Part shown: in pieces, positions 1-64,000 of the stretch
Position numbering within the stretch: the first letter of the stretch is position 1
Layout: every line of letters begins with the position of its first letter
NCBI RefSeq assembly: GCF_023656745.1
Contig: NZ_JAMOKO010000005.1
Coordinates: 86,122-150,121, forward strand
DNA: 64,000 nucleotides
Source of the DNA: Collinsella sp. BG-O-102
GTDB lineage: Bacteria > Actinomycetota > Coriobacteriia > Coriobacteriales > Coriobacteriaceae
Reading direction: 5' to 3'
Notes under the pieces: model-generated
What the model saw: only the letters and a program-made list of their open reading frames with translations
The model's database searches: none
Told to the model about the DNA's origin: nothing
Program-made: the position numbers and the translations under genes

Positions 1-2
1 GC

Positions 3-722
3 GCCGCGCACGGTTTTTCTGGAAACATTGCTGTGACGATTTCGGTACCCGAGGGTGTGGCCCTTGCCGAAAAGACCTTCAACCCGCACCTGGGGATAGA
101 GGACGGCATCTCCATCCTGGGAACGACGGGCATCGTCGAGCCGCGCAGCCTCGCTGCCTTGCGTGACAGCATCGAGCTCGAGATTCGGCAGCATGCGGCT
201 ATGGGGCGGCGCGGAGTCGTGCTCACGCCCGGCAACTACGGCGGGCAGTTCATCTCGGGGCATTTCCACCTAAACGGTGCGCCGGTGGTCTTCATCTCCA
301 ACTTTGTGGGCGATGCGATTGATTGCTGCGTTCGCGAGGGATTCACCAATGTCCTTCTTGTGGGACACATCGGCAAGCTGGTGAAGGTCGCTGGCGGCAT
401 CATGGACACCCATTCGCGTACCGCCGACTGCCGCGCGGAGATTCTGGCCGCCCACGCGGCCTTGGCCGGCGCGGGCGCGAAGACCGTGCGCGAGATCATG
501 TCGTCTGTCACGACCGCGGCGGCGCTCGAGGTAATCGAGGCCGCCGGCGTGGGGGACGCTGCGCGCGCTTCGCTCGCTGCGGCAATCGAGGACAGGTTGC
601 GCCGTCGCGCGGCGGGCGCATGCGACATCGCCGCGGTCGTGTTCGACGCCGAGCGCCGCGAGCTTTTCCGCACGTCGGGCGCCGATGCAGTCATCGGGGA
701 ATTGGGGGCGACCTATGAGTAA
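3..722 (+). CDS. cbiD: Cobalt-precorrin-5B C1-methyltransferase CbiD, 5' partial
   Basis: C-terminal part of CbiD, which uses S-adenosylmethionine to methylate C1 of the corrin ring in the anaerobic cobalamin route, giving cobalt-precorrin-6A. The reading frame is open to the left edge, so the true start lies outside the window; the GTG at 33 is internal. Family-typical stretches seen are IGTTGIVEP-like (ILGTTGIVEP), a TPGNYG segment and LLVGHIGKLVKVAGG followed by HSRTAD. The stop (TAA 720-722) overlaps the ATG of the next gene at 715. It opens the visible part of a cobalamin operon. Family assignment is confident; the N-terminus cannot be judged. Confidence 0.93.
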   Translation, partial: AAHGFSGNIAVTISVPEGVALAEKTFNPHLGIEDGISILGTTGIVEPRSLAALRDSIELEIRQHAAMGRRGVVLTPGNYGGQFISGHFHLNGAPVVFISNFVGDAIDCCVREGFTNVLLVGHIGKLVKVAGGIMDTHSRTADCRAEILAAHAALAGAGAKTVREIMSSVTTAAALEVIEAAGVGDAARASLAAAIEDRLRRRAAGACDIAAVVFDAERRELFRTSGADAVIGELGATYE

Positions 723-948
723 AGGCGTGCTGTACGGGGTAGGCCGCGCAATCGGCTGGCCGGGGACGAAGGTGGTCATGAAGGCGCGCCGCTCGCTTGC
801 GGACATGAAGCGCATCCTTCGCGAGGAGGGCGCCTTCGACGGTGCCGAGCTCGTAGAGGACTGTGGACTTCCGGGCGAGCGCGTGTACCGCTCGCTCGAC
901 GATGTGCCCGATCGGGGCAGCTACTTCTCGACGATGGTGGTGCGCTAG
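715..948 (+). pseudogene. cbiL: cbiL remnant with large internal deletion (cobalt-precorrin-2 C20-methyltransferase)
   Basis: A 77-codon reading frame whose first ~10 residues (MSKGVLYGVG) look like the beginning of CbiL and whose last ~60 residues look like its end: VVMKARRSLADMKRIL, then VEDCGLPGERVYRSL and YFSTMVVR. Intact CbiL is about 230-240 residues, so roughly 150-160 residues of the methyltransferase core, including the S-adenosylmethionine pocket, are missing in frame. Start and stop are preserved (ATG overlaps cbiD; TAG abuts the cbiG ATG at 949), so translational coupling is kept while the enzyme should be dead. CbiL is needed for ring methylation at C20, so a second copy elsewhere or loss of de novo synthesis is implied. 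A collapse or deletion artefact of assembly is possible. Confidence 0.75.
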
Positions 949-2082
949 ATGAGGGTTTCCTGCATAGCGTTCACTGAGAGGGGGTATGCGTTGGCGGAGC
1001 GCACCGCACGCGCGCTTTCCGATTGCGCGCAGACAGGTGAAGATGACCCTGGCTGGGACGTTTCCGTTTCGCGCGGGTTCGGCGAGGGGAAGGCCGACCT
1101 GCGCGCATGGACGGCGCTCGCGTGGGAAGCGTCGGACGCGCTTCTGTTCGTGGGCGCGGCGGGCATCGCCGTGCGGGCGATCGCGCCGCATGTCGTCTCG
1201 AAGGCAAGCGATTCCGCGGTTGTGGTGATCGACGAGGCGGGGCGCTTTGCCGTCCCGCTTTTGTCGGGGCATTTGGGCGGTGCGAACGAGCTTGCGCAAA
1301 CTGTGGCTCGCGCGGCAGGGGCCATCCCCGTCATCACCACGGCGACCGACGTCCGCGGCGTGTGGGCGGTTGATACGTGGGCGCGCTGTGCGGGGCTCGC
1401 CGTTTCGAATCCCGAGGCCATCAAGCGAGTGTCGGCGCGGCTGCTTTCGGGTGGGCGCGTGGCGCTCTATTCCGACATGCCGATTTCGGGACAGCCGCCT
1501 GAGGGGGTTGACATTGCGTCCGACCGCGCTCGGGCCGATATCGTCGTGTCGCCGTTCGCTGGCGCGAATGCAGGTGCGTCCGTTCGCGCGGCGGAGACAA
1601 CGGGCGAGGTCGTGCCCGCCGGTGAGACGGGGAAGCCGGCGGGCGTGCGGGCGCAGGCGCCTTCGCCCGAGCCGCTTCGCCTTGTCGTGCCCTGCATCGT
1701 TGCGGGCATAGGGTGCCGTCGCGGTGCGTGCGCCGAAGCGATCGGGGAGGCGTTTCTTCTCGCGTGCGGGCAGGCGGGCATCTCGCCTTCGGCCGTGCGC
1801 GAGGCGGCGACGATCGACGTGAAGGCGCACGAGGAGGGTCTGCTCGCCTTCTGCCGCGCGCGCAATATCCCGCTTGCGACGTATTCCGCAGAGGAGTTGT
1901 CGCAGGTCGAAGGCAGCGTTTCGCCATCTGATTTCGTGCGCGCGACGGTGGGGGTCGACAACGTGTGCGAGCGCGCGGCGCTCGCGGACGGGGGCAAACT
2001 TATCTTCCCGAAGCTCGCTCACGGCGGCGTGACCGTCGCGTTTTCCAAGGTAACTATCGAACTTTCGTTTAAGGAGCGGTGA
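949..2082 (+). CDS. cbiG: Cobalt-precorrin-5A hydrolase CbiG
   Basis: 377 residues. CbiG opens the delta-lactone of cobalt-precorrin-5A and releases acetaldehyde, which contracts the ring in the oxygen-independent pathway. The N-terminal half contains LLFVGAAGIAVRAIAP and PLLSGHLGGANELA, both typical of CbiG; the C-terminal CobE/CbiG_C-like part begins around residue 248 (VAGIGCRRGACAEAI) and contains ATIDVKAHEEGL. The linker between the halves is long and Ala/Gly-rich. ATG at 949 directly follows the cbiL remnant stop, and the stop overlaps the cbiH start (TGATG). Presence of CbiG, CbiD and CbiH defines the anaerobic rather than aerobic pathway. Confidence 0.94.
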   Translation: MRVSCIAFTERGYALAERTARALSDCAQTGEDDPGWDVSVSRGFGEGKADLRAWTALAWEASDALLFVGAAGIAVRAIAPHVVSKASDSAVVVIDEAGRFAVPLLSGHLGGANELAQTVARAAGAIPVITTATDVRGVWAVDTWARCAGLAVSNPEAIKRVSARLLSGGRVALYSDMPISGQPPEGVDIASDRARADIVVSPFAGANAGASVRAAETTGEVVPAGETGKPAGVRAQAPSPEPLRLVVPCIVAGIGCRRGACAEAIGEAFLLACGQAGISPSAVREAATIDVKAHEEGLLAFCRARNIPLATYSAEELSQVEGSVSPSDFVRATVGVDNVCERAALADGGKLIFPKLAHGGVTVAFSKVTIELSFKER

Positions 2083-2825
2083 TGGGAAAGCTCTTCGTGG
2101 TGGGGATCGGCCCGGGCGGCCCCGACGGCATGACGATTGCGGCTCGGCGCGCGCTCGAGGCGGCCGACATCGTTGTGGGGTACACGAAATACGTGGAGCT
2201 CGCGCTCGCCGCCGTGCCCGACGCGGCGCATCTCGCGACGCCGATGATGCACGAGGTCGAACGGTGCCGCCTGGCGCTTTCGCGCGCGCAGAGCGGAGAA
2301 TCCGTGGCGCTCGTGTGCAGCGGTGATGCGGGCGTGTACGGCATGGCGAGCCCCGTGCTGGAGCTTGCGGAGGACTACCCCGATGTAGACGTGGAAGTTA
2401 TCGCCGGGGCCACCGCGGCTCAGAGCGGGTCGGCGGTGCTCGGCGCCCCGCTTGCCCACGACTTCGCGGTCGTGTCGCTCTCCGACCTGCTCACGCCGTG
2501 GGAGGTCATCGAGCGCAGGCTCGCCGCCGTGGCGAGCGCCGACTTCTGCATCTGTTTGTACAACCCGCGCAGCAGAAAGCGCGCCGACAGGCTCTCGCGC
2601 GCGGCGAAGATTATGCTCGAATGGAAGGCCCCCGACACGCTCTGCGGCTGGGTACGCAACATCGGGCGCGAGGGGCAGCAGTCGGGCATGTGCAGGCTCT
2701 CCGAGCTGGGGGAGATCGACGCCGACATGTTCACCACCGTGTTCGTCGGCAACGCTGACACGAAGCTCGCAGGCGGCCGTATGGTCACGCCGCGCGGGTA
2801 TCGGGAGATTCCATGCGAAAGGTAA
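2082..2825 (+). CDS. cbiH: Cobalt-precorrin-3 C17-methyltransferase CbiH
   Basis: 247 residues of the tetrapyrrole methylase fold. It methylates C17 and promotes ring contraction to the lactone. Seen: N-terminal LFVVGIGPGGPDGMT, VGYTKYVEL, the glycine-rich CSGDAGVYGMASPV and VIAGATAAQSGSAVLGAPL with DFAVVSLSDLLTPW, all characteristic of CobJ/CbiH. The ATG at 2082 overlaps the cbiG stop; a GTG at 2079 is in frame, but the ATG has the AAGGAG (2071-2076) at suitable distance. The 3' end overlaps the next gene by 13 nt, indicating coupling. Confidence 0.95.
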   Translation: MGKLFVVGIGPGGPDGMTIAARRALEAADIVVGYTKYVELALAAVPDAAHLATPMMHEVERCRLALSRAQSGESVALVCSGDAGVYGMASPVLELAEDYPDVDVEVIAGATAAQSGSAVLGAPLAHDFAVVSLSDLLTPWEVIERRLAAVASADFCICLYNPRSRKRADRLSRAAKIMLEWKAPDTLCGWVRNIGREGQQSGMCRLSELGEIDADMFTTVFVGNADTKLAGGRMVTPRGYREIPCER

Positions 2826-4060
2826 CGATCATCGGGGCGGGGCCCGGAAACCCCGACTTGCTCTCGCGCGCGGCGCTCGACGCGATCGACATCGCTGACG
2901 TGGTCATCGGCGCTCATCGCGCGCTTGCCGGCATCGACGTGCCGCCCGACGTGGTGAGATGCGAGCTCGTGAAGACGGCGGACATCGTCGCCGCGCTCAC
3001 CGATGCGGCGTCGTGGCGGCGCGCCGTGGTCGTGATGACGGGCGATGTGGGGCTGTTCAGCGGCGCGCGCCGCCTGGTGGAGGCGCTCTCCGGCGACGCG
3101 CAGGTGGACGTGCGCGTTGTTCCCGGCATAAGCTCAGCGTCGTATCTCGCCGCGCGCCTCGCGCGTCCATGGCAGGATTGGCGCTTCGCGAGCGCTCACG
3201 GCGCGGCGTGCGATATCGTGGCCGAGGCCGAGCGCGCAGGCGAGCTCTTCCTCGTCACGTCGGGCGGGGAAGACCCCTCGAGGCTTTCGGGCGAGCTTGT
3301 GCAGGCGGGCTTCGGGGACGCGCGTGTGACGGTGGCCGAGCGCCTGTCGTACCCCGACGAGCGCATCACCTGCGCGACAGCAAGTGAAATCGCAGGTCAG
3401 ACGTTCGACGACTTGAACGTGATGCTTATCGAGTTCGCATCCCGCGCCGCGAGTTCCCGCTGGCCGTACGCTTCCTCGGGCATTCCCGACGAGCTCTTCA
3501 TCCGCGGCGACGTTCCCATGACCAAACAGGAGGTGCGCGCAGTCGCGCTCGCGAAGCTGCGCCTTACCGCTACCGACACCGTGTGGGACGTCGGGGCCGG
3601 CACGGGGAGCGTGTCGATCGAGGCGGCGCTCGTCGCGCGAGCGGGGTCGGTATGGGCGGTCGAGCGCAACGCGGCCGGCGTGCGGCTCATCCGAGAGAAC
3701 GCGGATGCATTCGGGTGCGGCAACGTGCATGCGGTCCCCGGTGTCGCCCCCGAAGCGCTCGCGAAACTGCCCGTTCCCGACGCTGTGTTCGTCGGCGGGA
3801 GCGCGGGCGAGCTTCCCTCCATCGTGGAGGCAGCGCTCGAGAAGAACTCGCAGGTTCGCCTGTGCGTGCCATGCGTCACTGTTGAGACGCTCACCGAGGC
3901 GTGCGCGCTCCTCTCGGGTTCGCGCTTTAAGGGGTTCGAGGCGTGCCAGGTGTCGGCCGCCCGCGCCGAGGCTGTAGGCTCGCACCATCTTATGAAGGCG
4001 CAAAACCCCGTGTTCCTCGTCAGCGCGCGTGGTGCAGGTGGGGAAGGCGGCGCCCGGTGA
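2813..4060 (+). CDS. cbiET: CbiE-CbiT fusion: cobalt-precorrin-7 C5-methyltransferase and cobalt-precorrin-6B C15-methyltransferase (decarboxylating)
   Basis: 415 residues joining two enzymes. Residues 1 to about 205 are the tetrapyrrole methylase CbiE (IIGAGPGNPDLLS; MTGDVGLFSGAR; VVPGISSASYLAARL). Residues about 220-415 are the Rossmann-fold methyltransferase CbiT, recognised by WDVGAGTGSVSIEAA (S-adenosylmethionine site), then VWAVERNAAGVRLIREN. Together they methylate C5 and C15 and decarboxylate the C12 acetate. Same domain order as CobL of the aerobic path. The stop overlaps the GTG start of cbiA. Confidence 0.95.
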   Translation: MRKVTIIGAGPGNPDLLSRAALDAIDIADVVIGAHRALAGIDVPPDVVRCELVKTADIVAALTDAASWRRAVVVMTGDVGLFSGARRLVEALSGDAQVDVRVVPGISSASYLAARLARPWQDWRFASAHGAACDIVAEAERAGELFLVTSGGEDPSRLSGELVQAGFGDARVTVAERLSYPDERITCATASEIAGQTFDDLNVMLIEFASRAASSRWPYASSGIPDELFIRGDVPMTKQEVRAVALAKLRLTATDTVWDVGAGTGSVSIEAALVARAGSVWAVERNAAGVRLIRENADAFGCGNVHAVPGVAPEALAKLPVPDAVFVGGSAGELPSIVEAALEKNSQVRLCVPCVTVETLTEACALLSGSRFKGFEACQVSAARAEAVGSHHLMKAQNPVFLVSARGAGGEGGAR

Positions 4061-5439
4061 GCACGTCCATCCCGCGCTTTATGGTCGCTGCGCCCTCGAG
4101 CGGGAGCGGCAAGACGGTCGTAACGTGCGCGCTCCTGCGCGCGCTCGCGCGCCGCGGCCTTGCATGCGCGGCCTTCAAATGCGGCCCCGACTACATTGAC
4201 CCGCTCTTTCATCGCCGCGTCGTGGGTGCGCGCTCGGGTAACTTAGACGGCTTCTTCACCGACGCTCTGACGCTGCGCGCCCTGCTCGCACGCGGTGGCG
4301 CGGGCGCGGATGTCGCGGTGCTCGAGGGGGTCATGGGTTTCTACGACGGCATGGCGCCCGGCGTGGCCGACGCGAGCAGCTATCAGGTTGCGCGCGACAC
4401 GGAAACGCCGGTCGTTTTAGTGGTGAACGGGCGCGGGGCGTCTTTATCGCTCGCCGCCGTAATCCGCGGCATCGCCGAGTTCCTGCCTTGTGCGAACGTG
4501 CGCGGCGTCGTGCTGAACAAGACGAGCGCCGCTGCCTGCGCCTACGCGGCCCCTGCGATTGAGAAGCACACGGGCGTCGCGGTTTTGGGGAATATCCCCG
4601 CCGACGAGGCGTTCTCGCTCGAAAGCCGGCATCTGGGGCTTGTGACCGCCGACGAAGTCAAGCAGCTCTCCGCGCGCATCGACAAGATGGCCGAGCTGGT
4701 GGAAAAGAGCGTCGACGTCGACCGCTTGCTCGAAATAGCGGCGACGGCACCCGATATCCGCGAGGAACCTTACCTGTTGGAGCCGATCGCGGGAGCGCGG
4801 CCCATCGTCGCCGTCGCGCGTGACGAGGCGTTCTCGTTCTACTACGAGGAGAACCTGCGCGCGCTCGAGGACCTGGGTTGCGAGCTGGCCTTTTTCAGCC
4901 CCCTGTGTGATAGCGAGTTGCCCCGGGGGACAAGCGCCCTCTATCTGGGGGGCGGCTACCCGGAGCTCCATGCGCGGAAGCTCTCCGAGAATGCGCCGAT
5001 GCGCGAGGCGGTGCGGCGCGCGGTGGAATCCGGCATGCCGACGGTCGCCGAATGCGGTGGGTTTTTGTACCTGCAGCGCGAAATCGCCGATAGCGAGGGG
5101 CGGCGCTGGCCTGTTGCGGGCGCCCTTGAGGGCGCAAACGAGAACGGGGGAAGGCTGTCCCATTTCGGGTACGTGGAGCTTACTTCCCAACGCGACGGGC
5201 TCTACGGGCCGCGCGGCACACGCATCCGCGCGCACGAGTTCCACTACTGGCAGTCCACCTGCCCGGGCGGCGACTTCTGGGCGCAGAAGCCCCGGCGCGA
5301 CAAGGGCTGGCCGTGCATGACGACCACCCCGTCCCTGGTGGCGGGCTTCCCGCATGTGTACTATCCTGCTAACCCCGACGTTGCGCGCGCGTTCGCGTCT
5401 GCCGCAGCGTCGTTCGCAGAGAGGAGACGGCATGGCTGA
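4057..5439 (+). CDS. cbiA: Cobyrinate a,c-diamide synthase CbiA
   Basis: 460 residues. It amidates the a- and c-acetate side chains using ATP and glutamine. The N-terminal dethiobiotin-synthetase-like domain has the P-loop APSSGSGKT near residue 11 and KCGPDYIDPLFH; the C-terminal class I glutamine amidotransferase domain has LYLGGGYPELHA and the nucleophile cysteine in VAECGGFLYLQ, with a late histidine in RAHEFHYWQS. I chose GTG 4057, overlapping the cbiET stop, because the protein then begins MSTSIPRFMVAAPSSG as in the family. About the family's usual length. Confidence 0.95.
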   Translation: MSTSIPRFMVAAPSSGSGKTVVTCALLRALARRGLACAAFKCGPDYIDPLFHRRVVGARSGNLDGFFTDALTLRALLARGGAGADVAVLEGVMGFYDGMAPGVADASSYQVARDTETPVVLVVNGRGASLSLAAVIRGIAEFLPCANVRGVVLNKTSAAACAYAAPAIEKHTGVAVLGNIPADEAFSLESRHLGLVTADEVKQLSARIDKMAELVEKSVDVDRLLEIAATAPDIREEPYLLEPIAGARPIVAVARDEAFSFYYEENLRALEDLGCELAFFSPLCDSELPRGTSALYLGGGYPELHARKLSENAPMREAVRRAVESGMPTVAECGGFLYLQREIADSEGRRWPVAGALEGANENGGRLSHFGYVELTSQRDGLYGPRGTRIRAHEFHYWQSTCPGGDFWAQKPRRDKGWPCMTTTPSLVAGFPHVYYPANPDVARAFASAAASFAERRRHG

Positions 5440-6574
5440 AGCAACCGAAACCGCGCTTGCCTGTATCCGCGAGGAAGTCGAGCGCGCGTTCTCGTCGGCG
5501 CCGGGCGCCGTGCTCGAAGCCGCGCTCTCCCGGATCGCGCCCGCAGACGAGTGCGCCCGCGCCGCCGCGTACGCCGCGTGGGACTCCATCGCGCACCCCT
5601 TGGGGGGATTGGGCGACTTTGAAGACGCCGTCGCGTGTATCGCCGCAGCTCAGGGGAGCGCCGTGGTGGCCGAGTTCCCCCGTGCGCTCGCGGTATTCTT
5701 CTCCGACAACGGGGTCGTTGCCGAAGGCGTGTCGCAAAGCGGGCAAGACGTGACGCGAGCCGTCGCGCGCAACATGTGCGAGGGGGCCACGAGTGCCTGC
5801 CGCATGGCGGCGTTCGCGGATGCCGAGGTCGTGCCCGTCGACGTGGGTATGGCCCGGGGCATAGAAGACGCGCGCATGGTGCTCGCGAACGTGCGGCGGG
5901 GGAGCGGTAATATCGCGCACGGTTCCGCTATGTCTCGCGATGGGGCCGTGCGCGCGATCGAAGTCGGAATCGCCGTCGCGTGCGGGCTTGCCCGCGCCGG
6001 CGTGCGCCTTCTCGCCGCGGGCGAGATGGGCATCGGCAACACGACCACCTCGGCGGCGGTGGCCGCAGTGCTCCTCCGGGCGGACGCACGGAGCCTCGTC
6101 GGGCGCGGCGCGGGGCTCTCGGACGCCTCGTTCGCGCGCAAGCGCGACGTGGTCGAGCGCGCTATCGACGCGAACTCTCCCGATCCCGCCGACCCGATCG
6201 ACGTGCTCTCGAAGGTGGGCGGCTTCGACATCGCGGCGATGTGCGGCTTCTACCTGGGGGCCGCGGCCTCGAAGGCGCCGGCGCTCCTCGACGGGGTCAT
6301 ATCCTGCACGGCGGCCCTGTGCGCGGCGCGCCTGTGCCCTAACGCCTTGGGCTACCTCGTGGGCACCCACGCATCAAGCGAACCCGCAAGCCAGGAGCTC
6401 CTTCGCGAGATCGGCATTAAGGCACCCCTCGACGCAGGCATGCACTTGGGCGAGGGCGCGGGCGCCATGGCGTATCTGCCCCTTCTGGATTCGGCGCTGC
6501 GCGTGTACCGGGATGGGAAGACGTTCACGGCGACTGGCATGGCTGCTTACGAGCATTTCGAGGCCGGGAAATGA
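5432..6574 (+). CDS. cobT: Nicotinate-nucleotide:dimethylbenzimidazole phosphoribosyltransferase CobT
   Basis: 380 residues. It transfers phosphoribose from nicotinate mononucleotide to the lower-ligand base, making the alpha-ribazole phosphate used in nucleotide loop assembly. Diagnostic segments are SDNGVVAEGVSQSGQDVT, AAGEMGIGNTTTSAAV and the C-terminal LGEGAGAM that holds the catalytic glutamate. ATG 5432 lies 8 nt inside the end of cbiA and has GAGGAGA just upstream. Its presence says the operon includes lower-ligand activation, not just corrin ring making. Which base is used cannot be told from this sequence. Confidence 0.95.
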   Translation: MAEATETALACIREEVERAFSSAPGAVLEAALSRIAPADECARAAAYAAWDSIAHPLGGLGDFEDAVACIAAAQGSAVVAEFPRALAVFFSDNGVVAEGVSQSGQDVTRAVARNMCEGATSACRMAAFADAEVVPVDVGMARGIEDARMVLANVRRGSGNIAHGSAMSRDGAVRAIEVGIAVACGLARAGVRLLAAGEMGIGNTTTSAAVAAVLLRADARSLVGRGAGLSDASFARKRDVVERAIDANSPDPADPIDVLSKVGGFDIAAMCGFYLGAAASKAPALLDGVISCTAALCAARLCPNALGYLVGTHASSEPASQELLREIGIKAPLDAGMHLGEGAGAMAYLPLLDSALRVYRDGKTFTATGMAAYEHFEAGK

Positions 6575-7119
6575 CGGTGACGCTCGTCATCGGCGCCGCC
6601 GTGAGCGGCAAGAGCGCCTACGCCGAGTCCCTGTGCCTCGGGCACGATGGCCCTCGCGTGTACCTGGCAACGATGGAGCCCTTCGGGGAAGAGGGCGCCC
6701 GCCGCATCGCGCGCCATCGGGCGCTGCGCGAGGGCAAGGGGTTTTCCACCCTCGAGCGCACGCGTGACGTGGGCGCCGCAGTGTCCGGGCTTCCGCGCGG
6801 CTGCACGCTTCTTTTGGAGGACGTGGGCAACCTGGTTGCAAACGAGCTTTTCGCGGAAGGCGGCTTGTCCCCACGTGACCCCGACGCTGCGGCGCGCGAG
6901 GTGCTCGGAGGCATCGAACGGCTCGCTCAGGCCGCTGCGTATACGGTGGTGGTCACCGTCGACGTGTTCGCCGATGGGATGCGCTACGATGAGGGGACCG
7001 AGGCATGGAGGCGCGCGCTCGCGCGCGTGAACGCGGGCGTGGCGGCGCTGGCCGACCGCGCAGTCGAAGTGGTATGCGGGATTCCCGTGTGGATGAAAGG
7101 CGAAGGACCTACAAGGTGA
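6571..7119 (+). CDS. cobU: Adenosylcobinamide kinase / adenosylcobinamide-phosphate guanylyltransferase CobU
   Basis: 182 residues. It phosphorylates adenosylcobinamide and then attaches GMP. The P-loop GAAVSGKS is at the N-terminus, followed by YLATMEP and ARHRALR, which carries the histidine used for the GMP intermediate; LLEDVGNLVANELF and a late VVCGIPVWMKG complete the pattern. ATGA overlap with cobT at 6571. A second, divergent CobU-like domain sits two genes downstream in the fusion at 7880, so this copy, with an intact P-loop, is the one expected to be active. Confidence 0.93.
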   Translation: MTVTLVIGAAVSGKSAYAESLCLGHDGPRVYLATMEPFGEEGARRIARHRALREGKGFSTLERTRDVGAAVSGLPRGCTLLLEDVGNLVANELFAEGGLSPRDPDAAAREVLGGIERLAQAAAYTVVVTVDVFADGMRYDEGTEAWRRALARVNAGVAALADRAVEVVCGIPVWMKGEGPTR

Positions 7120-7883
7120 AGATAGCAGAGGCAATCGGCGCGGCGTTCGGAACGTTCTCGCGCATCCCCGTCCCGAAATCGGCCTGGACCGATTTCGGAT
7201 CAACCCATGCGCTTGCCGCGTTTCCCCTGGTGGGCCTTGCGGAAGGCTTCCTCATGACGGCGTGGGGGCACGTGGCGAACCTGCTCGGCGTGCCCGCGAC
7301 CATCGTCGCGGCTGTGCTCGTGGCGCTGCCTGTGGCGGTGACGGGAGGCATTCACCTAGACGGGCTCTGCGACACCTCCGATGCGCTTGCAAGTTGGACC
7401 CCGCGCGAGCGAAAGCTCGAGATCATGCACGACCCGCGGGCAGGCGCCTTCGGGGTCATCGGTGTTGTCATGTACCTTATTCTGCAGTTTTCCCTGTTCA
7501 CCGCGCTGCCGCTTACGGCGGGGGCGTTCCTCGCGCTTCTGTGCTCGCTCGTGTTCTCCCGCGCGCTTTCGGGGCTCGCCGTAGAATGCTGGCCTGCCGC
7601 GCGGGCGGACGGCATGGCCGCGGGACTCTCGCCTGCTAAGAAGCGCGTGGCGATCGTCGTGCCGCTTTGCGCTTTCGCTGCGGCTTCGGCTGCAGGGATG
7701 GTCGCGTGCGCTCGGGCCGTCGGCGCCCTTATGGCGGTGGCGGGGCTTTTGGCGCTCGCGTGGTACCGTCATGTTGCCCTGTCCCGCTTCGGCGGGGTGA
7801 CGGGGGATTTGGCCGGATGGTTTCTGCAATGGGCCGAGCTCGCGATGCTTGCCATGCTGGTGGCGGGGGGTATGCTCCTATGA
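7116..7883 (+). CDS. cobS: Adenosylcobinamide-GDP ribazoletransferase (cobalamin synthase) CobS
   Basis: 255 residues, integral membrane. It joins GDP-cobinamide to alpha-ribazole (phosphate) as the last nucleotide-loop step. N-terminal FGTFSRIPVPK, then GGIHLDGLCDTSDALAS and the metal-binding-looking HDPRAGAFGVIGVV are typical of CobS; several hydrophobic segments follow. The GTG start 7116 overlaps the cobU stop, and the stop overlaps the next ATG at 7880. Usual length for the family is about 250. Confidence 0.94.
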   Translation: MKIAEAIGAAFGTFSRIPVPKSAWTDFGSTHALAAFPLVGLAEGFLMTAWGHVANLLGVPATIVAAVLVALPVAVTGGIHLDGLCDTSDALASWTPRERKLEIMHDPRAGAFGVIGVVMYLILQFSLFTALPLTAGAFLALLCSLVFSRALSGLAVECWPAARADGMAAGLSPAKKRVAIVVPLCAFAAASAAGMVACARAVGALMAVAGLLALAWYRHVALSRFGGVTGDLAGWFLQWAELAMLAMLVAGGMLL

Positions 7884-8881
7884 TTCTCGTGGTAGGCGGC
7901 GCGCATTCGGGGAAGAGGACCTTCGTGCGCGAAAAGCTCGGGTTCGCGGCGGACGATTTCGTCGACGCGGCGCAGCTTGCGGAGGGCGGCGTGCCCGCGG
8001 CTTTTGCCGGCCGCGTCGCGTACCATGCTGAGGAACTCGTACGCGCGCTCGACGCTGACCGGGCGCTCGAGCGGCTGATCGGCTTCGACGCAGTGATTCT
8101 GTCCTTGGTCGGCTCGGGGGTCGTCCCTATGCATGCGGAAGACGCCCAATGGCGCGAGCGCGCGGGGCGCCTGGGATGCGCGCTCGCTGCGCGCGCCGAC
8201 GTCGTCGTGCGCATGACGTGCGGGATTCCCCAGGTCATCAAAGGAAACCTTGCCGATGCTCCTCGAGGGACGCAGGGCGCGGGCGCGCCTTTGGAGGTCG
8301 TCTTCGTGCGCCATGGTGCCACGGCGGGCACGGAAGACCATCGCTACAGCGGGGCGGGCACCGACGAGCCCCTGTCGAGCGCGGGCGAGCGCGCTTTGCG
8401 CGACCTCGCGTGCGATCGTGACGTGTTCCGTGTTATCACGAGCGGCATGGCCCGCACCGACCAGACGGCGCGCATCCTCTTCCCGAACGCGGAGCTTATG
8501 GCGTGCCCCGGTCTGCGCGAGATGGATTTCGGTGACTTCGAGGGGCGAAGCGCCGCCGAGCTTAAAGAGGATGTGCGCTACCGCGCCTGGGTAGACTCCT
8601 GGTGCGAGACGCGCTGCCCGCATGGCGAGGGCAAGAGCGATTTCACCCGCCGCGTCGTCGCGGCGTTTCGGGAGGCGTGCGAATCGGAGCGCGCCCAGGG
8701 GAGTGGGCGCGCCGTCTTCGTCGTTCACGCGGGTACCGTGAAAGCGCTGCTCTCCGAGCTAGCTGTCCCGAAAATGGGATATTTCGACGTGCATACCGAG
8801 CCGGGCGGCGCATGGGCCGCCACCTGGGATGGGCGCTGCCTTCGCGACGTTCGCCCCGCTTCGGGGGGCGATGCCCGGTGA
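7880..8881 (+). CDS. Fusion of degenerate CobU-like domain with CobC-type alpha-ribazole phosphatase
   Basis: 333 residues with two parts. Residues 1 to about 130 resemble CobU: MILVVGGAHSGKRTF at the P-loop and MTCGIPQVIKGN near the domain end. The P-loop keeps the lysine, but the usual Ser/Thr after it is arginine, and the histidine region is not obvious, so this domain may not be a working kinase. Residues from about 135 are a histidine phosphatase: VFVRHGATAG, RYSGAGTDEPLS, REMDFGDFEGRS and VVHAGTVKALL. That half should dephosphorylate alpha-ribazole phosphate or adenosylcobalamin phosphate. A real cobU is present at 6571. The activity of the N-terminal half is not settled by sequence. 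Confidence 0.82.
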   Translation: MILVVGGAHSGKRTFVREKLGFAADDFVDAAQLAEGGVPAAFAGRVAYHAEELVRALDADRALERLIGFDAVILSLVGSGVVPMHAEDAQWRERAGRLGCALAARADVVVRMTCGIPQVIKGNLADAPRGTQGAGAPLEVVFVRHGATAGTEDHRYSGAGTDEPLSSAGERALRDLACDRDVFRVITSGMARTDQTARILFPNAELMACPGLREMDFGDFEGRSAAELKEDVRYRAWVDSWCETRCPHGEGKSDFTRRVVAAFREACESERAQGSGRAVFVVHAGTVKALLSELAVPKMGYFDVHTEPGGAWAATWDGRCLRDVRPASGGDAR

Positions 8882-9855
8882 TGACGATTCTTGCCGCCGC
8901 CGCCGGGTTCGCAGCCGACCTTGCCTTCGGCGACCCGCGCTGGCTTCCCCATCCCGTTGTCGCCATGGGGCGCGCGATCACGTGGGCCGAAGGCCGCCTG
9001 CGGGGCTCATTCCCGCAAACGTCCGCGGGCACGCGCGCCGCAGGGCTTGTGCTTGCCGTGGCGCTTCCGCTTGCGTGTGGGCTTTTGACCTTGGGAATCC
9101 TGCATCTTTGCGGCATGGTTCACCCCGGCTTGCGCTTCGTGGCCGAGGCATGGGCGAGCTATCAGATTCTCGCGGCATGCGAGCTGCGCCGCCAGAGCCT
9201 GGCCGTGGCCCGCGCGTTCTCGAAGGGCGGCCTTGTCGCGGCTCGCGAAGCCGTCGGGCTCATCGTGGGACGCGACACGTCTGTTCTCGACGAGCAGGGC
9301 GTTGCGCGCGCCGCCGTGGAAACGGTGGCGGAGAACGCGAGCGACGGCGTCATCGCGCCGCTTTTCTACCTTATGATCGGGGGTGCGCCCTTGGGCATGG
9401 CGTACAAGGCGGTGAACACGCTCGACAGCATGGTGGGCTACAAAAACGAGCGCTACATCGACTTCGGCTGCGCCTCGGCGCGCCTCGACGATGCGGTGAA
9501 CTGGATTCCCTCGCGCTTATCGGCCCTGCTCATGATCGCCGTGTGCCCGATCGTCGGGCTCGATGCTCGCGGGGCGGCGCGCATCTGGCGCCGCGACAGG
9601 CGTCGCCATGCGAGCCCCAACTCGGCGCAGACCGAGTCAGCGTGTGCGGGCGCGCTCGGGCTGCGCCTGGCAGGACCCGCGGTGTATTTCGGCAAGCTCG
9701 TTGAGAAACCGACGATAGGCGACGCGTCCCGCGAAATCGAGTGGGGCGACATCGCCCGGGCGACTAGGCTCATGCTCGCCGCGTCCGTATGCGCGCTCGT
9801 CGTCTTCGGTGCCGCACGCGCGGCGGTCGTGCTCGCCGTGGGGGCGATGGTATGA
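8881..9855 (+). CDS. cbiB: Adenosylcobinamide-phosphate synthase CbiB
   Basis: 324 residues, multi-spanning membrane protein. It attaches aminopropanol phosphate to adenosylcobyric acid. Typical features: DLAFGDPRWLPHPVVAMGRAI at the start, AVETVAENASDGVIAPLFY, KAVNTLDSMVGYKNERY and MRRA-like cytosolic repeats near ASPNSAQTESACAGALG. ATG 8881 overlaps the phosphatase stop; an in-frame GTG at 8878 is an equally close alternative. Works with CobD, encoded next, which supplies aminopropanol phosphate. Confidence 0.95.
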   Translation: MTILAAAAGFAADLAFGDPRWLPHPVVAMGRAITWAEGRLRGSFPQTSAGTRAAGLVLAVALPLACGLLTLGILHLCGMVHPGLRFVAEAWASYQILAACELRRQSLAVARAFSKGGLVAAREAVGLIVGRDTSVLDEQGVARAAVETVAENASDGVIAPLFYLMIGGAPLGMAYKAVNTLDSMVGYKNERYIDFGCASARLDDAVNWIPSRLSALLMIAVCPIVGLDARGAARIWRRDRRRHASPNSAQTESACAGALGLRLAGPAVYFGKLVEKPTIGDASREIEWGDIARATRLMLAASVCALVVFGAARAAVVLAVGAMV

Positions 9856-11075
9856 GGGAAGACCACGCCGCGTCCCGGGCTGCCGGGGGAATCCTGCGCG
9901 CCCGTGCGCATGGGGGTAGCACGCAATCGCTCGGCATCGCTTGCGAAGGGGGCGCCTCCGACCTCATTGACTTCTCGGTGAACGTGAATCCGGCAGGCCC
10001 CTCGCCGCGCGCCGTTGCCGCAGCTTGCAAGGCGCTTTCTCGAATCGACGCCTACCCCGATAGGGAAAGCCTCGCCCTCGTTCGCGCCCTAGCGCGTGCC
10101 CAGGGCATTCCCGAAGATACTATCGTCTGCGGCGCGGGCGCGTCCGACATCATTTGGCGGCTCGCCGCGGCGGTGCGCCCGAAACGCATCGTCGTGTGCG
10201 CGCCGACGTTCTCTGAATATGCGGAGGCGGCATCGTACTACGGCGCATGCGTGCAGGAGTTCCCGCTCTCCGAAGCGGACGACTTCGACGTGCCCGCCTC
10301 CTTCGCCCGCGCGATCGAGGGGCCGGGAGACGTGGCGTACATCTGCAATCCGAACAACCCGACGGGGCGCCTCGTCGACCCCCGCGTGATCGATGCCGCG
10401 GCTTGCCGCTGCGAGCAGGTGGGCGCGCTGCTCGTCGTGGACGAGTGCTTCCTCGGATTTGCGCCCGACGCCCGCGAAAGGAGCGTGGCCGCACGCGCCG
10501 CGTGTTCGCGCCATGTGGCCGTGCTCTCCGCATTCACCAAGCTCTACGGAATGGCGGGGTTGCGGTTAGGATATCTGATCAGCGGAAACGCCCAACTCCT
10601 CGAGGGGATTCGCCGGGCGGGGCAGGCGTGGCCCGTCTCCTCGGTCGCCGAGGCCGCGGGTATCGCCGCCCTGGAAGACGTCGAATACGTCTCGCGCACG
10701 CGCGATGTATTGGCGGGCGAGCGAGCGTGGCTTTCCCACGAGCTCTCCTCGCTCGGGCTTTCCGTCGTGCCGTCGGATGCGAACTTCCTTTTAGTCCGCA
10801 CACCGGCGAAAGACATCCCCGAGCGCCTGTATAAACAGGGGGTTTTGGTCCGCACGTGCGACTCGTTTTCGGTACTGTCCCGTTTCTGGTGCCGCGTCGC
10901 GGTGCGCACGCGCAAGGAGAATGCCCGGCTTGCGATGGCGTTCGGCCGCGCGCTTCGGGTGGAAGGCGCATCGGGCGAAGGCGAACCCGACAAACGGGGC
11001 TGCGCTTCTTGCAGCGGCGCTATGGCGGGCGCGTATGGCCGAGGCTCGACGAAGGAGGTCGATACCCGTGGGTAG
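9852..11075 (+). CDS. cobD: L-threonine-O-3-phosphate decarboxylase CobD
   Basis: 407 residues, class I/II aminotransferase fold. It decarboxylates threonine phosphate to aminopropanol phosphate for CbiB. HGG near residue 21, IDFSVNVNPAGPSP, YICNPNNPTG, VVDECFLGFA and the probable pyridoxal-phosphate lysine in SAFTKLYGMAGLRLGYL are all visible. The last ~30 residues after the catalytic fold are Gly/Ser/Cys rich and look dispensable. The ATG overlaps the cbiB stop (ATGA). Confidence 0.93.
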   Translation: MREDHAASRAAGGILRARAHGGSTQSLGIACEGGASDLIDFSVNVNPAGPSPRAVAAACKALSRIDAYPDRESLALVRALARAQGIPEDTIVCGAGASDIIWRLAAAVRPKRIVVCAPTFSEYAEAASYYGACVQEFPLSEADDFDVPASFARAIEGPGDVAYICNPNNPTGRLVDPRVIDAAACRCEQVGALLVVDECFLGFAPDARERSVAARAACSRHVAVLSAFTKLYGMAGLRLGYLISGNAQLLEGIRRAGQAWPVSSVAEAAGIAALEDVEYVSRTRDVLAGERAWLSHELSSLGLSVVPSDANFLLVRTPAKDIPERLYKQGVLVRTCDSFSVLSRFWCRVAVRTRKENARLAMAFGRALRVEGASGEGEPDKRGCASCSGAMAGAYGRGSTKEVDTRG

Positions 11076-12567
11076 GGCGAAGCCCATCATGATCCAGGGC
11101 ACCATGTCGAACGCGGGGAAGAGCCTGCTTGCGGCGGGGCTGTGCCGTGTGCTTTCGCAGGACGGCCTGCGCGTGGCTCCCTTCAAGAGCCAGAACATGG
11201 CGCTCAACAGCGGTGTCACGGCCGACGGGCTCGAGATGGGGCGCGCCCAGATCATGCAGGCCGAGGCGTGTGGCATCGTGCCCGACGTGCGTATGAACCC
11301 CATCCTGCTCAAGCCCGAAAGCGACCACCGAAGCCAGCTCATCGTGGCCGGCAAGGCGCAGGGAGCCTTCGCTGCGAGGGACTACTTCGCGCGAAAGAAG
11401 GCGCTCATGCCGCAGATTTTGGAGTCGTTCGATTCGCTCGCGGAGGAAAACGACGTCATCGTCATCGAGGGCGCCGGCAGCCCCGCCGAAATCAACCTTG
11501 CCGAAAACGACATCGTCAACATGGGGCTCGCGCGCGCCGTGTCCTCCCCCGTGCTGCTCGCGGGCGACATCGACCCAGGCGGGGTATTTGCCCAGCTCTA
11601 CGGCACGGTCGCGCTCTTTGCGCCCGAGGATCGCGCGCTTTTGCGGGGGCTTGTTGTGAACAAGTTCCGCGGCGATGTGGAAATCCTCCGCCCGGGTTTG
11701 GCCCCGCTCGAGAAGATGTGCGGGGTTCCCGTCGTGGGGGTCGTGCCGTTTCTTACGCTCGACCTGGACGACGAGGACTCGCTCGCGCCGCGCCTATCTG
11801 CCCGCGAGGCGCGCGGCGTCATCGACGTCGCCGTCGTGCGCCTTCCGCATCTGTCGAACTTCACCGACTTCGACCCGCTTTCGCGCGTGCCCGGCATGGG
11901 CGTGCGCTACGTTTCCTCGACGACCGATCTGGGCCGACCCGACCTGGTGGTGCTTCCCGGCTCGAAGTCCACGCTCGACGACGCGCGCTGGCTTGCGGCT
12001 AGCGGCATCGGAGCCTGTGTACGTGCGCTTTCGGGCGCGGGCACGCCGGTGCTCGGCATATGCGGAGGCTACCAGCTTTTGGGAGACGAGCTTTCCGACC
12101 CGCACGGCAGGGAAGGCGCTGGCACCGCGCGCGGGCTCGGGCTCATCCCTGCAAATACGGTGTTCAAGGAGGAAAAGCGCCTCGCCCAGTCGGAGCTGCG
12201 CATCACGGGCGCCCAAGGCGCGTTCTCGGTGTGGAACGGCATGACGGCGCGCGGGTACGAGATTCACGACGGCGAAACGACCGTCTCCTGCGCCCCTGCG
12301 GGCACGATTGGCGGCAACCCAGAAGGCGCGGCCTGCGGAAACGTGTTCGGAACCTATCTCCACGGCCTGTTCGACGAACCGGGGGTGGCACTCGCCCTCG
12401 CGCGCTCGCTCGCGCGCATGCGCGGCCTGCCCGAGAGCGTCGTGGGTGCTGCGGGCGCGGTGTCCGCGGCCGATCACCGTGCGCGCGAGTTCGACCGTCT
12501 GGCCGACTCCGTGCGCGGGGCGCTCGACATGGAGTATGTCTACCGCATTATCGAGGAGGGCGTATGA
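11068..12567 (+). CDS. cbiP: Cobyric acid synthase CbiP
   Basis: 499 residues. It amidates the b, d, e and g side chains of adenosylcobyrinate a,c-diamide with glutamine and ATP. N-terminal IMIQGTMSNAGKSLL (P-loop), FKSQNMALNSGVT and EMGRAQIMQAEA are diagnostic; a glutaminase domain follows with VLPGSKSTLDD, ILGICGGYQLLG (nucleophile cysteine) and GTYLHGLFD. GTG 11068 is chosen because a strong AAGGAGGT (11052-11059) sits 8 nt upstream, inside the end of cobD. Confidence 0.95.
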   Translation: MGRAKPIMIQGTMSNAGKSLLAAGLCRVLSQDGLRVAPFKSQNMALNSGVTADGLEMGRAQIMQAEACGIVPDVRMNPILLKPESDHRSQLIVAGKAQGAFAARDYFARKKALMPQILESFDSLAEENDVIVIEGAGSPAEINLAENDIVNMGLARAVSSPVLLAGDIDPGGVFAQLYGTVALFAPEDRALLRGLVVNKFRGDVEILRPGLAPLEKMCGVPVVGVVPFLTLDLDDEDSLAPRLSAREARGVIDVAVVRLPHLSNFTDFDPLSRVPGMGVRYVSSTTDLGRPDLVVLPGSKSTLDDARWLAASGIGACVRALSGAGTPVLGICGGYQLLGDELSDPHGREGAGTARGLGLIPANTVFKEEKRLAQSELRITGAQGAFSVWNGMTARGYEIHDGETTVSCAPAGTIGGNPEGAACGNVFGTYLHGLFDEPGVALALARSLARMRGLPESVVGAAGAVSAADHRAREFDRLADSVRGALDMEYVYRIIEEGV

Positions 12568-13079
12568 TCCACGTGTATCATGGCGACGGCAAAGGCAAGA
12601 CCACGGCGGCGATGGGCCTCGCCCTTCGCATGCTCGCCGCAGGCCGCCGCGTCGTCGTCGTGCAGTTCCTGAAAGACGGCGAAAGCGGGGAGGCGCGACT
12701 GCTCGCCGAGCATTTCGGCGTGCCCGTGTTCGCGGGGAAGGTGTCGGAAAAGTTTACCTGGTCCATGACGTCGGAAGAACTTGCCGCGACGTGCGAGCTG
12801 CACGATGGGAACCTCGCTTCCGCGCTCGCCGAGCTCGAGGGCGCGCAGGAGGGGCTGCTCGTGCTCGACGAGGCGCTCGACGCGCTTTCGAAGGGGCTTG
12901 TCGACGAGGCACTCGTGGACCGCGCGCTCGATATGTCCGCGCGCGGCGTCGAAGTAGCGCTCACCGGGCGCGCGCCTTCCCGCAAGATCGTGGAGAAGGC
13001 CGACTACATAACCGAGATGCGGTGCGAGAAACACCCCTACGCTCAGGGGATAGGTGCAAGGGAAGGAGTGGAGTACTAG
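12564..13079 (+). CDS. cobA: Cob(I)yrinic acid a,c-diamide adenosyltransferase (BtuR/CobO/CobA family)
   Basis: 171 residues. It adds the 5'-deoxyadenosyl upper ligand to the cobalt of corrinoids using ATP. The modified P-loop HGDGKGKTTAAMG begins at residue 6; VVVVQFLKDG, LLVLDEALDAL and VALTGRAPSRKIVEKADYITEM are family hallmarks. ATG 12564 overlaps the end of cbiP and has GAGGAGGG just upstream. Slightly short but complete. Confidence 0.93.
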   Translation: MIHVYHGDGKGKTTAAMGLALRMLAAGRRVVVVQFLKDGESGEARLLAEHFGVPVFAGKVSEKFTWSMTSEELAATCELHDGNLASALAELEGAQEGLLVLDEALDALSKGLVDEALVDRALDMSARGVEVALTGRAPSRKIVEKADYITEMRCEKHPYAQGIGAREGVEY

Positions 13080-13721
13080 ATGGATTCCAAGGAGATGGCG
13101 CCCGGCGACATCGAGCGGCGCAGCTTCGAGATCATCACCGAAGAGCTCGGCGGCCGCACGTTCCCGCCGCTTGAAGAGCCCGTCTTGAAGCGCGTCATCC
13201 ACACCACTGCCGACTTCTCGTACGCCGATTCCCTCGTATTCACCCATGACGCCGCGCACTGTGCTCTCGACGCACTGCGCGCAGGGGCCACGGTGCTCAC
13301 CGACACGAACATGGCGCTCGCAGGCATAAGCAAGTCCGCGCTCGCGAAGCTCGGCTGCAAGGCCGTGTGCTACATGGCCGACCCTGATGTCGCCGCGGCT
13401 GCGCGCGCCGCGGGCACGACTCGCGCCGTTGCGAGCATGGACAAAGCTTGCGGCATCGAGGGTCCGCTCATCGTGGCCGTCGGTAACGCTCCCACAGCAC
13501 TTCTGCGACTCGCCGAGCTAATGGACGCGGGGAAGATCGCGCCCGCGCTCGTCGTTGGGGTGCCGGTCGGGTTTGTGAATGTGGTCGAGGCGAAAGAGGA
13601 GCTACTTGCGCGACGCGTGCCGGCCATCGTCGCGAGGGGTCGCAAGGGCGGCTCGACCGTGGCGGCTGCCATTATGAACGCGCTGCTCTACCAGATCACG
13701 CGCCCAGGCGGCCCGAAGTGA
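13080..13721 (+). CDS. cbiC: Cobalt-precorrin-8 methylmutase CbiC
   Basis: 213 residues. It moves the methyl from C11 to C12 to give cobyrinate. IERRSFEIITEE near the start, VIHTTADF with the catalytic histidine, DTNMALAGISK and VGVPVGFVNVVEAKEEL are characteristic. The ATG immediately follows the cobA stop with no gap; the stop overlaps the GTG of cbiJ. Confidence 0.95.
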   Translation: MDSKEMAPGDIERRSFEIITEELGGRTFPPLEEPVLKRVIHTTADFSYADSLVFTHDAAHCALDALRAGATVLTDTNMALAGISKSALAKLGCKAVCYMADPDVAAAARAAGTTRAVASMDKACGIEGPLIVAVGNAPTALLRLAELMDAGKIAPALVVGVPVGFVNVVEAKEELLARRVPAIVARGRKGGSTVAAAIMNALLYQITRPGGPK

Positions 13722-14491
13722 CGGCGCCCGCATCCGCGCCGGCGCTGCGCATCTTCGCCGGCACCACCGAGGGCCGTCTTCTGTGCGAATGGGCGAGCGG
13801 GGCGGGCATCCCCGCCCGTGCCTACGCGGCAACCGAGTACGGAGGCGAGCTTTTGGGCGAGCTTCCGGGCATCGAGGTGCATGCGGGCAGGCTCGACGAG
13901 GCCGACATGGAGCGCGAGCTTTCCGGCGCGCGCATCGTCGTCGATGCCACGCACCCCTTCGCTACGCTCGCAAGCGGCAACATCCGGGCCGCTTCGCTCG
14001 CCGTGGGTGCACGATGCCTGCGCCTTGCGCGCCCGGCCGAGGTGCTGCCCAAAGGCGTCGTGCCGGTCGCGTCGATCGCCTGCGCGGCGCGCTTTCTCTC
14101 CGAGAACCCGGGTCGCGCGCTTCTCACGACGGGGAGCAAGGAGCTTGCTCCCTACACGCGCGTCGCCGATTTCGCGGAGCGCTTCTTCGTGCGTGTGCTC
14201 CCGCTGCCCGGTGCTATAACGAAGTGCATCGACGCGGGGTTTTCGCCGTCGCACGTCATCGGCATGCAGGGGCCCTTCACCCGCGAGCTCAACGAGGCGA
14301 TGCTTCGGCAGGTGGGAGCCCAGTGGCTTGTGACCAAGGACTCGGGAACCGTAGGCGGCACGGCCGAGAAGATCGCCTCCGCGCGCGACGTGGGAGCGCG
14401 CTGTATCGTGGTCGCCCGTCCCGCCGAGGGAGGCGGGGCCCTTTCGCTTCGGGAAGTGGAAGACGCGCTCTTACGGGAGTTCGCGCGCTAG
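13718..14491 (+). CDS. cbiJ: Cobalt-precorrin-6A reductase CbiJ
   Basis: 257 residues. It reduces a double bond of the macrocycle with a pyridine nucleotide. IFAGTTEGRLLCEWA, EVHAGRLDEADM, VDATHPFATLASGNI, LLTTGSKELAPY, VIGMQGPFTRELNEAML and VTKDSGTVGGTAEKI match the CbiJ/CobK family along its whole length. The GTG start at 13718 overlaps the cbiC stop. It is the last cobalamin gene in the window; DNA after it changes character. Confidence 0.93.
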   Translation: MTAPASAPALRIFAGTTEGRLLCEWASGAGIPARAYAATEYGGELLGELPGIEVHAGRLDEADMERELSGARIVVDATHPFATLASGNIRAASLAVGARCLRLARPAEVLPKGVVPVASIACAARFLSENPGRALLTTGSKELAPYTRVADFAERFFVRVLPLPGAITKCIDAGFSPSHVIGMQGPFTRELNEAMLRQVGAQWLVTKDSGTVGGTAEKIASARDVGARCIVVARPAEGGGALSLREVEDALLREFAR

Positions 14492-14525
14492 GCGCTCGCC
14501 GCGCCTGCGCGCCCTCCCGCCCGCG

Positions 14526-14615
14526 AGGAGGAGCTCCTCGAGCAAGCTCGAACCGTACAAGACTGTCATCCGCCAATAGCTCGAGGACGACGCCCGGAAC
14601 TGGCGCAAGCAGCCC
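14526..14615 (+). pseudogene. Transposase fragment, probably IS21-type IstA N-terminal part
   Basis: Conceptual translation of this stretch gives SKLEPYKTVIRQ, a stop (TAG 14577-14579), then LEDDARNWRKQ. This matches my memory of the N-terminal region of IS21-family IstA transposases (KLEPYK..I..WL..D....RKQRHTA). Only about 30 codons survive, with an in-frame stop, so it is a dead scrap. It lies at the boundary between the cobalamin operon and the compositionally different DNA to the right. Identification rests on a short match and needs a similarity search. Confidence 0.45.
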
Positions 14616-14622
14616 TTCAATC

Positions 14623-14689
14623 AGTTGCGGTGAAATAGTGTCTGTTTTTGCTGTTAGATAGCATATTCAGTCCCTAATTCACCGCAACT
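14623..14689. repeat. 67-bp palindromic repeat, copy 1
   Basis: Ends are a perfect 12-bp inverted repeat, AGTTGCGGTGAA at 14623-14634 and TTCACCGCAACT at 14678-14689. A second copy of exactly the same length lies at 30866-30932 with the same termini and a shared CAGTCC near the right arm, while the centres differ. It could fold as a hairpin downstream of both the cbiJ and the ABC permease genes. It looks like a small dispersed element such as a miniature transposable or REP-like repeat. Confidence 0.75.
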
Positions 14690-14702
14690 TGTTGGTGGTG
14701 GC

Positions 14703-15917
14703 TTACTGGTAGCGTAGGCACTCCACCGGGTCGAGCTTTGCTGCGCGGCGAGCGGGGTAGAAGCCAAAGATTACACCGATGCCGACCGATACGGCAAACG
14801 CGATCAACACTGTCGTAATGGAGAAGCTTGGCGTGATCGTCCCGGTAGCTCCAAACTCGCTCATGATGCCCGAGCTTGCGGCAAAGAACGTGAGTCCCCA
14901 TGCCAGCAGATAGCCAATCAGGACACCCAACAGTCCGCCGGTGACGCACAGCGCCGAGGACTCGGCCAAAAACTGCGCGGTGATATCACGACGACTGGCG
15001 CCCAGAGCGCGGCGGATGCCGATCTCGCGAATGCGCTCCGTTACGTTGGTAAGCATCATATTCATAATGCCGATACCGCCGACAAGCAGCGAGATGCTGG
15101 CGACAGCACCCATGATGAGCGAGAATGCGCCCATAAAGGAGTTGAGTGCATCGATAGCGCTTTTCATGGAGGTTGCCGATACACTGTCGTACTCGTCCTC
15201 CTCCTCGATGCCCTTCATCGCGCGCGCCTTGGACTCGATGGTCTTGCAAAGCTCATCCATGTCCGTGCCCTCGGCGGCAAGTGCCGTCACGCTGGGGAAT
15301 GAAGGATTCTCGTCGCCAAACAGTCCGGAGATAGTTTCGCGTGGCATATACAGCGTGAGCGAGCCCATGGAGTCGCTGCCGCCATCAATCACGCCTACAA
15401 TCTGCACCTCGCCGTTGGACACCTTGATGGTTTTCCCCAGCGCATCCTGTTCGTTGCCGTAAAGCTGATCGGCGCCGTTGCGGCTGATGAGCGCCACGCG
15501 CGAGCCTGATTGGGACTCGGCCTGGGAATAGGTGCGCCCCGCAACGAGCTTGCTGGCCCCCACGGCGTCGAGCATGTCGCTATCGACACCCTGTGCCATG
15601 ACGGTATAGCTTTTATCGCCGGTCTTATACTCGGTATACGCGCTGTCGACAATGCCGATCTGCTCTATCTGCGGCACCAGTTTTTGAAGCTTCTCGATGT
15701 CCGACTCGGTGAGTTCTTGCGACGAATAGATTTGCACCATGCGTGCCGCATTGAGGCCCAGACTGTTGACCAGGCTGTTTTGGATACCGCCGATGAGCGA
15801 AGTCATGGCGATAACCGAGGCGATGCCGATGACAATGCCCAGGATGGTGAGCAGGCTGCGCCCCTTGTTGGCTTCGAGCGAGTGAAGGGCTTCCTGGATG
15901 AGATCGCGGGCGCTCAT
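14703..15917 (-). CDS. MacB-type ABC transporter permease (FtsX-like)
   Basis: 404 residues. Membrane component of a tripartite-style export system. The N-terminus (LIQEALHSLEANKGRSLLTILGIVIGIASV) is the first transmembrane segment typical of MacB permeases; a MacB_PCD periplasmic-type domain follows to about residue 260; three C-terminal segments include GGIGIMNMMLTNVTERIREIGIRRALGA and end in FYPARRAAKLDPVECLRYQ. The start overlaps the ATPase stop by 4 nt. Substrate is unknown; peptides, antibiotics or lipoproteins are all handled by relatives. Confidence 0.9.
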   Translation of the reverse strand: MSARDLIQEALHSLEANKGRSLLTILGIVIGIASVIAMTSLIGGIQNSLVNSLGLNAARMVQIYSSQELTESDIEKLQKLVPQIEQIGIVDSAYTEYKTGDKSYTVMAQGVDSDMLDAVGASKLVAGRTYSQAESQSGSRVALISRNGADQLYGNEQDALGKTIKVSNGEVQIVGVIDGGSDSMGSLTLYMPRETISGLFGDENPSFPSVTALAAEGTDMDELCKTIESKARAMKGIEEEDEYDSVSATSMKSAIDALNSFMGAFSLIMGAVASISLLVGGIGIMNMMLTNVTERIREIGIRRALGASRRDITAQFLAESSALCVTGGLLGVLIGYLLAWGLTFFAASSGIMSEFGATGTITPSFSITTVLIAFAVSVGIGVIFGFYPARRAAKLDPVECLRYQ

Positions 15918-16687
15918 GCCACCACTCCTTTCGGCGGGTTGGTGGAGGCGGAAATCATGGGCAGGCTATCTACGGCGCTGCGCAGGGTCCGCGGTGCATG
16001 TGGAATATACGCGCCGTCGTGAATGCGACCGTCGCGGATGGTCATGGCACGGTCGGCCTCGGCGGCGATGCTGGGGTCGTGTGTGATAAGCACGATGGTT
16101 TTGCCGCGCTTCTGGAGCTTATGGAAGGTCTCCATCACAAGCGCTCCAGTGGCGGAGTCCAGGTTTCCCGTCGGCTCGTCGGCCAGAATGATGGGCGGGT
16201 CATTGACGAGGGCGCGCGCGATTGCGACGCGCTGCATCTGGCCGCCCGAGAGCTCGGATATGCGGTGGTCCCAGTGGTCGACCGGTAGCGTGACGGCCTG
16301 CAGCGCGTGCACGGCGCGCATTTCGCGCTGGCTACGGGGCACATTGGTGTAGGCCAGCGGCAGCATGACGTTTTCGATAACCGACAGGCGCGGCAGCAGG
16401 TTGAAGCTCTGAAAGACAAAGCCAATGCTCAGGGCGCGGACTTCGGTCAGCTCGTCATCATCGAGCTCGGCCACGTTGAGCCCTTGCAGGTAGTAGTCGC
16501 CCGCCGTCGGCTTATCCAAGCAGCCGAGGATGTTCATGAGCGTCGACTTGCCCGAGCCCGAGGGGCCGGTAATGGCCACGAACTCACCGGGATTTACCGC
16601 CAGGCTCACGTTGTGCAGGATGTGGGCGCAACCTGCCTCGCTCACAAAGATGCGGTGCACGTTGCGGATGTCGATAACGGGACGCAT
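15914..16687 (-). CDS. MacB/LolD-type ABC transporter ATP-binding protein
   Basis: 257 residues. Walker [11 protein letters not shown]-loop in [18 protein letters not shown], signature [15 protein letters not shown], Walker [14 protein letters not shown] and the switch histidine in LITHDPSIA are all present, so it should hydrolyse ATP. It powers the permease encoded immediately downstream; upstream is the membrane-fusion protein, whose stop overlaps this start by one nucleotide. The last ~35 residues extend beyond the standard LolD/MacB ATPase core. Confidence 0.92.
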
Positions 16688-18123
16688 TACATGCCCTCGT
16701 CGGCAGACATACTGCCCGAATCCGCGCTGTAGCCGCCGTCAGCCGTTGCGTCCGCTCCGGTGTCCATGACGAGCGTGTCGCCATCGCGCAGCTTGGTAAC
16801 CGGCACGTTGGGGTTGATCTCGTTGCCCTGGTCGTCGCGCTTAACCTGTGTCTTGCCGACTACGGCTTCGTTGTCGTTTTGCGTCACGACGGTCACCTTC
16901 ACGCGATGGGTTTGCTTGCCCTCGTCATCGGTTGCGACGTTGACGTAATAGTGTTCGCCGTCTTCGGTCATGAGCGCCATCGTCGGCACCATCACCACGT
17001 CGTCGAGCTGCTCGGTCACCACCGAGACCTCGGCCGTCATGCCCGGCTTCAGGCGCGCGTCGGGCGCCTCGATGAGAATGTCGACGTTAAAGGTCACGCT
17101 GCCGCCGCCACCGTTGGCGGCGTCGGAGTTTGCCACCGACGCGATAGCCGTGACGGTGCCCTGGCTCACGATATCGGGAAACGCGGGATACGTGACGTTG
17201 GCGCTCTGCCCAACGGCGATCTTGGCGATGTCCTTTTCGCCCACCTGCACGGTCACCTTCATCTTAGATAGGTCGGCGATCTGCATGCACTGCTTGCCGC
17301 CGCTCGTATCGCTTTCGCCCATGATCATGCCGCCTGTAACCGTGGCGCCCACTTTGGCATTGAGCTCCACGATGCTACCCGAGCTCGGGGCCGTGACCGT
17401 GCGACTGGAGGCCTTGGCGTTCGCCTGGTCGAGGTTTGCCTGGGCTGATGCGAGGCTGCGCTGCGCGGCCGATACGGCGTTCGTGTCCACTGATGCGGCG
17501 GAGACGCCAGCCGCTGCGGAAGCTCCCTCGACGTCCGTCGTTGGGGTGGCCTGCGCAGCAGCTGCGGCTTTCTGCGCGTTGGCGAGGTCTTCTTGAGCGG
17601 CAGCAACTGCACGCTGCGCCTCGGCAACGTTGCGATCGAGCTCGTCGTTTTTAATGGTCATAAGCACGTCGCCCTCGTTGACGGATTGGCCTGCCTGCAC
17701 GTTGATAGAATCGACCGTGCCGTCGACAGAAGGGGAGACCACTGAGGACGAAATGGGTTTGAGCTGGCCTTTCGCCTCGACCGTTGTGGTAAACGTGCCC
17801 TCGGTCACTATGTCGGTCACAGGACCGCTAGCGCCCTGTGGCTGCACATTGATAACAAGGGTTGCAACAATGGCAATGAGCGCGACGGCACCCACGACGC
17901 CGGCGGCAATACCGCGACGAATCAGCTTTTTGCGTCGGCGTTCGGCACGCTTTGCCTTGAGCTTGGCATATGCCTCTTCATCGGAAATCTCGGCCGTATC
18001 GTTCGCGCGTCCGCTCTGCTTGTCGGCATGTACGTTTGTAATCAGAGGAAACGTTTCGGTGGCACCTTCGGGCGTGCGCTCGGTATCATCTGGGCCCGGG
18101 GTGATCGTGGGGACATTCGGCAT
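16687..18123 (-). CDS. Membrane-fusion (HlyD/MacA-like) protein of the ABC exporter
   Basis: 478 residues. A hydrophilic N-terminal region (~75 residues, rich in charged residues, KAKRAERRRKKLIRR) precedes one transmembrane segment (GVVGAVALIAIVATLVI). A lipoyl-like domain follows (VVSPSVDGTVDSINVQAGQSVNEGDVLM), then an Ala-rich coiled-coil hairpin, the other lipoyl half (APSSGSIVELNAKVGATV) and beta-barrel domains. I chose ATG 18123 because AAAGGAG lies 5 nt upstream; a longer frame without a ribosome site was rejected. First gene of the three-gene transporter operon. Confidence 0.88.
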   Translation of the reverse strand: MPNVPTITPGPDDTERTPEGATETFPLITNVHADKQSGRANDTAEISDEEAYAKLKAKRAERRRKKLIRRGIAAGVVGAVALIAIVATLVINVQPQGASGPVTDIVTEGTFTTTVEAKGQLKPISSSVVSPSVDGTVDSINVQAGQSVNEGDVLMTIKNDELDRNVAEAQRAVAAAQEDLANAQKAAAAAQATPTTDVEGASAAAGVSAASVDTNAVSAAQRSLASAQANLDQANAKASSRTVTAPSSGSIVELNAKVGATVTGGMIMGESDTSGGKQCMQIADLSKMKVTVQVGEKDIAKIAVGQSANVTYPAFPDIVSQGTVTAIASVANSDAANGGGGSVTFNVDILIEAPDARLKPGMTAEVSVVTEQLDDVVMVPTMALMTEDGEHYYVNVATDDEGKQTHRVKVTVVTQNDNEAVVGKTQVKRDDQGNEINPNVPVTKLRDGDTLVMDTGADATADGGYSADSGSMSADEGM

Positions 18124-18157
18124 AGCGTCTCCTTTATAGAAAGAACCTCGATAATTA

Positions 18158-18187
18158 TATGCGCCCACCGGTTGGGGCGGGCGCATA
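18158..18187 (-). terminator. Hairpin between L,D-transpeptidase and exporter operon
   Basis: Nine-bp inverted repeat TATGCGCCC/GGGCGCATA, 12-nt loop, downstream of the L,D-transpeptidase gene on the minus strand. The sequence after it (TAATTATC) is only weakly T-rich, so it may be a poor or Rho-assisted terminator, or an element in the leader of the exporter operon that starts at 18123. Confidence 0.4.
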
Positions 18188-18255
18188 GGACGGTTTCTTT
18201 CGGAACTGTTAGATTGGTCGCAGCGGTTCCACGTTGTAGGAATGCGCGCGTTGCA

Positions 18256-19989
18256 CTACGAGTGGACAACCACGCACAGGCCGACTTTGATGCAATCGTG
18301 CAGTGCCTTGGCGTCGGCCAGGCGCAGGTTGATGCAACCGTGGCTGCCGCACCACTTGTACGACTCGGCGTTATCGAAGCTCTTGTCGTTTTGCCAGGTG
18401 GCGTCGTGGAAGCCGATCATGTTGCCCTCAAACGGCATCCAGTAGCTCACCGGGCTCTCATATTTGGGTTTACCGGTCTCGGGGTCCTTGGCTCCGATCA
18501 GGGTGCTGCCGCCGTCGTTGCTGTTGATTTGCCACACACCCTCGGGGGTGGCGTCTTCGCCCGGTTTGCCGGAAATAAAGTTGGCCTCCCACACGATATT
18601 ACCGCTCTCGTCATAGTAGCGCGCGTGCTGCTCGGACAGGTCGACGTCGATATACGCCTTCCAGTCGGGCTCTCCCTTTGCGGTAAAGGTGTCGGCCTTC
18701 TTGGAGTACTTGATCTCGATCTCGCCGGTCTGCTTGTTGTTAATGGCGTCCTCGACCTGCTTGGCGAGCGAGCTGCTGTCGATGGACCAACCAAAGTCGC
18801 CGCCTTCGACGGCGCACTGCTTGCCATCGGCGCGCGTCCACCAGCGAGTGGAGCCCACGGTATTAAAGCCGTTGGCGAGTTCGGCTGCCCAGTTGCTGAT
18901 CTGCGACGTATCGAGCGTTGGGTTGGCGGGATCGGCAAAGCTGATCCACTGCAATACGGAGCTGCCATCAACCTTGCCGGCATCCTCGCCGTTGAGCTTG
19001 AGGGTCACGTTGACGCCCAGAAAGTTGTTGGCGGCATCGCATGCGGCCTGAATCTGATCATCGGTCAGCGTTCCATTGAGCGGCTCATAGGCATCGTTGC
19101 CGAGCTTGGAAAGATCTACGGACTCGGCCAGCGAGGCAAGCTCGAGCTCGGCATACTTAATGACATGCTCGCGGTTGAGTTTTTCGTTGGAGCGCGCCTT
19201 CTCGACGGTAAACTTGCCGGCCTGCTCGTCATAGGAGCTATTGGCCTCGAACGTTCCAGAACGGCCCTCGTTGAACTCGTCGATGGCGCTGCCCAGATCC
19301 TCCTCAAACTGTTTTTGGTTGAAGGCGTCGGAAAGCATGGACAGGTCGACGTCTTGATCAAGATCGACTTCGTTGGAGGTAGCAGTTGTTTTGGTCTTGC
19401 CGCTTAAGGATTCCACAAGGCGGACCGGCCATACAAAGGCCTCGTTGTGGCTGATGATCTCTTTTGAGGCAGCTTCGCCGTCGACAATGGGTTCATCGGA
19501 CTCGGGCTGATAGGACCAGCTAAAGTCATCGCCTGTCACGGTGAGCTTATAGTGCTTCCATGCCGAGTTGACCTTGGTGGCGGCAGACGAAGCGTTGGAG
19601 AATGAGACGTCGACGCCGGCGATGGTGGTGTTGGGGTAGGCTAGCTGCGAAAACGCAACGATGCCTACGATATAGACAATGACGATGAGACCCAGGACGA
19701 CAAAGAGCGTCGTCTTTTTGCCCGACTTATTGTTGCCAGCGGACTTGCGTGCGGGACCGCGATCGCCTCGAGCGTGCGTGGGGGGCTGCTTGGGCGCATT
19801 GCCGTTTGCCTGGCGCTGATGACGTTGTTGACGCTGCTGTCGCTGTTGGTTCGGGCGTTGGGAAGCGTTTGCTGCACTACGCTGCTGACCGTGGCTCGGC
19901 GCGATAGGACGCGGCGACTGAACGCCGCCGGTGTGCTTGCTCGGCTGCTGCGGATCGGGAATCAGTTGAGTTCGATCGTTTTGCGACAT
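18256..19989 (-). CDS. Membrane-anchored L,D-transpeptidase with PG_binding_4 region
   Basis: 577 residues. A cytoplasmic N-terminal ~90 residues rich in Gln, Arg and Pro is followed by one membrane anchor (TLFVVLGLIVIVYIVGIVAF). The extracellular part has PG_binding_4-like segments (about 130-430) and a C-terminal YkuD catalytic domain: MPFEGNMIGFHDATW and SHGCINLRLADA with the catalytic cysteine. It should form 3-3 crosslinks in peptidoglycan or attach proteins to it. Architecture resembles VanW-associated transpeptidases. I prefer ATG 19989 over the upstream ATG 19998 because AAGGA is 10 nt from the former and only 1-2 nt from the latter. Confidence 0.9.
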   Translation of the reverse strand: MSQNDRTQLIPDPQQPSKHTGGVQSPRPIAPSHGQQRSAANASQRPNQQRQQRQQRHQRQANGNAPKQPPTHARGDRGPARKSAGNNKSGKKTTLFVVLGLIVIVYIVGIVAFSQLAYPNTTIAGVDVSFSNASSAATKVNSAWKHYKLTVTGDDFSWSYQPESDEPIVDGEAASKEIISHNEAFVWPVRLVESLSGKTKTTATSNEVDLDQDVDLSMLSDAFNQKQFEEDLGSAIDEFNEGRSGTFEANSSYDEQAGKFTVEKARSNEKLNREHVIKYAELELASLAESVDLSKLGNDAYEPLNGTLTDDQIQAACDAANNFLGVNVTLKLNGEDAGKVDGSSVLQWISFADPANPTLDTSQISNWAAELANGFNTVGSTRWWTRADGKQCAVEGGDFGWSIDSSSLAKQVEDAINNKQTGEIEIKYSKKADTFTAKGEPDWKAYIDVDLSEQHARYYDESGNIVWEANFISGKPGEDATPEGVWQINSNDGGSTLIGAKDPETGKPKYESPVSYWMPFEGNMIGFHDATWQNDKSFDNAESYKWCGSHGCINLRLADAKALHDCIKVGLCVVVHS

Positions 19990-20098
19990 CGTATGCATAT
20001 CCTTCGAATTTCGCCTTGCGGCTCATCGTGTTTTTACTGGGCTTGCATTATAGCGATTGCCCTGCTGTTTGTGGTACGGAAACGGTGGCATTCAAAAG

Positions 20099-20120
20099 AG
20101 GTGGGACATTTGTCCCACCT
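20099..20120 (-). terminator. Rho-independent terminator of the serine dehydratase gene
   Basis: Perfect 9-bp stem AGGTGGGAC/GTCCCACCT with a 4-nt loop, followed on the minus strand by CTTTT. It lies 19 nt beyond the sdaA stop. Confidence 0.7.
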
Positions 20121-20138
20121 TTGAGTTGTTCTTAGCCG

Positions 20139-21746
20139 TTATCCGCACACACCGCATTTTGCACAGGCTGAAAGTGCGGCCGGAGCCTGCGCGATGCCGC
20201 CCTTTGCCGTCTCGCGCAGCGTGGCCGGCAACGCGTGGCCCACTGAGAGCATGACATGTGCCATCTGGTCAAACGGAACCAGGCTCTTAATTCCTGCGAG
20301 GGCGAGTTGTGCCGAACTAAAGGCCGCTGCCACGCCGATGGCGTTGCGGTTTTGGCAGGGCACTTCCACGAGGCCACCGACGGGGTCACAAACGAGGCCC
20401 AGCAGGTTACTCAGCGCGATGGAACTGGCGTCGAGCGCCTGCTCGGGCGTGCCGCCGAGCATCTGCACCAGCGCGGCGGCTGCCATGGCAGCGGCGCTTC
20501 CCACCTCGGCCTGGCATCCGCCCTCGGCGCCGGCGACGCAGGCGCTCGTGGTGAGGTTGAGGCCGATGGCGGCTGCGCAGTAGAGCGCGTCCATGACCTG
20601 CTCGTCGTCGAGCTGAAGGTGATCGGCGAGCGCCAGCACGCAGCCGGGCACGACACCCGCGGAGCCTGCCGTGGGGGCGGCGACGATCACTCCCATCGTG
20701 GCGGAGCGCTCGAGCACGGCCATCGCGCGGGCCACGGCGTCGGTTTGAACGGTGCCCATCAGGCTCGTGCTCAAATCGTTACGGCCGGTGGCATCGACGA
20801 GTTTAGCCTCGCCGCCGATAAGCCCGCCGAGCGATCGCTGCGGATTGGCGATGGGGGCCGTGGTCTCCTCCCGCATGACGTCGAGCACGCGACGCATGGC
20901 GTCGACGGCGTGGGCTTCGCCGGTCAGGCGCGCCTCACGCACGGCCATGACGGCGCCGATGCTGAGCCCCAGTTCCTCGCACGCATCGAGCAGCTGCTCG
21001 CCGTCGTCGAAGATCTCCTTGGCCGAGACGCCGGGGGAGAGCGACGAGGCAGAACCGGGGAGCTCGATAAAGGTCGCGTAATCGACATTGTCGAGCTTGC
21101 GTAACATGGGGACGACGGTGTCGTCGGGCGCACCGTCGGTCTCAAAGACGGAGTAGGCCTGGCCGCCCACTTCGGTTCGGTAGGTGCGGCAGAAGGCGAT
21201 GTTCACGTGGGCGTAGGCGAGCAGGTTCGTGAGCGCGGCGAGCACGCCGGGAACGTCCTTGTGCGCCACGAAGAGCGTGGAATACATGCCCGAGATGTCG
21301 ACGCCGACGCCGTTAATGCGGCTGATGCGCATCTTGCCGCCGCCCAGGCTCTCGCCGCGGACCTGCGCCGTGGCGCCCGTGTCGTCGACCATATCGATGT
21401 CGACGGTGTTGGGGTGGATGGAGGCGTCGTCGCCCTTGATGTCAAAGTGATATTCGAGGCCCTGCTCGCGAGCGAGGTCGAAGGCCTGCTTGATGTTCTC
21501 GTCATCGGTGTCGAGGCCCAGGATGCCCGCGACGAGCGCACGGTCGGTGCCGTGGCCGCGGTAGGTGTGGGCGAAGGAGTTCCATAGGCCAAAGGTGACT
21601 TTGGCGATGCGGCCTTCTAACAGGCTGGCGGCAACTTGGGCGCAGCGCAGGGCGCCGGCGGTGTGTGATGAGCTGGGGCCGACCATGACGGGGCCCAAGA
21701 TCTCGAATGCCGAGGTCGTAGCTAGTGTTTGCGGCTTGCCTGCCAT
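20139..21746 (-). CDS. sdaA: L-serine ammonia-lyase, iron-sulfur, single chain with ACT-like segment
   Basis: 535 residues. It deaminates L-serine to pyruvate and ammonia using a [4Fe-4S] cluster. The beta region comes first (SAFEILGPVMVGPSSSHTAGALRCA), then an ACT-like segment (HKDVPGVLAALTNLLAYAHVNIAF), then the alpha region with SLMGTVQTDA, APTAGSAGVVPG and cysteines in SACVAGAEGGCQAEVG and CDPVGGLVEVPCQNRNA. The C-terminus CAKCGVCG puts a cysteine next to last, as in enzymes where the tail supplies a cluster ligand. ATG 21746 has AGGAG 5 nt upstream. Confidence 0.92.
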   Translation of the reverse strand: MAGKPQTLATTSAFEILGPVMVGPSSSHTAGALRCAQVAASLLEGRIAKVTFGLWNSFAHTYRGHGTDRALVAGILGLDTDDENIKQAFDLAREQGLEYHFDIKGDDASIHPNTVDIDMVDDTGATAQVRGESLGGGKMRISRINGVGVDISGMYSTLFVAHKDVPGVLAALTNLLAYAHVNIAFCRTYRTEVGGQAYSVFETDGAPDDTVVPMLRKLDNVDYATFIELPGSASSLSPGVSAKEIFDDGEQLLDACEELGLSIGAVMAVREARLTGEAHAVDAMRRVLDVMREETTAPIANPQRSLGGLIGGEAKLVDATGRNDLSTSLMGTVQTDAVARAMAVLERSATMGVIVAAPTAGSAGVVPGCVLALADHLQLDDEQVMDALYCAAAIGLNLTTSACVAGAEGGCQAEVGSAAAMAAAALVQMLGGTPEQALDASSIALSNLLGLVCDPVGGLVEVPCQNRNAIGVAAAFSSAQLALAGIKSLVPFDQMAHVMLSVGHALPATLRETAKGGIAQAPAALSACAKCGVCG

Positions 21747-21801
21747 ATGCGCTCCTGTTCTATCCCGTCGTCCCGAGGGGCGGGGCATACTCTGTCCCGC
21801 C

Positions 21802-21922
21802 GTTCCGAGGGCTTTGGTATTTGGTCGCCTGCTCGGGCAGTCCTGCTCGCACGGAGAGCACATTAAGTGCTCTCCGGCTCGTGCGGAACTCGCGACCGAC
21901 CAGATACCAAAGCCCTCGGAAC
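21802..21922. repeat. 121-bp nested palindrome upstream of the serine dehydratase gene
   Basis: Outer arms of 19 bp are perfect: 21802-21820 (GTTCCGAGGGCTTTGGTAT) and 21904-21922. Inside there is a second perfect 10-bp pair, CGGAGAGCAC and GTGCTCTCCG, around ATTAA at 21852-21876. No T-run follows on either strand. It lies between the sdaA start and the metK terminator. Confidence 0.75.
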
Positions 21923-22011
21923 TTAGGATACATGGTTGGAGTCGCTCTGCTGCGAAATTTATCGGCCTATGACCTATTCCATGTCCCAGGTCGGCTCATC
22001 TTCACCACCTT

Positions 22012-22050
22012 TAAATAAAAAAGAAGTACCGGTTGGAGCCGGTACTTCTT
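22012..22050 (-). terminator. Rho-independent terminator of metK
   Basis: Perfect 12-bp stem, AAGAAGTACCGG and CCGGTACTTCTT, 6-nt loop, with a T-rich tail (TTTTTTATTT on the minus strand). It begins 40 nt beyond the metK stop. The stretch between it and the sdaA start at 21746 holds only the 121-bp palindrome. Confidence 0.9.
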
Positions 22051-22089
22051 TTGGTGCGTTGTTTCTTGGCTGTAGCTTTTGCCGTTAGC

Positions 22090-23370
22090 TTACAGGCCGC
22101 AGGCTGCTTTGAGTTCTTCGACTCGGTCGGTTTTTTCCCAGGTGAAGTCGGCGTCTTCGCGGCCGAAGTGACCGTAGGCTGCCGTCTTTTCGTAGATGGG
22201 GCGACGCAGGTCTAGGTCGCGGATGATTGCGCCCGGGCGCAGGTCGAAGGTCTTCTCTACCGCCTCGACGATCTTGTCCTCGGCAACATGTGCGGTGCCG
22301 AAGGTGTCGACCATGATTGAGAGGGGCTTGGAAACGCCGATGGCGTAGGCAAGCTCGACTTCGCAGCGGTCGGCCAGACCGGCGGCGACCACGTTCTTGG
22401 CTACCCAGCGCGCGGCATACGCGGCGGAGCGGTCGACCTTGGTGCAGTCCTTGCCGCTAAAGGCACCGCCACCGTGACGGCCATAGCCGCCGTAGGTGTC
22501 GACGATGATCTTACGGCCAGTCAGTCCCGTGTCACCCATAGGTCCGCCCACGACAAAGCGACCGGTGGGGTTCACGTAGATGTCGGCGTTGTCCCACGGC
22601 ATGTTCTCGGCGGCCATGACCGGGGTGATGACGTGCTCGATTAGGTCGGCCTTGATCTTGCCCATGTCCTCGATCTCGGCGGCGTGCTGCGTGGAGATGA
22701 CGATGGTCGTGACCTCGACGGGCTTGCCGTCCTCGTAGCGCACGGTGACCTGGGTCTTGCCATCGGGACGCAGATAGGCGAGGGTACCGTCGTGACGCAC
22801 GGCAGCCAGGCGCTCGGCCAGGCGGCTTGCCAGGTAGTGAGGCATGGGCATGAGGGTCTTGGTCTCGTTGGAGGCGTAACCGAACATCATGCCCTGGTCG
22901 CCGGCACCGATCAGGTCGATCGGGTCGGTGGTAGCGCCGGTCTGGGTCTCGAAGGACTCGTCAACGCCCTGAGCGATATCGGGTGACTGCTCATGGATGA
23001 GGCTCATAACGCCGCAGGTATCGCAGTCAAAACCGAATTTGGCACGGTTGTAGCCAATGCGGCGGATAACGCCGCGGGCGATTTCCTGAACGTCGACGTA
23101 GGCCTGGGTGCGAATCTCGCCGGCGACGATAACGGTGCCGGTGGTCACGAGGGTCTCGCAGGCGCAGCGGACGTTCTCCACGTTGGCGGGCACGCCGTTG
23201 GGGGCGATGTAGCCCTGCTCCTGCAGCTCTATTTCTTTGGCGAGGATTGCGTCGAGGACGGCATCGCTGATCTGGTCAGCGATCTTATCGGGATGACCTT
23301 CGGTCACCGACTCCGACGTAAAAACAAAGGACCCGTGTTGGGGTGGGATGGAACGAAGTTCTTCTGACAT
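22090..23370 (-). CDS. metK: S-adenosylmethionine synthase MetK
   Basis: 426 residues. It makes S-adenosylmethionine from methionine and ATP, the methyl donor for the corrin methylases in this window as well as for general use. Signature segments: [51 protein letters not shown] (P-loop-like) and [18 protein letters not shown] 23370 is preceded by AAAGGAC. No S-adenosylmethionine riboswitch fold was evident in the ~110 nt upstream before the palindrome at 23479. Confidence 0.96.
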
Positions 23371-23478
23371 GATTGTCCTTTCAAAAACGTGTCCCGCGAC
23401 CGTTACCATTCCGCCGGGCTCTCTATGCAAGGGCACATCATAACGCGTAAATCAAACATTCACACCCTTTCCGCACCT

Positions 23479-23562
23479 ACTCATTGGGGACAGACTTAAA
23501 TGACCAGCCTTAAACTAAGAACGTTTCCAAAGACTGGTCATTTATGTCTGTCCCCAATGAGT
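23479..23562. repeat. 84-bp palindromic element between metK and gltX
   Basis: Two 29-nt arms pair with one mismatch (23479-23507 with 23534-23562) around a 26-nt loop. The arms contain TTGGGGACAG and AAATGACCAG. The sequence style recalls REP-like palindromes mobilised by RAYT transposases, though no such transposase is in this window. It sits in the divergent promoter interval of metK and gltX, a 276-nt gap that otherwise shows only the gltX ribosome site. Confidence 0.75.
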
Positions 23563-23646
23563 GGGTCGGTGCCCTTTGTGCGGAGGTCGCATTGTTGCTT
23601 TATACTGGTGCAGTTAGACATCCATCCTGCAATCGAGGAGATATCC

Positions 23647-25122
23647 ATGGCATCAGACGTTCGCGTCCGCTTTGCACCCTCACCGACGGGCAAGCTGCAC
23701 ATCGGCGGCGCCCGCACCGCTATCTATAACTGGGCTTTCGCCCGCTCAAACGGCGGCACGTTCATCCTGCGCATCGACGACACCGACCCCACCCGCTCCA
23801 CCGACGAGAACACGCAGATCATTCTGCGCGCCATGCGTTGGCTTGGCCTGGACTGGGACGAGGGTCCCGAGGTGGGCGGCGACTTTGGCCCCTACGCCCA
23901 GACCGAGCGCCTGGACCTGTACAAGCAGGCCGCCCAGAAGCTTTGGGACGAGGGCAAGGCCTATCCCTGCTTCTGCACCAAGGAGCAGCTCGACGCCGAC
24001 CGCAAGGCCGCGCAGGAGCGCAAGGACCCCTTCCAGGGCTATCAGCGCCGTTGCCGCGATCTTGATCCCGAGGAGGCCCGCCGCCGCATCGAGGCCGGGG
24101 AGTCCTACGTCCTGCGCATCAAGGTGCCCGAGGACCGCGGCGATGTCGTCATCCACGACGCCGTTCACGGCGAGGTGACCTTCGACGCCAAGGAGCTCGA
24201 CGACTTTGTCATCTTCCGCTCCGATGGCACGCCCACGTACAACTTCGCGACCGTCGTCGACGACGCCATGATGAAGATCACCCACGTCATCCGCGGCGAC
24301 GACCACCTGTCCAACACCCCGCGTCAGGTCATGGTCTACGAGGCCCTCGGCGCGCCCGTGCCTACGTTCGCCCACATCTCCATGATCTTGGGTGCCGACG
24401 GCAAGAAGCTCTCCAAGCGCCACGGCGCCACCTCGGTGGAGGAGTACCGCGACGCCGGCTACCTGTCCGACGCCTTCGTCAACTATCTGGCTCTGCTGGG
24501 CTGGTCACTCGACGGCGAGACCACGATCATCCCGCGTGATGTCCTGGCCAGCAAGTTCTCGCTCGACCGCATCTCCAAGAACCCGGCGACCTTCGACCCC
24601 AAAAAGCTCGATTGGGTTAACGCTGAGTACATCAACGGTATGTCCGACGCCCAGTTTGCCGACGAGATCATGGTCCCCGAGCTGCACGAGGCTGGTCTCA
24701 TAGAGGGCAATGTTGAGTACGGTGAGGACTGGATCGACGCACTCGCTGCCATCGTCAAGCCTCGCACCAAGATGCCGGCCGACGCCGTTACCGTCGCCGC
24801 CCCCATCTTCGCTACGGCCGAGACGCTTGAGTATGACGAGAAGTCCGTCAACAAGGGCCTGGCCAAGGAGGGCATGGGTGCCATTCTGGACGCCGCCAAG
24901 GCCGCACTCGAGGGTGTGTCCGAGTGGACCGCCGCCAACGTTGACGCCGCCCTTGAGCCTCTGCCCGAGCAGCTGGACCTCAAGAAGCGCGTGGTGTTCC
25001 AGGCTGTGCGTGTCGCCGTCTGCGGCAACATGGTGAGCCCTCCGCTGGGCGAGACCATGGCGCTCGTCGGCCGCGACGACTGCCTGGCGCGCATCGACCG
25101 CGCCCGCACGATGGCGCTGTAA
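23647..25122 (+). CDS. gltX: Glutamyl-tRNA synthetase GltX
   Basis: 491 residues, class I synthetase that charges tRNA-Glu. The HIGH-type motif is PSPTGKLHIGGARTAIYN, followed by LRIDDTDP, and the KMSKS-type motif is LGADGKKLSKRHGA. The C-terminal helical anticodon-binding domain is complete and ends in RIDRARTMAL. ATG 23647 with AGGAG 7 nt upstream; a longer in-frame extension would run into the palindrome and has no ribosome site. Confidence 0.96.
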   Translation: MASDVRVRFAPSPTGKLHIGGARTAIYNWAFARSNGGTFILRIDDTDPTRSTDENTQIILRAMRWLGLDWDEGPEVGGDFGPYAQTERLDLYKQAAQKLWDEGKAYPCFCTKEQLDADRKAAQERKDPFQGYQRRCRDLDPEEARRRIEAGESYVLRIKVPEDRGDVVIHDAVHGEVTFDAKELDDFVIFRSDGTPTYNFATVVDDAMMKITHVIRGDDHLSNTPRQVMVYEALGAPVPTFAHISMILGADGKKLSKRHGATSVEEYRDAGYLSDAFVNYLALLGWSLDGETTIIPRDVLASKFSLDRISKNPATFDPKKLDWVNAEYINGMSDAQFADEIMVPELHEAGLIEGNVEYGEDWIDALAAIVKPRTKMPADAVTVAAPIFATAETLEYDEKSVNKGLAKEGMGAILDAAKAALEGVSEWTAANVDAALEPLPEQLDLKKRVVFQAVRVAVCGNMVSPPLGETMALVGRDDCLARIDRARTMAL

Positions 25123-25145
25123 TCGCTGCGCAAACGTATGTATCC

Positions 25146-25180
25146 GAGCCCCGTTCACCTCGAGCGGGGCTCTTGTTTCT
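25146..25180 (+). terminator. Rho-independent terminator of gltX
   Basis: Eight-bp stem GAGCCCCG/CGGGGCTC with an 11-nt loop, followed by TTGTTTCT, 23 nt after the gltX stop. Confidence 0.8.
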
Positions 25181-25211
25181 GTAGACGAATGGGATAGGAG
25201 GTGCTGGAGCC

Positions 25212-27665
25212 GTGGCCGAGCAACTGTCGCTGTTTGGTTCGCCGGAACCGGAGGAGGTTCCGGTGAAGCCAGTGCCTGCCGCTGCCTCGGCTCGGCCTAA
25301 GCCTGCACCTGAGCCCATCGCCGCCTATGCGAGCGTGGTCCTCGACATCCCGACGCGTGCGCTGTCCGAGCCGTTTGCTTATGGCGTTCCGCAGTCACTC
25401 GCCAACGATGTCCAGATCGGCTCCACCGTCCTAGTTCATTTTGGCAACCGTGCGGCCGCGGGCTACATCGTCAACATCGCGCCCGAGCTGGCCGACCTGC
25501 AAGGTAACGACGCCCTCGACCCCGCGCGCATTAAAGCCATCGAGGCTATCCTCAGCAAACCGCTCTTTACCGCAGAGGCTGCCCGTATCGCACGCTGGAT
25601 GAGTTACGAGTATGTCGCGACGCTTTCCGAGTGCCTGCGCCTGTTCTTGCCACCGGGCGGAAGCCCGCGCGTGGTCAAGGGCGACGACGGCGTGTGGACT
25701 GTCGAGCGCCCCGCCGTCAAGCCTATCCAAAACCGCTGGGTCATGCTTACGCCCGAGGGCTTCGACTATACGCCGCCCAAGACCGCGGTCCGCCAGCGTC
25801 AGCTCATCGAGGCGCTCCAGTGCGGCCCGGTCACGACGCGCGACCTCAACCTGCTTTACAACAGCATGTCGGCGACCATTAAGGCGCTCGAAAAACGCGG
25901 CGTCGTCGTGGTGGAGGAGCGCCGTGCGTGGCGTGGCTGCAGCGAGCAGACCACGCTGTCCTCGGCAAGCGGCAAGACGCCGGTCGCACTTACCAACGGC
26001 CAGCAGCAGGCACTCGCGCAGATTGAGCGCGCCCGTCTGGACGCTCATGGAGACGTGGTGCTGGTCGACGGCGTCACCGGCTCCGGCAAAACCGAGGTTT
26101 ACCTTTCGGCGATTGAGCGCGTGCTGGCGGCCGGCCGTTCGGCCTGCGTGCTCGTGCCCGAGATCTCGCTGACGGCCCAGACCGTCGGCCGCTTCCGCTC
26201 GCGTTTTGGCGAGACGGTCGCCGTGTTCCATTCGCGCCTCTCGGCCGGCGAGCGCCTGGACCAGTGGGATATGGTCGCCAGCGGTGCGGCCCGCGTGGTC
26301 GTCGGCGCCCGCTCGGCGCTCTTTTGCCCGCTCAGCGACTTGGGCCTCATCATCATCGACGAGGAGCACGAGACCAGCTACAAGCAGGGCTCCAGCCCGC
26401 GCTACCACGCGCGCGAGGTGGCGGCCGAGATGGCGCGGCGTTATCGTTGCCCACTCGTGTTGGGCTCCGCCACGCCCTCGGCCGAGGCCCTCGACCGCTG
26501 CCGCCGTGGCACGTATAACGGTGCCACCTGGACGCGCGTCGAGATGCCCGAGCGCCCGGGACTCGCTGTGCTGCCTACGGTTCGAATCGCAGACCTGCGC
26601 CGTGAGTTTTCTCACGGCAGCCGCTCCATGTTCTCAAAACCCTTGATGGAGGGCTTGGAGCGTGTGGTCGAGCGCCGCGAAAAAGCCGTGCTGTTGCACA
26701 ACCGCCGTGGCTTTGCGCCATTCCTGATGTGCCGCGAGTGCGGCTGCGTCCCCACCTGCAACCACTGCTCCACCGCGCTTACGTATCACGAGCGCACGCA
26801 CACGCTGCAGTGTCACACATGCGGTTCGACTTGGCGCGTGCAGCCCTATCCGGCGCCCACAAGCCGCTGTCCCAAGTGCGGCAGTCGCTACCTGGCAAAA
26901 ATGGGTCTGGGCACTCAACAGATCGAGGACGCGCTGCACCAGATGCTTCCCGAGGACGTCGCCATTATTCGCATGGATGCCGATTCCACGCGCGGCAAGG
27001 ATGCGCACAAAAAGCTGCTCGAGCAGTTCGATGCCGCCGATTGTGCGGTGCTGCTGGGCACCCAGATGATCGCCAAGGGCCTCGACTTTCCCGAGGTCAC
27101 GCTCGTGGGCGTGGTCAATGCCGATTTCGCCCTCAAGCTGCCGGACTTCCGCGCAGGAGAGCGCGCATACGACTTGCTGGAGCAGGTTGCGGGCCGCGCC
27201 GGCCGCGGCGATCGCCCCGGTGAGGTGATCATCCAGACCTACCTGCCCGAGGACCCGGTCATTCGCGCCGTCGCTGAGCATGACCGTTCGATCTTTACCG
27301 ACTACGACCTGGATCAGCGCCGCGACGCGGTGTACCCGCCGTTTGTTCGCCTGGTCAACATCTTGGTGTGGTCGGCGAACCGAGACGAAGCGCAAGACTA
27401 CATCGGTCGCATCGCGAAACTCCTCAAGCGCTGCTGGCATGCCGCCGCGCCCGACTTTTTGCGGGCGGGGAGTGCCGTGCCGCAGGTGCTGGGCCCGGCT
27501 TCGTGTGTAATCGAGAGAGCCAAGGACCGCTACCGCTTCCATCTGCTTGTGAAGTCGCCTGTGGGGTACCATGTCTCTGATGATATCGACGCCTGTCTCA
27601 AAGAGGTGGGCTCTGTGCACGGCGTGAGCGTGAGCGTTGACGTCGACGCCTATGATTTGATGTAA
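25212..27665 (+). CDS. priA: Primosomal protein N' (replication restart helicase PriA)
   Basis: 817 residues. It recognises stalled forks and reloads the replisome. An N-terminal 3'-DNA-binding domain (VVLDIPTRALSEPFAYGVP) is preceded by ~35 Pro/Ala-rich residues. The helicase core has the P-loop DGVTGSGKTEVYL, DEEH and VLGSATPSAEA. Two zinc sites are visible in CRECGCVPTCNHC and CHTCGS ... CPKCGS; later helicase motifs include GTQMIAKGLDFP and QVAGRAGRGDRPG. GTG 25212 is preceded by AGGAGG. Confidence 0.95.
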   Translation: MAEQLSLFGSPEPEEVPVKPVPAAASARPKPAPEPIAAYASVVLDIPTRALSEPFAYGVPQSLANDVQIGSTVLVHFGNRAAAGYIVNIAPELADLQGNDALDPARIKAIEAILSKPLFTAEAARIARWMSYEYVATLSECLRLFLPPGGSPRVVKGDDGVWTVERPAVKPIQNRWVMLTPEGFDYTPPKTAVRQRQLIEALQCGPVTTRDLNLLYNSMSATIKALEKRGVVVVEERRAWRGCSEQTTLSSASGKTPVALTNGQQQALAQIERARLDAHGDVVLVDGVTGSGKTEVYLSAIERVLAAGRSACVLVPEISLTAQTVGRFRSRFGETVAVFHSRLSAGERLDQWDMVASGAARVVVGARSALFCPLSDLGLIIIDEEHETSYKQGSSPRYHAREVAAEMARRYRCPLVLGSATPSAEALDRCRRGTYNGATWTRVEMPERPGLAVLPTVRIADLRREFSHGSRSMFSKPLMEGLERVVERREKAVLLHNRRGFAPFLMCRECGCVPTCNHCSTALTYHERTHTLQCHTCGSTWRVQPYPAPTSRCPKCGSRYLAKMGLGTQQIEDALHQMLPEDVAIIRMDADSTRGKDAHKKLLEQFDAADCAVLLGTQMIAKGLDFPEVTLVGVVNADFALKLPDFRAGERAYDLLEQVAGRAGRGDRPGEVIIQTYLPEDPVIRAVAEHDRSIFTDYDLDQRRDAVYPPFVRLVNILVWSANRDEAQDYIGRIAKLLKRCWHAAAPDFLRAGSAVPQVLGPASCVIERAKDRYRFHLLVKSPVGYHVSDDIDACLKEVGSVHGVSVSVDVDAYDLM

Positions 27666-27683
27666 CAACCCGAAAGGATGGCC

Positions 27684-28220
27684 ATGGAAGCCAACGGAAT
27701 CGTACTGTCGCCCGACCCTCGTCTGCGCCAGGAGTGCGCCGTCATCGAGGAGATCACCCCGGCGATCGAGGCGCTTGCCGAGAAGATGAAGAAGATGATG
27801 TTCGAGAACGGCGGTTGCGGCCTGGCTGCCCCGCAGATCGGCGAGCTCATTCAGCTCGTCACCATCGACTGCGACTACAGCGACAAGAACGACTACGACC
27901 CCTACGTGCTCATCAACCCTGTCATTGTTGAGCAGAGTGACCATCTTGTGCCCTTTAGCGAGGGCTGCCTTTCCATTCCTGGCATTAGCTGCGAGATTGA
28001 GCGTCCTGACCATGTCGTCGTCGAGGCGTACGACTTGGACGCCAACCTGATTCGCTATGAGGCTTCGGGCGACCTGTTCTGCGTGTGCCTGCAGCACGAG
28101 ATCGATCACCTGCACGGCAACACCATGTTCGAGCGATTGAAGCCTATGCAGAGGATCAAGGCCGTCAAGGAGTACCAGGACGCCCTGGCCCGCGGCGCTC
28201 GACCGGGCGAGACGGAGTAG
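27684..28220 (+). CDS. def: Peptide deformylase Def
   Basis: 178 residues. It removes the N-formyl group from nascent proteins. The three family motifs are GCGLAAPQ, EGCLS (metal-binding cysteine) and HEIDH (metal-binding histidines and catalytic glutamate). I chose ATG 27684 because AAAGGA sits about 5 nt upstream; the ATG at 27678 abuts that site and is too close. It follows priA by 18 nt and is logically linked to fmt, which lies downstream beyond a palindrome and a terminator. Confidence 0.95.
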   Translation: MEANGIVLSPDPRLRQECAVIEEITPAIEALAEKMKKMMFENGGCGLAAPQIGELIQLVTIDCDYSDKNDYDPYVLINPVIVEQSDHLVPFSEGCLSIPGISCEIERPDHVVVEAYDLDANLIRYEASGDLFCVCLQHEIDHLHGNTMFERLKPMQRIKAVKEYQDALARGARPGETE

Positions 28221-28228
28221 GTTTGTCC

Positions 28229-28324
28229 GTCCCCGGGGCGCCCGCCTATATCATCCCGTGCTCAAACATTCTCGCTGCGCTGCGAAACTGCGCGCGGGAC
28301 GATATAGGCGGGCGCCCCGGGGAC
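28229..28324. repeat. 96-bp GC-rich palindrome downstream of def
   Basis: Arms of 30 bp, 28229-28258 and 28295-28324, pair with one mismatch. The arms include CCCCGGGGCGCCCGCC; the loop is 36 nt. No T-run follows, and a separate terminator for def is present further on. The 321-nt gap to fmt holds this element, that terminator and the fmt ribosome site. Confidence 0.75.
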
Positions 28325-28401
28325 TACGTTGACGCTGCTTGTCTCGCCCGGGTGCCGTTGGGCCAGGGAGGGGCGTCTTCGCTGATAATTGCTTTGTTGG
28401 A

Positions 28402-28437
28402 AGAGCTGCTTTTATTGCGGCTCTTTCTTTGGTTTTG
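28402..28437 (+). terminator. Rho-independent terminator downstream of def
   Basis: Eight-bp stem AGAGCTGC/GCGGCTCT (one G-U pair), 7-nt loop, followed by TTCTTTGGTTTT. Confidence 0.7.
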
Positions 28438-28541
28438 GGTATATTTGTTCTTGTTGAAATGTTATTGCGGATGGGCTGGTGACTTGGCTTTCCGCTGTTA
28501 TTTGTAGCCGTCTCGGCTTTGGTTGAGGGGAGACGTTCTTT

Positions 28542-29462
28542 ATGCGTATTGTGTTTATGGGTACGCCTGATTTTGCTGTGCCTTCGTTGACTTCGCTCGT
28601 CGAGGCTGGGAATGAGATTGCGCTTGTTGTTACTCGTCCCGATGCTGTTCGCGGACGTGGTAAAAAGTTGGAGCCGTCTCCTGTTAAGGCCAAGGCGCTT
28701 GAGCTTGGTCTGCCGGTTGTTGAGGCTAATCGTATGACGCCTGATGTTGTTGAGGCGCTTCAGGCTGCTCAGGCCGATATTTTCTGCGTGGCTGCTTATG
28801 GCTGCATTTTGCCCGATGAGGTGCTGCATATGGCACCGCTCGGTATTGTGAATGTTCATGCGTCCTTGCTGCCTCGTTGGCGTGGGGCTGCTCCTATTCA
28901 GCGTGCGATTCTCGCTGGTGATGAGGTCGCTGGCGTTTCTATCATGCGCATCGGGCATGGCGTGGATACTGGTGCTTATTGTGCCCAGGCCTCCACGTCG
29001 GTTGCCGGTAAGCATGCTGAGGCGCTGACCATGGAGCTTGGTGAGCTTGGCGGCAAACTGCTTGCCGATACGCTTCCTTCTCTTGCCGATGGCACCGCCG
29101 TGTGGACTGAGCAGGATGAGTCGCTCGTCACTCATGCTGCCAAGATTTCCAAGCTGGAGATGCGTCTGGATCCGCAGATGGCTGCGCTCGATTGCGTGCG
29201 TCATGTGCTCGCTTCGTCCGATACCGCGCCTGCTCGTTGCGTGATTGCCGGCAAGACCGTGCGCGTGCTCGATGCTGCGCTGGCCGATGTTTCGCTTGGC
29301 AAGGGCGGCGTTGACGTTAAGAATAAGCGTGTTTTCCTTGGCCTTTCCGATGGTGCGGTTGAACTGCTCGAGGTTAAGCCCGATGGCAAGCGTGCCATGG
29401 CCGCTTCTGCTTGGGCTGCTGGGCTGCAAGGTGCCGATCTTATCTGGGGTGTTTTGTCATGA
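28542..29462 (+). CDS. fmt: Methionyl-tRNA formyltransferase Fmt
   Basis: 306 residues. It formylates initiator Met-tRNA with 10-formyltetrahydrofolate. RIVFMGTPDFAVPSL at the N-terminus, the hallmark NVHASLLPRWRGAAPIQRAIL with catalytic Asn/His, and the C-terminal tRNA-binding domain are present. ATG 28542 follows GGGGAGA at short distance. Codon use is noticeably richer in T-ending codons than in gltX or priA. The stop overlaps the rsmB start (ATGA). Confidence 0.95.
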   Translation: MRIVFMGTPDFAVPSLTSLVEAGNEIALVVTRPDAVRGRGKKLEPSPVKAKALELGLPVVEANRMTPDVVEALQAAQADIFCVAAYGCILPDEVLHMAPLGIVNVHASLLPRWRGAAPIQRAILAGDEVAGVSIMRIGHGVDTGAYCAQASTSVAGKHAEALTMELGELGGKLLADTLPSLADGTAVWTEQDESLVTHAAKISKLEMRLDPQMAALDCVRHVLASSDTAPARCVIAGKTVRVLDAALADVSLGKGGVDVKNKRVFLGLSDGAVELLEVKPDGKRAMAASAWAAGLQGADLIWGVLS

Positions 29463-30859
29463 GCAAGCTGTCTCCCGCGCGCAAGCTTGCTCTCGATGTG
29501 CTGATGGAGGCCGATCGCCGCGGCATGTATGCGCGCGACGTGCTGTCCTCTCGCGCATCGGCCAAGGCTATTGACCAGCGCGATTCCGCTTTTGCAGCTC
29601 GCTTGGCGCTTGGTGTGGCCGCGACGCAGGGTATTTTGGACGAACTGCTCGATCAGTTTCTCGATAAGCCTAAAAAGGTTGCGCCGCGTGTTCGCATGGC
29701 GCTTCGTATCTCGGCCTTCGAGATGCTCTATCTGCATACGCCTGGTCGCGTTGCGGTGAGTCAGGGCGTTGAGCTGGTGCGCAGCGGAGCTAAGTCTGCC
29801 GCCGGTTTGGCCAATGCCGTGCTGCATAAGGTCGCGGACAACGTTGAGGACTTTGCCACGGCGTCCGATGTAGATGAGTCTGAGCGACGCCTGGTTCGTC
29901 TGTCGCGCCTGATGGGACTGCCGCGTTGGCTGTGCGCTCGCATTATGGCATCGTTCGACACTCCAGAGGGTGCGCTTAACTTTGCCGGCAATCTGGCCCC
30001 CGCGCCACTGGCCCTGCATGAGAACGCCTTTGCGACCAAGCCCGATCCGTATATCTCGCAGCTCGTCGCGCCTGTCTTCCCGGGCTGCCATGCCCCGGTT
30101 GATGCCCAAGTTACCGTTGCTTCGGGTGTGTTTGAGCGTGCTGCCGCGGTGGCCTCGGACCTTAACGCGCAGCTTATCGCCACAGCTGCCACGCGCCCTG
30201 GTAGCTGTCTTGAGATTGGTGCCGGTCGTGGCACCAAGACCTATGTGATGATGTGTCAGGCCAAGCGTGCGGGGTATGAGCGTCAGCATACGGCGCTCGA
30301 TTTGCATGATCGCAAGTGTGACCTGAATCTTGCTCGCCTGCATAAGGCGGGTATTCAGGGCGTTCGCACGGTTTCGGGCGATGCATGCGAGCTTGATGAG
30401 GTACTCACATCGTTTGATGCCATGCGCGGTGAGCGGGTCAAGTTCGATACCGTGTTTATCGATGCGCCGTGCTCGGGCACCGGAACCATGCGTCGTCATC
30501 CCGAGATCCCGTGGCGCCTGACCGAGAATGATGTGACGGCCGAGTTACCCAAGCTTCAGCTGACGATGCTTAAGGAGGCTTCTGCGCGCGTGGCCGCCGG
30601 CGGAGAGCTCATCTATGCCACCTGCTCGGTTTTTGATGAAGAGAACACGCAGGTCGTGGATGCCTTCCTGGCCTCTCCCGAGGGCGTCGACTTTAGCGTC
30701 GCACCGCTCTCCGAGGCGCAGATTCTGCAACTCCCCGAGTTCGATCAGGCCAAGAAGCTCGTTTCCGTACGCCAGAACGACCGAGGACTTTTCCAAAGCG
30801 TGCCGGTAAACGCCGACTCCTACGACGGCCACTTCTGCGCCAGACTGGTCCGCAAGTAA
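29459..30859 (+). CDS. rsmB: 16S rRNA (cytosine-967-C5)-methyltransferase RsmB
   Basis: 466 residues. An N-terminal NusB-like RNA-binding domain (SPARKLALDVLMEADRRG; RMALRISAFEMLYL) is followed by a Rossmann methyltransferase domain with LEIGAGRGTKTYVM, DAPCSGTGTMRRHPEI and the catalytic cysteine in LIYATCSVF. It methylates C5 of cytosine in the small ribosomal subunit RNA. ATG 29459 overlaps the fmt stop, the common fmt-rsmB arrangement. Confidence 0.93.
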   Translation: MSKLSPARKLALDVLMEADRRGMYARDVLSSRASAKAIDQRDSAFAARLALGVAATQGILDELLDQFLDKPKKVAPRVRMALRISAFEMLYLHTPGRVAVSQGVELVRSGAKSAAGLANAVLHKVADNVEDFATASDVDESERRLVRLSRLMGLPRWLCARIMASFDTPEGALNFAGNLAPAPLALHENAFATKPDPYISQLVAPVFPGCHAPVDAQVTVASGVFERAAAVASDLNAQLIATAATRPGSCLEIGAGRGTKTYVMMCQAKRAGYERQHTALDLHDRKCDLNLARLHKAGIQGVRTVSGDACELDEVLTSFDAMRGERVKFDTVFIDAPCSGTGTMRRHPEIPWRLTENDVTAELPKLQLTMLKEASARVAAGGELIYATCSVFDEENTQVVDAFLASPEGVDFSVAPLSEAQILQLPEFDQAKKLVSVRQNDRGLFQSVPVNADSYDGHFCARLVRK

Positions 30860-30865
30860 CTACTA

Positions 30866-30932
30866 AGTTGCGGTGAAATAGGGATTGAAAAGCCGCTTCT
30901 GCCTGCCAAACAGTCCTTATTTCACCGCAACT
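30866..30932. repeat. 67-bp palindromic repeat, copy 2
   Basis: Same length and same 12-bp termini as the element at 14623-14689 (AGTTGCGGTGAA ... TTCACCGCAACT); here the arms extend to 14 bp (AGTTGCGGTGAAAT). The centre differs, apart from CAGTCC near the right arm. It begins 6 nt after the rsmB stop. Confidence 0.75.
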
Positions 30933-30960
30933 CATAAAGATGCCTGGGTAGCTAAAGAAT

Positions 30961-30992
30961 CAGCCCCGCGATCGGTGTCGATCGCGGGGCTG
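30961..30992. terminator. Bidirectional terminator between rsmB and the zinc-ribbon gene
   Basis: Perfect 14-bp stem CAGCCCCGCGATCG/CGATCGCGGGGCTG with a 4-nt loop; TTTGGTTTCT follows on the plus strand and ATTCTTTA on the minus strand, so it can serve both converging genes. Confidence 0.85.
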
Positions 30993-31000
30993 TTTGGTTT

Positions 31001-31237
31001 CTAGTGGCTATGCGGGCAGTTGGCGCAGCAGCCGCTGGTGGCGCTGGTGCTGGAGCCGCCAGTGCGTTGGTCGGTGTTGTAGAAACCGCTGCCGTCGAAC
31101 TTAATGCCGCTGGCCGAGAACGTCTTGGCCGCCGGGGCGCCGCAGTTGGGGCATACGACCTCGGGCGTCTCGGACATGGGGTGCTCAACCTCAAACACGT
31201 TGCCGCAGCTCGTGCACTTGTAATCGTAGCGCGCCAT
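31001..31237 (-). CDS. FmdB-family zinc-ribbon protein
   Basis: 78 residues. Two CxxC pairs, CTSCG near residue 8 and CPNCGA near residue 29, form the zinc ribbon of the FmdB/CxxC_CXXC_SSSS family, followed by GIKFDGSGFYNTD. The tail is Ser/Thr-rich and ends with extra cysteines and histidines (GCCANCPHSH), which might bind metal. Members are small and mostly uncharacterised; some were proposed as regulators. Function here is unknown. Confidence 0.85.
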   Translation of the reverse strand: MARYDYKCTSCGNVFEVEHPMSETPEVVCPNCGAPAAKTFSASGIKFDGSGFYNTDQRTGGSSTSATSGCCANCPHSH

Positions 31238-31259
31238 AATACTTCCTTTTCAGCACAAA

Positions 31260-31281
31260 GCGGGCAGATCGCTCTGCCCGC
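31260..31281 (-). terminator. Hairpin downstream of the GH13-GH77 gene
   Basis: Perfect 9-bp stem GCGGGCAGA/TCTGCCCGC with a 4-nt loop, 45 nt beyond the stop of the fusion gene on the minus strand, followed by a short CTTTGT. Confidence 0.6.
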
Positions 31282-31325
31282 AAAAATTCAAACGTCTGTA
31301 ACTGTACCCTATATCGGGGGTTTTA

Positions 31326-34300
31326 TCACGCTTCGCCCCAGAATCTATGGGTGCTGCGCAGGAGCTTCGCAGTTTTCTCCTCAGCTGCCGCAACGTCGGC
31401 CTCCTCAGCCTGCCAGGTCCAGTTGCCCGTGGCCACGCCCGGCACGTTCATACGTGCATCGTCGCCCAGTCCTAGCACGTCCTGCAGCGGCATCATCACG
31501 AGCGGAGCATCGCTGGCCAGGGCGTTGCCCATGAGCTCGCTTGCCAGTTCAATGCCGCTCGGCTCGTCGCCGCCTGCAAAGGAGTGTGTGCACCATCCGG
31601 CAAGCGTCGAGGTGTCGTGCGTCGAGGTATACAGGATCTTGCCCGGTGTGGGATGAATTCCGCAACGAACGTCGTAGTCGCTAAACTCCAGCACGTCCAT
31701 GCCGGGGAAACCGCAGGTCGATGCCATGGCGCGAACACCGGGCGTCAGATAGCCCAAGTCCTCAGCGATAAAGTTGAGCGGACCCAGCTCGTCGTAGGCG
31801 GTCTGGAACAGGTCCTTGCCCGGGCCTGCCAGCCAACGCCCGTCGGCGCATGCCTTACCCGCGGGAATGCTGAAATAGCTGTGGAAGCCCAGGAAGTGAT
31901 CCAGGCGCACGCGGTCGTAGAGCGAAAACGCACGACGCAGGCGATCCATCCACCAGCTATAGCCGTTCTGCTTCATGTGGTCCCAGCGGAACGTTGGGTT
32001 GCCCCACACCTGGCCCTCGGGCGCAAAGTTGTCGGGCGGCGCACCGGAAATCTCAATCGCCTTGCCGGTATCGGACAGCCAGAAGTTCTCGGGTTCGCTC
32101 CACGCGTCTGCCGAATCGTCGGACACGTACATAGGAATATCCCCGATAACCTCGATGCCCTTCTTGTGCGCATAGTTCATGAGCTCGCACCAAGCGAGGT
32201 CAAAGCGGTACTGCATGTACGCCTGAAGCTCGGCCTCGTTGTGGAAGCGCTTGTCGTCGATCAGATGTTCGTTGTAGCGCGCGACATCTGCCGGCCAATC
32301 ATGGCGCGACTCGCCCTCAAAGTACTTTTTAACGGCCATGTAGACGCAGTATTTCTCGAGCCAATCGGCATTGCGATGTTTAAACGCGGTGTACAGCGGA
32401 TCGGCATCCTCGCCGCCGCGGGCCTTCCAGGTCTCAAAGTCGGCTGCCAGCTCTTCGTGGCTCTCGGGTAGCAGGTCGATATTGCCTGCAAAGGCCGAAG
32501 GACCGGCATAAGGGGAGCGGAAGAAGTCCGTGGGGTTGACGGGAAGAACCTGCCAGTAGCGCATGCCCATGGCGGCCAGATGGTCGATAAAGCGACGCGT
32601 GGGTGCGCCGATCGTACCGGGCTTGCCGTCGTCGGTCGGCACCGATGTGATATGGCACACAACACCCGCACCGTGATCGAGCGGCTCCTGCAGGCGCTGC
32701 TCGGCGTGGTGATAGATGATCGACGAGCCCAGCGGATACAGATCGAGCGTGACCGTACCGTTATGAATCTCACACTCGTGACCGCTGATCACGTCACTCG
32801 CACATTCGCCGAGCGCCGGAATCGTCACGCGATGCGAATTGCGCAGGCTGCGGTTGATGATGACGGTCGCGGACTCGCCGTCTTTACCGGTACGGTTGTA
32901 GGCCAGCACCTCGTCATTGAGCGCGAAAGCCTTGATTTCACCGTCGATCATAAACGGCAGCGCGCGGCGCACAGCAGATGCGTTCTTGACGATCGCGAAC
33001 GTATCGAAGTCGTGCAGGTCTTCCTTGGTCGGCATGGTGCGGCGATTACCCGGATCGGTGAGTCCCTCCAAGCCGTACTCGTCACCGTAATAGATTGAGG
33101 GAACGCCCGGGAACGTCATCTGCATGAGCGTCGCCAGCCAAAAGCGGCTCTTGGCCAGGCCCATGGAGTTCTCGTCCAGGCGCCATTTGCTGCGCTCACT
33201 CTCGGGCAGCTGCGACTCGTCGGGGCCACCGCCGAGCACCGAGATAATGCGCGGGCGGTCGTGGCTCGACAGCAGATTGAGCGCGCAGGATAATGCCTCG
33301 CGCGGGTAGTTCTCGCGCAGGGTCTCGATATCCTCGGCAGCTTGGTAGGCGTTTTTGTAGCCCATCAAAAAGCCGATGACCATGTCGCGGAAGGGGTAAT
33401 CCATAGCAGAGTCCAGCTCGGAGCCCTGCAGGTAGCGACGCAGATGGCCGTAGCTGATCTTGTTGGAGGCGTCTTCCCAGACCTCGCCGAGCAGCAGCGC
33501 GTCGGGCTTTTCGGCAAGTACGGCCTTTTTGATCTCGGTCAGGAAATCGTCCGAAAGCTCGTCGGCCACATCCAGGCGCCAGCCGTGAGCGCCGGCGCGC
33601 AGCCATTTACGAATGACGCCGTCCTTGCCCAGGAGCCGCTCGCGTACCAGTTCGGAGCTCTCATTGATGGCGGGCATATTGCCCACGCCCCACCAGCAGT
33701 CGTACGAGCCGTCCTCGTGGAAATAAAACGCATCGCGCCACGGCGAATCCTCGCTCTGCCACGCGCCCACGCCGGGGTAGTTGCCGTAGCGGTTGAAGTA
33801 GATCGAATCGTCGCCCGTGTGGTTGAACACACCGTCCAGAATGATGGAAATGCCCAGCTTCTCGGCCGCCTCGCACAGCTCGGTAAAGTCCTGCTCGGTG
33901 CCCAGAATCGGATCGATCTTGGTGTAATCTGCGGTGTCGTAGCGGTGGTTGCTCGCGGCTTCAAAAATGGGGTTGAGGTAGATGGCTGTAAAGCCCAGCT
34001 CAGCGATGCGGGGCAGGTCTTCCTGGATGCCCTTGAGCGAGCCGCCGTAGAAGTCCCAGGTCTTGATGGAGCCGTCCTCGGCGCGCTCGTATACGGGCGG
34101 CTCGTTCCAGTCCTCGACCATGCGGCGCTGGATTCCGTTGCGCGGCTTTTCGACTTCGGTCAGCGTGCGCTCGCGCCAGTGCTCGTCGCGGGCGTAGCGA
34201 TCGGGGAAGATCTGGTAGACCATGCCGCGCTCGTACCACTCGGGTCGAACTTCGCGGTGCTTGTAAACGGTAATCTGGAACGACGGGACCTCGGCGTAGT

Positions 34301-34622
34301 TGTAGGTTACGCCCTCGCCACCGGTGCGGCCTTGTGGCGCACCCAGGCGGACCACGGGCTGGCCCTCGATATTGCAGATAAAGCTGTACCAAATAAGACA
34401 GGGCTCGGTGCACTCAAGCTCTACGGTAAATATGCCGTCGCCCTCGTGCGTCATTGGATACCGAGACTCACCGATCTCATCGACCCAGGTCCGGAGCGTA
34501 AGCGTCGCCTGCACGGGATCGGCATCCTCCAGAATCACGGAGAGCGAAAGGGTAGTTCCTGTGGTCACAGCGCCAAACGGAGTGCGAAACTGCGGCAGAC
34601 GGCTGTTGTGTATCAATCTCAT
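31326..34622 (-). CDS. GH13 amylase/neopullulanase fused to GH77 4-alpha-glucanotransferase
   Basis: 1098 residues with two catalytic units. Residues about 1-640 have an N-terminal beta domain and a GH13 barrel: YQIFPDRYA, GVFNHTGDDS, GWRLDVADEL (nucleophile Asp), LLGEVWED (acid Glu) and LLSSHDRPR (third Asp), as in cyclomaltodextrinase/neopullulanase. Residues about 645-1098 are a GH77 (MalQ) barrel: VIGDIPMYVSDDSADAW, VRLDHFLGF (nucleophile), FIAEDLGY (acid) and TSTHDTSTLAGW. It should hydrolyse malto-oligosaccharides or alpha-1,6 branches and recycle the products by disproportionation, supplying the debranching step otherwise missing from the adjacent glycogen operon, which has no glgX. 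Transcribed separately from that operon. Confidence 0.9.
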   Translation of the reverse strand: MRLIHNSRLPQFRTPFGAVTTGTTLSLSVILEDADPVQATLTLRTWVDEIGESRYPMTHEGDGIFTVELECTEPCLIWYSFICNIEGQPVVRLGAPQGRTGGEGVTYNYAEVPSFQITVYKHREVRPEWYERGMVYQIFPDRYARDEHWRERTLTEVEKPRNGIQRRMVEDWNEPPVYERAEDGSIKTWDFYGGSLKGIQEDLPRIAELGFTAIYLNPIFEAASNHRYDTADYTKIDPILGTEQDFTELCEAAEKLGISIILDGVFNHTGDDSIYFNRYGNYPGVGAWQSEDSPWRDAFYFHEDGSYDCWWGVGNMPAINESSELVRERLLGKDGVIRKWLRAGAHGWRLDVADELSDDFLTEIKKAVLAEKPDALLLGEVWEDASNKISYGHLRRYLQGSELDSAMDYPFRDMVIGFLMGYKNAYQAAEDIETLRENYPREALSCALNLLSSHDRPRIISVLGGGPDESQLPESERSKWRLDENSMGLAKSRFWLATLMQMTFPGVPSIYYGDEYGLEGLTDPGNRRTMPTKEDLHDFDTFAIVKNASAVRRALPFMIDGEIKAFALNDEVLAYNRTGKDGESATVIINRSLRNSHRVTIPALGECASDVISGHECEIHNGTVTLDLYPLGSSIIYHHAEQRLQEPLDHGAGVVCHITSVPTDDGKPGTIGAPTRRFIDHLAAMGMRYWQVLPVNPTDFFRSPYAGPSAFAGNIDLLPESHEELAADFETWKARGGEDADPLYTAFKHRNADWLEKYCVYMAVKKYFEGESRHDWPADVARYNEHLIDDKRFHNEAELQAYMQYRFDLAWCELMNYAHKKGIEVIGDIPMYVSDDSADAWSEPENFWLSDTGKAIEISGAPPDNFAPEGQVWGNPTFRWDHMKQNGYSWWMDRLRRAFSLYDRVRLDHFLGFHSYFSIPAGKACADGRWLAGPGKDLFQTAYDELGPLNFIAEDLGYLTPGVRAMASTCGFPGMDVLEFSDYDVRCGIHPTPGKILYTSTHDTSTLAGWCTHSFAGGDEPSGIELASELMGNALASDAPLVMMPLQDVLGLGDDARMNVPGVATGNWTWQAEEADVAAAEEKTAKLLRSTHRFWGEA

Positions 34623-34720
34623 AGTACGGTCCAGTTCAATAGAATCATGGCCTGCTGGCCATGGGCTTTACGCACAGGATGTAAGTATATCTGTTGTACA
34701 CAGGCTGTATAAACAACATC

Positions 34721-34764
34721 CGTTTACCATCGGCGAACGGTTGTCCTAGAAAATCGTTTTACCA
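34721..34764. promoter_or_regulatory. Candidate operator upstream of the GH13-GH77 gene
   Basis: GTTTACCA at 34722-34729 and GTTTTACCA at 34756-34764 (within AAAATCGTTTTACC, a LacI-like half-palindrome about CG). The same core recurs four times upstream of glgB and the HAD gene. The sites lie about 100-140 nt upstream of the fusion-gene start, between it and the glgA terminator. A maltose/LacI-family repressor is a plausible reader; no such regulator is in the window. Confidence 0.45.
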
Positions 34765-34777
34765 ACTACCTACAGAG

Positions 34778-34804
34778 AAGGGGCGCCCGGTTGGAGCGCC
34801 CCTT
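34778..34804 (-). terminator. Terminator of the glycogen operon (after glgA)
   Basis: Perfect 9-bp stem AAGGGGCGC/GCGCCCCTT with a 9-nt loop, 37 nt beyond the glgA stop; the minus-strand tail (CTCTGTAG) is only moderately T-rich. Confidence 0.7.
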
Positions 34805-34840
34805 ACTTAGGGTTTGATGAGGTTTTGAATCGTCTGTGGG

Positions 34841-37111
34841 CTAGCGGCGCTTGCGGGTGGCCGTTGCCTTGCGGACGGACGTCTTCTTGGTCGGAGCCTT
34901 TTTCTCTGCCGGAGCGGCGGGGGAGACCGGAGTCTCCTTGGCGGGCTCGGGCTTGGCCTCGTCCTTCGGGGCAGCCTTTACCTCGGCCTTGGGCTCCTCT
35001 TTGGCAGCAGCAGGCTTAGTCTCTGCCTTGGGAGTTGCGGCCTTTGTCGTGGTCTTCTTGACCGTCGTCGTGCGCTTTCGCGTGGTGGCCTTGGCAGCGG
35101 ACTTGGCCTCGACGGTTGCCTCCGCCTTGGACTCGGCAGGCGTCTCCTCGACTTTGGCGGCTGGCTTTGCGGCTGCCTTGGTCGTGGCTGCCTTGGTGGT
35201 CGTCGACTTCGTAGCCGTGGTCTTCTTGGCTGCCGTTGTCTTCTTGGCGGTCGTGGTCGTCTTCTTGGCAGCAGTCTTTGCCGGAGCCTTGGCGGCCGGT
35301 TTGGCCTCAGCGACCTTGGCCTTTACCTCGGGAGCAGCCTCGGCTTCGGCGGCTTTCTTGGCAGCGGCGGTCGTGCGCTTGCGCGTGGTCGTTGTCTTGG
35401 TAGCGGTGGTTTTGGTTGCCGCCGCCTTGGTCGCAGTAGCCTTCTTAGCTGTCGTCTTGCGAGTCGTGGTCTTCTTTGCCGCAGGCTTCGCAGCAGGCTC
35501 GGGCTCAGGAGCAACCTCAGCCTTCACCTCAGGCTCGGCCTTTGCGGGCTCAGCTTCATCCGGCTTCTCCTCGGCCTTGGGCTCCTCAGCGGCCACCGGC
35601 TCAGCAACAGCCTCTGGCTCGTCGACAACCGCCGCCGGCCTCTCAATCTCCGGGTGCATAAAGAAGTACAGGTCCAGATACTTATCGGCCGAGCGCGTCC
35701 AGCTAAAGTCCTGGCTCATGGCCTGCGTGACCAGCTGGTTCCATGCGTCGCGGTTATCCCAGAACAGACGCGCCGCGCGGAATACCGCATCGCCCATCTC
35801 GTCGCCGTTAAAGTTGGTAAACGAGAAGCCCGTGCCCTCGCCGGTAAACTCGTTATACGGGATCACGGTGTCCTTCAGGCCACCGGTCTCGCGCACGATG
35901 GGCAGGGTGCCGTAGCGCATGGCGATGATCTGCGACAGGCCGCAGGGCTCAAACTTCGAAGGCATCAGGAACATATCGGCGGCGGCGTACATGCGCTGCG
36001 ACAGCGCAGGATCGAACTCGATGCGCGCGGCCATGGTGCCGGGGTACTTGTCCTGGAAGTAGCGCAGACCGTCCTCGTAGTCGCGGTCGCCGGTGCCCAG
36101 CACGGCCACCTGAACGCCGCCGGACAGGATGCGGTCGAGCGCGTACATGACCAGGTCCATGCCCTTCTGGCGCGTCAGGCGCGTGACCATCACCATAAGC
36201 GGGCGGTCGTCGCGCACCTCGAGCCCCAGTTCCTCCTGCAGCTTGGCCTTGCACGCGGCCTTGCCGGAACGGTCGTCAACCGTGTAGTTGGCGGCAATGC
36301 GCTTGTCGGTTGCCGGGTCAAAGGCCGCCACGTCAATGCCGTTGAGGATGCCCTGCAGCGCGTAGGAGCGCTCGCGCAGCACACCGTCCAGACCCTCGCC
36401 AAACTCGGGCGTCTGGATCTCGTTGGCATAGGTGGGGCTCACCGTGGTGATGGCATCGGCATAGTGCAGCGCGCCCAGCATGTAGTTGATGCTGCAGGCG
36501 TCGCAGCGCAACTGCGTGGCGGCCGCCGGAATATGCGCTACACCCAGGATGTCCTCCATCACGGTGTCGCTAAACTGGCCCTGGAACGCCACGTTGTGGA
36601 TCGAGAACACAGTCTTGACGCGGTCGTACAGCGGCAGGCCCTGGTAGAACTCGCGCAAGAACACGGGTGCCAGTGCCGTTTGCCAGTCATTGCAGTGCAG
36701 GATGTCGCACTCAAAATCGGCCGGCAGGTGCTGCAGGCTCTCGGTGATGGCCTTGGAGAAGAACGCAAAACGCTCGCCGTCGTCAAAGAAGCCGTACGGA
36801 TAGTCGCGCGCAAAGTAGCGCTCGTTGTCCACGAACATATAGGTGACGCCGTCGTGCTCGAGCTTCTCCAGCCCGCAGTACTCGTTGCGCCAGCCCAGGC
36901 TCACGTAAAAGTCGGCAAAGTGCTCCATCTGCGCCTTGTACTCGTCCTTGATGGTGGCGTACTTGGGCACCATTACGATAACCTCGGCGCCGGCGCGCAC
37001 AAGCGCCGCAGGCAGCGAGCCCGCCACGTCGCCCAGGCCACCGGTCTTAACAAACGGTGCGCACTCGGCCGAGGCAAACACGATCTGCATCTTTTTGCTG
37101 GAATCTGCCAT
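34841..37111 (-). CDS. glgA: Glycogen synthase GlgA with long histone H1-like C-terminal tail
   Basis: 756 residues. The first ~490 are a normal ADP-glucose-dependent GT5 synthase: KTGGLGDVAGSLP near the N-terminus, HCNDWQTAL, SIHNVAFQGQF, and the C-terminal PSKFEPCGLSQ and RETGGLKDTV. Standard bacterial GlgA ends there. An extra ~265 residues follow: first ~55 rich in Glu, Pro and Ala, then ~200 made almost only of Lys, Thr, Ala, Arg and Val in repeats such as KKTTTRKTTAKKA and TTRKRTTAAAKK, ending TRKRR. It is expected to be disordered and strongly basic. The frame is uninterrupted. ATG 37111 is chosen (GGAG 5 nt upstream) over the ATG at 37123. Last gene of the glycogen operon. Confidence 0.95.
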   Translation of the reverse strand: MADSSKKMQIVFASAECAPFVKTGGLGDVAGSLPAALVRAGAEVIVMVPKYATIKDEYKAQMEHFADFYVSLGWRNEYCGLEKLEHDGVTYMFVDNERYFARDYPYGFFDDGERFAFFSKAITESLQHLPADFECDILHCNDWQTALAPVFLREFYQGLPLYDRVKTVFSIHNVAFQGQFSDTVMEDILGVAHIPAAATQLRCDACSINYMLGALHYADAITTVSPTYANEIQTPEFGEGLDGVLRERSYALQGILNGIDVAAFDPATDKRIAANYTVDDRSGKAACKAKLQEELGLEVRDDRPLMVMVTRLTRQKGMDLVMYALDRILSGGVQVAVLGTGDRDYEDGLRYFQDKYPGTMAARIEFDPALSQRMYAAADMFLMPSKFEPCGLSQIIAMRYGTLPIVRETGGLKDTVIPYNEFTGEGTGFSFTNFNGDEMGDAVFRAARLFWDNRDAWNQLVTQAMSQDFSWTRSADKYLDLYFFMHPEIERPAAVVDEPEAVAEPVAAEEPKAEEKPDEAEPAKAEPEVKAEVAPEPEPAAKPAAKKTTTRKTTAKKATATKAAATKTTATKTTTTRKRTTAAAKKAAEAEAAPEVKAKVAEAKPAAKAPAKTAAKKTTTTAKKTTAAKKTTATKSTTTKAATTKAAAKPAAKVEETPAESKAEATVEAKSAAKATTRKRTTTVKKTTTKAATPKAETKPAAAKEEPKAEVKAAPKDEAKPEPAKETPVSPAAPAEKKAPTKKTSVRKATATRKRR

Positions 37112-37134
37112 ATTGTCTCCCATGTTGCAATTCG

Positions 37135-37170
37135 AGAATAGCCGCCTGGCGCTAACCGGGCGGCTATTCT
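37135..37170 (-). other. Intercistronic hairpin between glgD and glgA
   Basis: Perfect 12-bp stem AGAATAGCCGCC/GGCGGCTATTCT with a 12-nt loop in the 90-nt gap between glgD and glgA. No T-run follows on the minus strand, so it is unlikely to be a simple terminator; it may stabilise a message end or tune glgA expression relative to glgC and glgD. Confidence 0.6.
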
Positions 37171-37201
37171 ACCTGTTACGAGCGATGTTGCGGTGCCAAC
37201 G

Positions 37202-38329
37202 TTAACGTACGATGGTGGTGTCGGAAGTTAACGGAGCCTTGCCCAGCACCAGGATGTTCTCGGGCGTTCCGCGAAGCTCGGTGTTGGTGGGAACCACGTT
37301 GTTCTTGTCCAGAATGGCGTTCTCAACGCGTGCGCCGCTCTTGATGACACAGCTCTGGTTGATGATCGAGTTGGTCACCGAGGCGCCCTCCTCGACCACG
37401 ACGCCGCGCGACAGGATCGAGTTGCGCACGGTGCCCTTGATGATGCAGCCGGCCGAGATGATCGAGTTGCACGCGTGGCTGCCCGTCGCATAGCGCGAAG
37501 GCGGCACGTCGTGGGCCTTGGTCAGGATCGGGCGCTCGGGATCGAAGAGCTGGTCGGCTACGGTCTGGTCGAGCAGGTCCATGCTGCGGCGGTACAGCGA
37601 CTTCTCGCTAAACACGCCCACGACCTCGCCCTTGTACTCGTAGCTGCACACGTCGATGTTGCCAAAGTCGCCCTGGAGTGCCTCGAGCAGGTCCAGATAG
37701 TCGGCGGCCTGGTAGTGGTCGATAATCTCGAGCAGCGTCTCGCGGTTGACGATGCAGCAGTCCATAGAGGCGTTGTCGCCGTACACGACGCCGGCGCTCA
37801 CGCCCGTCAGGCGGCCGTTCTCGTTAATCTCGAGTTTGGTCTCGTCATCGACGTTGCGCGTGGCCTTGCAGTACACCACGGTCATCTGAGCGCCGGAGTT
37901 CTCGTGTGCGCCGATGATGGTGTTGAGGTCCATGTTAAAGATGATGTTGGTGCCCATCATCACGACATAGGGCTTGTCCGAGCGCTGGAACAGCGTCTTG
38001 TTGGAGATGATGTCGCGCAGCAGGAAGCGCATGCCGCCCTTGGTGGTGCCATACGCGTTGCCGGGCACCATGAACAGGCCGCCCTTCTTGCGGTCCAGGC
38101 CCCAGTCCTTACCCGAGCCCACGTGGTCGATCAGCGAGCGGTAGTTTCCCGGCATGACGACGCCGACGGTCTTGATGCCGGCATTCATCATGTTGGACAG
38201 CGGGAAGTCGATCAGGCGGTAGCGGCCCAAAAAGGGAACGGACGCGATGGGACGGTCCTTGAGCAGCACGCTGCCGTAAGTCGAAGAGTAGTTAGCGGTG
38301 ATATAACCGATGGCCTTGCGATTGATCAT
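37202..38329 (-). CDS. glgD: Glucose-1-phosphate adenylyltransferase regulatory subunit GlgD
   Basis: 375 residues. Nucleotidyltransferase domain followed by a left-handed beta-helix (IISAGCIIKGTVRNSIL; NQSCVIKSGARVENAIL). Where GlgC has [11 protein letters not shown], this protein has MMGTNIIFNMDL, so the catalytic aspartate of that motif is lost, and the N-terminal GGxGxRL-type loop is also absent. This fits GlgD, the non-catalytic partner of GlgC known from Firmicutes. ATG 38329 follows AAGGGGG; the stop of glgC is 4 nt upstream, so the two are translated together. Confidence 0.92.
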   Translation of the reverse strand: MINRKAIGYITANYSSTYGSVLLKDRPIASVPFLGRYRLIDFPLSNMMNAGIKTVGVVMPGNYRSLIDHVGSGKDWGLDRKKGGLFMVPGNAYGTTKGGMRFLLRDIISNKTLFQRSDKPYVVMMGTNIIFNMDLNTIIGAHENSGAQMTVVYCKATRNVDDETKLEINENGRLTGVSAGVVYGDNASMDCCIVNRETLLEIIDHYQAADYLDLLEALQGDFGNIDVCSYEYKGEVVGVFSEKSLYRRSMDLLDQTVADQLFDPERPILTKAHDVPPSRYATGSHACNSIISAGCIIKGTVRNSILSRGVVVEEGASVTNSIINQSCVIKSGARVENAILDKNNVVPTNTELRGTPENILVLGKAPLTSDTTIVR

Positions 38330-38333
38330 CGGA

Positions 38334-39482
38334 TCATTCCCCCTTCCCGATAACGACGTCATTTCCAACGACGGCCGTATCCTTGGTGGTATCGACAGAG
38401 CCGAGCTTCACGCCCTCTTCGACCGTGGAGTTCTCGCCCAAAATAGCGCGGCAGATGTGCGCACCGCTCTTGACGTGCGCGCCCGGCAGCAGCACGGAGT
38501 CCTCGACCACGGCGCGCTCCTCGATGATGACATCGGTCGAAATGATCGAGTGGCGAGCGGTGCCGTAGATCTTGCAGCCGTTGGAGACCAGGCAATCGTC
38601 CAGGCGGCCGTCCGGGCCAATGTAGTGCGGCGGACGCGTGGTGATGTTGGACATGATGGGGAAGTGCTTATCGAACAGATCGAACTCGGGGTTGTTGCCC
38701 AGCAGGTCCATCGAGGTCTCGTGGAAGCTGGCGATGGTGCCGACGTCCTTCCAAAAGCCGTGGAACTCGTAGCTGTACAGGCGCTTGCCCTCGCCGAGCA
38801 GCTTGGGGATGATGTCCTTGCCAAAGTCGTGGCTCGAGCGCTGGTCCAGAGCGTCCTCTTCGAGCGCCTCGATCAGCACGTCGGCCGAGAAGATGTAGAT
38901 GCCCATGGACGCGAGGTTCGAATCGGGCTTATCGGGCTTCTCGGTGAACTTGGTGATGCGGCCGTCCTCGGGGTCGGTGGTCAGGATGCCAAAGCGGCTG
39001 GCCTCCTCCCACGGCACGGGCATAACGCTCACCGTGAGGTCGGCGTTATTCTCAATGTGCGTCTTGAGCATCTTGCGGTAGTCCATGCGATACAGGTGAT
39101 CGCCCGAAAGAATCAGGACGTACTTGGGGTCGTTGGCCTTGATGTAGTCGAGGTTCTGCGTAATGGCGTCGGCCGTGCCCGCATACCAGGCGCCGCCGGT
39201 CTGCGTCTCGTACGGCGGCAGGATCGACACACCGCCGTCGCGGCTGTCCAGATCCCATGCCTCGCCGGAGCCCACGTAGGCATGCAGCAGGTAGGGGCGA
39301 TACTGCGTCAGAACGCCCACCGTGTCGATGCCCGAGTTGGAGCAGTTGGACAGCGAAAAGTCGATAATGCGGAACTTGCCACCAAAGCTAACCGCCGGCT
39401 TAGCGATCTTTTGGGTGAGTGCCCCCAATCGGCTGCCCTGTCCTCCTGCGAGGAGCATCGCGATGCATTCTTTCTTACTCAT
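38334..39482 (-). CDS. glgC: Glucose-1-phosphate adenylyltransferase catalytic subunit GlgC
   Basis: 382 residues. It makes ADP-glucose, the donor for GlgA. N-terminal [55 protein letters not shown] with catalytic Asp, and KFTEKPDKP are intact, with a C-terminal beta-helix. ATG 39482 has GGAGAAATCG ahead of it. A short hairpin (GACGGGCG/CGCCCGTC, ~39522-39550) lies in the 108-nt gap after glgP. Confidence 0.95.
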
Positions 39483-39590
39483 CGATTTCTCCTTCTGTCA
39501 TCGATGTTCCTAAACCCATTAGCGACGGGCGCGGCGCAACGTCACGCCCGTCGAGTAATGCCGTGCTGGCATAGGGGAGCTCGCGCGCCT

Positions 39591-42017
39591 TTACGCGTGC
39601 CAGATCTCGTCGCGGTACTCGCGAATGGTTCGGTCGCTCGAGAACCAGCCCGAGGAGGCGGTGTTGAGCAGAGCCTTGCGGTTCCAGGTCTCCTGGTCGC
39701 CATAGCTGCCGGTGAGCTTCTCCCACGCATCCACGTAGCTGCGGAAGTCTGCCATGACCAGGTCGGGGTCGTTGTTGTTCATGAGCTCGTTGTAGATGCT
39801 CTCAAAGTTGCCCGAAAGGCCGGCAAACGTGTTGTCCTTGAGCTCGTCCATCACGCGGCCCAGGCGCTCGCGATCGTTGTTGAGCGTATCCCAAGCAAAG
39901 TAGTTGTTCGACGCCCAGAGCTGCTCGACCTCGGGGGCGGTTAGGCCAAAGATGGCCTCGTTCTCGCGACCGGCCAGGTCGGCGATCTCGATGTTGGCGC
40001 CGTCGAGGGTACCCAGCGTAATGGCGCCGTTCATCATGAGCTTCATGTTGGACGTGCCCGAAGCCTCCTTGCCGGCCGTGGAGATCTGTTCCGAGATCTC
40101 GGCGGCGGGGTAGATGAGCTGGGCGTTGCTCACGCGGAAGTTGGGGATAAAGCAGACCTTCATGACCTCGTTGACGCGCGGGTCGTTGTTGATGACGTCG
40201 GCCACGGAGTTAATGAGGCGGATAGTCTCCTTGGCAAAGGTGTAGCTCGAGGCAGCCTTGCCGCTAAAGATGAAGGTCGTCGGCGTCACGTGGAAGTTGG
40301 GATTCGCGATGCGACGGTTGTAGATGTCCATCACCTTCATGATGTTCATGAGCTGGCGCTTGTAGGCGTGGAAACGCTTCACCTGGACATCGAAGACGGT
40401 GTTGGGGTCAATGACCAGACCGGTCTCGGCCTTAACGTAGGCGGCCAGGCGCTCCTTGTTGGCGCGCTTGGAGGCACCCACGGCCTTGAGGAACTCGGTG
40501 TCGTTCTGGAACTCCTTGAGCTTCTCCAGCTCAAAGGCGTCCTTCAGCCAGCCGTCGCCAATGGCCTCGGTCACGAGCTTGGCGTAGGTGGGGTTGGCCT
40601 CGGCAAAGAAGCGACGGTGCGAGATGCCGTTGGTCTTGTTGTTGAACTTTTCGGGCGTCAGGGCATAGAAGTCCTTGAGCACGATGTTCTTAATTATGTC
40701 GGAGTGGATCTTGGCCACGCCGTTGACGCTGTGGCTGCAGATCACGGACAGGTTGGCCATGCGAATCTCGCCGTCCCACAGGATGGCGGTCTGGCGCAGA
40801 CGCTCCTGCCAGCCCTCCTGCGTGGTGTCGAACGACTCGTGCCAACGACGGCTGATCTCGTCGATGATCTGGTACACACGGGGGAGGAGCTTGGAGAACA
40901 TGCCGATGGGCCACTTCTCCAGGGCCTCGGGCAGGATCGTGTGGTTGGTGTAGCTCACGACCTGCGTCACGATGCTCCAAGCGTCATCCCACTCGAGCTT
41001 TTTCTCGTCGATGAGGATGCGCATGAGCTCGGGGCCGCACATGGCGGGGTGCGTGTCGTTGGTGTGGATGGCCACAAACTGCGGCAGCAGCTCCCAGTTC
41101 TCGCCGTGCTCCTTCTCAAAGGTGTCGAGCAGGCTGTAGATGCCGGCCGAGACAAACAGGTACTCCTGCTTCAGGCGCAGCAGACGGCCGTGCTCGCCGG
41201 CGTCGTTGGGGTAGAGGATGGCGCTGATGGCCTCGGCCTCGGCGCGCTCAGCATCGGCCAGGGCATAGTCGCCGCGGTTGAAGGCCTCAAGGTCAAAGTG
41301 CTCCTCGACCGGCTCGGCGGCCCAGACACGCAGCTTGTTGACGGTCTCGCCGGCATAGCCCACCACGGGGATGTCGTAAGGGACGGCCAGGATGTCCTGC
41401 GTGTCCACCGTGCGGTAGAACGTGCGGCCGTTCTCCTCAAAGCCCTCAACATGGCCACCAAACTTAATGGTCACGGCCTTGTCCTGACGACGGACCTCCC
41501 AGGGATAGCCGTGGGTGAGCCACTCGTCGGTGGCCTCGACCTGGCTGCCGTTGACGATCTCCTGCTTAAACAGGCCGTAACGGTAGCGCATGCCGTTGCC
41601 GTAGCCGGCGATGCCCTCGGCTGCCATGGAATCCAGGAAGCATGCGGCCAGACGGCCCAGGCCACCGTTGCCCAGCGCCGGATCGGGTTCCTGGTTCTCG
41701 ATGACGGAAAGGTCGAAGCCCATGTCGTCGAGCGCCTCGGCGACCATGTCGCGCACGCCAAAGTTAAGTAGGTAGTTGTCGAGCAGGCGGCCGATCAAAA
41801 ACTCGATCGAGAAGTAGTACACGCGCTTTTTGCCCTCGGCGGTCACGCGGGCGTCGCTCTTGGTGGCAACGGTGCGTGCCTTCTCGGCTACGAGCTTGGC
41901 CAGGGCGTTAAAGCGGTCGAGGTCGCTGGCGGCCTCGACGCTCTTGCCGCTAATGCTCATGACGGCATCGCGATAGAGCTCGGTAAACTCCTGCTTGTTG
42001 TCGAAGATCTTATTCAT
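39591..42017 (-). CDS. glgP: Glycogen/starch phosphorylase GlgP
   Basis: 808 residues, GT35. It releases glucose-1-phosphate from glycogen. LGNGGLGRLAACFLDSMA near residue 115, the sugar-binding region TNGISHRRF, VKRFHAYKRQLMN and the pyridoxal-phosphate site EASGTSNMKLMMNGAITLG with its lysine are all present; full family length. ATG 42017 follows AAAGGA. It lies in the same operon as the biosynthetic genes, between glgB and glgC, so synthesis and breakdown are co-transcribed. No Lys-rich tail on this enzyme. Confidence 0.95.
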   Translation of the reverse strand: MNKIFDNKQEFTELYRDAVMSISGKSVEAASDLDRFNALAKLVAEKARTVATKSDARVTAEGKKRVYYFSIEFLIGRLLDNYLLNFGVRDMVAEALDDMGFDLSVIENQEPDPALGNGGLGRLAACFLDSMAAEGIAGYGNGMRYRYGLFKQEIVNGSQVEATDEWLTHGYPWEVRRQDKAVTIKFGGHVEGFEENGRTFYRTVDTQDILAVPYDIPVVGYAGETVNKLRVWAAEPVEEHFDLEAFNRGDYALADAERAEAEAISAILYPNDAGEHGRLLRLKQEYLFVSAGIYSLLDTFEKEHGENWELLPQFVAIHTNDTHPAMCGPELMRILIDEKKLEWDDAWSIVTQVVSYTNHTILPEALEKWPIGMFSKLLPRVYQIIDEISRRWHESFDTTQEGWQERLRQTAILWDGEIRMANLSVICSHSVNGVAKIHSDIIKNIVLKDFYALTPEKFNNKTNGISHRRFFAEANPTYAKLVTEAIGDGWLKDAFELEKLKEFQNDTEFLKAVGASKRANKERLAAYVKAETGLVIDPNTVFDVQVKRFHAYKRQLMNIMKVMDIYNRRIANPNFHVTPTTFIFSGKAASSYTFAKETIRLINSVADVINNDPRVNEVMKVCFIPNFRVSNAQLIYPAAEISEQISTAGKEASGTSNMKLMMNGAITLGTLDGANIEIADLAGRENEAIFGLTAPEVEQLWASNNYFAWDTLNNDRERLGRVMDELKDNTFAGLSGNFESIYNELMNNNDPDLVMADFRSYVDAWEKLTGSYGDQETWNRKALLNTASSGWFSSDRTIREYRDEIWHA

Positions 42018-42111
42018 ACGTTCCTTTCCCCCGGGGATGTTTCTCCCGGAACGGTTATGACTTGTATCCTACGCCCCCGCGGGACGGGTAATTGCAGCTG
42101 TAACGCTTTTG

Positions 42112-44370
42112 TTACGCTTTCTTGGCAGGAGCCTTAACAGCAGCTGCCTTGGCCTTGGGAGCAGTCTTTTTGGTGACCGCCTTCTTGGCCGTGGTGGACT
42201 TGACCGAAGCCCTGGCAGCGGGCTTGGCGGTCTTCGCCTTAACCGGAGCCTTCTTAGCAGCCGCGGCCTTGGGCTTCACCGAGGACGTGCGCTTACGCGC
42301 CGCCTTCTTGGGCTTCTCGACCACCGGCGGCTTGTAGCTGCTGGGACCGCGGCGCTTAAGCACCACGCCTGCCAGGCCAGGCACCTTCATCTCGATAGAG
42401 TCCATCTGCCCGTTCCAGGGATAGGGTTCGCTCGAGCAGGTGTAGGGCTCCTCGCCGGCATAGCCGCTGCCGCCAAACTCGGGACGGTCGGAGTCAAAGA
42501 TGACCTCCCAGTCGCCCTCGCGCGGCACTCCCACGCGGAAGCTCTCGTAGCTCGCCGGGTCAAAGTTGATCAGAATTACCAGGTCGTCATCGACGTCCTC
42601 GCCCTGACGCACAAAGCTCACGATGGACTGCTTGGAGTTGTCCGCGTCGATCCAGGTAAAGCCGTCGTCGGTGTATCCGCGCTCGTACAGGGCGGGCTCG
42701 GCGGTGTATAGGTGGTTGAGCGCCTTGATATACGCCTGATGATGACGGTGGGTCTCATACTCCTCGGTCAGGAACCACTGGATGGATTCGTAGTAGCGCC
42801 ACTCAATAAACTGGCCGATCTCGTTGCCCATAAAGTTGAGCTTGGCACCGGGGTGCGTCATCTGGTAGAAGGCCAGCGTGCGCAGACCGGCAAACTGGCG
42901 CCACCAGTCGCCCGGCATGCGGCCGATGAGCGAGCACTTGCCGTGTACGACCTCGTCGTGGCTTAGCGGGCAAATAAAGTTCTCGGTAAAGGCATACATG
43001 ATGGAGAACGTGAGCAGCCCGTGGTTGCCGGGGCGCCACGGAAAATCGGTCTGCATGTAGTGCAGCGTGTCGTTCATCCAGCCCATGTCCCACTTGTAGT
43101 GGAAGCCCAGGCCGCCGTCCTGCGGCGGATAGGTCACGAGCGGCCACGCGGTGGACTCCTCGGCCATCATCATCACGTCGGGGTAGTGCGCCTCCACAGC
43201 GCAGTTGACCTGGCGGATAAACGCGCTGGCGTCCAGGTCTTCCTCGGTACCGTACTTGTTGAACTTCTTTTGACCGGGATCGTCGATGCCAAAGTTGAGG
43301 TACAGCATGCTGGACACGCCGTCCATGCGAATGCCGTCCACGTGGAAGTTCTCGAGCCAGTACAGCACGTTGGAGACCAGGAAGGAGCGGACCTCGCCGC
43401 GGGCGAAGTCAAACTTGTGCGTGCCCCAGTTGGGATGAATCTCGTGCTCAAACAGCATATGGCCGTTAAAGGTGGCAAGGCCATGGGAGTCGGCGCAAAA
43501 ACCGCCGGGAACCCAGTCCATGATCACGCCAATGCCTGCCTCGTGGCATGCATCGATAAAGTGCATGAGCTGCTGGGGGTTGCCGTAGCGCGACGTGGCG
43601 GCGTAGTAGCCGGTCGTTTGGTAGCCCCAGGAGCCGTCGAAGGGATGCTCCATGAGCGGCATGACCTCAATATGCGTATAGCCCATGTCGTGCACGTAGT
43701 CCACGAGTTCCACCGACAGGTCGTCGTAGGTATAGAACTCGCCGCGCTGCGCGGGGAAGGGGTCCATGGGGCCAGGGTAGTTGCCGTACTCGTCCGGCTC
43801 GCCCTGCGGAGCGTCGCCGTGGCGCTTCCACGAGCCAATATGCACCTCGTAGATGTTGAGCGGCTGCGACATGTGGTTGTGATCGGCGCGGCGCTTGAGC
43901 CACGCGGCGTCGTTCCACTTGTAGCCATCGAGGGTCCACAGCACGCTCGCGGTACCCGGGGGGCACTCGGCCTTAAAGGCATACGGATCGGCCTTGTAGA
44001 GCTTTTCGCCCTCGTTGGTCTCGATGAGATATTTATAGAGCTGCCCCTGCTCGGCGCCAGGAATAAAGCCTTCCCAGATAGCGCTCGTATGCACGGGCAC
44101 CAGCGGGTTGGCTTCCTCATCCCAGTCGTTAAATTCGCCAATGACATGGACACTCTTTACGTCGGGCGCCCAAACGCAAAAGCGCCAGCCGCGTGTGCGC
44201 TGCTGCGTGTCGGGATGCGCGCCCATCTTTTCCCAGCTGCGCTCCCACGTGCCGATGCCAAACAGATAGACATCGTCCTTGGTGAGCTCCGGTGCGTGCG
44301 GAGCCGGTTTGCGGGTTGCGGGCTTTTTAGCCGTTGGCTTTAGCTTTGTATCGCTCACGTTTGATCCCAT
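42112..44370 (-). CDS. glgB: 1,4-alpha-glucan branching enzyme GlgB with Lys/Ala-rich tail
   Basis: About 752 residues. It introduces alpha-1,6 branches. A short basic N-terminus (KLKPTAKKPATRKPAP) precedes the CBM48-like domain (RFCVWAPDVKSVHVIGEFNDW) and GH13_9 barrel: DGIRMDGVSSMLYLNFG (nucleophile), MMMAEESTAWP (acid) and LSHDEVVHGK. After the final beta domain (LAGVVLKRRG) there is a ~70-residue tail rich in Lys, Ala, Pro and Thr, similar in character to that of GlgA. The start is uncertain: ATG 44370 is used; GTG 44358 has GGGA 6 nt upstream and is a fair alternative. First gene of the glycogen operon. Confidence 0.93.
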   Translation of the reverse strand: MGSNVSDTKLKPTAKKPATRKPAPHAPELTKDDVYLFGIGTWERSWEKMGAHPDTQQRTRGWRFCVWAPDVKSVHVIGEFNDWDEEANPLVPVHTSAIWEGFIPGAEQGQLYKYLIETNEGEKLYKADPYAFKAECPPGTASVLWTLDGYKWNDAAWLKRRADHNHMSQPLNIYEVHIGSWKRHGDAPQGEPDEYGNYPGPMDPFPAQRGEFYTYDDLSVELVDYVHDMGYTHIEVMPLMEHPFDGSWGYQTTGYYAATSRYGNPQQLMHFIDACHEAGIGVIMDWVPGGFCADSHGLATFNGHMLFEHEIHPNWGTHKFDFARGEVRSFLVSNVLYWLENFHVDGIRMDGVSSMLYLNFGIDDPGQKKFNKYGTEEDLDASAFIRQVNCAVEAHYPDVMMMAEESTAWPLVTYPPQDGGLGFHYKWDMGWMNDTLHYMQTDFPWRPGNHGLLTFSIMYAFTENFICPLSHDEVVHGKCSLIGRMPGDWWRQFAGLRTLAFYQMTHPGAKLNFMGNEIGQFIEWRYYESIQWFLTEEYETHRHHQAYIKALNHLYTAEPALYERGYTDDGFTWIDADNSKQSIVSFVRQGEDVDDDLVILINFDPASYESFRVGVPREGDWEVIFDSDRPEFGGSGYAGEEPYTCSSEPYPWNGQMDSIEMKVPGLAGVVLKRRGPSSYKPPVVEKPKKAARKRTSSVKPKAAAAKKAPVKAKTAKPAARASVKSTTAKKAVTKKTAPKAKAAAVKAPAKKA

Positions 44371-44703
44371 CATGACGCGGCAGCGTGTTGCCTTGGTGAC
44401 TAGATGCGAAAGGTCCAAGGCTGCACGAATCGAAGGGACGGCGAAGTTTCTGTGATTCGTTCCACCTCGCGTGCTCGGTGGAACTTTCGGCAAAACTACG
44501 ATAACACCTGTGCGTTAGTTTTATGGACGAAAGCGGATTTGCGCGGGCGTTTAATCGGTAAGCGACATGTTTATACCACTGGCAGATTTGACGTGGTAAA
44601 ACTCTTGACAGTTTTACCAATTTGGGTTTCAAAATTGTTTGGCTGACGTTTGGTAAAACGTTTTTAGCAGGATGTTTACCATTTGATATCGAAAGGTTCG
44701 TTT
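44371..44703. other. Divergent regulatory region between glgB and the HAD gene
   Basis: No gene is seen in this 333-nt interval. It holds a hairpin (GTTCCACC/GGTGGAAC, 44459-44484) on the glgB leader side, the cluster of TGGTAAAAC/GTTTTACCA motifs on the HAD side, and a TTGACA hexamer at 44605-44610 lying between two of the motifs. It is locally AT-rich compared with the surrounding genes. Confidence 0.6.
44594..44681. promoter_or_regulatory. Cluster of four TGGTAAAAC-type motifs with a candidate promoter
   Basis: TGGTAAAAC at 44594-44602, GTTTTACCA at 44611-44619, TGGTAAAAC at 44651-44659 (within GGTAAAACGTTTTTAGC, close to a LacI-type palindrome about CG) and GTTTACCA at 44674-44681. TTGACA at 44605-44610 could be a -35 box, with CAAAAT at 44630-44635 as a poor -10 at long spacing. 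A repressor bound here would block the HAD gene and perhaps glgB. Confidence 0.5.
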
Positions 44704-45393
44704 ATGTCCCGTACCGCCGCTCCCAAGGTTGCTTTTATTTTTGATTGCGATGGCACGCTGGTAAATAGCACCCCCGTTTGGGCCTATGCCCAGCCTGAGT
44801 TATTGCACCGTCACGGGATTGACGTGACGGTCGACGATTTTGCCCAGTTTGAGCATTTGTCGTTGGAGGATGAGTGCCAGGCCTACCACGACACCTGGGG
44901 CATTGGCGCAAATGGTGAGGAGCTCTACCGTGAGCTGAGCGACATCCTGATCGATGGCTACTCCAAGGTGCCGCCGCGCGAGGGGCTCCTGGCATTTTTG
45001 AAGCAGGCGCAGGAGTCCGGAATTGCCATGTGCGTTGCCACGTCCACGCCGGCCGAGCTGGTTAAGTCTGCGCTCGCTGGTGCCGGGCTCGACGCTTACT
45101 TGGAATTTGTTACCACGACGGGCGAGGCAGGACGCTCCAAACAGTTCCCCGACGTATACGAGCTGGCGCTGCGCCGCCTGGAGGAGCGCCACGGGTGCAA
45201 GTTTGAGCGTGTATGGGTGTTTGAGGACGCCGTCTTTGGCCTTAAGAGCTCTGGTGTCGCCGGCTTTAAACGCGTGGGCATCTATGACCCGCACGGCCGC
45301 ATGAAGCGCGACGAGGTTCGCGATAACTGCGAGATCTTTATCGATAGCTATGAGGACCTGGATCTGGCCCGCGTGCTTTCGTTTGAGGGATAG
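44704..45393 (+). CDS. HAD-family phosphatase, beta-phosphoglucomutase-like
   Basis: 229 residues. FIFDCDGTLVNSTPVW is motif I with two aspartates; VATSTPAELVKSAL is motif II (Thr/Ser); the lysine is probably in RSKQFPDVY; WVFEDAVFGLKSS supplies the acidic motif. The alpha-helical cap after motif I is of the beta-phosphoglucomutase/HAD-IA type. Phosphosugar or nucleotide phosphatase activity is likely, but the substrate is unknown. It is divergent from the glycogen operon and shares its motif-rich promoter region, so a role in glucose-phosphate metabolism is a reasonable guess. ATG 44704 follows GAAAGG. Confidence 0.85.
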   Translation: MSRTAAPKVAFIFDCDGTLVNSTPVWAYAQPELLHRHGIDVTVDDFAQFEHLSLEDECQAYHDTWGIGANGEELYRELSDILIDGYSKVPPREGLLAFLKQAQESGIAMCVATSTPAELVKSALAGAGLDAYLEFVTTTGEAGRSKQFPDVYELALRRLEERHGCKFERVWVFEDAVFGLKSSGVAGFKRVGIYDPHGRMKRDEVRDNCEIFIDSYEDLDLARVLSFEG

Positions 45394-45402
45394 GCGGGGG
45401 CT

Positions 45403-46044
45403 GTGGCTTGCAAGGTATTAGTGGTCTGCGGCTCGCCCGTGGTGGCGAGCGAGGATCTGTTACGTAGACTAGCGGGGGAGTGCGACCGTGTTGTCGCCGT
45501 GGACCGCGGACTCGACGCGCTGCTGGGCGCGGGACTGGGCTGTGACGTGTATGTGGGGGATGCCGACACGGTGAGTGATGCGGGTCGTGCGTTGGTCGAT
45601 GCCGCCGAAGCCTTTGAGGTAGAACGCCATAACCCCTACAAGGACTATACCGATCTGGCGCTAGCGCTCGATTCCGTCCGCCGTCGTTGGCCGGGTGCCG
45701 AAGTGGTTGCGACCTGCGCCACGGGTGGCCGTCCGGATATGGCGCTTTCCGTACTGGGGCTGCTTGCAGGCTACGATGACGCCCCAGTCTGGATTGCCGA
45801 AGACGAGACCACGGCCCGCATCCTGCACGGAGGCGAATCGTGGACCATCGAGGGCTCTGAAGGCAAGACGTTCTCTATCATCGCCATTGCCCCCAACACC
45901 GAGGTAAGCGAACGCGGTCTAGAGTGGGAGCTAGACCACAGCTCCCTGGGCCTGTTGGCCGACACCGGCATCTCTAATGTCGTTAGAAAAACGGCCAAGA
46001 TCCAAGTTCACACCGGCACCGCCATCGCTTACCTATATCAATAG
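45403..46044 (+). CDS. Thiamine pyrophosphokinase-like protein
   Basis: 213 residues. It would transfer pyrophosphate from ATP to thiamine. AVDRGLDALLGAGLGCDVYVGDADTV corresponds to the family's nucleotide-binding GDxDS region, followed by HNPYKDYTDLALALDSV, ATGGRPDMALSVLGLL, and a C-terminal beta domain ending in HTGTAIAYLY. The usual GD(F/L)DS is GDADT here, so activity is probable but not certain. GTG 45403 lies 10 nt after the HAD gene stop, suggesting one operon. Confidence 0.82.
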   Translation: MACKVLVVCGSPVVASEDLLRRLAGECDRVVAVDRGLDALLGAGLGCDVYVGDADTVSDAGRALVDAAEAFEVERHNPYKDYTDLALALDSVRRRWPGAEVVATCATGGRPDMALSVLGLLAGYDDAPVWIAEDETTARILHGGESWTIEGSEGKTFSIIAIAPNTEVSERGLEWELDHSSLGLLADTGISNVVRKTAKIQVHTGTAIAYLYQ

Positions 46045-46072
46045 GCATTTAGAATCTGACCCAAAAAAGCCC

Positions 46073-46101
46073 TTGCACGCCGCGCCATCTTCCCCTATAG
46101 T
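46073..46101 (+). promoter_or_regulatory. Promoter of the tRNA-Ala gene
   Basis: TTGCAC (46073-46078) and TATAGT (46096-46101) are separated by 17 nt, close to the sigma-70 consensus, and end 13 nt before the tRNA. Confidence 0.75.
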
Positions 46102-46114
46102 ATCTCCACGTCAC

Positions 46115-46190
46115 GGGGGCGTAGCTCAGCTGGGAGAGCGCTTGACTGGCAGTCAAGAGGTCAGGGGTTCGATCCCCCTCGTCTCCACCA
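46115..46190 (+). tRNA. tRNA-Ala (GGC anticodon)
   Basis: 76 nt with encoded CCA. The cloverleaf closes: acceptor GGGGGCG with CGTCTCC, D arm GCTC/GAGC, anticodon arm CTTGA/TCAAG around loop CTGGCAG (anticodon GGC), T arm AGGGG/CCCCT with TTCGATC. The G3:U70 pair, the alanine identity element, is present. It lies just upstream of the exopolysaccharide locus, and its 3' end could be an integration site, although no direct repeat of it was seen in the window. Confidence 0.97.
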
Positions 46191-46200
46191 TCGTGAATGC

Positions 46201-46230
46201 AAAGGCCTTCGGAATCCCGAAGGTCTTTTT
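46201..46230 (+). terminator. Rho-independent terminator after tRNA-Ala
   Basis: CCTTCGG/CCGAAGG stem around AATC, extended by A-T pairs to 12 bp, ending in TCTTTTT. Confidence 0.88.
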
Positions 46231-46877
46231 CATGTCAAAACGCCTCGCGTCACAAATCCTTCCTTACACCAACAAAAAGTTGCACAATTTATTCCCCATG
46301 TCTGCACATAGTTTGTTAGACAAGCGCAATTACCAGTGCAGCTCGCTGCTCCATTTAGGCTTCAGAAACGCTCCTAATCACCGTTAGCACCCCAATAACC
46401 TGCATCAACGTGAACAACATCCTAAAACAACCCTCTTAAGCACGCTTAATGAACGATATGTTGTCCGCCACAAGTTAAATCAGTTTCACTAACTGCTTGT
46501 GCTAGGATACCTAACGTTACATGAGTTCAACTGTGCTCACGGCTCCTGTAAGTCACAAAGCACAGGGTCGATCAGCATCCGGCCGTAACGGCGGTGTTAG
46601 AAAAACCACGAGCTCCAATATTGATTGCCATGCGCGATTTTGTTCTTTTTACGGCTAATTACATCTTCGCTTTAACCAGTGCAATAAGTTGCTACGGCAA
46701 ATCACAGCAGTCCTTCAGCTGTTTGCATGCGGTCCAGTTTTGAAATCACTCGACCGGTTCGCATGCAGCCAGCTGAGGTTATAGGCATTTTTGCGATACG
46801 TGCCTGTGACTTCAGTGCTGCTTTTATACATACCGTTCACGGTGGGACAGAGCCACGTGCTTGTCTGACTGGGCTCA
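46231..46877 (+). other. Long AT-richer leader region of the exopolysaccharide locus
   Basis: About 650 nt with no convincing gene on either strand. It contains a short perfect palindrome TTAAGC-AC-GCTTAA at 46436-46449 and is less GC-rich than its flanks. It must hold the promoter of the polysaccharide operon, but I could not choose -35/-10 boxes with confidence. A long untranslated leader fits control by the NusG-type antiterminator encoded just downstream. Confidence 0.5.
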
Positions 46878-46936
46878 GGGTTTGAATATGGAGCGCCTTC
46901 GCGCACAAGCGCCCTGGCGAAGCCATACCCAAACCC
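46878..46936 (+). promoter_or_regulatory. Large RNA hairpin in the leader, just upstream of the NusG-like gene
   Basis: GGGTTTG (46878-46884) pairs with CAAACCC (46930-46936); inside it TATGG pairs with CCATA, and CTTCGC pairs with GCGAAG near the tip, separated by small internal loops. No T-run follows, so it is not a simple terminator. The gene beginning 38 nt later encodes a LoaP-like factor; LoaP proteins are known to recognise RNA hairpins in leaders, so this is a candidate recognition element. Confidence 0.5.
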
Positions 46937-46973
46937 CGTGAGCCACACGTAAGACAGCAAGGGGGTGCTGCTC

Positions 46974-47519
46974 GTGTGGTATGTGATCCAGGTCATTAAC
47001 GGTCGCGAAGACGTAATGCGCGAGCGCATCGAGCGCATGTTGCCAGCCGGCACCATGCAGGAGCTCTTTTATCCCCAATTTCAAACCGAGATTAAGGTAC
47101 ACGGTGAATGGGTCAATACGACCAAGCCGCTCTTTCCCGGTTATCTTATCTGCGATACGGCAGATCCACGCACCGTGCAACAGTATCTGCTGCGCATGGA
47201 CGACTTTGCCCGGGTGCTTGCCCAGGACGGTCAGTTTGTGCCGCTGGCAAAAGAAGAGGCTCAACTCATAAGCAGCTTTACGCATAGGGGAGACCGCGTA
47301 GTGCCCATGAGTGAGGCCCTAAAAGACGGCGACCAGGTCGTAGTAACTGCTGGTCCGCTACTGGGCCACGAAGGCCTCATCAAAACCATTAACAGACGCA
47401 AGAGCACTGCTTATCTGGAGCTCGACTTGTGCGGCCGACGCGTAACCACCCGCGTTGGCCTTGCGGTGCTTTCAAAAGAGCAGCGCGTTATGCGCAATCA
47501 CAGAAGAGCGATCGCCTAG
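46974..47519 (+). CDS. NusG-paralogue antiterminator (LoaP/UpxY-like)
   Basis: 181 residues. An N-terminal NGN domain (WYVIQVINGREDVMRERIERML; FPGYLICDT) is joined to a KOW domain (LKDGDQVVVTAGPLLGHEGLIKTINRRKSTAYLEL). Its place at the head of a polysaccharide cluster and its divergence from housekeeping NusG indicate a specialised processive antiterminator that lets RNA polymerase read the long operon. GTG 46974 is chosen: AAGGGGG lies 7 nt upstream, whereas the in-frame GTG at 46965 is within that site. Confidence 0.85.
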   Translation: MWYVIQVINGREDVMRERIERMLPAGTMQELFYPQFQTEIKVHGEWVNTTKPLFPGYLICDTADPRTVQQYLLRMDDFARVLAQDGQFVPLAKEEAQLISSFTHRGDRVVPMSEALKDGDQVVVTAGPLLGHEGLIKTINRRKSTAYLELDLCGRRVTTRVGLAVLSKEQRVMRNHRRAIA

Positions 47520-47584
47520 CTGCAAGCTCGCAAGCGGACGACCGAAGGCAAAAAGTATCGGGGGAGGGGCTCTTGGAGCCTACG

Positions 47585-48367
47585 ATGATGACCATGGCAC
47601 AGGGCGCGCGGGAGACGCGCACGGCCGCCACGGCGAATTCCGTCACTGCCGCAGCCGGTGCTGCGGGGGATTACCTTACAAACGAAGAAGCGTACAAGAT
47701 GCTGCGCGGTGCCAACTCCGGCGTGAAGCCCGAGCTTGGGCACAGGCTCTACCGCGTTGTTAAGCGTACGGTGGACATTGTCGCCGCCGGCGGAGCCCTG
47801 GTGTTGCTCTTTATTCCCGGGGTAATTCTGAGCGTGGTCATTTGCATAAAGAGCCCGGGCGCCAGCCCCCTATATTCACAGTGGCGCGTGGGCCGCGTGC
47901 GCAAAGACGGCACGTTCTACCTGTTTAAGATCTACAAGTTCCGCAGCATGGTTCCCAACGCAGACCAAATGCTCAAGGACTTGCAGGCCCAAAACGAGGC
48001 CACTGGCCCCATGTTTAAAATGAAGCACGACCCGCGCATTATTCCCGGTGTGGGTAACTTCATTCGCAAGCACAGCATCGACGAGCTGCCCCAGCTCATC
48101 AACGTGTTCTTGGGCCAAATGAACCTCATTGGCCCGCGCCCCGGCCTGCCGCGCGAGGTTGCCCTGTACAGCGAGCACGACATGAAGCGCCTGGCGGTAA
48201 AACCCGGCTGCAGCGGTCCTTGGCAGGTAATGGGCCGCAGCCACCTGGGCTTCAACGAAATGGTTGAGCTGGATCTTCACTATATAGAGAATCGCAGCCT
48301 GCGCCAGGACCTGCGGTTGATATTCGGCACGCTGAAGACGATGTTCTCTGGGGAAGGTGCCGTGTAG
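47585..48367 (+). CDS. Undecaprenyl-phosphate sugar phosphotransferase (priming enzyme, WbaP/Pgl type)
   Basis: 260 residues. It starts the repeat unit by moving a sugar-1-phosphate from a nucleotide sugar to undecaprenyl phosphate at the inner membrane. One N-terminal membrane segment (TVDIVAAGGALVLLFIPGVILSV) and the catalytic domain are seen: FKIYKFRSM, DPRIIPGVGNFIRKHSIDELPQL, GQMNLIGPRPGLPREV. About 50 poorly conserved residues precede the membrane segment. ATG 47585 has GGAG 9 nt upstream. The sugar specificity cannot be read from sequence. Confidence 0.92.
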   Translation: MMTMAQGARETRTAATANSVTAAAGAAGDYLTNEEAYKMLRGANSGVKPELGHRLYRVVKRTVDIVAAGGALVLLFIPGVILSVVICIKSPGASPLYSQWRVGRVRKDGTFYLFKIYKFRSMVPNADQMLKDLQAQNEATGPMFKMKHDPRIIPGVGNFIRKHSIDELPQLINVFLGQMNLIGPRPGLPREVALYSEHDMKRLAVKPGCSGPWQVMGRSHLGFNEMVELDLHYIENRSLRQDLRLIFGTLKTMFSGEGAV

Positions 48368-48368
48368 C

Positions 48369-49472
48369 ATGCGCATCGCCATGATAGGCCAAAAGAGAAC
48401 GGGTTCGCGCGAGGGCGGCGTAGAGGTGGTGGTAGGCGAGCTTGCTCGCCGTATGGCAGACCTTGGTCACCAAGTAACCTGCTACGACCGTATGGGCGAA
48501 GGAGCTCCTTCCGAGCCCTACGAGAAGGATGGCTACCGCATCGTTCCCGTAAAGGCTCTGGACATCAAGGGGCTCTCTGCGCTCACGAGCAGCTTTGCCG
48601 CAACAAGGGCCGCCATCAAAGACGGGGCAGACGTAATTCACTATCACGCAGAGGGGCCGTGCGTCCCCCTTCGTTTTGCGCGTTCCGCGGACATCAGGAC
48701 CGTGGCAACGATCCACGGCCTGGACTGGCAGCGTGCAAAATGGGGCGGCTTGGCTTCCAAGTACATCAAGTTCGGCGAGGCGACGGCGGCCAAGTGCGCG
48801 GATGCGCTCATCGTGCTTTCCCGGGGCAATCAGGAGTACTTCAAGGAGGCTTACGGCCGCGAGGCTACGCTCATTCCCAACGGCATCACTCCCGAGGCGG
48901 ATCTTCCCGCGAAGGAGATCTCCGAGCGCTCGGGGCTCACCCAGGGCTCCTATGTCCTCTACCTCGGTCGCATTGTGCCCGAGAAGCGACCGGAACTGTT
49001 GGTGGAGGCGTACAAGCAGGTAAAGACGGATAAGCGCCTGGTTATCGCGGGCGACTCCTCCGATACGGACGACTACGCCGTGGCGCTCAAAGAGGCTGCC
49101 GCGTCCGACCCCCGCGCGCTCTTTACCGGCCACGTTGAGGGCAACCTGCTCTCCGAGCTGTACTCCAACGCGTATTGCTACGCGCTCCCCTCCGACGTTG
49201 AGGGCCTGCCTATGAGCTTGCTGGAGGCCATGTCTCACGGTGCGGCATGCGTTACCTCGGATATTCCCGAGCGCGCGGATGTTCTGCAGGGTTGCGGGCT
49301 CACGTTCCCACACGGAGACGCGGGGGCGCTGCGCGACGTGCTTGAAGGCCTGATAGCGGATTCTGCCCAAGCGGAGAGGCTGGGCGCCATGGCACGTGAC
49401 CGCGCGATTAATGGCTATGACTGGAACAGCGTCGTCCAAAGGACGCTTGCTTTGTATGAGGGTGTTGCGTAA
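48369..49472 (+). CDS. Glycosyltransferase family 4
   Basis: 367 residues, GT-B fold. The N-terminus RIAMIGQKRTGSREGGVEVVVGELARRM is the acceptor-side domain typical of rhamnosyl/glucosyltransferases in capsule loci; the C-terminal domain has YLGRIVPEKRPELLVEA and the donor-binding PSDVEGLPMSLLEAMSHG. It adds a sugar to the lipid-linked repeat unit; donor and linkage are unknown. The start follows the priming enzyme stop by 1 nt; the stop overlaps the next gene by 1 nt. Confidence 0.88.
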   Translation: MRIAMIGQKRTGSREGGVEVVVGELARRMADLGHQVTCYDRMGEGAPSEPYEKDGYRIVPVKALDIKGLSALTSSFAATRAAIKDGADVIHYHAEGPCVPLRFARSADIRTVATIHGLDWQRAKWGGLASKYIKFGEATAAKCADALIVLSRGNQEYFKEAYGREATLIPNGITPEADLPAKEISERSGLTQGSYVLYLGRIVPEKRPELLVEAYKQVKTDKRLVIAGDSSDTDDYAVALKEAAASDPRALFTGHVEGNLLSELYSNAYCYALPSDVEGLPMSLLEAMSHGAACVTSDIPERADVLQGCGLTFPHGDAGALRDVLEGLIADSAQAERLGAMARDRAINGYDWNSVVQRTLALYEGVA

Positions 49473-50755
49473 TGAAGATCCTTCTTGTAAATAAGTTTCA
49501 TTGGCGCAAGGGTGGAAGCGAGACGTACTACTTTGCTCTTGCCGATGGTCTTCGCGCTCTTGGGCATGAAGTTGCCTTCTTCAGCATGGAGGATGAGCGT
49601 AATGAGCCGACTGAGTGGTCGCGTTACTTTGTAACGAATCGCGACTATAACGGACCGAGCTCTATTGTCGATAAGGCGAAGGCCGTGCAGGCACTTGTGT
49701 ATTCCAAAGAGGCGCGCGAGAAGTTCGATGCGCTGTGCCGTGAATTCCAGCCCGATGTAATCCATCTCAATCTCACTCATAGGGAGATTACGTTTTCCAT
49801 CTTGGACGCTCCTTGGCTAAAGCAGCATCCAACGCCGGTTGTGTATACCTCGCACGACTTGATTCTCGCTTGCCCGAGCTATCTTATGCTTGATTCCGAG
49901 GGCAACGTTTGCGATTCGTGTCTCGGGGGTCATTTTGGCAATTGCCTTAAGAAGAAGTGCGTAAAGGGTTCGATCGCAAAAAGCGCGTTAGCGGTGGCTG
50001 AGGCGGAGTGGCTTAAACGGCACAAAACCTATTCACGTCTCGATCGCATCATCTGCCCGAGTGAGTTCATGCGGAACAAGTTTATTGAAGCGGGGCTTCC
50101 CGAGCGTCAGCTTGTCCTCATGCGGAATTTCCTGAATCCCGATTCGATGTCACGGGAAGTTGCCAACCAAAATAATGAAGATCCCTACATGCTGTATCTG
50201 GGACGCCTTTCTCGCGAGAAAGGCGTGTTAACGCTCGTGCATGCTTTTGAGAAGGCGGCACCGGTGATCCCTGATTGGCGTCTTGTTATTGCAGGCGATG
50301 GCCCTGAATGTGATGCTGTGAAGGTCAAAGTTTCCGCAATGCCAAACGAAATAAGCTCGAGGATTGAGCTGGTTGGATATAAAACCGGTGACGCCCTGCG
50401 CGGACTTGTGAATCGAGCCACTCTGGCGGCTGCGCCGTCAGAGTGGCTCGAGAACGCGCCATATGCGGTTCTCGAGGCACTCGCCGCGGGCAAGCCCGTT
50501 ATCGGTACGAACATGGGCGGAATACCCGAGCTGGTACGTGAGGGTGAAACGGGCTTCCTGGCTGAAGCCCACGATGAGGCAGGACTCGCAGATGCAATCC
50601 GTAGGGGTGCGGCGGTGGCCGCCGATCCTGCGGCTTACGCCGCGATGAGCGCGCATTGCCGTTCATTCGTGGCAGAGAACTGTAATCAAGAGGAATACAT
50701 CCGGAATCTCGTCTCCCTGTATCAAGAACTAATTGACCGGAAGGTGGTGGCCTAA
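49472..50755 (+). CDS. Glycosyltransferase family 4
   Basis: 427 residues, GT-B fold. N-terminal KILLVNKFHWRKGGSETYYFALADGLRALGHEV, then a cysteine-bearing insert (CDSCLGGHFGNCLKKKC) often seen in this subgroup, and C-terminal YLGRLSREKGVLTLVHAF and PSEWLENAPYAVLEALAAGKPVIG. Codon use is less GC-rich than the preceding gene. A perfect 12-bp inverted repeat lies inside the C-terminal donor-site region at 50414-50450. Confidence 0.88.
   Translation: MKILLVNKFHWRKGGSETYYFALADGLRALGHEVAFFSMEDERNEPTEWSRYFVTNRDYNGPSSIVDKAKAVQALVYSKEAREKFDALCREFQPDVIHLNLTHREITFSILDAPWLKQHPTPVVYTSHDLILACPSYLMLDSEGNVCDSCLGGHFGNCLKKKCVKGSIAKSALAVAEAEWLKRHKTYSRLDRIICPSEFMRNKFIEAGLPERQLVLMRNFLNPDSMSREVANQNNEDPYMLYLGRLSREKGVLTLVHAFEKAAPVIPDWRLVIAGDGPECDAVKVKVSAMPNEISSRIELVGYKTGDALRGLVNRATLAAAPSEWLENAPYAVLEALAAGKPVIGTNMGGIPELVREGETGFLAEAHDEAGLADAIRRGAAVAADPAAYAAMSAHCRSFVAENCNQEEYIRNLVSLYQELIDRKVVA
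50414..50450. repeat. Intragenic inverted repeat in a GT4 gene
   Basis: Perfect 12-bp arms CGAGCCACTCTG (50414-50425) and CAGAGTGGCTCG (50439-50450) with a 13-nt loop, entirely in coding sequence encoding the region just before the donor-site motif. Confidence 0.7.
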
Positions 50756-50758
50756 CCC

Positions 50759-51895
50759 ATGGCCGAGAAGAAACTCAACGGAACCGTAATCGTAACGTAC
50801 CGCTGCAACGCGCGCTGCACCATGTGCAACCGCTACAAGGCTCCCAGCCGTCCGGAGGAGGAGCTCTCCCTCGACGTGATCAAGAAGCTCCCGCGCATGT
50901 ACTTCACCAACATCACCGGTGGCGAGCCCTTCATCAGGACCGACCTTGCGGATATCGTGCGCGAGCTGTACAAGAAGTCCGACCGCATCGTCATCTCCAC
51001 CAACGGCTTCTTCACCGACCGCATCATCGCCCTTGCCGAGGAATTCCCCCAGGTGGGAATCCGCATCTCCATCGAGGGTCTGCAGCAGACCAACGATGAG
51101 ATCCGCGGTCTCCAGAACGGCTTCAACCGCGGCTACGAGACGCTCAAGAAGCTCGTGGAAATGAAGCACCCGGACGTGGGCTTTGGCATGACGGTGCAGG
51201 ATCGCAACGCTGCGGACTTGGTGCCGCTGTACAAGCTTTCCGACGAGCTCGGCATGGAGTTCGCCACCGCCAGCCTGCACAACAGCTTCTACTTTGTCGA
51301 GGCGAAGAACATCATCAAGGACCGTCCCATGGTGGCCCAGAACTTCGAGGACCTGGTAAACGAGCTCCTCAAGTCCAACGAGCCCAAGAAGTGGTTCCGC
51401 GCGTACTTCAACATGGGCCTCATCAACTACATCTATGGGCAGAAGCGCCTGCTCCCGTGCGATATGGCGTTCGACACGTTCTTCATCGACCCCTACGGCG
51501 ACGTCATGCCCTGCAACGGCACCAAGGAGAAGCTCGTTATGGGCAACCTTAACGACGAGTCTTGGGATGAGCTGTGGGAGAGCGCCCAGGCCGAGAAAGT
51601 GCGCGGCTGCGTGCGCCACTGCGACCGCAACTGCTGGATGATCGGCTCCGTGTCTCCTGCCATGCACAAGTACATCTGGAAACCCGCGTCGTGGGTGCTG
51701 GCGCACAAGCTCAAGCCCGGCAAGAAGTTCGACATGCACGAGCTCCCCATCGTGCGCGACTACGAGTCGGGCAAGGTGACGAAGGAGGAGCTGGACGCTC
51801 TTTCCACCTGCGACATGCACGCCGCGATCAACGACGGCCTTTCCGACGCAAGCCGAGCCGACGCGCACGTGTACGAGACTGAGGAGGCGCTGTAG
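50759..51895 (+). CDS. Radical SAM/SPASM-type protein of the polysaccharide locus
   Basis: 378 residues. The N-terminal radical SAM core carries CNARCTMC (CxxxCxxC), which binds the cluster that cleaves S-adenosylmethionine, then FTNITGGEPFI. A C-terminal auxiliary-cluster region has cysteines in LPCDMAF, DVMPCNGT and CVRHCDRNCWMI, with GNLNDESWDELW as in SPASM/twitch proteins. It would do radical chemistry on an unknown substrate, possibly a sugar or a peptide linked to the polymer. GC content is higher than that of the flanking genes. The start lies 3 nt after the upstream stop. Confidence 0.88.
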   Translation: MAEKKLNGTVIVTYRCNARCTMCNRYKAPSRPEEELSLDVIKKLPRMYFTNITGGEPFIRTDLADIVRELYKKSDRIVISTNGFFTDRIIALAEEFPQVGIRISIEGLQQTNDEIRGLQNGFNRGYETLKKLVEMKHPDVGFGMTVQDRNAADLVPLYKLSDELGMEFATASLHNSFYFVEAKNIIKDRPMVAQNFEDLVNELLKSNEPKKWFRAYFNMGLINYIYGQKRLLPCDMAFDTFFIDPYGDVMPCNGTKEKLVMGNLNDESWDELWESAQAEKVRGCVRHCDRNCWMIGSVSPAMHKYIWKPASWVLAHKLKPGKKFDMHELPIVRDYESGKVTKEELDALSTCDMHAAINDGLSDASRADAHVYETEEAL

Positions 51896-51967
51896 TGCAG
51901 CCGGGTGGAAAAATCGAATGCAAAAATTCAGAAATAGCGGTTGCTCGATATCAATCGGAGGAAACAC

Positions 51968-53071
51968 GTGAAAGTATCCTGCATAACCAGGCACGCAATC
52001 TCTAATTATGGCTCCCTGCTCCAGGCATATGCGACACAACGAGCGGTAGAGAGCTTGGGGCATGAGTTCGAGATTATGGACTATGTACCTGCTTGTGAGG
52101 ACGTATCCCAGCAGGTGAGGACGCTTCTTTCGACAAAGCCGTCCTGGAACGGGAACCCGTTGAAGAAGTCTGTCTACAGACTTCTGATGGAGCCTGAGAC
52201 AAGGGTGGCGGGCAAGCGGTTTGCGCGTGAGCGTTCCCAGCTGCTTAAGATGAGCCCTCACTATGCATCCCTGGAGGAGCTGAAGGCTAATCCGCCCAAG
52301 GCCGATGCCTATATGACTGGAAGCGATCAGGTGTGGGGTCCCATCAGCTCGGGCGCATACGACCTGTCATACGCGCTTGAGTTTGCTCCCGAGGGCGCAA
52401 GGCGCATCTCATATGCGGCAAGCTTTGGTAAGAAGAATATGCCGGATAGCGTGCGCCCCAGGTTTCTCGAGGACCTTCGAGCATATGAGGCCGTGTTCGT
52501 ACGCGAGGATGCCGCGCGCGAGCAGCTTGCCTCGTGGGGCATAGAGGCCGGACAGGTTGTCGATCCCACGCTGCTGCTTGATGGCGAGGCGTGGAGAAGG
52601 ATGGCGGCACCTGCCCCGAAGGGCGAATACATCCTCGTCTACCAGATTCACAGCGACCCGACGGTGGGGCAGTACGCCGTGAAGGTTGCCAAAAAGCTTG
52701 GCTTGCCCCTGATACGGATCTCCGCAAGCCTGCACCAGGCCTCACGCGAGGGCAAGTTCAAGTGGCTGCCGACGCTTGCTGAGTTTCTCTCGTATGTCGA
52801 CAACGCAGCATGCCTAGTCACGGACTCGTTCCACGGTACGGCTTTTGCCATAAATCTCAATACGCCGCTGGTAGAAGTGCTGCCCAAGAACGGAACCTCG
52901 AGCAGGAACGTGAGTATTCTGCGACTCACGGACCTCACGGACAGAGTGCTTCAGAATCTAGATGATGTCGAGTTAGCATCCAAGCAGATTGACTTTGGTC
53001 GGGTCAACGACGTGATGGGTGCGGAGAGGGAGAAGTCCCTAGCGCAGCTCAAGAGCATGATTGAGGAGTAG
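51968..53071 (+). CDS. Polysaccharide pyruvyl transferase family protein (first copy)
   Basis: 367 residues. Members add pyruvate ketals to sugars or relate to such enzymes. SNYGSLLQAYATQ at the N-terminus, FMTGSDQVW-type segment (AYMTGSDQVWGP), VVDPTLLLDGEAW and VTDSFHGTAFAINLN are the family hallmarks. GTG 51968 is chosen because GGAGG lies 8 nt upstream. It overlaps or abuts a ferredoxin-FrhB-like gene, a pairing seen twice in this locus. Confidence 0.88.
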   Translation: MKVSCITRHAISNYGSLLQAYATQRAVESLGHEFEIMDYVPACEDVSQQVRTLLSTKPSWNGNPLKKSVYRLLMEPETRVAGKRFARERSQLLKMSPHYASLEELKANPPKADAYMTGSDQVWGPISSGAYDLSYALEFAPEGARRISYAASFGKKNMPDSVRPRFLEDLRAYEAVFVREDAAREQLASWGIEAGQVVDPTLLLDGEAWRRMAAPAPKGEYILVYQIHSDPTVGQYAVKVAKKLGLPLIRISASLHQASREGKFKWLPTLAEFLSYVDNAACLVTDSFHGTAFAINLNTPLVEVLPKNGTSSRNVSILRLTDLTDRVLQNLDDVELASKQIDFGRVNDVMGAEREKSLAQLKSMIEE

Positions 53072-53075
53072 GGCA

Positions 53076-54203
53076 TTGTCAAACGTTGGCACTAGGACGG
53101 TATGCAAGAAGGATATGTGCGCTGGCTGTATGGCCTGCGTCGATTCATGCCGACATGGAGCGATTGCCATTGAGGATACGATTGAGGCGTATAACGCCCG
53201 TATTGATCCTACAAGGTGCGTGGGATGTGGACTGTGCGAGAAAACGTGTCCCCAGATGGTATCCCCATCTTCGTTGCGTCCTCTCGAGTGGCTACAGGGG
53301 TGGGCGAAAGATACATCGCTCAGAATGTCATCTTCGTCCGGGGGTCTGGCTACGGCCATCTCGGAGGCGTTTGTGGCGTCAAATGGATTAGTGTGTTCAT
53401 GTGCACAGGAGGGCGGTGAGTTCCGGTTCCACCTCACTTCTGATGCGGATTACTTGAGGAGGGCCCAAGGCTCCAAATACGTCAAAAGCAATCCGCTTGG
53501 TGCGTACCGCGAGGTTAGGGAGGCCCTGCAAGGTGGTCAAAGGGTTCTCTTTATCGGTCTTCCTTGTCAGGTTGCTGCGATGCGTAACTTCGTTGGAAGC
53601 CGTTTAGCCGATTCCCTTTACACCATCGACCTTATCTGTCATGGTTCACCGTCCCCCAAGGTCCTGAGCCGATTCTTGGAAGAGACAGGTAACAACCTGT
53701 CTAATGAGCTGATACTGGACTTTCGAAAGAAAGTCCAGTATCAGCTCCGCTATCGCGAAGCTGAAACTGTGGGTAGGACGGGTGTCCGCGATCGCTACTC
53801 GATTGCTTTCCTCTCGGGTTTACCGTATACGGAAGGCTGCTACTCCTGCCGCTACGCCAAGGGTGATCGTGTCTCCGATATTACGCTTGGCGATTCATGG
53901 GGTAGCGAGCTTTCTGATGAGGTCGCGAACGGGATATCCCTCGCACTTGTGCAGACAGACAAGGGTCGAGAACTGTTAGAAATGACGGACCTTGAGCTTT
54001 TGCCGGTTGATCCTGGTCTAGCTGTGGCCAACAATGAACAGCTTCAACGTCCTTCGACGAAGCCTATAGAAAGAAATACCTTTATGGACGGCTTTCGTAA
54101 CGGGGTACGGGTTAACCGACTCGTTCTCAGGGCGAGGCCAAAAGACTGCGCCAAGTACTTGGTCAAGGATATACTGCTTGCACTGGGTTTGCTCAGGGGT
54201 TAA
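53076..54203 (+). CDS. Ferredoxin-domain plus FrhB/FdhB-like protein (first copy)
   Basis: 375 residues. N-terminal two [4Fe-4S] motifs (CAGCMACVDSC and CVGCGLCEKTC) precede FrhB_FdhB N and C domains related to the beta subunit of F420-reducing hydrogenase: SSSSGGLATAI, LPCQVAAMRNFVG, DLICHGSPSPKVLSRF, and GDSWGSEL. Such proteins are frequent in anaerobe polysaccharide clusters, with unknown electron donor and acceptor; flavin binding is inferred. I chose TTG 53076, with GAGGAG 7 nt upstream. A perfect 19-bp inverted repeat lies within the gene at 53706-53747. Confidence 0.85.
   Translation: MSNVGTRTVCKKDMCAGCMACVDSCRHGAIAIEDTIEAYNARIDPTRCVGCGLCEKTCPQMVSPSSLRPLEWLQGWAKDTSLRMSSSSGGLATAISEAFVASNGLVCSCAQEGGEFRFHLTSDADYLRRAQGSKYVKSNPLGAYREVREALQGGQRVLFIGLPCQVAAMRNFVGSRLADSLYTIDLICHGSPSPKVLSRFLEETGNNLSNELILDFRKKVQYQLRYREAETVGRTGVRDRYSIAFLSGLPYTEGCYSCRYAKGDRVSDITLGDSWGSELSDEVANGISLALVQTDKGRELLEMTDLELLPVDPGLAVANNEQLQRPSTKPIERNTFMDGFRNGVRVNRLVLRARPKDCAKYLVKDILLALGLLRG
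53706..53747. repeat. Perfect 19-bp inverted repeat inside the first FrhB-like gene
   Basis: Arms 53706-53724 (GAGCTGATACTGGACTTTC) and 53729-53747 are exact reverse complements around a GAAA tetraloop. It lies about 20 codons downstream of the CHGSPSP motif, within an open frame. The second FrhB-like gene has a different perfect repeat at nearly the same relative position. Confidence 0.85.
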
Positions 54204-54249
54204 CACATCGAGAGCGTTTGCTTTAGGCATTAATGATAAGGTAATCCAT

Positions 54250-55188
54250 ATGTTGAGTAATTCCAAGGTGCCAAAGTGCGTCGTATTAATGGCGTCATAC
54301 AACGGCATCCCATTTATTTCAGAACAAATTGACAGCATTCTCTCGCAGGCTGAAGTTGACGTACGTCTTTTTGTCCGTGATGACGGGTCATCTGATGGTA
54401 CTCGTGATCTTCTGCAGCGCTATGCAGATGAGGGCAGTCTGACTTTGTTAACAGGAGAAAACCTAGGACCTGCTTTAGGGTTTTTGACGTTGTTGCGGAA
54501 TGCTCCCGAAGCTGATTACTATGCGTTTTCCGACCAAGATGATATTTGGGATAGCGATAAACTGATAACTGCGATTAAACAGCTTAAGAAGCAGGAGAAT
54601 TTGGCTCTTTATCATTGCAATTCAAGACTTGTAGATTCAGCTGGTAATGAGATGGGCCGGTTAACCTATGGGCAACAAAGGTGCATATCTTATCGAGATA
54701 ACGACCCTCTCAACCAGCTTTGCATTGGGTCACCTATGGGATGTACGCAAGTATTTGATAGGCGTATTTGGGAAGTTGTTTGCTTGCATGAGCTGCCCCA
54801 TCCCGTCATCATGCATGATAAGCTGATAGCTAATCTATGCGTGCTGCTGGGTTATCGGATTGTTTTCGATGCTTCTCCTCATATGGGATATCGCCAGCAT
54901 GGTCGTAATGTGGTCGGTGTGAGTACTGATTTACCATCTAAAGTGATTGAGAAAATCAATAGTTTTTGTCATCCGCGAGAGATTACTCTTGCAAAGCAAG
55001 TTACTGGACTTCTTTCAACTTATTCCGACTGCATTCTTCCTCCAGAGCGTGCTCTTGGAGAGTTGGTATCGAAAATGGACGCTTCTTTCATGGCTAGGTG
55101 CAGGGTTTCTTTCTCTTCGAGGCTGAATTTCGGCAGTCTACAAGAGGGCCTTTTCAATAGATCTCTCCTCTTGTTTGGGAAGCGATGA
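54250..55188 (+). CDS. Glycosyltransferase family 2
   Basis: 312 residues, GT-A fold. VLMASYNGIPFISEQIDSIL begins the nucleotide-binding domain, VRDDGSSDGT holds the first acidic motif and YYAFSDQDDIWDSDK the second, as in rhamnosyltransferase-like members. ATG 54250 has AAGGT 7 nt upstream. The gene is clearly AT-richer than its upstream neighbours, with many TTT, GAT and ATT codons, a sign of separate origin. Confidence 0.88.
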   Translation: MLSNSKVPKCVVLMASYNGIPFISEQIDSILSQAEVDVRLFVRDDGSSDGTRDLLQRYADEGSLTLLTGENLGPALGFLTLLRNAPEADYYAFSDQDDIWDSDKLITAIKQLKKQENLALYHCNSRLVDSAGNEMGRLTYGQQRCISYRDNDPLNQLCIGSPMGCTQVFDRRIWEVVCLHELPHPVIMHDKLIANLCVLLGYRIVFDASPHMGYRQHGRNVVGVSTDLPSKVIEKINSFCHPREITLAKQVTGLLSTYSDCILPPERALGELVSKMDASFMARCRVSFSSRLNFGSLQEGLFNRSLLLFGKR

Positions 55189-55189
55189 T

Positions 55190-56467
55190 ATGAGTAAAAG
55201 CATCCCCAAACCGCACAATAGTGGGTACGTCCTAGCGCTTGCCTTTTGCGACTATCTCAAGGACAAGACCGGCACCCCAAAGGCTATTATGGCGAGTCAG
55301 CAGGCCATGGCGTCGCACGGCATAAGTTACGTCTATCTCCACTCGGTTAAGAAGACCCTGTTCAGGGACGACCAGATGCTATTTTGCGAATTCGGGGTTA
55401 CGGTCGACGGGGTGGAGGCTGGTGTTTTCAGTATTGCCCAGGTGTGCGAGGCCCTTTGCAGCTGGCAAAAAAGCGGCTTCAGCCTTCTTGAGCTTCATAT
55501 CCACCACCTTCTGTACGTGAGCCTTGAGAAAGTCTCCGAACTGCTAAAAGTTACAGGCAAAACACCGGTCAGGGCCTTTCTCCACGACTATTACCTGTGT
55601 TGTACAAGCTATAACCTCCAAAATAGGAGCGGCTTTTGTGACAGCTCAAGGCTCGGCGACGCTCCCTGCGAGAAATGCCCCCACTTCAGTAACAGCCTTC
55701 GTGTGGAGTCGAAGATCCAAGGGCTGTTTGACTCCATCAAAAATCTCCGTTTTGTTGCACCTTCGACCTATACGAAGAATCGGTTTCTCTCATTCAGGCC
55801 CCAATACGAGGGCCTTGTTGATGTAATACCGCACCAAAAGCTGCTTGGAGAGTATCTGGGCAACAGACGTCCTCTGAACGCAGGGGAGCGCATCAGGGTT
55901 GCCTTTCTGGGGATGCCGAGGAAGACAAAGGGCTGGGAGACCTGGCTTCGCCTCGTATCTGCGGTCGATGAACAAGAGTACGAGTTCTTCGTCTTCAACA
56001 GCTCGAACGATATGTATCCAGGGATGAACAAGCGGTTTGTCGAATTTGATGAGAAGCACCCAAATGCCATGACCGACTCTCTCAGGGAGTGCGAGATTGC
56101 CATCGTTGTCATGTGGCCATCTTGTCCAGAGACCTATAGCTACACCTGTATGGAATCTTACTCCGCAAACGCTTATACGATTTCGAGTGCATGTGCAGGC
56201 AATGTCGCCGACTTTGTCGTTGAGCATGGGTCCGGTTTGGTGCTGAATAACGAGGAGGAGCTAATCGGGCTGTTTAGGGATAAGAGCCGGCTTATCAGGG
56301 AGGTCAATCGTTTCAGGAGCGGAAATCCTGGTCCGCTCGATCTTGTCGATTCAGATGAGATCGTAGACCTGCTTCCATGCTCCTCGGTAGGTCTCAACAC
56401 GGGAGTTCACATGCACACGAGGCTGATTGAACGTGTGCTGCTGGAGGTACTCAATGCAAGATCATAG
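55190..56467 (+). CDS. Putative glycosyltransferase, GT-B type
   Basis: 425 residues. I do not recognise a precise family. The C-terminal half looks like a GT-B donor domain: VAFLGMPRKTKGWETWLRLV, then SYTCMESYSANAYTISSACAGNV and HGSGLVLNNEEEL. The N-terminal half includes HDYYLCCTSYNLQN and CEKCPHFSNS, a cysteine-bearing segment similar in style to the insert of the GT4 at 49472. ATG 55190 follows the GT2 stop by 1 nt; the end overlaps the next gene by 14 nt. A role in adding a sugar to the repeat unit is inferred from fold and place. Confidence 0.65.
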   Translation: MSKSIPKPHNSGYVLALAFCDYLKDKTGTPKAIMASQQAMASHGISYVYLHSVKKTLFRDDQMLFCEFGVTVDGVEAGVFSIAQVCEALCSWQKSGFSLLELHIHHLLYVSLEKVSELLKVTGKTPVRAFLHDYYLCCTSYNLQNRSGFCDSSRLGDAPCEKCPHFSNSLRVESKIQGLFDSIKNLRFVAPSTYTKNRFLSFRPQYEGLVDVIPHQKLLGEYLGNRRPLNAGERIRVAFLGMPRKTKGWETWLRLVSAVDEQEYEFFVFNSSNDMYPGMNKRFVEFDEKHPNAMTDSLRECEIAIVVMWPSCPETYSYTCMESYSANAYTISSACAGNVADFVVEHGSGLVLNNEEELIGLFRDKSRLIREVNRFRSGNPGPLDLVDSDEIVDLLPCSSVGLNTGVHMHTRLIERVLLEVLNARS

Positions 56468-57836
56468 GCATGCGAGGCTCGTTATAAATAAAGCGGAGGA
56501 GCGGGCTGGTCGAAGAGGTCGTTGGTATCTCCCTAATAAGCAAGGTGTTCTAACCGTTTGCATGGGTGACCTGGCGGATGCGACGATCGTTATAGGTATC
56601 TTGGCGCAGGTTTTCTTCCTTGAGTACTATGGTCTGGGGCGATACCTCAACTGGGTAATTACCGGCATGATTTGCGTGAGGGCGCTCTTCTCCGGATGGA
56701 AATATAGCGGTAGAGCGCTACTACTTGGGCTGATTACCGTTGCAGGGTGGCTGTCTGGTGCCCTCTTGGGTGGCAATATGGAAACGTTTAGGGCGAATAT
56801 TTTGCTGCTCCTCTACCCGTTTGTCTATACGCTTTACTTCTTTCTTTTGGTCACTAACAAGAGGGATTTTCTTCTTGGACTCTTTGATGCAGGTTTTCCG
56901 GTCTTCAACGCCATATTGCTTCTCAATATGGCGATCATGTTTATCCAGTACTCTACCCATGGGATGATCGCTGCGACAACGAACGACATCAGTTACTTCG
57001 AGGACAATATCTCCGGCCTGTTCTCTTATGCGTCCGTCCATGCGGTGGCCCTTTACACTTCATTCGTCGTGCTCTACAACTTCGTCTGGATTAGGAGGCT
57101 TCGGGGTCCTCTCTGGCCATCCCTTGCCATCGCTTACAACGTCTGCCTTATCGTCCTGTCCTTCTATCTTGCGACACTCAACGATAATAAGGCGCTCTTC
57201 ATAATCCTTCCTCTCGTTTTAGTGATGTTCTGGCTTATTTCAGTCATGAAGGGAGAAGCGGATGTTTCGGGTCCCTTCTTTTGGCTTGTCGCCTTGTATT
57301 TTATCCTGACAATTGCATACGCCTTGGTGCCTGCGTTCCAGATCCTCGTGGATACGCAAGTGTTTGGTCTGTTCGATATGGTTGGCAGTTCAGCTTCCGT
57401 CGGTACTGCTGCCGACGGCAGTAACGAGAGGATTGCTATCATCGGCTTCGCTCTCTTGAGACCGGCTACATGGAGTCTCGGAGAGGGTCTTGGAGCCTCA
57501 AGCTTCTACGCGTCCGGGTTCATGTCGTTTAACCACTTTGGTCAAGCGGATATGGGGTCTTTCTTGATTCTCATGGGGGTTTGGGAGACGGCAGCGTATG
57601 TAGCGTTTTTCCACTCCGTGGTTAGTGAGTTTATGGAGCAGGAAAAAGGATCTAATGGCCGGATTGTTCGTTTGCTCCTTTTGCTAACAATTCTTATTAC
57701 CTTTCTGTATACGCAGTGCTTTACAAGGGTGAACTGCTGCTTGTGCCTACTGCTGCTCTGTGGAGCGCTGGCTTGGTCGTGGAATTCCTCGGCTGCAGAC
57801 TATTTGATTATTGATAGAGACGAAGAACAGGTTTGA
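56454..57836 (+). CDS. Multi-spanning membrane protein, probable repeat-unit polymerase (Wzy-like)
   Basis: 460 residues with around ten or more hydrophobic segments, for example TIVIGILAQVFFLEYYGLG, LFIILPLVLVMFWLI and LLLLLTILITFLY, and a large loop after residue ~300. No polymerase signature is strongly conserved in this family, so the assignment comes from topology and from being the only such candidate in a locus that also has a flippase. It would join lipid-linked repeat units on the outer face of the membrane. ATG 56454 has GGAGG 6 nt upstream. Confidence 0.7.
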   Translation: MQDHRHARLVINKAEERAGRRGRWYLPNKQGVLTVCMGDLADATIVIGILAQVFFLEYYGLGRYLNWVITGMICVRALFSGWKYSGRALLLGLITVAGWLSGALLGGNMETFRANILLLLYPFVYTLYFFLLVTNKRDFLLGLFDAGFPVFNAILLLNMAIMFIQYSTHGMIAATTNDISYFEDNISGLFSYASVHAVALYTSFVVLYNFVWIRRLRGPLWPSLAIAYNVCLIVLSFYLATLNDNKALFIILPLVLVMFWLISVMKGEADVSGPFFWLVALYFILTIAYALVPAFQILVDTQVFGLFDMVGSSASVGTAADGSNERIAIIGFALLRPATWSLGEGLGASSFYASGFMSFNHFGQADMGSFLILMGVWETAAYVAFFHSVVSEFMEQEKGSNGRIVRLLLLLTILITFLYTQCFTRVNCCLCLLLLCGALAWSWNSSAADYLIIDRDEEQV

Positions 57837-57838
57837 AC

Positions 57839-58912
57839 ATGAAAATAGGCATTTCCACATTTACGCATGGGGACAACTATGGGCAGAGGCTCCAGAACCT
57901 TGCTGTCCAAGAAACTCTCAAACTCTCGGGTGCAGATGTCCTTACGTTCAGACAGAAGGACTCGAGATCTGCCAAATACAAGCTCAAGTCTTTGGCTTCG
58001 CTCATTCCAAAGGGGCTTGCCGTTGCCCACATCCAGAGGCATCGTTCGTTTGAGGATTTCAATTCCCGTAACATTTCCTTTAGCCGGGAGGTTATATCTG
58101 ATTCCAACCCTCCACGTGACATTAAATCCTATGACTTTTTCGTTGCTGGGAGCGACCAAGTTTGGTCTCCGTATTCCCCTGACGCTAACTCCACTATGTT
58201 TCTCACGTTTTCGCCAAGAGAAAAGCGCATTGCTTTTTCGCCAAGCTTGGCAGCTCCGACGATTCCCGAGGAGAAGCGTGAGCTGTTCCACGGCTATTTC
58301 GACGGGTTTGATAGGCTGTCCGTTCGTGAGCAGAAGAGCGCCGAGCTTATAACCAGTCTGTACGGCTTAAAGGCCGAGGTGTTGATTGACCCAACACTGA
58401 TGTTTGACGGCTCCTGGTGGGAAAGGTATGAAAAAGAGCCGCACTGCGGGCTTCCAAATGATTATGTATTGACGTACTTCCTCGGGACTGCAGCTTACGA
58501 AGAGAGGGTTGCCGAAATCTGTGATTCACTTAGCTGCAAGAGGGTCGATTTACTAGGGGATGCGCGCTACTACGCCCTCGGGCCTTCAGAGTTCCTCTAT
58601 GCCGTCCGTCACGCAAAGCTTGTAGCGACAGATTCATATCACGGATCAATTTTCTCGATCTTGTTCGGGAAGCCGCTGATTTATTGCCCTCGTGAGTCCA
58701 CTGGTCCAGACATGAGCAGCCGATTCGACACGCTAGCCAGCGAGCTGGGTGTTTCTTTCGTTGAGCGGTCAATTCTTTCCGTATGTAATTCGGAACTGCT
58801 CGAGAGTGACTATTCAAAGGCGTATGACAGGTTGCCAGCTCAGAGGAAGATCGTTGTTGAATTCCTCGATAGATGTGGATTGAGCATTCCCTCGGAGGCC
58901 GCCCGTGGCTAG
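57839..58912 (+). CDS. Polysaccharide pyruvyl transferase family protein (second copy)
   Basis: 357 residues. NYGQRLQNLAVQETLK, FFVAGSDQVWSPYSPD, LIDPTLMFDGSWW and VATDSYHGSIFSILFGKPLIY match the family; it is only distantly similar to the copy at 51968, so the two are not a recent duplication. ATG 57839 is preferred to a TTG 6 nt upstream. It overlaps the flippase start by 8 nt. Confidence 0.88.
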   Translation: MKIGISTFTHGDNYGQRLQNLAVQETLKLSGADVLTFRQKDSRSAKYKLKSLASLIPKGLAVAHIQRHRSFEDFNSRNISFSREVISDSNPPRDIKSYDFFVAGSDQVWSPYSPDANSTMFLTFSPREKRIAFSPSLAAPTIPEEKRELFHGYFDGFDRLSVREQKSAELITSLYGLKAEVLIDPTLMFDGSWWERYEKEPHCGLPNDYVLTYFLGTAAYEERVAEICDSLSCKRVDLLGDARYYALGPSEFLYAVRHAKLVATDSYHGSIFSILFGKPLIYCPRESTGPDMSSRFDTLASELGVSFVERSILSVCNSELLESDYSKAYDRLPAQRKIVVEFLDRCGLSIPSEAARG

Positions 58913-60410
58913 CCAGCGTAAGGCGGGCGCCCTCCTCGGCTACGCCAACATCCTCGCAAAGAACCTCGTCAACCTCGTCTACACGCCGATGCTACTGTCC
59001 TACGTGGGGCAGGCGGACTACGGCGTCTTCCAGAGCTCGAACTCCTTTGTCTTCTCGCTGACGCTCCTGTCCTTCGGCTTCTCCGAGGCCTACGTGCGCT
59101 TCTACACGCAGACGGTGGCGCACGGCGGCGAGCGCGACATCCGGCACCTGAACGGCATGTACCTCACGCTTTACGTCGCCGTCACAGCCGCGGCGGTCGC
59201 CCTCGGCATGGGCTTCTCCGCAAACGCCGGCGCGGTGTTCTCGGCCGGGTTCACCGAGGCGCAGGTCTCGCTCGCCCGGGAGCTGCTCGCCATCATGACG
59301 CTCAACGTCGCCTCGACGTTGTTCACCGTCGTGTTCAATTCCTACATCACGGCGCACGAGCGCTTCGTCTACCAGCAGACCAGGCAGCTCGTCACCACGC
59401 TTGCGACGCCGCTGTGCGCCTGGGCCCTGCTGGCCGCCGGTATGGGGCCCGTGGGCGTTGCCCTAGCACAGCTCGCGGTGAACCTCGTCCTGCTTGCCCT
59501 CAACGCGCGCTACGCCATCGTCGTGCTGGGCATGCGCTTCGAGCTCAGGGGTGCCGACTGGGGCGTCATGCGCGGCATCGCCGCCTTCAGTGCCTGGATC
59601 TTCGGTAACCAGGTCTGCGAGATGGTCAATCAGAGCGTGCCCAACATCATGCTGGGGGCCATCTCGGGCGCGACTGCGGTATCTCTGTTCGCGGTGGCCG
59701 TGAACATCCGCCAGGTCTTCTACTCGCTCTCCACCACGATGTCGAACGTCTTCATTCCGAAGGTCAACCGCATCGTCGCCACCTCGGACGACAACGCCGA
59801 GCTCACTCGCCTTATGACGCGCGTGGGCCGCTACCAGATGGTACTGTTTTGCTGGGTGTACGGAGGTTTCGCTATTCTCGGGAAGTTTTTCGTGACGAGG
59901 TGGGCGGGCCCGGGCTTCGCCGAGGCCTACTGGCTCGTGCTCGCCATGACGCTACCCGTCATGGTGCCCCTCTGTCAGAACGTCGGCATCGAGATCCAGA
60001 GGGCCAAGAACATGCACCACGCCAGGAGTCTCGTCTACCTTGCGATGGCGGTCGGGAACGTTGCCTTCACCGCCGCGGCCGCCCCGGCGCTGGGGCCGTG
60101 GGCCCCCGCGATCGCCTATGTCGTCAGCATCGTGCTCGGCAACGGACTGTGGATGAACTGGTACTACCAGAAGCGGGTCGGTCTCGACATGCTCTTTTTC
60201 TGGAAGCGGAACCTGCCGGTGCTGCTCGCCTGGGCTGCCGTCACCGTCGCCTGCCTCGCTGGCACGGCGGTCCTGCCCGTCAACGGATGGCCCGCGTTCC
60301 TCGAGTGGGGCGCCGTTTACAGCGCGCTTTTCGCCATAGCCCTTTGGCTCGCCGTCCTAACGAAGGACGAACGTATCGCGGTCGTCTCTCGTCTCCCGTT
60401 CCTTAGATAG
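58905..60410 (+). CDS. Polysaccharide flippase (Wzx/MATE-like)
   Basis: 501 residues, about 12-14 hydrophobic segments. ILAKNLVNLVYTPMLLSYVGQADYGVFQ is the typical first helix region of the polysaccharide transport family. It moves lipid-linked repeat units across the membrane. GTG 58905 gives MASQRKAG; the start overlaps the previous gene. GC content and C/G-ending codons rise sharply compared with the genes at 54250-58912, suggesting that this segment came from a different source. Confidence 0.9.
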   Translation: MASQRKAGALLGYANILAKNLVNLVYTPMLLSYVGQADYGVFQSSNSFVFSLTLLSFGFSEAYVRFYTQTVAHGGERDIRHLNGMYLTLYVAVTAAAVALGMGFSANAGAVFSAGFTEAQVSLARELLAIMTLNVASTLFTVVFNSYITAHERFVYQQTRQLVTTLATPLCAWALLAAGMGPVGVALAQLAVNLVLLALNARYAIVVLGMRFELRGADWGVMRGIAAFSAWIFGNQVCEMVNQSVPNIMLGAISGATAVSLFAVAVNIRQVFYSLSTTMSNVFIPKVNRIVATSDDNAELTRLMTRVGRYQMVLFCWVYGGFAILGKFFVTRWAGPGFAEAYWLVLAMTLPVMVPLCQNVGIEIQRAKNMHHARSLVYLAMAVGNVAFTAAAAPALGPWAPAIAYVVSIVLGNGLWMNWYYQKRVGLDMLFFWKRNLPVLLAWAAVTVACLAGTAVLPVNGWPAFLEWGAVYSALFAIALWLAVLTKDERIAVVSRLPFLR

Positions 60411-60418
60411 GGTCCATC

Positions 60419-61636
60419 ATGAATGATTCCGAGAAATCCCCGAGGGTCGTCTCGCTTGGCGACCGTTGCTGCGGCTGCGGCGCGTGCGCTGCCCGCTGCC
60501 CCAAGTCAAGCATCTCCATGGAACCCGATGATTGTGGCTTCCTACACCCCACCGTCGACGCCTCCGGGTGCGTAGGCTGCGGGGCGTGCGACGCCGTATG
60601 CCCGGCGCTCAACGCCCCTGGGGAGGACGGGTGCGAGTTCGCCCTCTGGGCGAAGGCTCATGACGTCGGCTTGCTCGATAGATCGTCGTCGGGCGGCGTG
60701 TTCGGTCTACTCGCCGGTGACGCTCTCTCGCGCGGCGGTGTTGTGGCGGGCGCCGCGTGGACGGACGGTTGCCGCGAGCTTCGTCACGTGCTCGTGGAGG
60801 ACAGGCCGGCGCTCGGCGCCGTTATGCGCTCGAAATACGTTCAGAGCGCGGTTGGCCGCGGCGTCTTCGAGGGCGTCCGCACTGCCCTGCGTGAAGGCAG
60901 GCCGGCGCTCTTTGCCGGTACTGCATGCCAGGTGGCTGGCATGCGCTCATACCTGGGGAAACTCGCCGACTCTGACCTCTTCCTCGGCGTCGACGTCATC
61001 TGCCACGGTGTTCCGTCTCCAGAGCTCTGGTCGCGCTGGGTCGACTACCGTGGTGAGGCCTTCGGGTCGGACGTCTGCGACGTCAATATGCGGAGTAAGA
61101 CAACCGGATGGTTGTCTTTCTCCGCTATGTACAAGCACATAGCGGAGAAAGACAACACCGGGGACACCGAGTCCCAGATATTCGGCAAAGACTGGTACAT
61201 GAAAGCGTTTCTGGCCAATGCGAGCCTTCGTTCGTCCTGTCTGGCATGTCCAGCAAAGCGCTCCAGCGGCGCCGATATCACGCTCGGTGATTTCTGGGGG
61301 TTCCAGAATACCCATCCCGAGGTCGACAACTCCAAGGGCGTATCTGCCGTCCTATGCAATACCGAGAAGGGCGTGCGGGCATTCGAGGCTATTTCTGGGC
61401 TTACTGCAAACGGTCCGGCGACGCTTGATGGGGTAATCGCGGGCAACCCTAGCCTCGTCCATTCTGTCACGCCTTATCCAAAGCGCGACGAGTTCTTGAA
61501 CGACGTGTCTGCCGGGCTTTCCATCCCAGATCTCATGGACAAGTGGGATTTCCGTCCCACTCTCTGGCAGCGTGTCCGCGGCAAGCTTGGTGGTATTAAA
61601 CGACGACTAAAGAGACTCGTTGGAAGGAGAGCCTAG
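60419..61636 (+). CDS. Ferredoxin-domain plus FrhB/FdhB-like protein (second copy)
   Basis: 405 residues. CCGCGACAARCP and CVGCGACDAVCP bind two [4Fe-4S] clusters; then SSSGGVFGLLAGD, GTACQVAGMRSYLG, DVICHGVPSPELWSRW, CLACPAKRSSGADITLGDFWG. Same architecture as the gene at 53076 and again near a pyruvyl transferase. The C-terminus is basic (KLGGIKRRLKRLVGRR), which could touch the membrane. A perfect 20-bp inverted repeat at 61111-61156 sits in the frame. Confidence 0.87.
   Translation: MNDSEKSPRVVSLGDRCCGCGACAARCPKSSISMEPDDCGFLHPTVDASGCVGCGACDAVCPALNAPGEDGCEFALWAKAHDVGLLDRSSSGGVFGLLAGDALSRGGVVAGAAWTDGCRELRHVLVEDRPALGAVMRSKYVQSAVGRGVFEGVRTALREGRPALFAGTACQVAGMRSYLGKLADSDLFLGVDVICHGVPSPELWSRWVDYRGEAFGSDVCDVNMRSKTTGWLSFSAMYKHIAEKDNTGDTESQIFGKDWYMKAFLANASLRSSCLACPAKRSSGADITLGDFWGFQNTHPEVDNSKGVSAVLCNTEKGVRAFEAISGLTANGPATLDGVIAGNPSLVHSVTPYPKRDEFLNDVSAGLSIPDLMDKWDFRPTLWQRVRGKLGGIKRRLKRLVGRRA
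61097..61156. repeat. Overlapping inverted repeats inside the second FrhB-like gene
   Basis: A perfect 20-bp pair, 61111-61130 and 61137-61156, surrounds a 6-nt loop. A second perfect 9-bp pair, AAGACAACC (61097-61105) and GGTTGTCTT (61110-61118), shares the middle arm. The two hairpins are mutually exclusive in RNA, as in an attenuator switch. All of it is in coding sequence. Confidence 0.85.
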
Positions 61637-62591
61637 ATGGCCAAGGATCGCTACCTTCAAGCTCTTCGTGGGCTTGCGATTTCCGCAGTGGTGCTTATCC
61701 ACTGTCTTCCTCAATGTGCCGCGTCGGTCGCCATTCGCCCATTCCTCAACTTTTCTGTTGCGTTGTTCTTGTTTTTATCCGGTGTTCTTACCGACGAGCG
61801 CAAATTTAATGCGGGGGGGTTCTTCGACGCCGCATTAGCAAGGTTGCCGGACCTTATGCGTTCTGGAGCGTTATCTATCTTGCGGCGTTTCCCGCCCTTC
61901 ATGGGCGTCTGGGTTTCTGGCGTTCGCCGTGGGCTCCGTATCGGCTCAGATGTACTATCTATTGGTCTATTCACAGCTTGTGCTGCTTACTCCGGTACTG
62001 TTCAGGCTCCTTTCACGGTATAGGTTCTTTGTCTATTGTGTGACACCGGCTTGCTTGCTTCTAAGGGAGCTCGCTGCCGTTGCCGGTATCGCATTGCCTC
62101 TAATACAGGTTTTCTGCCCCATGTGGCTCATCTTTTATGTTTTCGGTCTCGACTGGAGGCGTTGGGCTGCGCTCATTGAAGGACGAACCACTCAGCTTGT
62201 TGCAGTGCTCTTTATATTTTTAATAATTCAGGAGGTCGCAGGCTTCTGGTGGTATTTGACTGGCGATTTCAATATGGCCACAACTCAGCTTAAGCTCGGT
62301 TCTGCCGCGACCTCTTTAGCTGTGATCGCGCTTCTTATGGCGGTTCCGGGATCATTCAAGTCGCGATTATCTTCTACTTTGCTTGTTGACCTTGGGAACG
62401 CCTCTTTTGGAATCTACCTCTGCCATATACTTGTTCTCAAGGCCGTTTGGAAACTGCTTGGATTATTCGTCATTCCACTTGGTGTTTCGACATTTGCTGT
62501 TTGGGCGCTAACTCTTGCCGGATCTTATTCGCTTGTATCACTTTGCGGTCGTTATTTGCCCGAACGAATTCACATCATTGTGGGATTATAA
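61637..62591 (+). pseudogene. Acyltransferase-3 family membrane protein, frameshifted
   Basis: Reading frame 1 (from ATG 61637: DRYLQALRGLAISAVVLIH, then NFSVALFLFLSG) is a clear OafA/WecH-type O-acetyltransferase start. At a run of seven G (61813-61819) the sequence stays sensible only if read one frame over, giving RRRISKVAGPYAFWSVIYLAAF. A second shift is needed before about 61925 to enter FAVGSVSAQMYYLLVYSQLVLLTPVLF, which continues to 62591. Total span fits about 318 residues, near family size. So two indels break one gene that would acetylate the polymer. Sequencing error, decay or slippage at the G run are possible. Confidence 0.8.
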
Positions 62592-62932
62592 ATTGATTTT
62601 CGATACTGGCGCTTTTCATAGCGTTGAAGCAAAGTGAGTCCATTACCAACATTTGGCACGCGATCATCGGTGAAGATACCGGACTTCCTGTTTTCGAACG
62701 AGAAGATGACTTTTTACTCAAAATGGCTGATTGGATTAACCAACCTGAAATAACCGGAATCAATCTCCCTTGGTCGAGCATCGAAAAATGGAAGGGGCAA
62801 TTCAGGTAGCCATATTCCGCAGTCATTACCTTGCCTATTTCGTTAAGAATGAGGGGGTTTAGCAAAATAGGATACCCAAGTCTTATTTATCACTCGATCT
62901 AAAGCGCATTTCGATTGTAGAGGACAGATTAA
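62592..62932 (+). other. AT-rich gap before rmlA with no recognised gene
   Basis: 341 nt of low GC. A 61-codon frame with TTG start (62624-62809) and an opposite 96-codon frame (62575-62865) are both open; neither resembles a family I know, and neither has a good ribosome site. It may hold a promoter for the rml genes or a decayed remnant. TGTAGAGGACAG before the rmlA ATG is the likely ribosome site. Confidence 0.4.

Positions 62933-64000
<1,068 letters not shown>

Follow-up and report, generated by a model that had tools for sequence, protein, structure and literature searches.

The window, i.e., the whole stretch of 64,000 nucleotides of Collinsella sp. BG-O-102 DNA that was analysed, contains a glycogen operon on the minus strand, which encodes GlgB, GlgP, GlgC, GlgD, GlgA and a GlgX/4-alpha-glucanotransferase fusion. 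The closest named GlgA proteins are those of Collinsella aerofaciens strains, which are 97-98% identical to the GlgA of the window. The genes and the features within them are as follows:

42112-44493, minus strand: GlgB, operon gene
44299-44346, minus strand: short stretch of basic residues close to the N-terminal end of GlgB, KLKPTAKKPATRKPAP, at aa 50-65 if the longest frame is translated
42349-44274, minus strand: catalytic part of GlgB, aa 74-715 (GlgB models NF008967 and NF003811, both above cut-off)
42115-42348, minus strand: GlgB tail, aa 716-793, 78 residues, 25 basic and 1 acidic (translation and charge count)
39591-42017, minus strand: GlgP, operon gene
38334-39482, minus strand: GlgC, operon gene
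37202-38368, minus strand: GlgD, operon gene
34841-37123, minus strand: GlgA, single open frame of 760 aa
35666-37123, minus strand: catalytic part of GlgA (GT5), aa 1-486 (NF001898, Pfam Glyco_transf_5, AlphaFold2)
34844-35665, minus strand: GlgA tail, aa 487-760, predicted to be disordered, in frame with the catalytic part
35489-35653, minus strand: acidic block of the GlgA tail, aa 491-545, with 18 acidic residues against 5 basic ones (residue charge count)
34844-35488, minus strand: basic part of the GlgA tail, aa 546-760, in which basic residues (58) outnumber acidic ones (18; charge count)
34844-34897, minus strand: C-terminal 18 residues of GlgA, APTKKTSVRKATATRKRR, near-invariant in 21 strain tails
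31326-34622, minus strand: 1098-aa fusion of a GlgX/maltodextrin-glucosidase-like part and a 4-alpha-glucanotransferase, directly downstream of GlgA

GlgA and GlgB are both enzymes that act on glycogen. The GT5 domain of GlgA is complete: the glycogen synthase model NF001898 matches aa 12-486 with 663.7 bits (cut-off 603) and is covered from position 1 to 472 of 477, and the catalytic end was set at aa 486, where the best-matching glycogen synthase models end. The initial annotation had described a histone H1-like tail of about 265 residues (34841-35640) behind this domain, and an in-frame tail of 274 residues is indeed present, which is basic, rich in K, A and T and conserved. It contains 63 basic and 36 acidic residues (net +27) and is composed of 27% A, 19% K, 18% T, 12% E, 10% P and 4% R. 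Its acidic block precedes its basic part, as had been noted; the basic part had also been said to consist almost only of Lys, Thr, Ala and Arg, which goes slightly too far, since these four residues account for 78% of aa 546-760 and the remainder is mostly Glu and Pro. In an AlphaFold2 model based on an alignment of 26 rows, the pLDDT of the core is mostly above 85 and that of the tail around 40, with no helix or strand in the tail; the tail is thus predicted to be disordered, and charge and hydropathy analysis agrees with this. At the DNA level, the tail contains a single short tandem array (18 bp x 2.8) and mixed synonymous codons, which speak against slippage as its origin. An antisense open reading frame beneath the tail (34851-35915, plus strand) is regarded as a mechanical ORF. 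No Pfam family, including the HC2-type H1-like nucleoproteins, matched the GlgA or the GlgB tail at E <=10, in a search whose program may filter low-complexity tails, and as a protein query against its own genome the GlgA tail matched only itself. A search for its codon pattern gave 18 matches, of which five fall in the GlgA tail; the other 13 equal the 13 obtained with the reversed control. Among 7,953 proteins scored in a search with tail words, the best 120 all bear glycogen-synthase domains.

GlgB of the same operon is tailed as well. Its catalytic part is recognised by NF008967 with 811.6 bits (cut-off 577) and by NF003811 with 805.8 bits (cut-off 741), and the short C-terminal extension that follows is basic, while no comparable tail is present on GlgC, GlgD, GlgP or the GlgX-MalQ protein of the window. 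The tail is a real feature of GlgA without being confined to it: the GlgB tails of this operon and of relatives rule out a GlgA-only feature. Given the N-terminal patch, GlgB is possibly basic at both ends; its true start is uncertain and perhaps lies at the Met at aa 41/42.

The search for the GlgA tail in relatives, which had been proposed at the outset, revealed it in all 43 genomes of the genus with GlgA open frames of 575-986 aa. All but two of these genus tails (41) are clean and complete; one of the two runs off a contig end, and the other shows an ambiguous base together with an odd frame. The tail also occurs in g2, g3, g4 and g6, which are other genera of the same family (14 tails from these four); the family, f1, is presumably the Coriobacteriaceae, as it contains Collinsella. 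This results in 55 distinct complete family tails (41 from the genus and 14 others), which are 105-469 aa long (median 276) and carry a net charge of +6 to +46. The initial annotation had left room for a tail that was missing from close relatives and owed to a frameshift or misassembly; such an origin is excluded by these 55 complete, clean and distinct tails. Genus g5 of the same family lacks the GlgA tail in four of four cases, with 7 residues beyond the core. Outside the family, 34 GlgA loci were inspected, some of them chosen because their open frames are long. Of these, 27 stop after 8-16 residues, six extend by 64-296 residues (g21, g61 twice, g68, g90 and g101), and one is cut. Nine GlgAs from Clostridia, Oscillospiraceae and Weissella are tail-less (3-6 aa, and 18 aa in one from Planctomycetota). 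Tails of three contig-cut loci, L058 of G032, L069 of G248 and L111 of G346, were omitted, and so was L038, which matched poorly and only in part. When 76 GlgA cores were placed in a quick tree, the 54 rows of tailed family proteins formed one clade with an SH-aLRT of 100, outside of which g5 lies. The tree requires at least three changes of tail state, which fit an early gain followed by losses or several gains, the root being weak.

Two individual GlgA tails are unusual. That of G042 (L101, G042:C2:793500-797500) has an ambiguous base, beyond which the sequence is untypical, and was excluded from the counts. The 249-aa tail of L079 (G389, genus g101), outside the family, consists of KAEAEKKAAA-type repeats and is more charged-helix-like than H1-like.

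Over 21 distinct strain sequences, dN/dS is 0.248 in the tail and 0.043 in the core. In low-gap columns of the 21 strain tails, 36 of 48 K columns and 7 of 10 R columns are invariant, compared with 14 of 73 A columns and 10 of 47 T columns. The charge of the GlgA tail is maintained, and its A/T filler drifts. Mutation alone would hardly account for the gap between K and T/A, because A-to-G changes would hit Thr to Ala and Lys to Glu or Arg alike. The acidic-then-basic order is a family feature: the net charge of the first fifth is below zero in 51 of the 55 family tails, and that of the remainder is above zero in all 55. The final 20 residues have a net charge of at least +5 in 55 of 55 family tails, and an [SRT]V[SRAE] element, a loose pattern, occurs in the last 22 residues of 40 of them. 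These features bear on the proposal that the tails have grown as near-neutral low-complexity sequence and serve, at most, solubility. The wide range of GlgA tail lengths (105 to 469 aa), the freely drifting A and T columns and the tail-less GlgA of g5 are in line with it; however, the dN/dS of the tail, K/R columns that are far more conserved than A/T columns, a near-invariant end, the positive remainder of every family tail and the small number of other proteins with such stretches speak against near-neutral growth, which we consider unlikely, if still worth reckoning with.

The GlgB tail is more widespread. With a tail defined as at least 25 aa with K+R of at least 20% and a net charge of at least +5, and with a single match read from each genome, including the many that contain more than one, tailed GlgBs were found in 75 of 79 genomes (43 from f1, 34 from f2 and 2 from f3) and in 31 of 32 genera; family f2 includes a contig named Atopobiaceae. 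The script had called 76 tailed proteins, from which the misplaced G025 was subtracted, and the contig-cut G276 was retained. In the other four of the 79 genomes, the GlgB tail is short or weak, and a few of the tails counted, such as those of G146, G262 and G188, are basic without being H1-like. Among 17 more divergent GlgBs of the class (f3, f6 and f13), G366 has an H1-like tail, G271 has a short basic end and the others have none. A GlgB tail common to the whole order was therefore dropped, and the claim was limited to f1, f2 and two f3 genera. None of the best 12 GlgB loci of the phylum outside the class is tailed (0-9 aa), and neither are five GlgBs of Clostridia and Weissella (1-5 aa). 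Judged from the sequences compared, the GlgB tail is a feature of two families and a few relatives, to which the GlgA tail appears to have been added in the family of Collinsella and a few others.

The GlgB tail is present also where GlgA is tail-less, namely in genus g5 and in many f2 genera. This distribution bears on whether the basic tails might attach to the folded parts of the two enzymes, which are acidic, thereby clustering synthase and branching enzyme. Tails sit on precisely the two polymer-making enzymes, and the folded parts have a charge opposite to that of the tails (45 basic and 69 acidic residues in the GlgA core, 60 and 98 in the GlgB part). However, a tailed GlgB beside a tail-less GlgA shows that the pair is not required, and the attraction would be non-specific, because most bacterial proteins are acidic; a cluster held together by the tails is thus quite improbable.

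Tails of this kind are rare in the sequence sampled. A strict rule was applied, which demands a 50-aa segment with at least 85% KRATPSE and at least 10 K+R, including 8 K, as well as at least 20 A+T+P. Among the 516 six-frame open stretches of at least 60 aa in the window, only GlgA and GlgB pass, and in 800 kb (35%) of the closed sister genome G002, three of 6,583 stretches pass, namely GlgA, GlgB and DNA topoisomerase I (861 aa). A looser rule returned 14 of 6,583 in the same 800 kb, i.e., 11 extra stretches, which include some real genes and K-rich patches internal to other proteins. A general habit of tailing many proteins was not seen in this 35% of G002, and a few more tailed proteins elsewhere are possible. 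The topoisomerase I (TopA) of the genome that carries the window (L333, G000:C43:105076-107652) ends in a lysine-repeat tail of about 50 residues of the AKKTTAKK type, and among the best 30 TopA loci, all from the genus, 29 are tailed and one is cut by a contig end. Words of the TopA tail recur in the GlgA tail of the same genome: 23 of 51 four-letter, 17 of 50 five-letter and 13 of 49 six-letter words are shared, and in none of these three cases was the number reached in 2000 shuffles (shuffle mean 0.84 for the 13 six-letter words), with the proviso that shuffles destroy repeats and are thus a lenient control for repetitive tails, here and in the two comparisons that follow. Sharing between the TopA of G002 and its own GlgB tail is weak (26, 84 and 308 of 2000 shuffles as high for words of four, five and six letters), and the GlgB and GlgA tails have little in common beyond composition (5, 102 and 173 of 2000).

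The initial annotation had offered the nucleoid, ribosomes and polyphosphate as targets of the tail. Among these, the nucleoid is favoured as the putative target, because TopA of the same genome has a tail that shares words with the GlgA tail. The same match weighs on the two other targets. Basic disordered tails also bind RNA, and binding of RNA or ribosomes would bring glycogen synthesis close to translation or keep it off the nucleoid; the internal match, however, is topoisomerase I, a DNA enzyme, and we regard RNA or ribosomes as a very unlikely target. If the tails bound polyphosphate instead, glycogen synthesis would be drawn to polyphosphate granules and both stores would be organised jointly. 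A polyphosphate kinase gene is present in the genome (PF02503, 168.8 bits), the E. coli proteins YihI and Rnr are reported to bind polyphosphate through lysine-rich stretches (PMC12345225), and AlgP, a protein with an H1-like tail, is described as located on polyphosphate granules (PMC9239181). Nevertheless, the tail most like that of GlgA in its own genome belongs to a DNA enzyme, and the tails are tied to polyphosphate no more than to any polyanion, so that polyphosphate as the target seems unlikely.

With the nucleoid as the favoured target, we tentatively propose that the tails of GlgA and GlgB bind the nucleoid and that growing glycogen granules are thereby held on, and divided along with, the chromosome, which accounts for the findings better than the alternatives considered here and which we regard as a serious possibility. 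The tails would bind DNA without sequence preference through their Lys and Arg residues, and the folded parts would sit on the growing glycogen, so that each enzyme would bridge granule and nucleoid. Such a bridge would distribute granules along the nucleoid rather than at a pole. The acidic block may keep the basic part off the acidic enzyme or adjust its binding. With somewhat more reserve, it is conceivable that Collinsella and its relatives possess a built-in tether between glycogen and chromosome, with GlgB tails in two families and GlgA tails in addition in that of Collinsella, through which both daughters would inherit the store. Several observations count against a tether: the GlgA tail is missing in g5 (4/4) and in 27 of the 34 loci outside the family, GlgB tails are short or weak in four of 79 genomes, not H1-like in some others and few among the divergent GlgBs, the looser rule finds 11 extra stretches, and a polyphosphate kinase is present. 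The proposal is further weakened by the GlgB tail, which has little beyond composition in common with the TopA or GlgA tail.

GlgA carries what is found in H1-like granule tethers, a long, basic, K/A/T-rich C-terminal tail that is predicted to be disordered, and GlgB has a lysine-rich tail of similar kind. For PhaF, PhaM and AlgP, a role in anchoring granules of PHB and polyphosphate on the nucleoid has been reported (PMC13052382, PMC9239181, PMC3783465). PhaF and PhaM are storage-granule proteins whose Ala/Lys-rich H1-type C-terminal part resembles the tails of GlgA and GlgB, and they are described as having the N-terminal end on granules and the C-terminal end on DNA (PMC13052382, PMC3783465). 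Their granule part, however, is a phasin or another non-enzyme and their polymer is PHA, whereas the tails described here are fused to glycogen-making enzymes; the tails are compared by type rather than as homologues. AlgP of Pseudomonas aeruginosa resembles GlgA in its long, disordered, K/A/P-rich C-terminal tail, which is reported to be required for even spacing of polyphosphate granules (PMC9239181). It differs in having KPAA repeats on a small helical domain, whereas the GlgA tail is made up mainly of K, T and A, has an acidic lead-in and follows a glycosyltransferase. The lysine-repeat tails of actinobacterial TopA and HupB belong to the same composition class as those of GlgA and GlgB. 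The lysine repeats of Streptomyces TopA have been described as preventing its departure from DNA (PMC7398561), and HupB without its basic tail is reportedly no longer held on the nucleoid (PMC5676037). The folded parts of TopA and HupB, however, also act on DNA. Ordinary bacterial GlgA and GlgB have equally complete catalytic parts but, in the comparison sets from outside the class given above, no tail. We know of no work on DNA by GlgA or GlgB, and to our knowledge the GlgA of E. coli is without such a tail. In E. coli cells in which a csrA mutation leads to overproduction of glycogen, glycogen and GlgA-GFP, which serves as a glycogen marker in this species, have been reported to collect at the old poles, and those cells cease dividing (PMC4836754).

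H1-like tails as such were already known; what appears to be new is their presence on glycogen-making enzymes. A literature search of open-access texts found no report of such tails on these enzymes, two thirds of the text of a 2024 review of prokaryotic alpha-glucan enzymes contain no mention of "tail", "disordered", "Collinsella" or "Coriobacter" (PMC11046441), and the word glycogen does not occur in the text of a 2025 review of organelle positioning (PMC13052382). The placement and inheritance of glycogen in bacteria have been little described, and a tether fused to the polymer-making enzymes would make glycogen inheritance testable by removal of the tail. If the proposal is true, glycogen would join PHA and polyphosphate as the third storage polymer on which an H1-like tail acts, here in bacteria that are common in the human gut, and granules held by the chromosome would likely help both daughter cells to inherit stored sugar.

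Some GlgB loci of relatives have an unusual organisation. In L202 (G276:C2:1-678), the GlgB tail lies at a contig start and is joined to a sequence that we take to resemble the tRNA-binding end of methionyl-tRNA synthetase, which is perhaps due to a misjoin via common K/A-rich DNA or to a genuine fusion. In L356 and L357 (G282 and G275, genus g10), a divergent GlgB and a GlgC-like nucleotidyltransferase are combined in a single open frame of 1061 aa.
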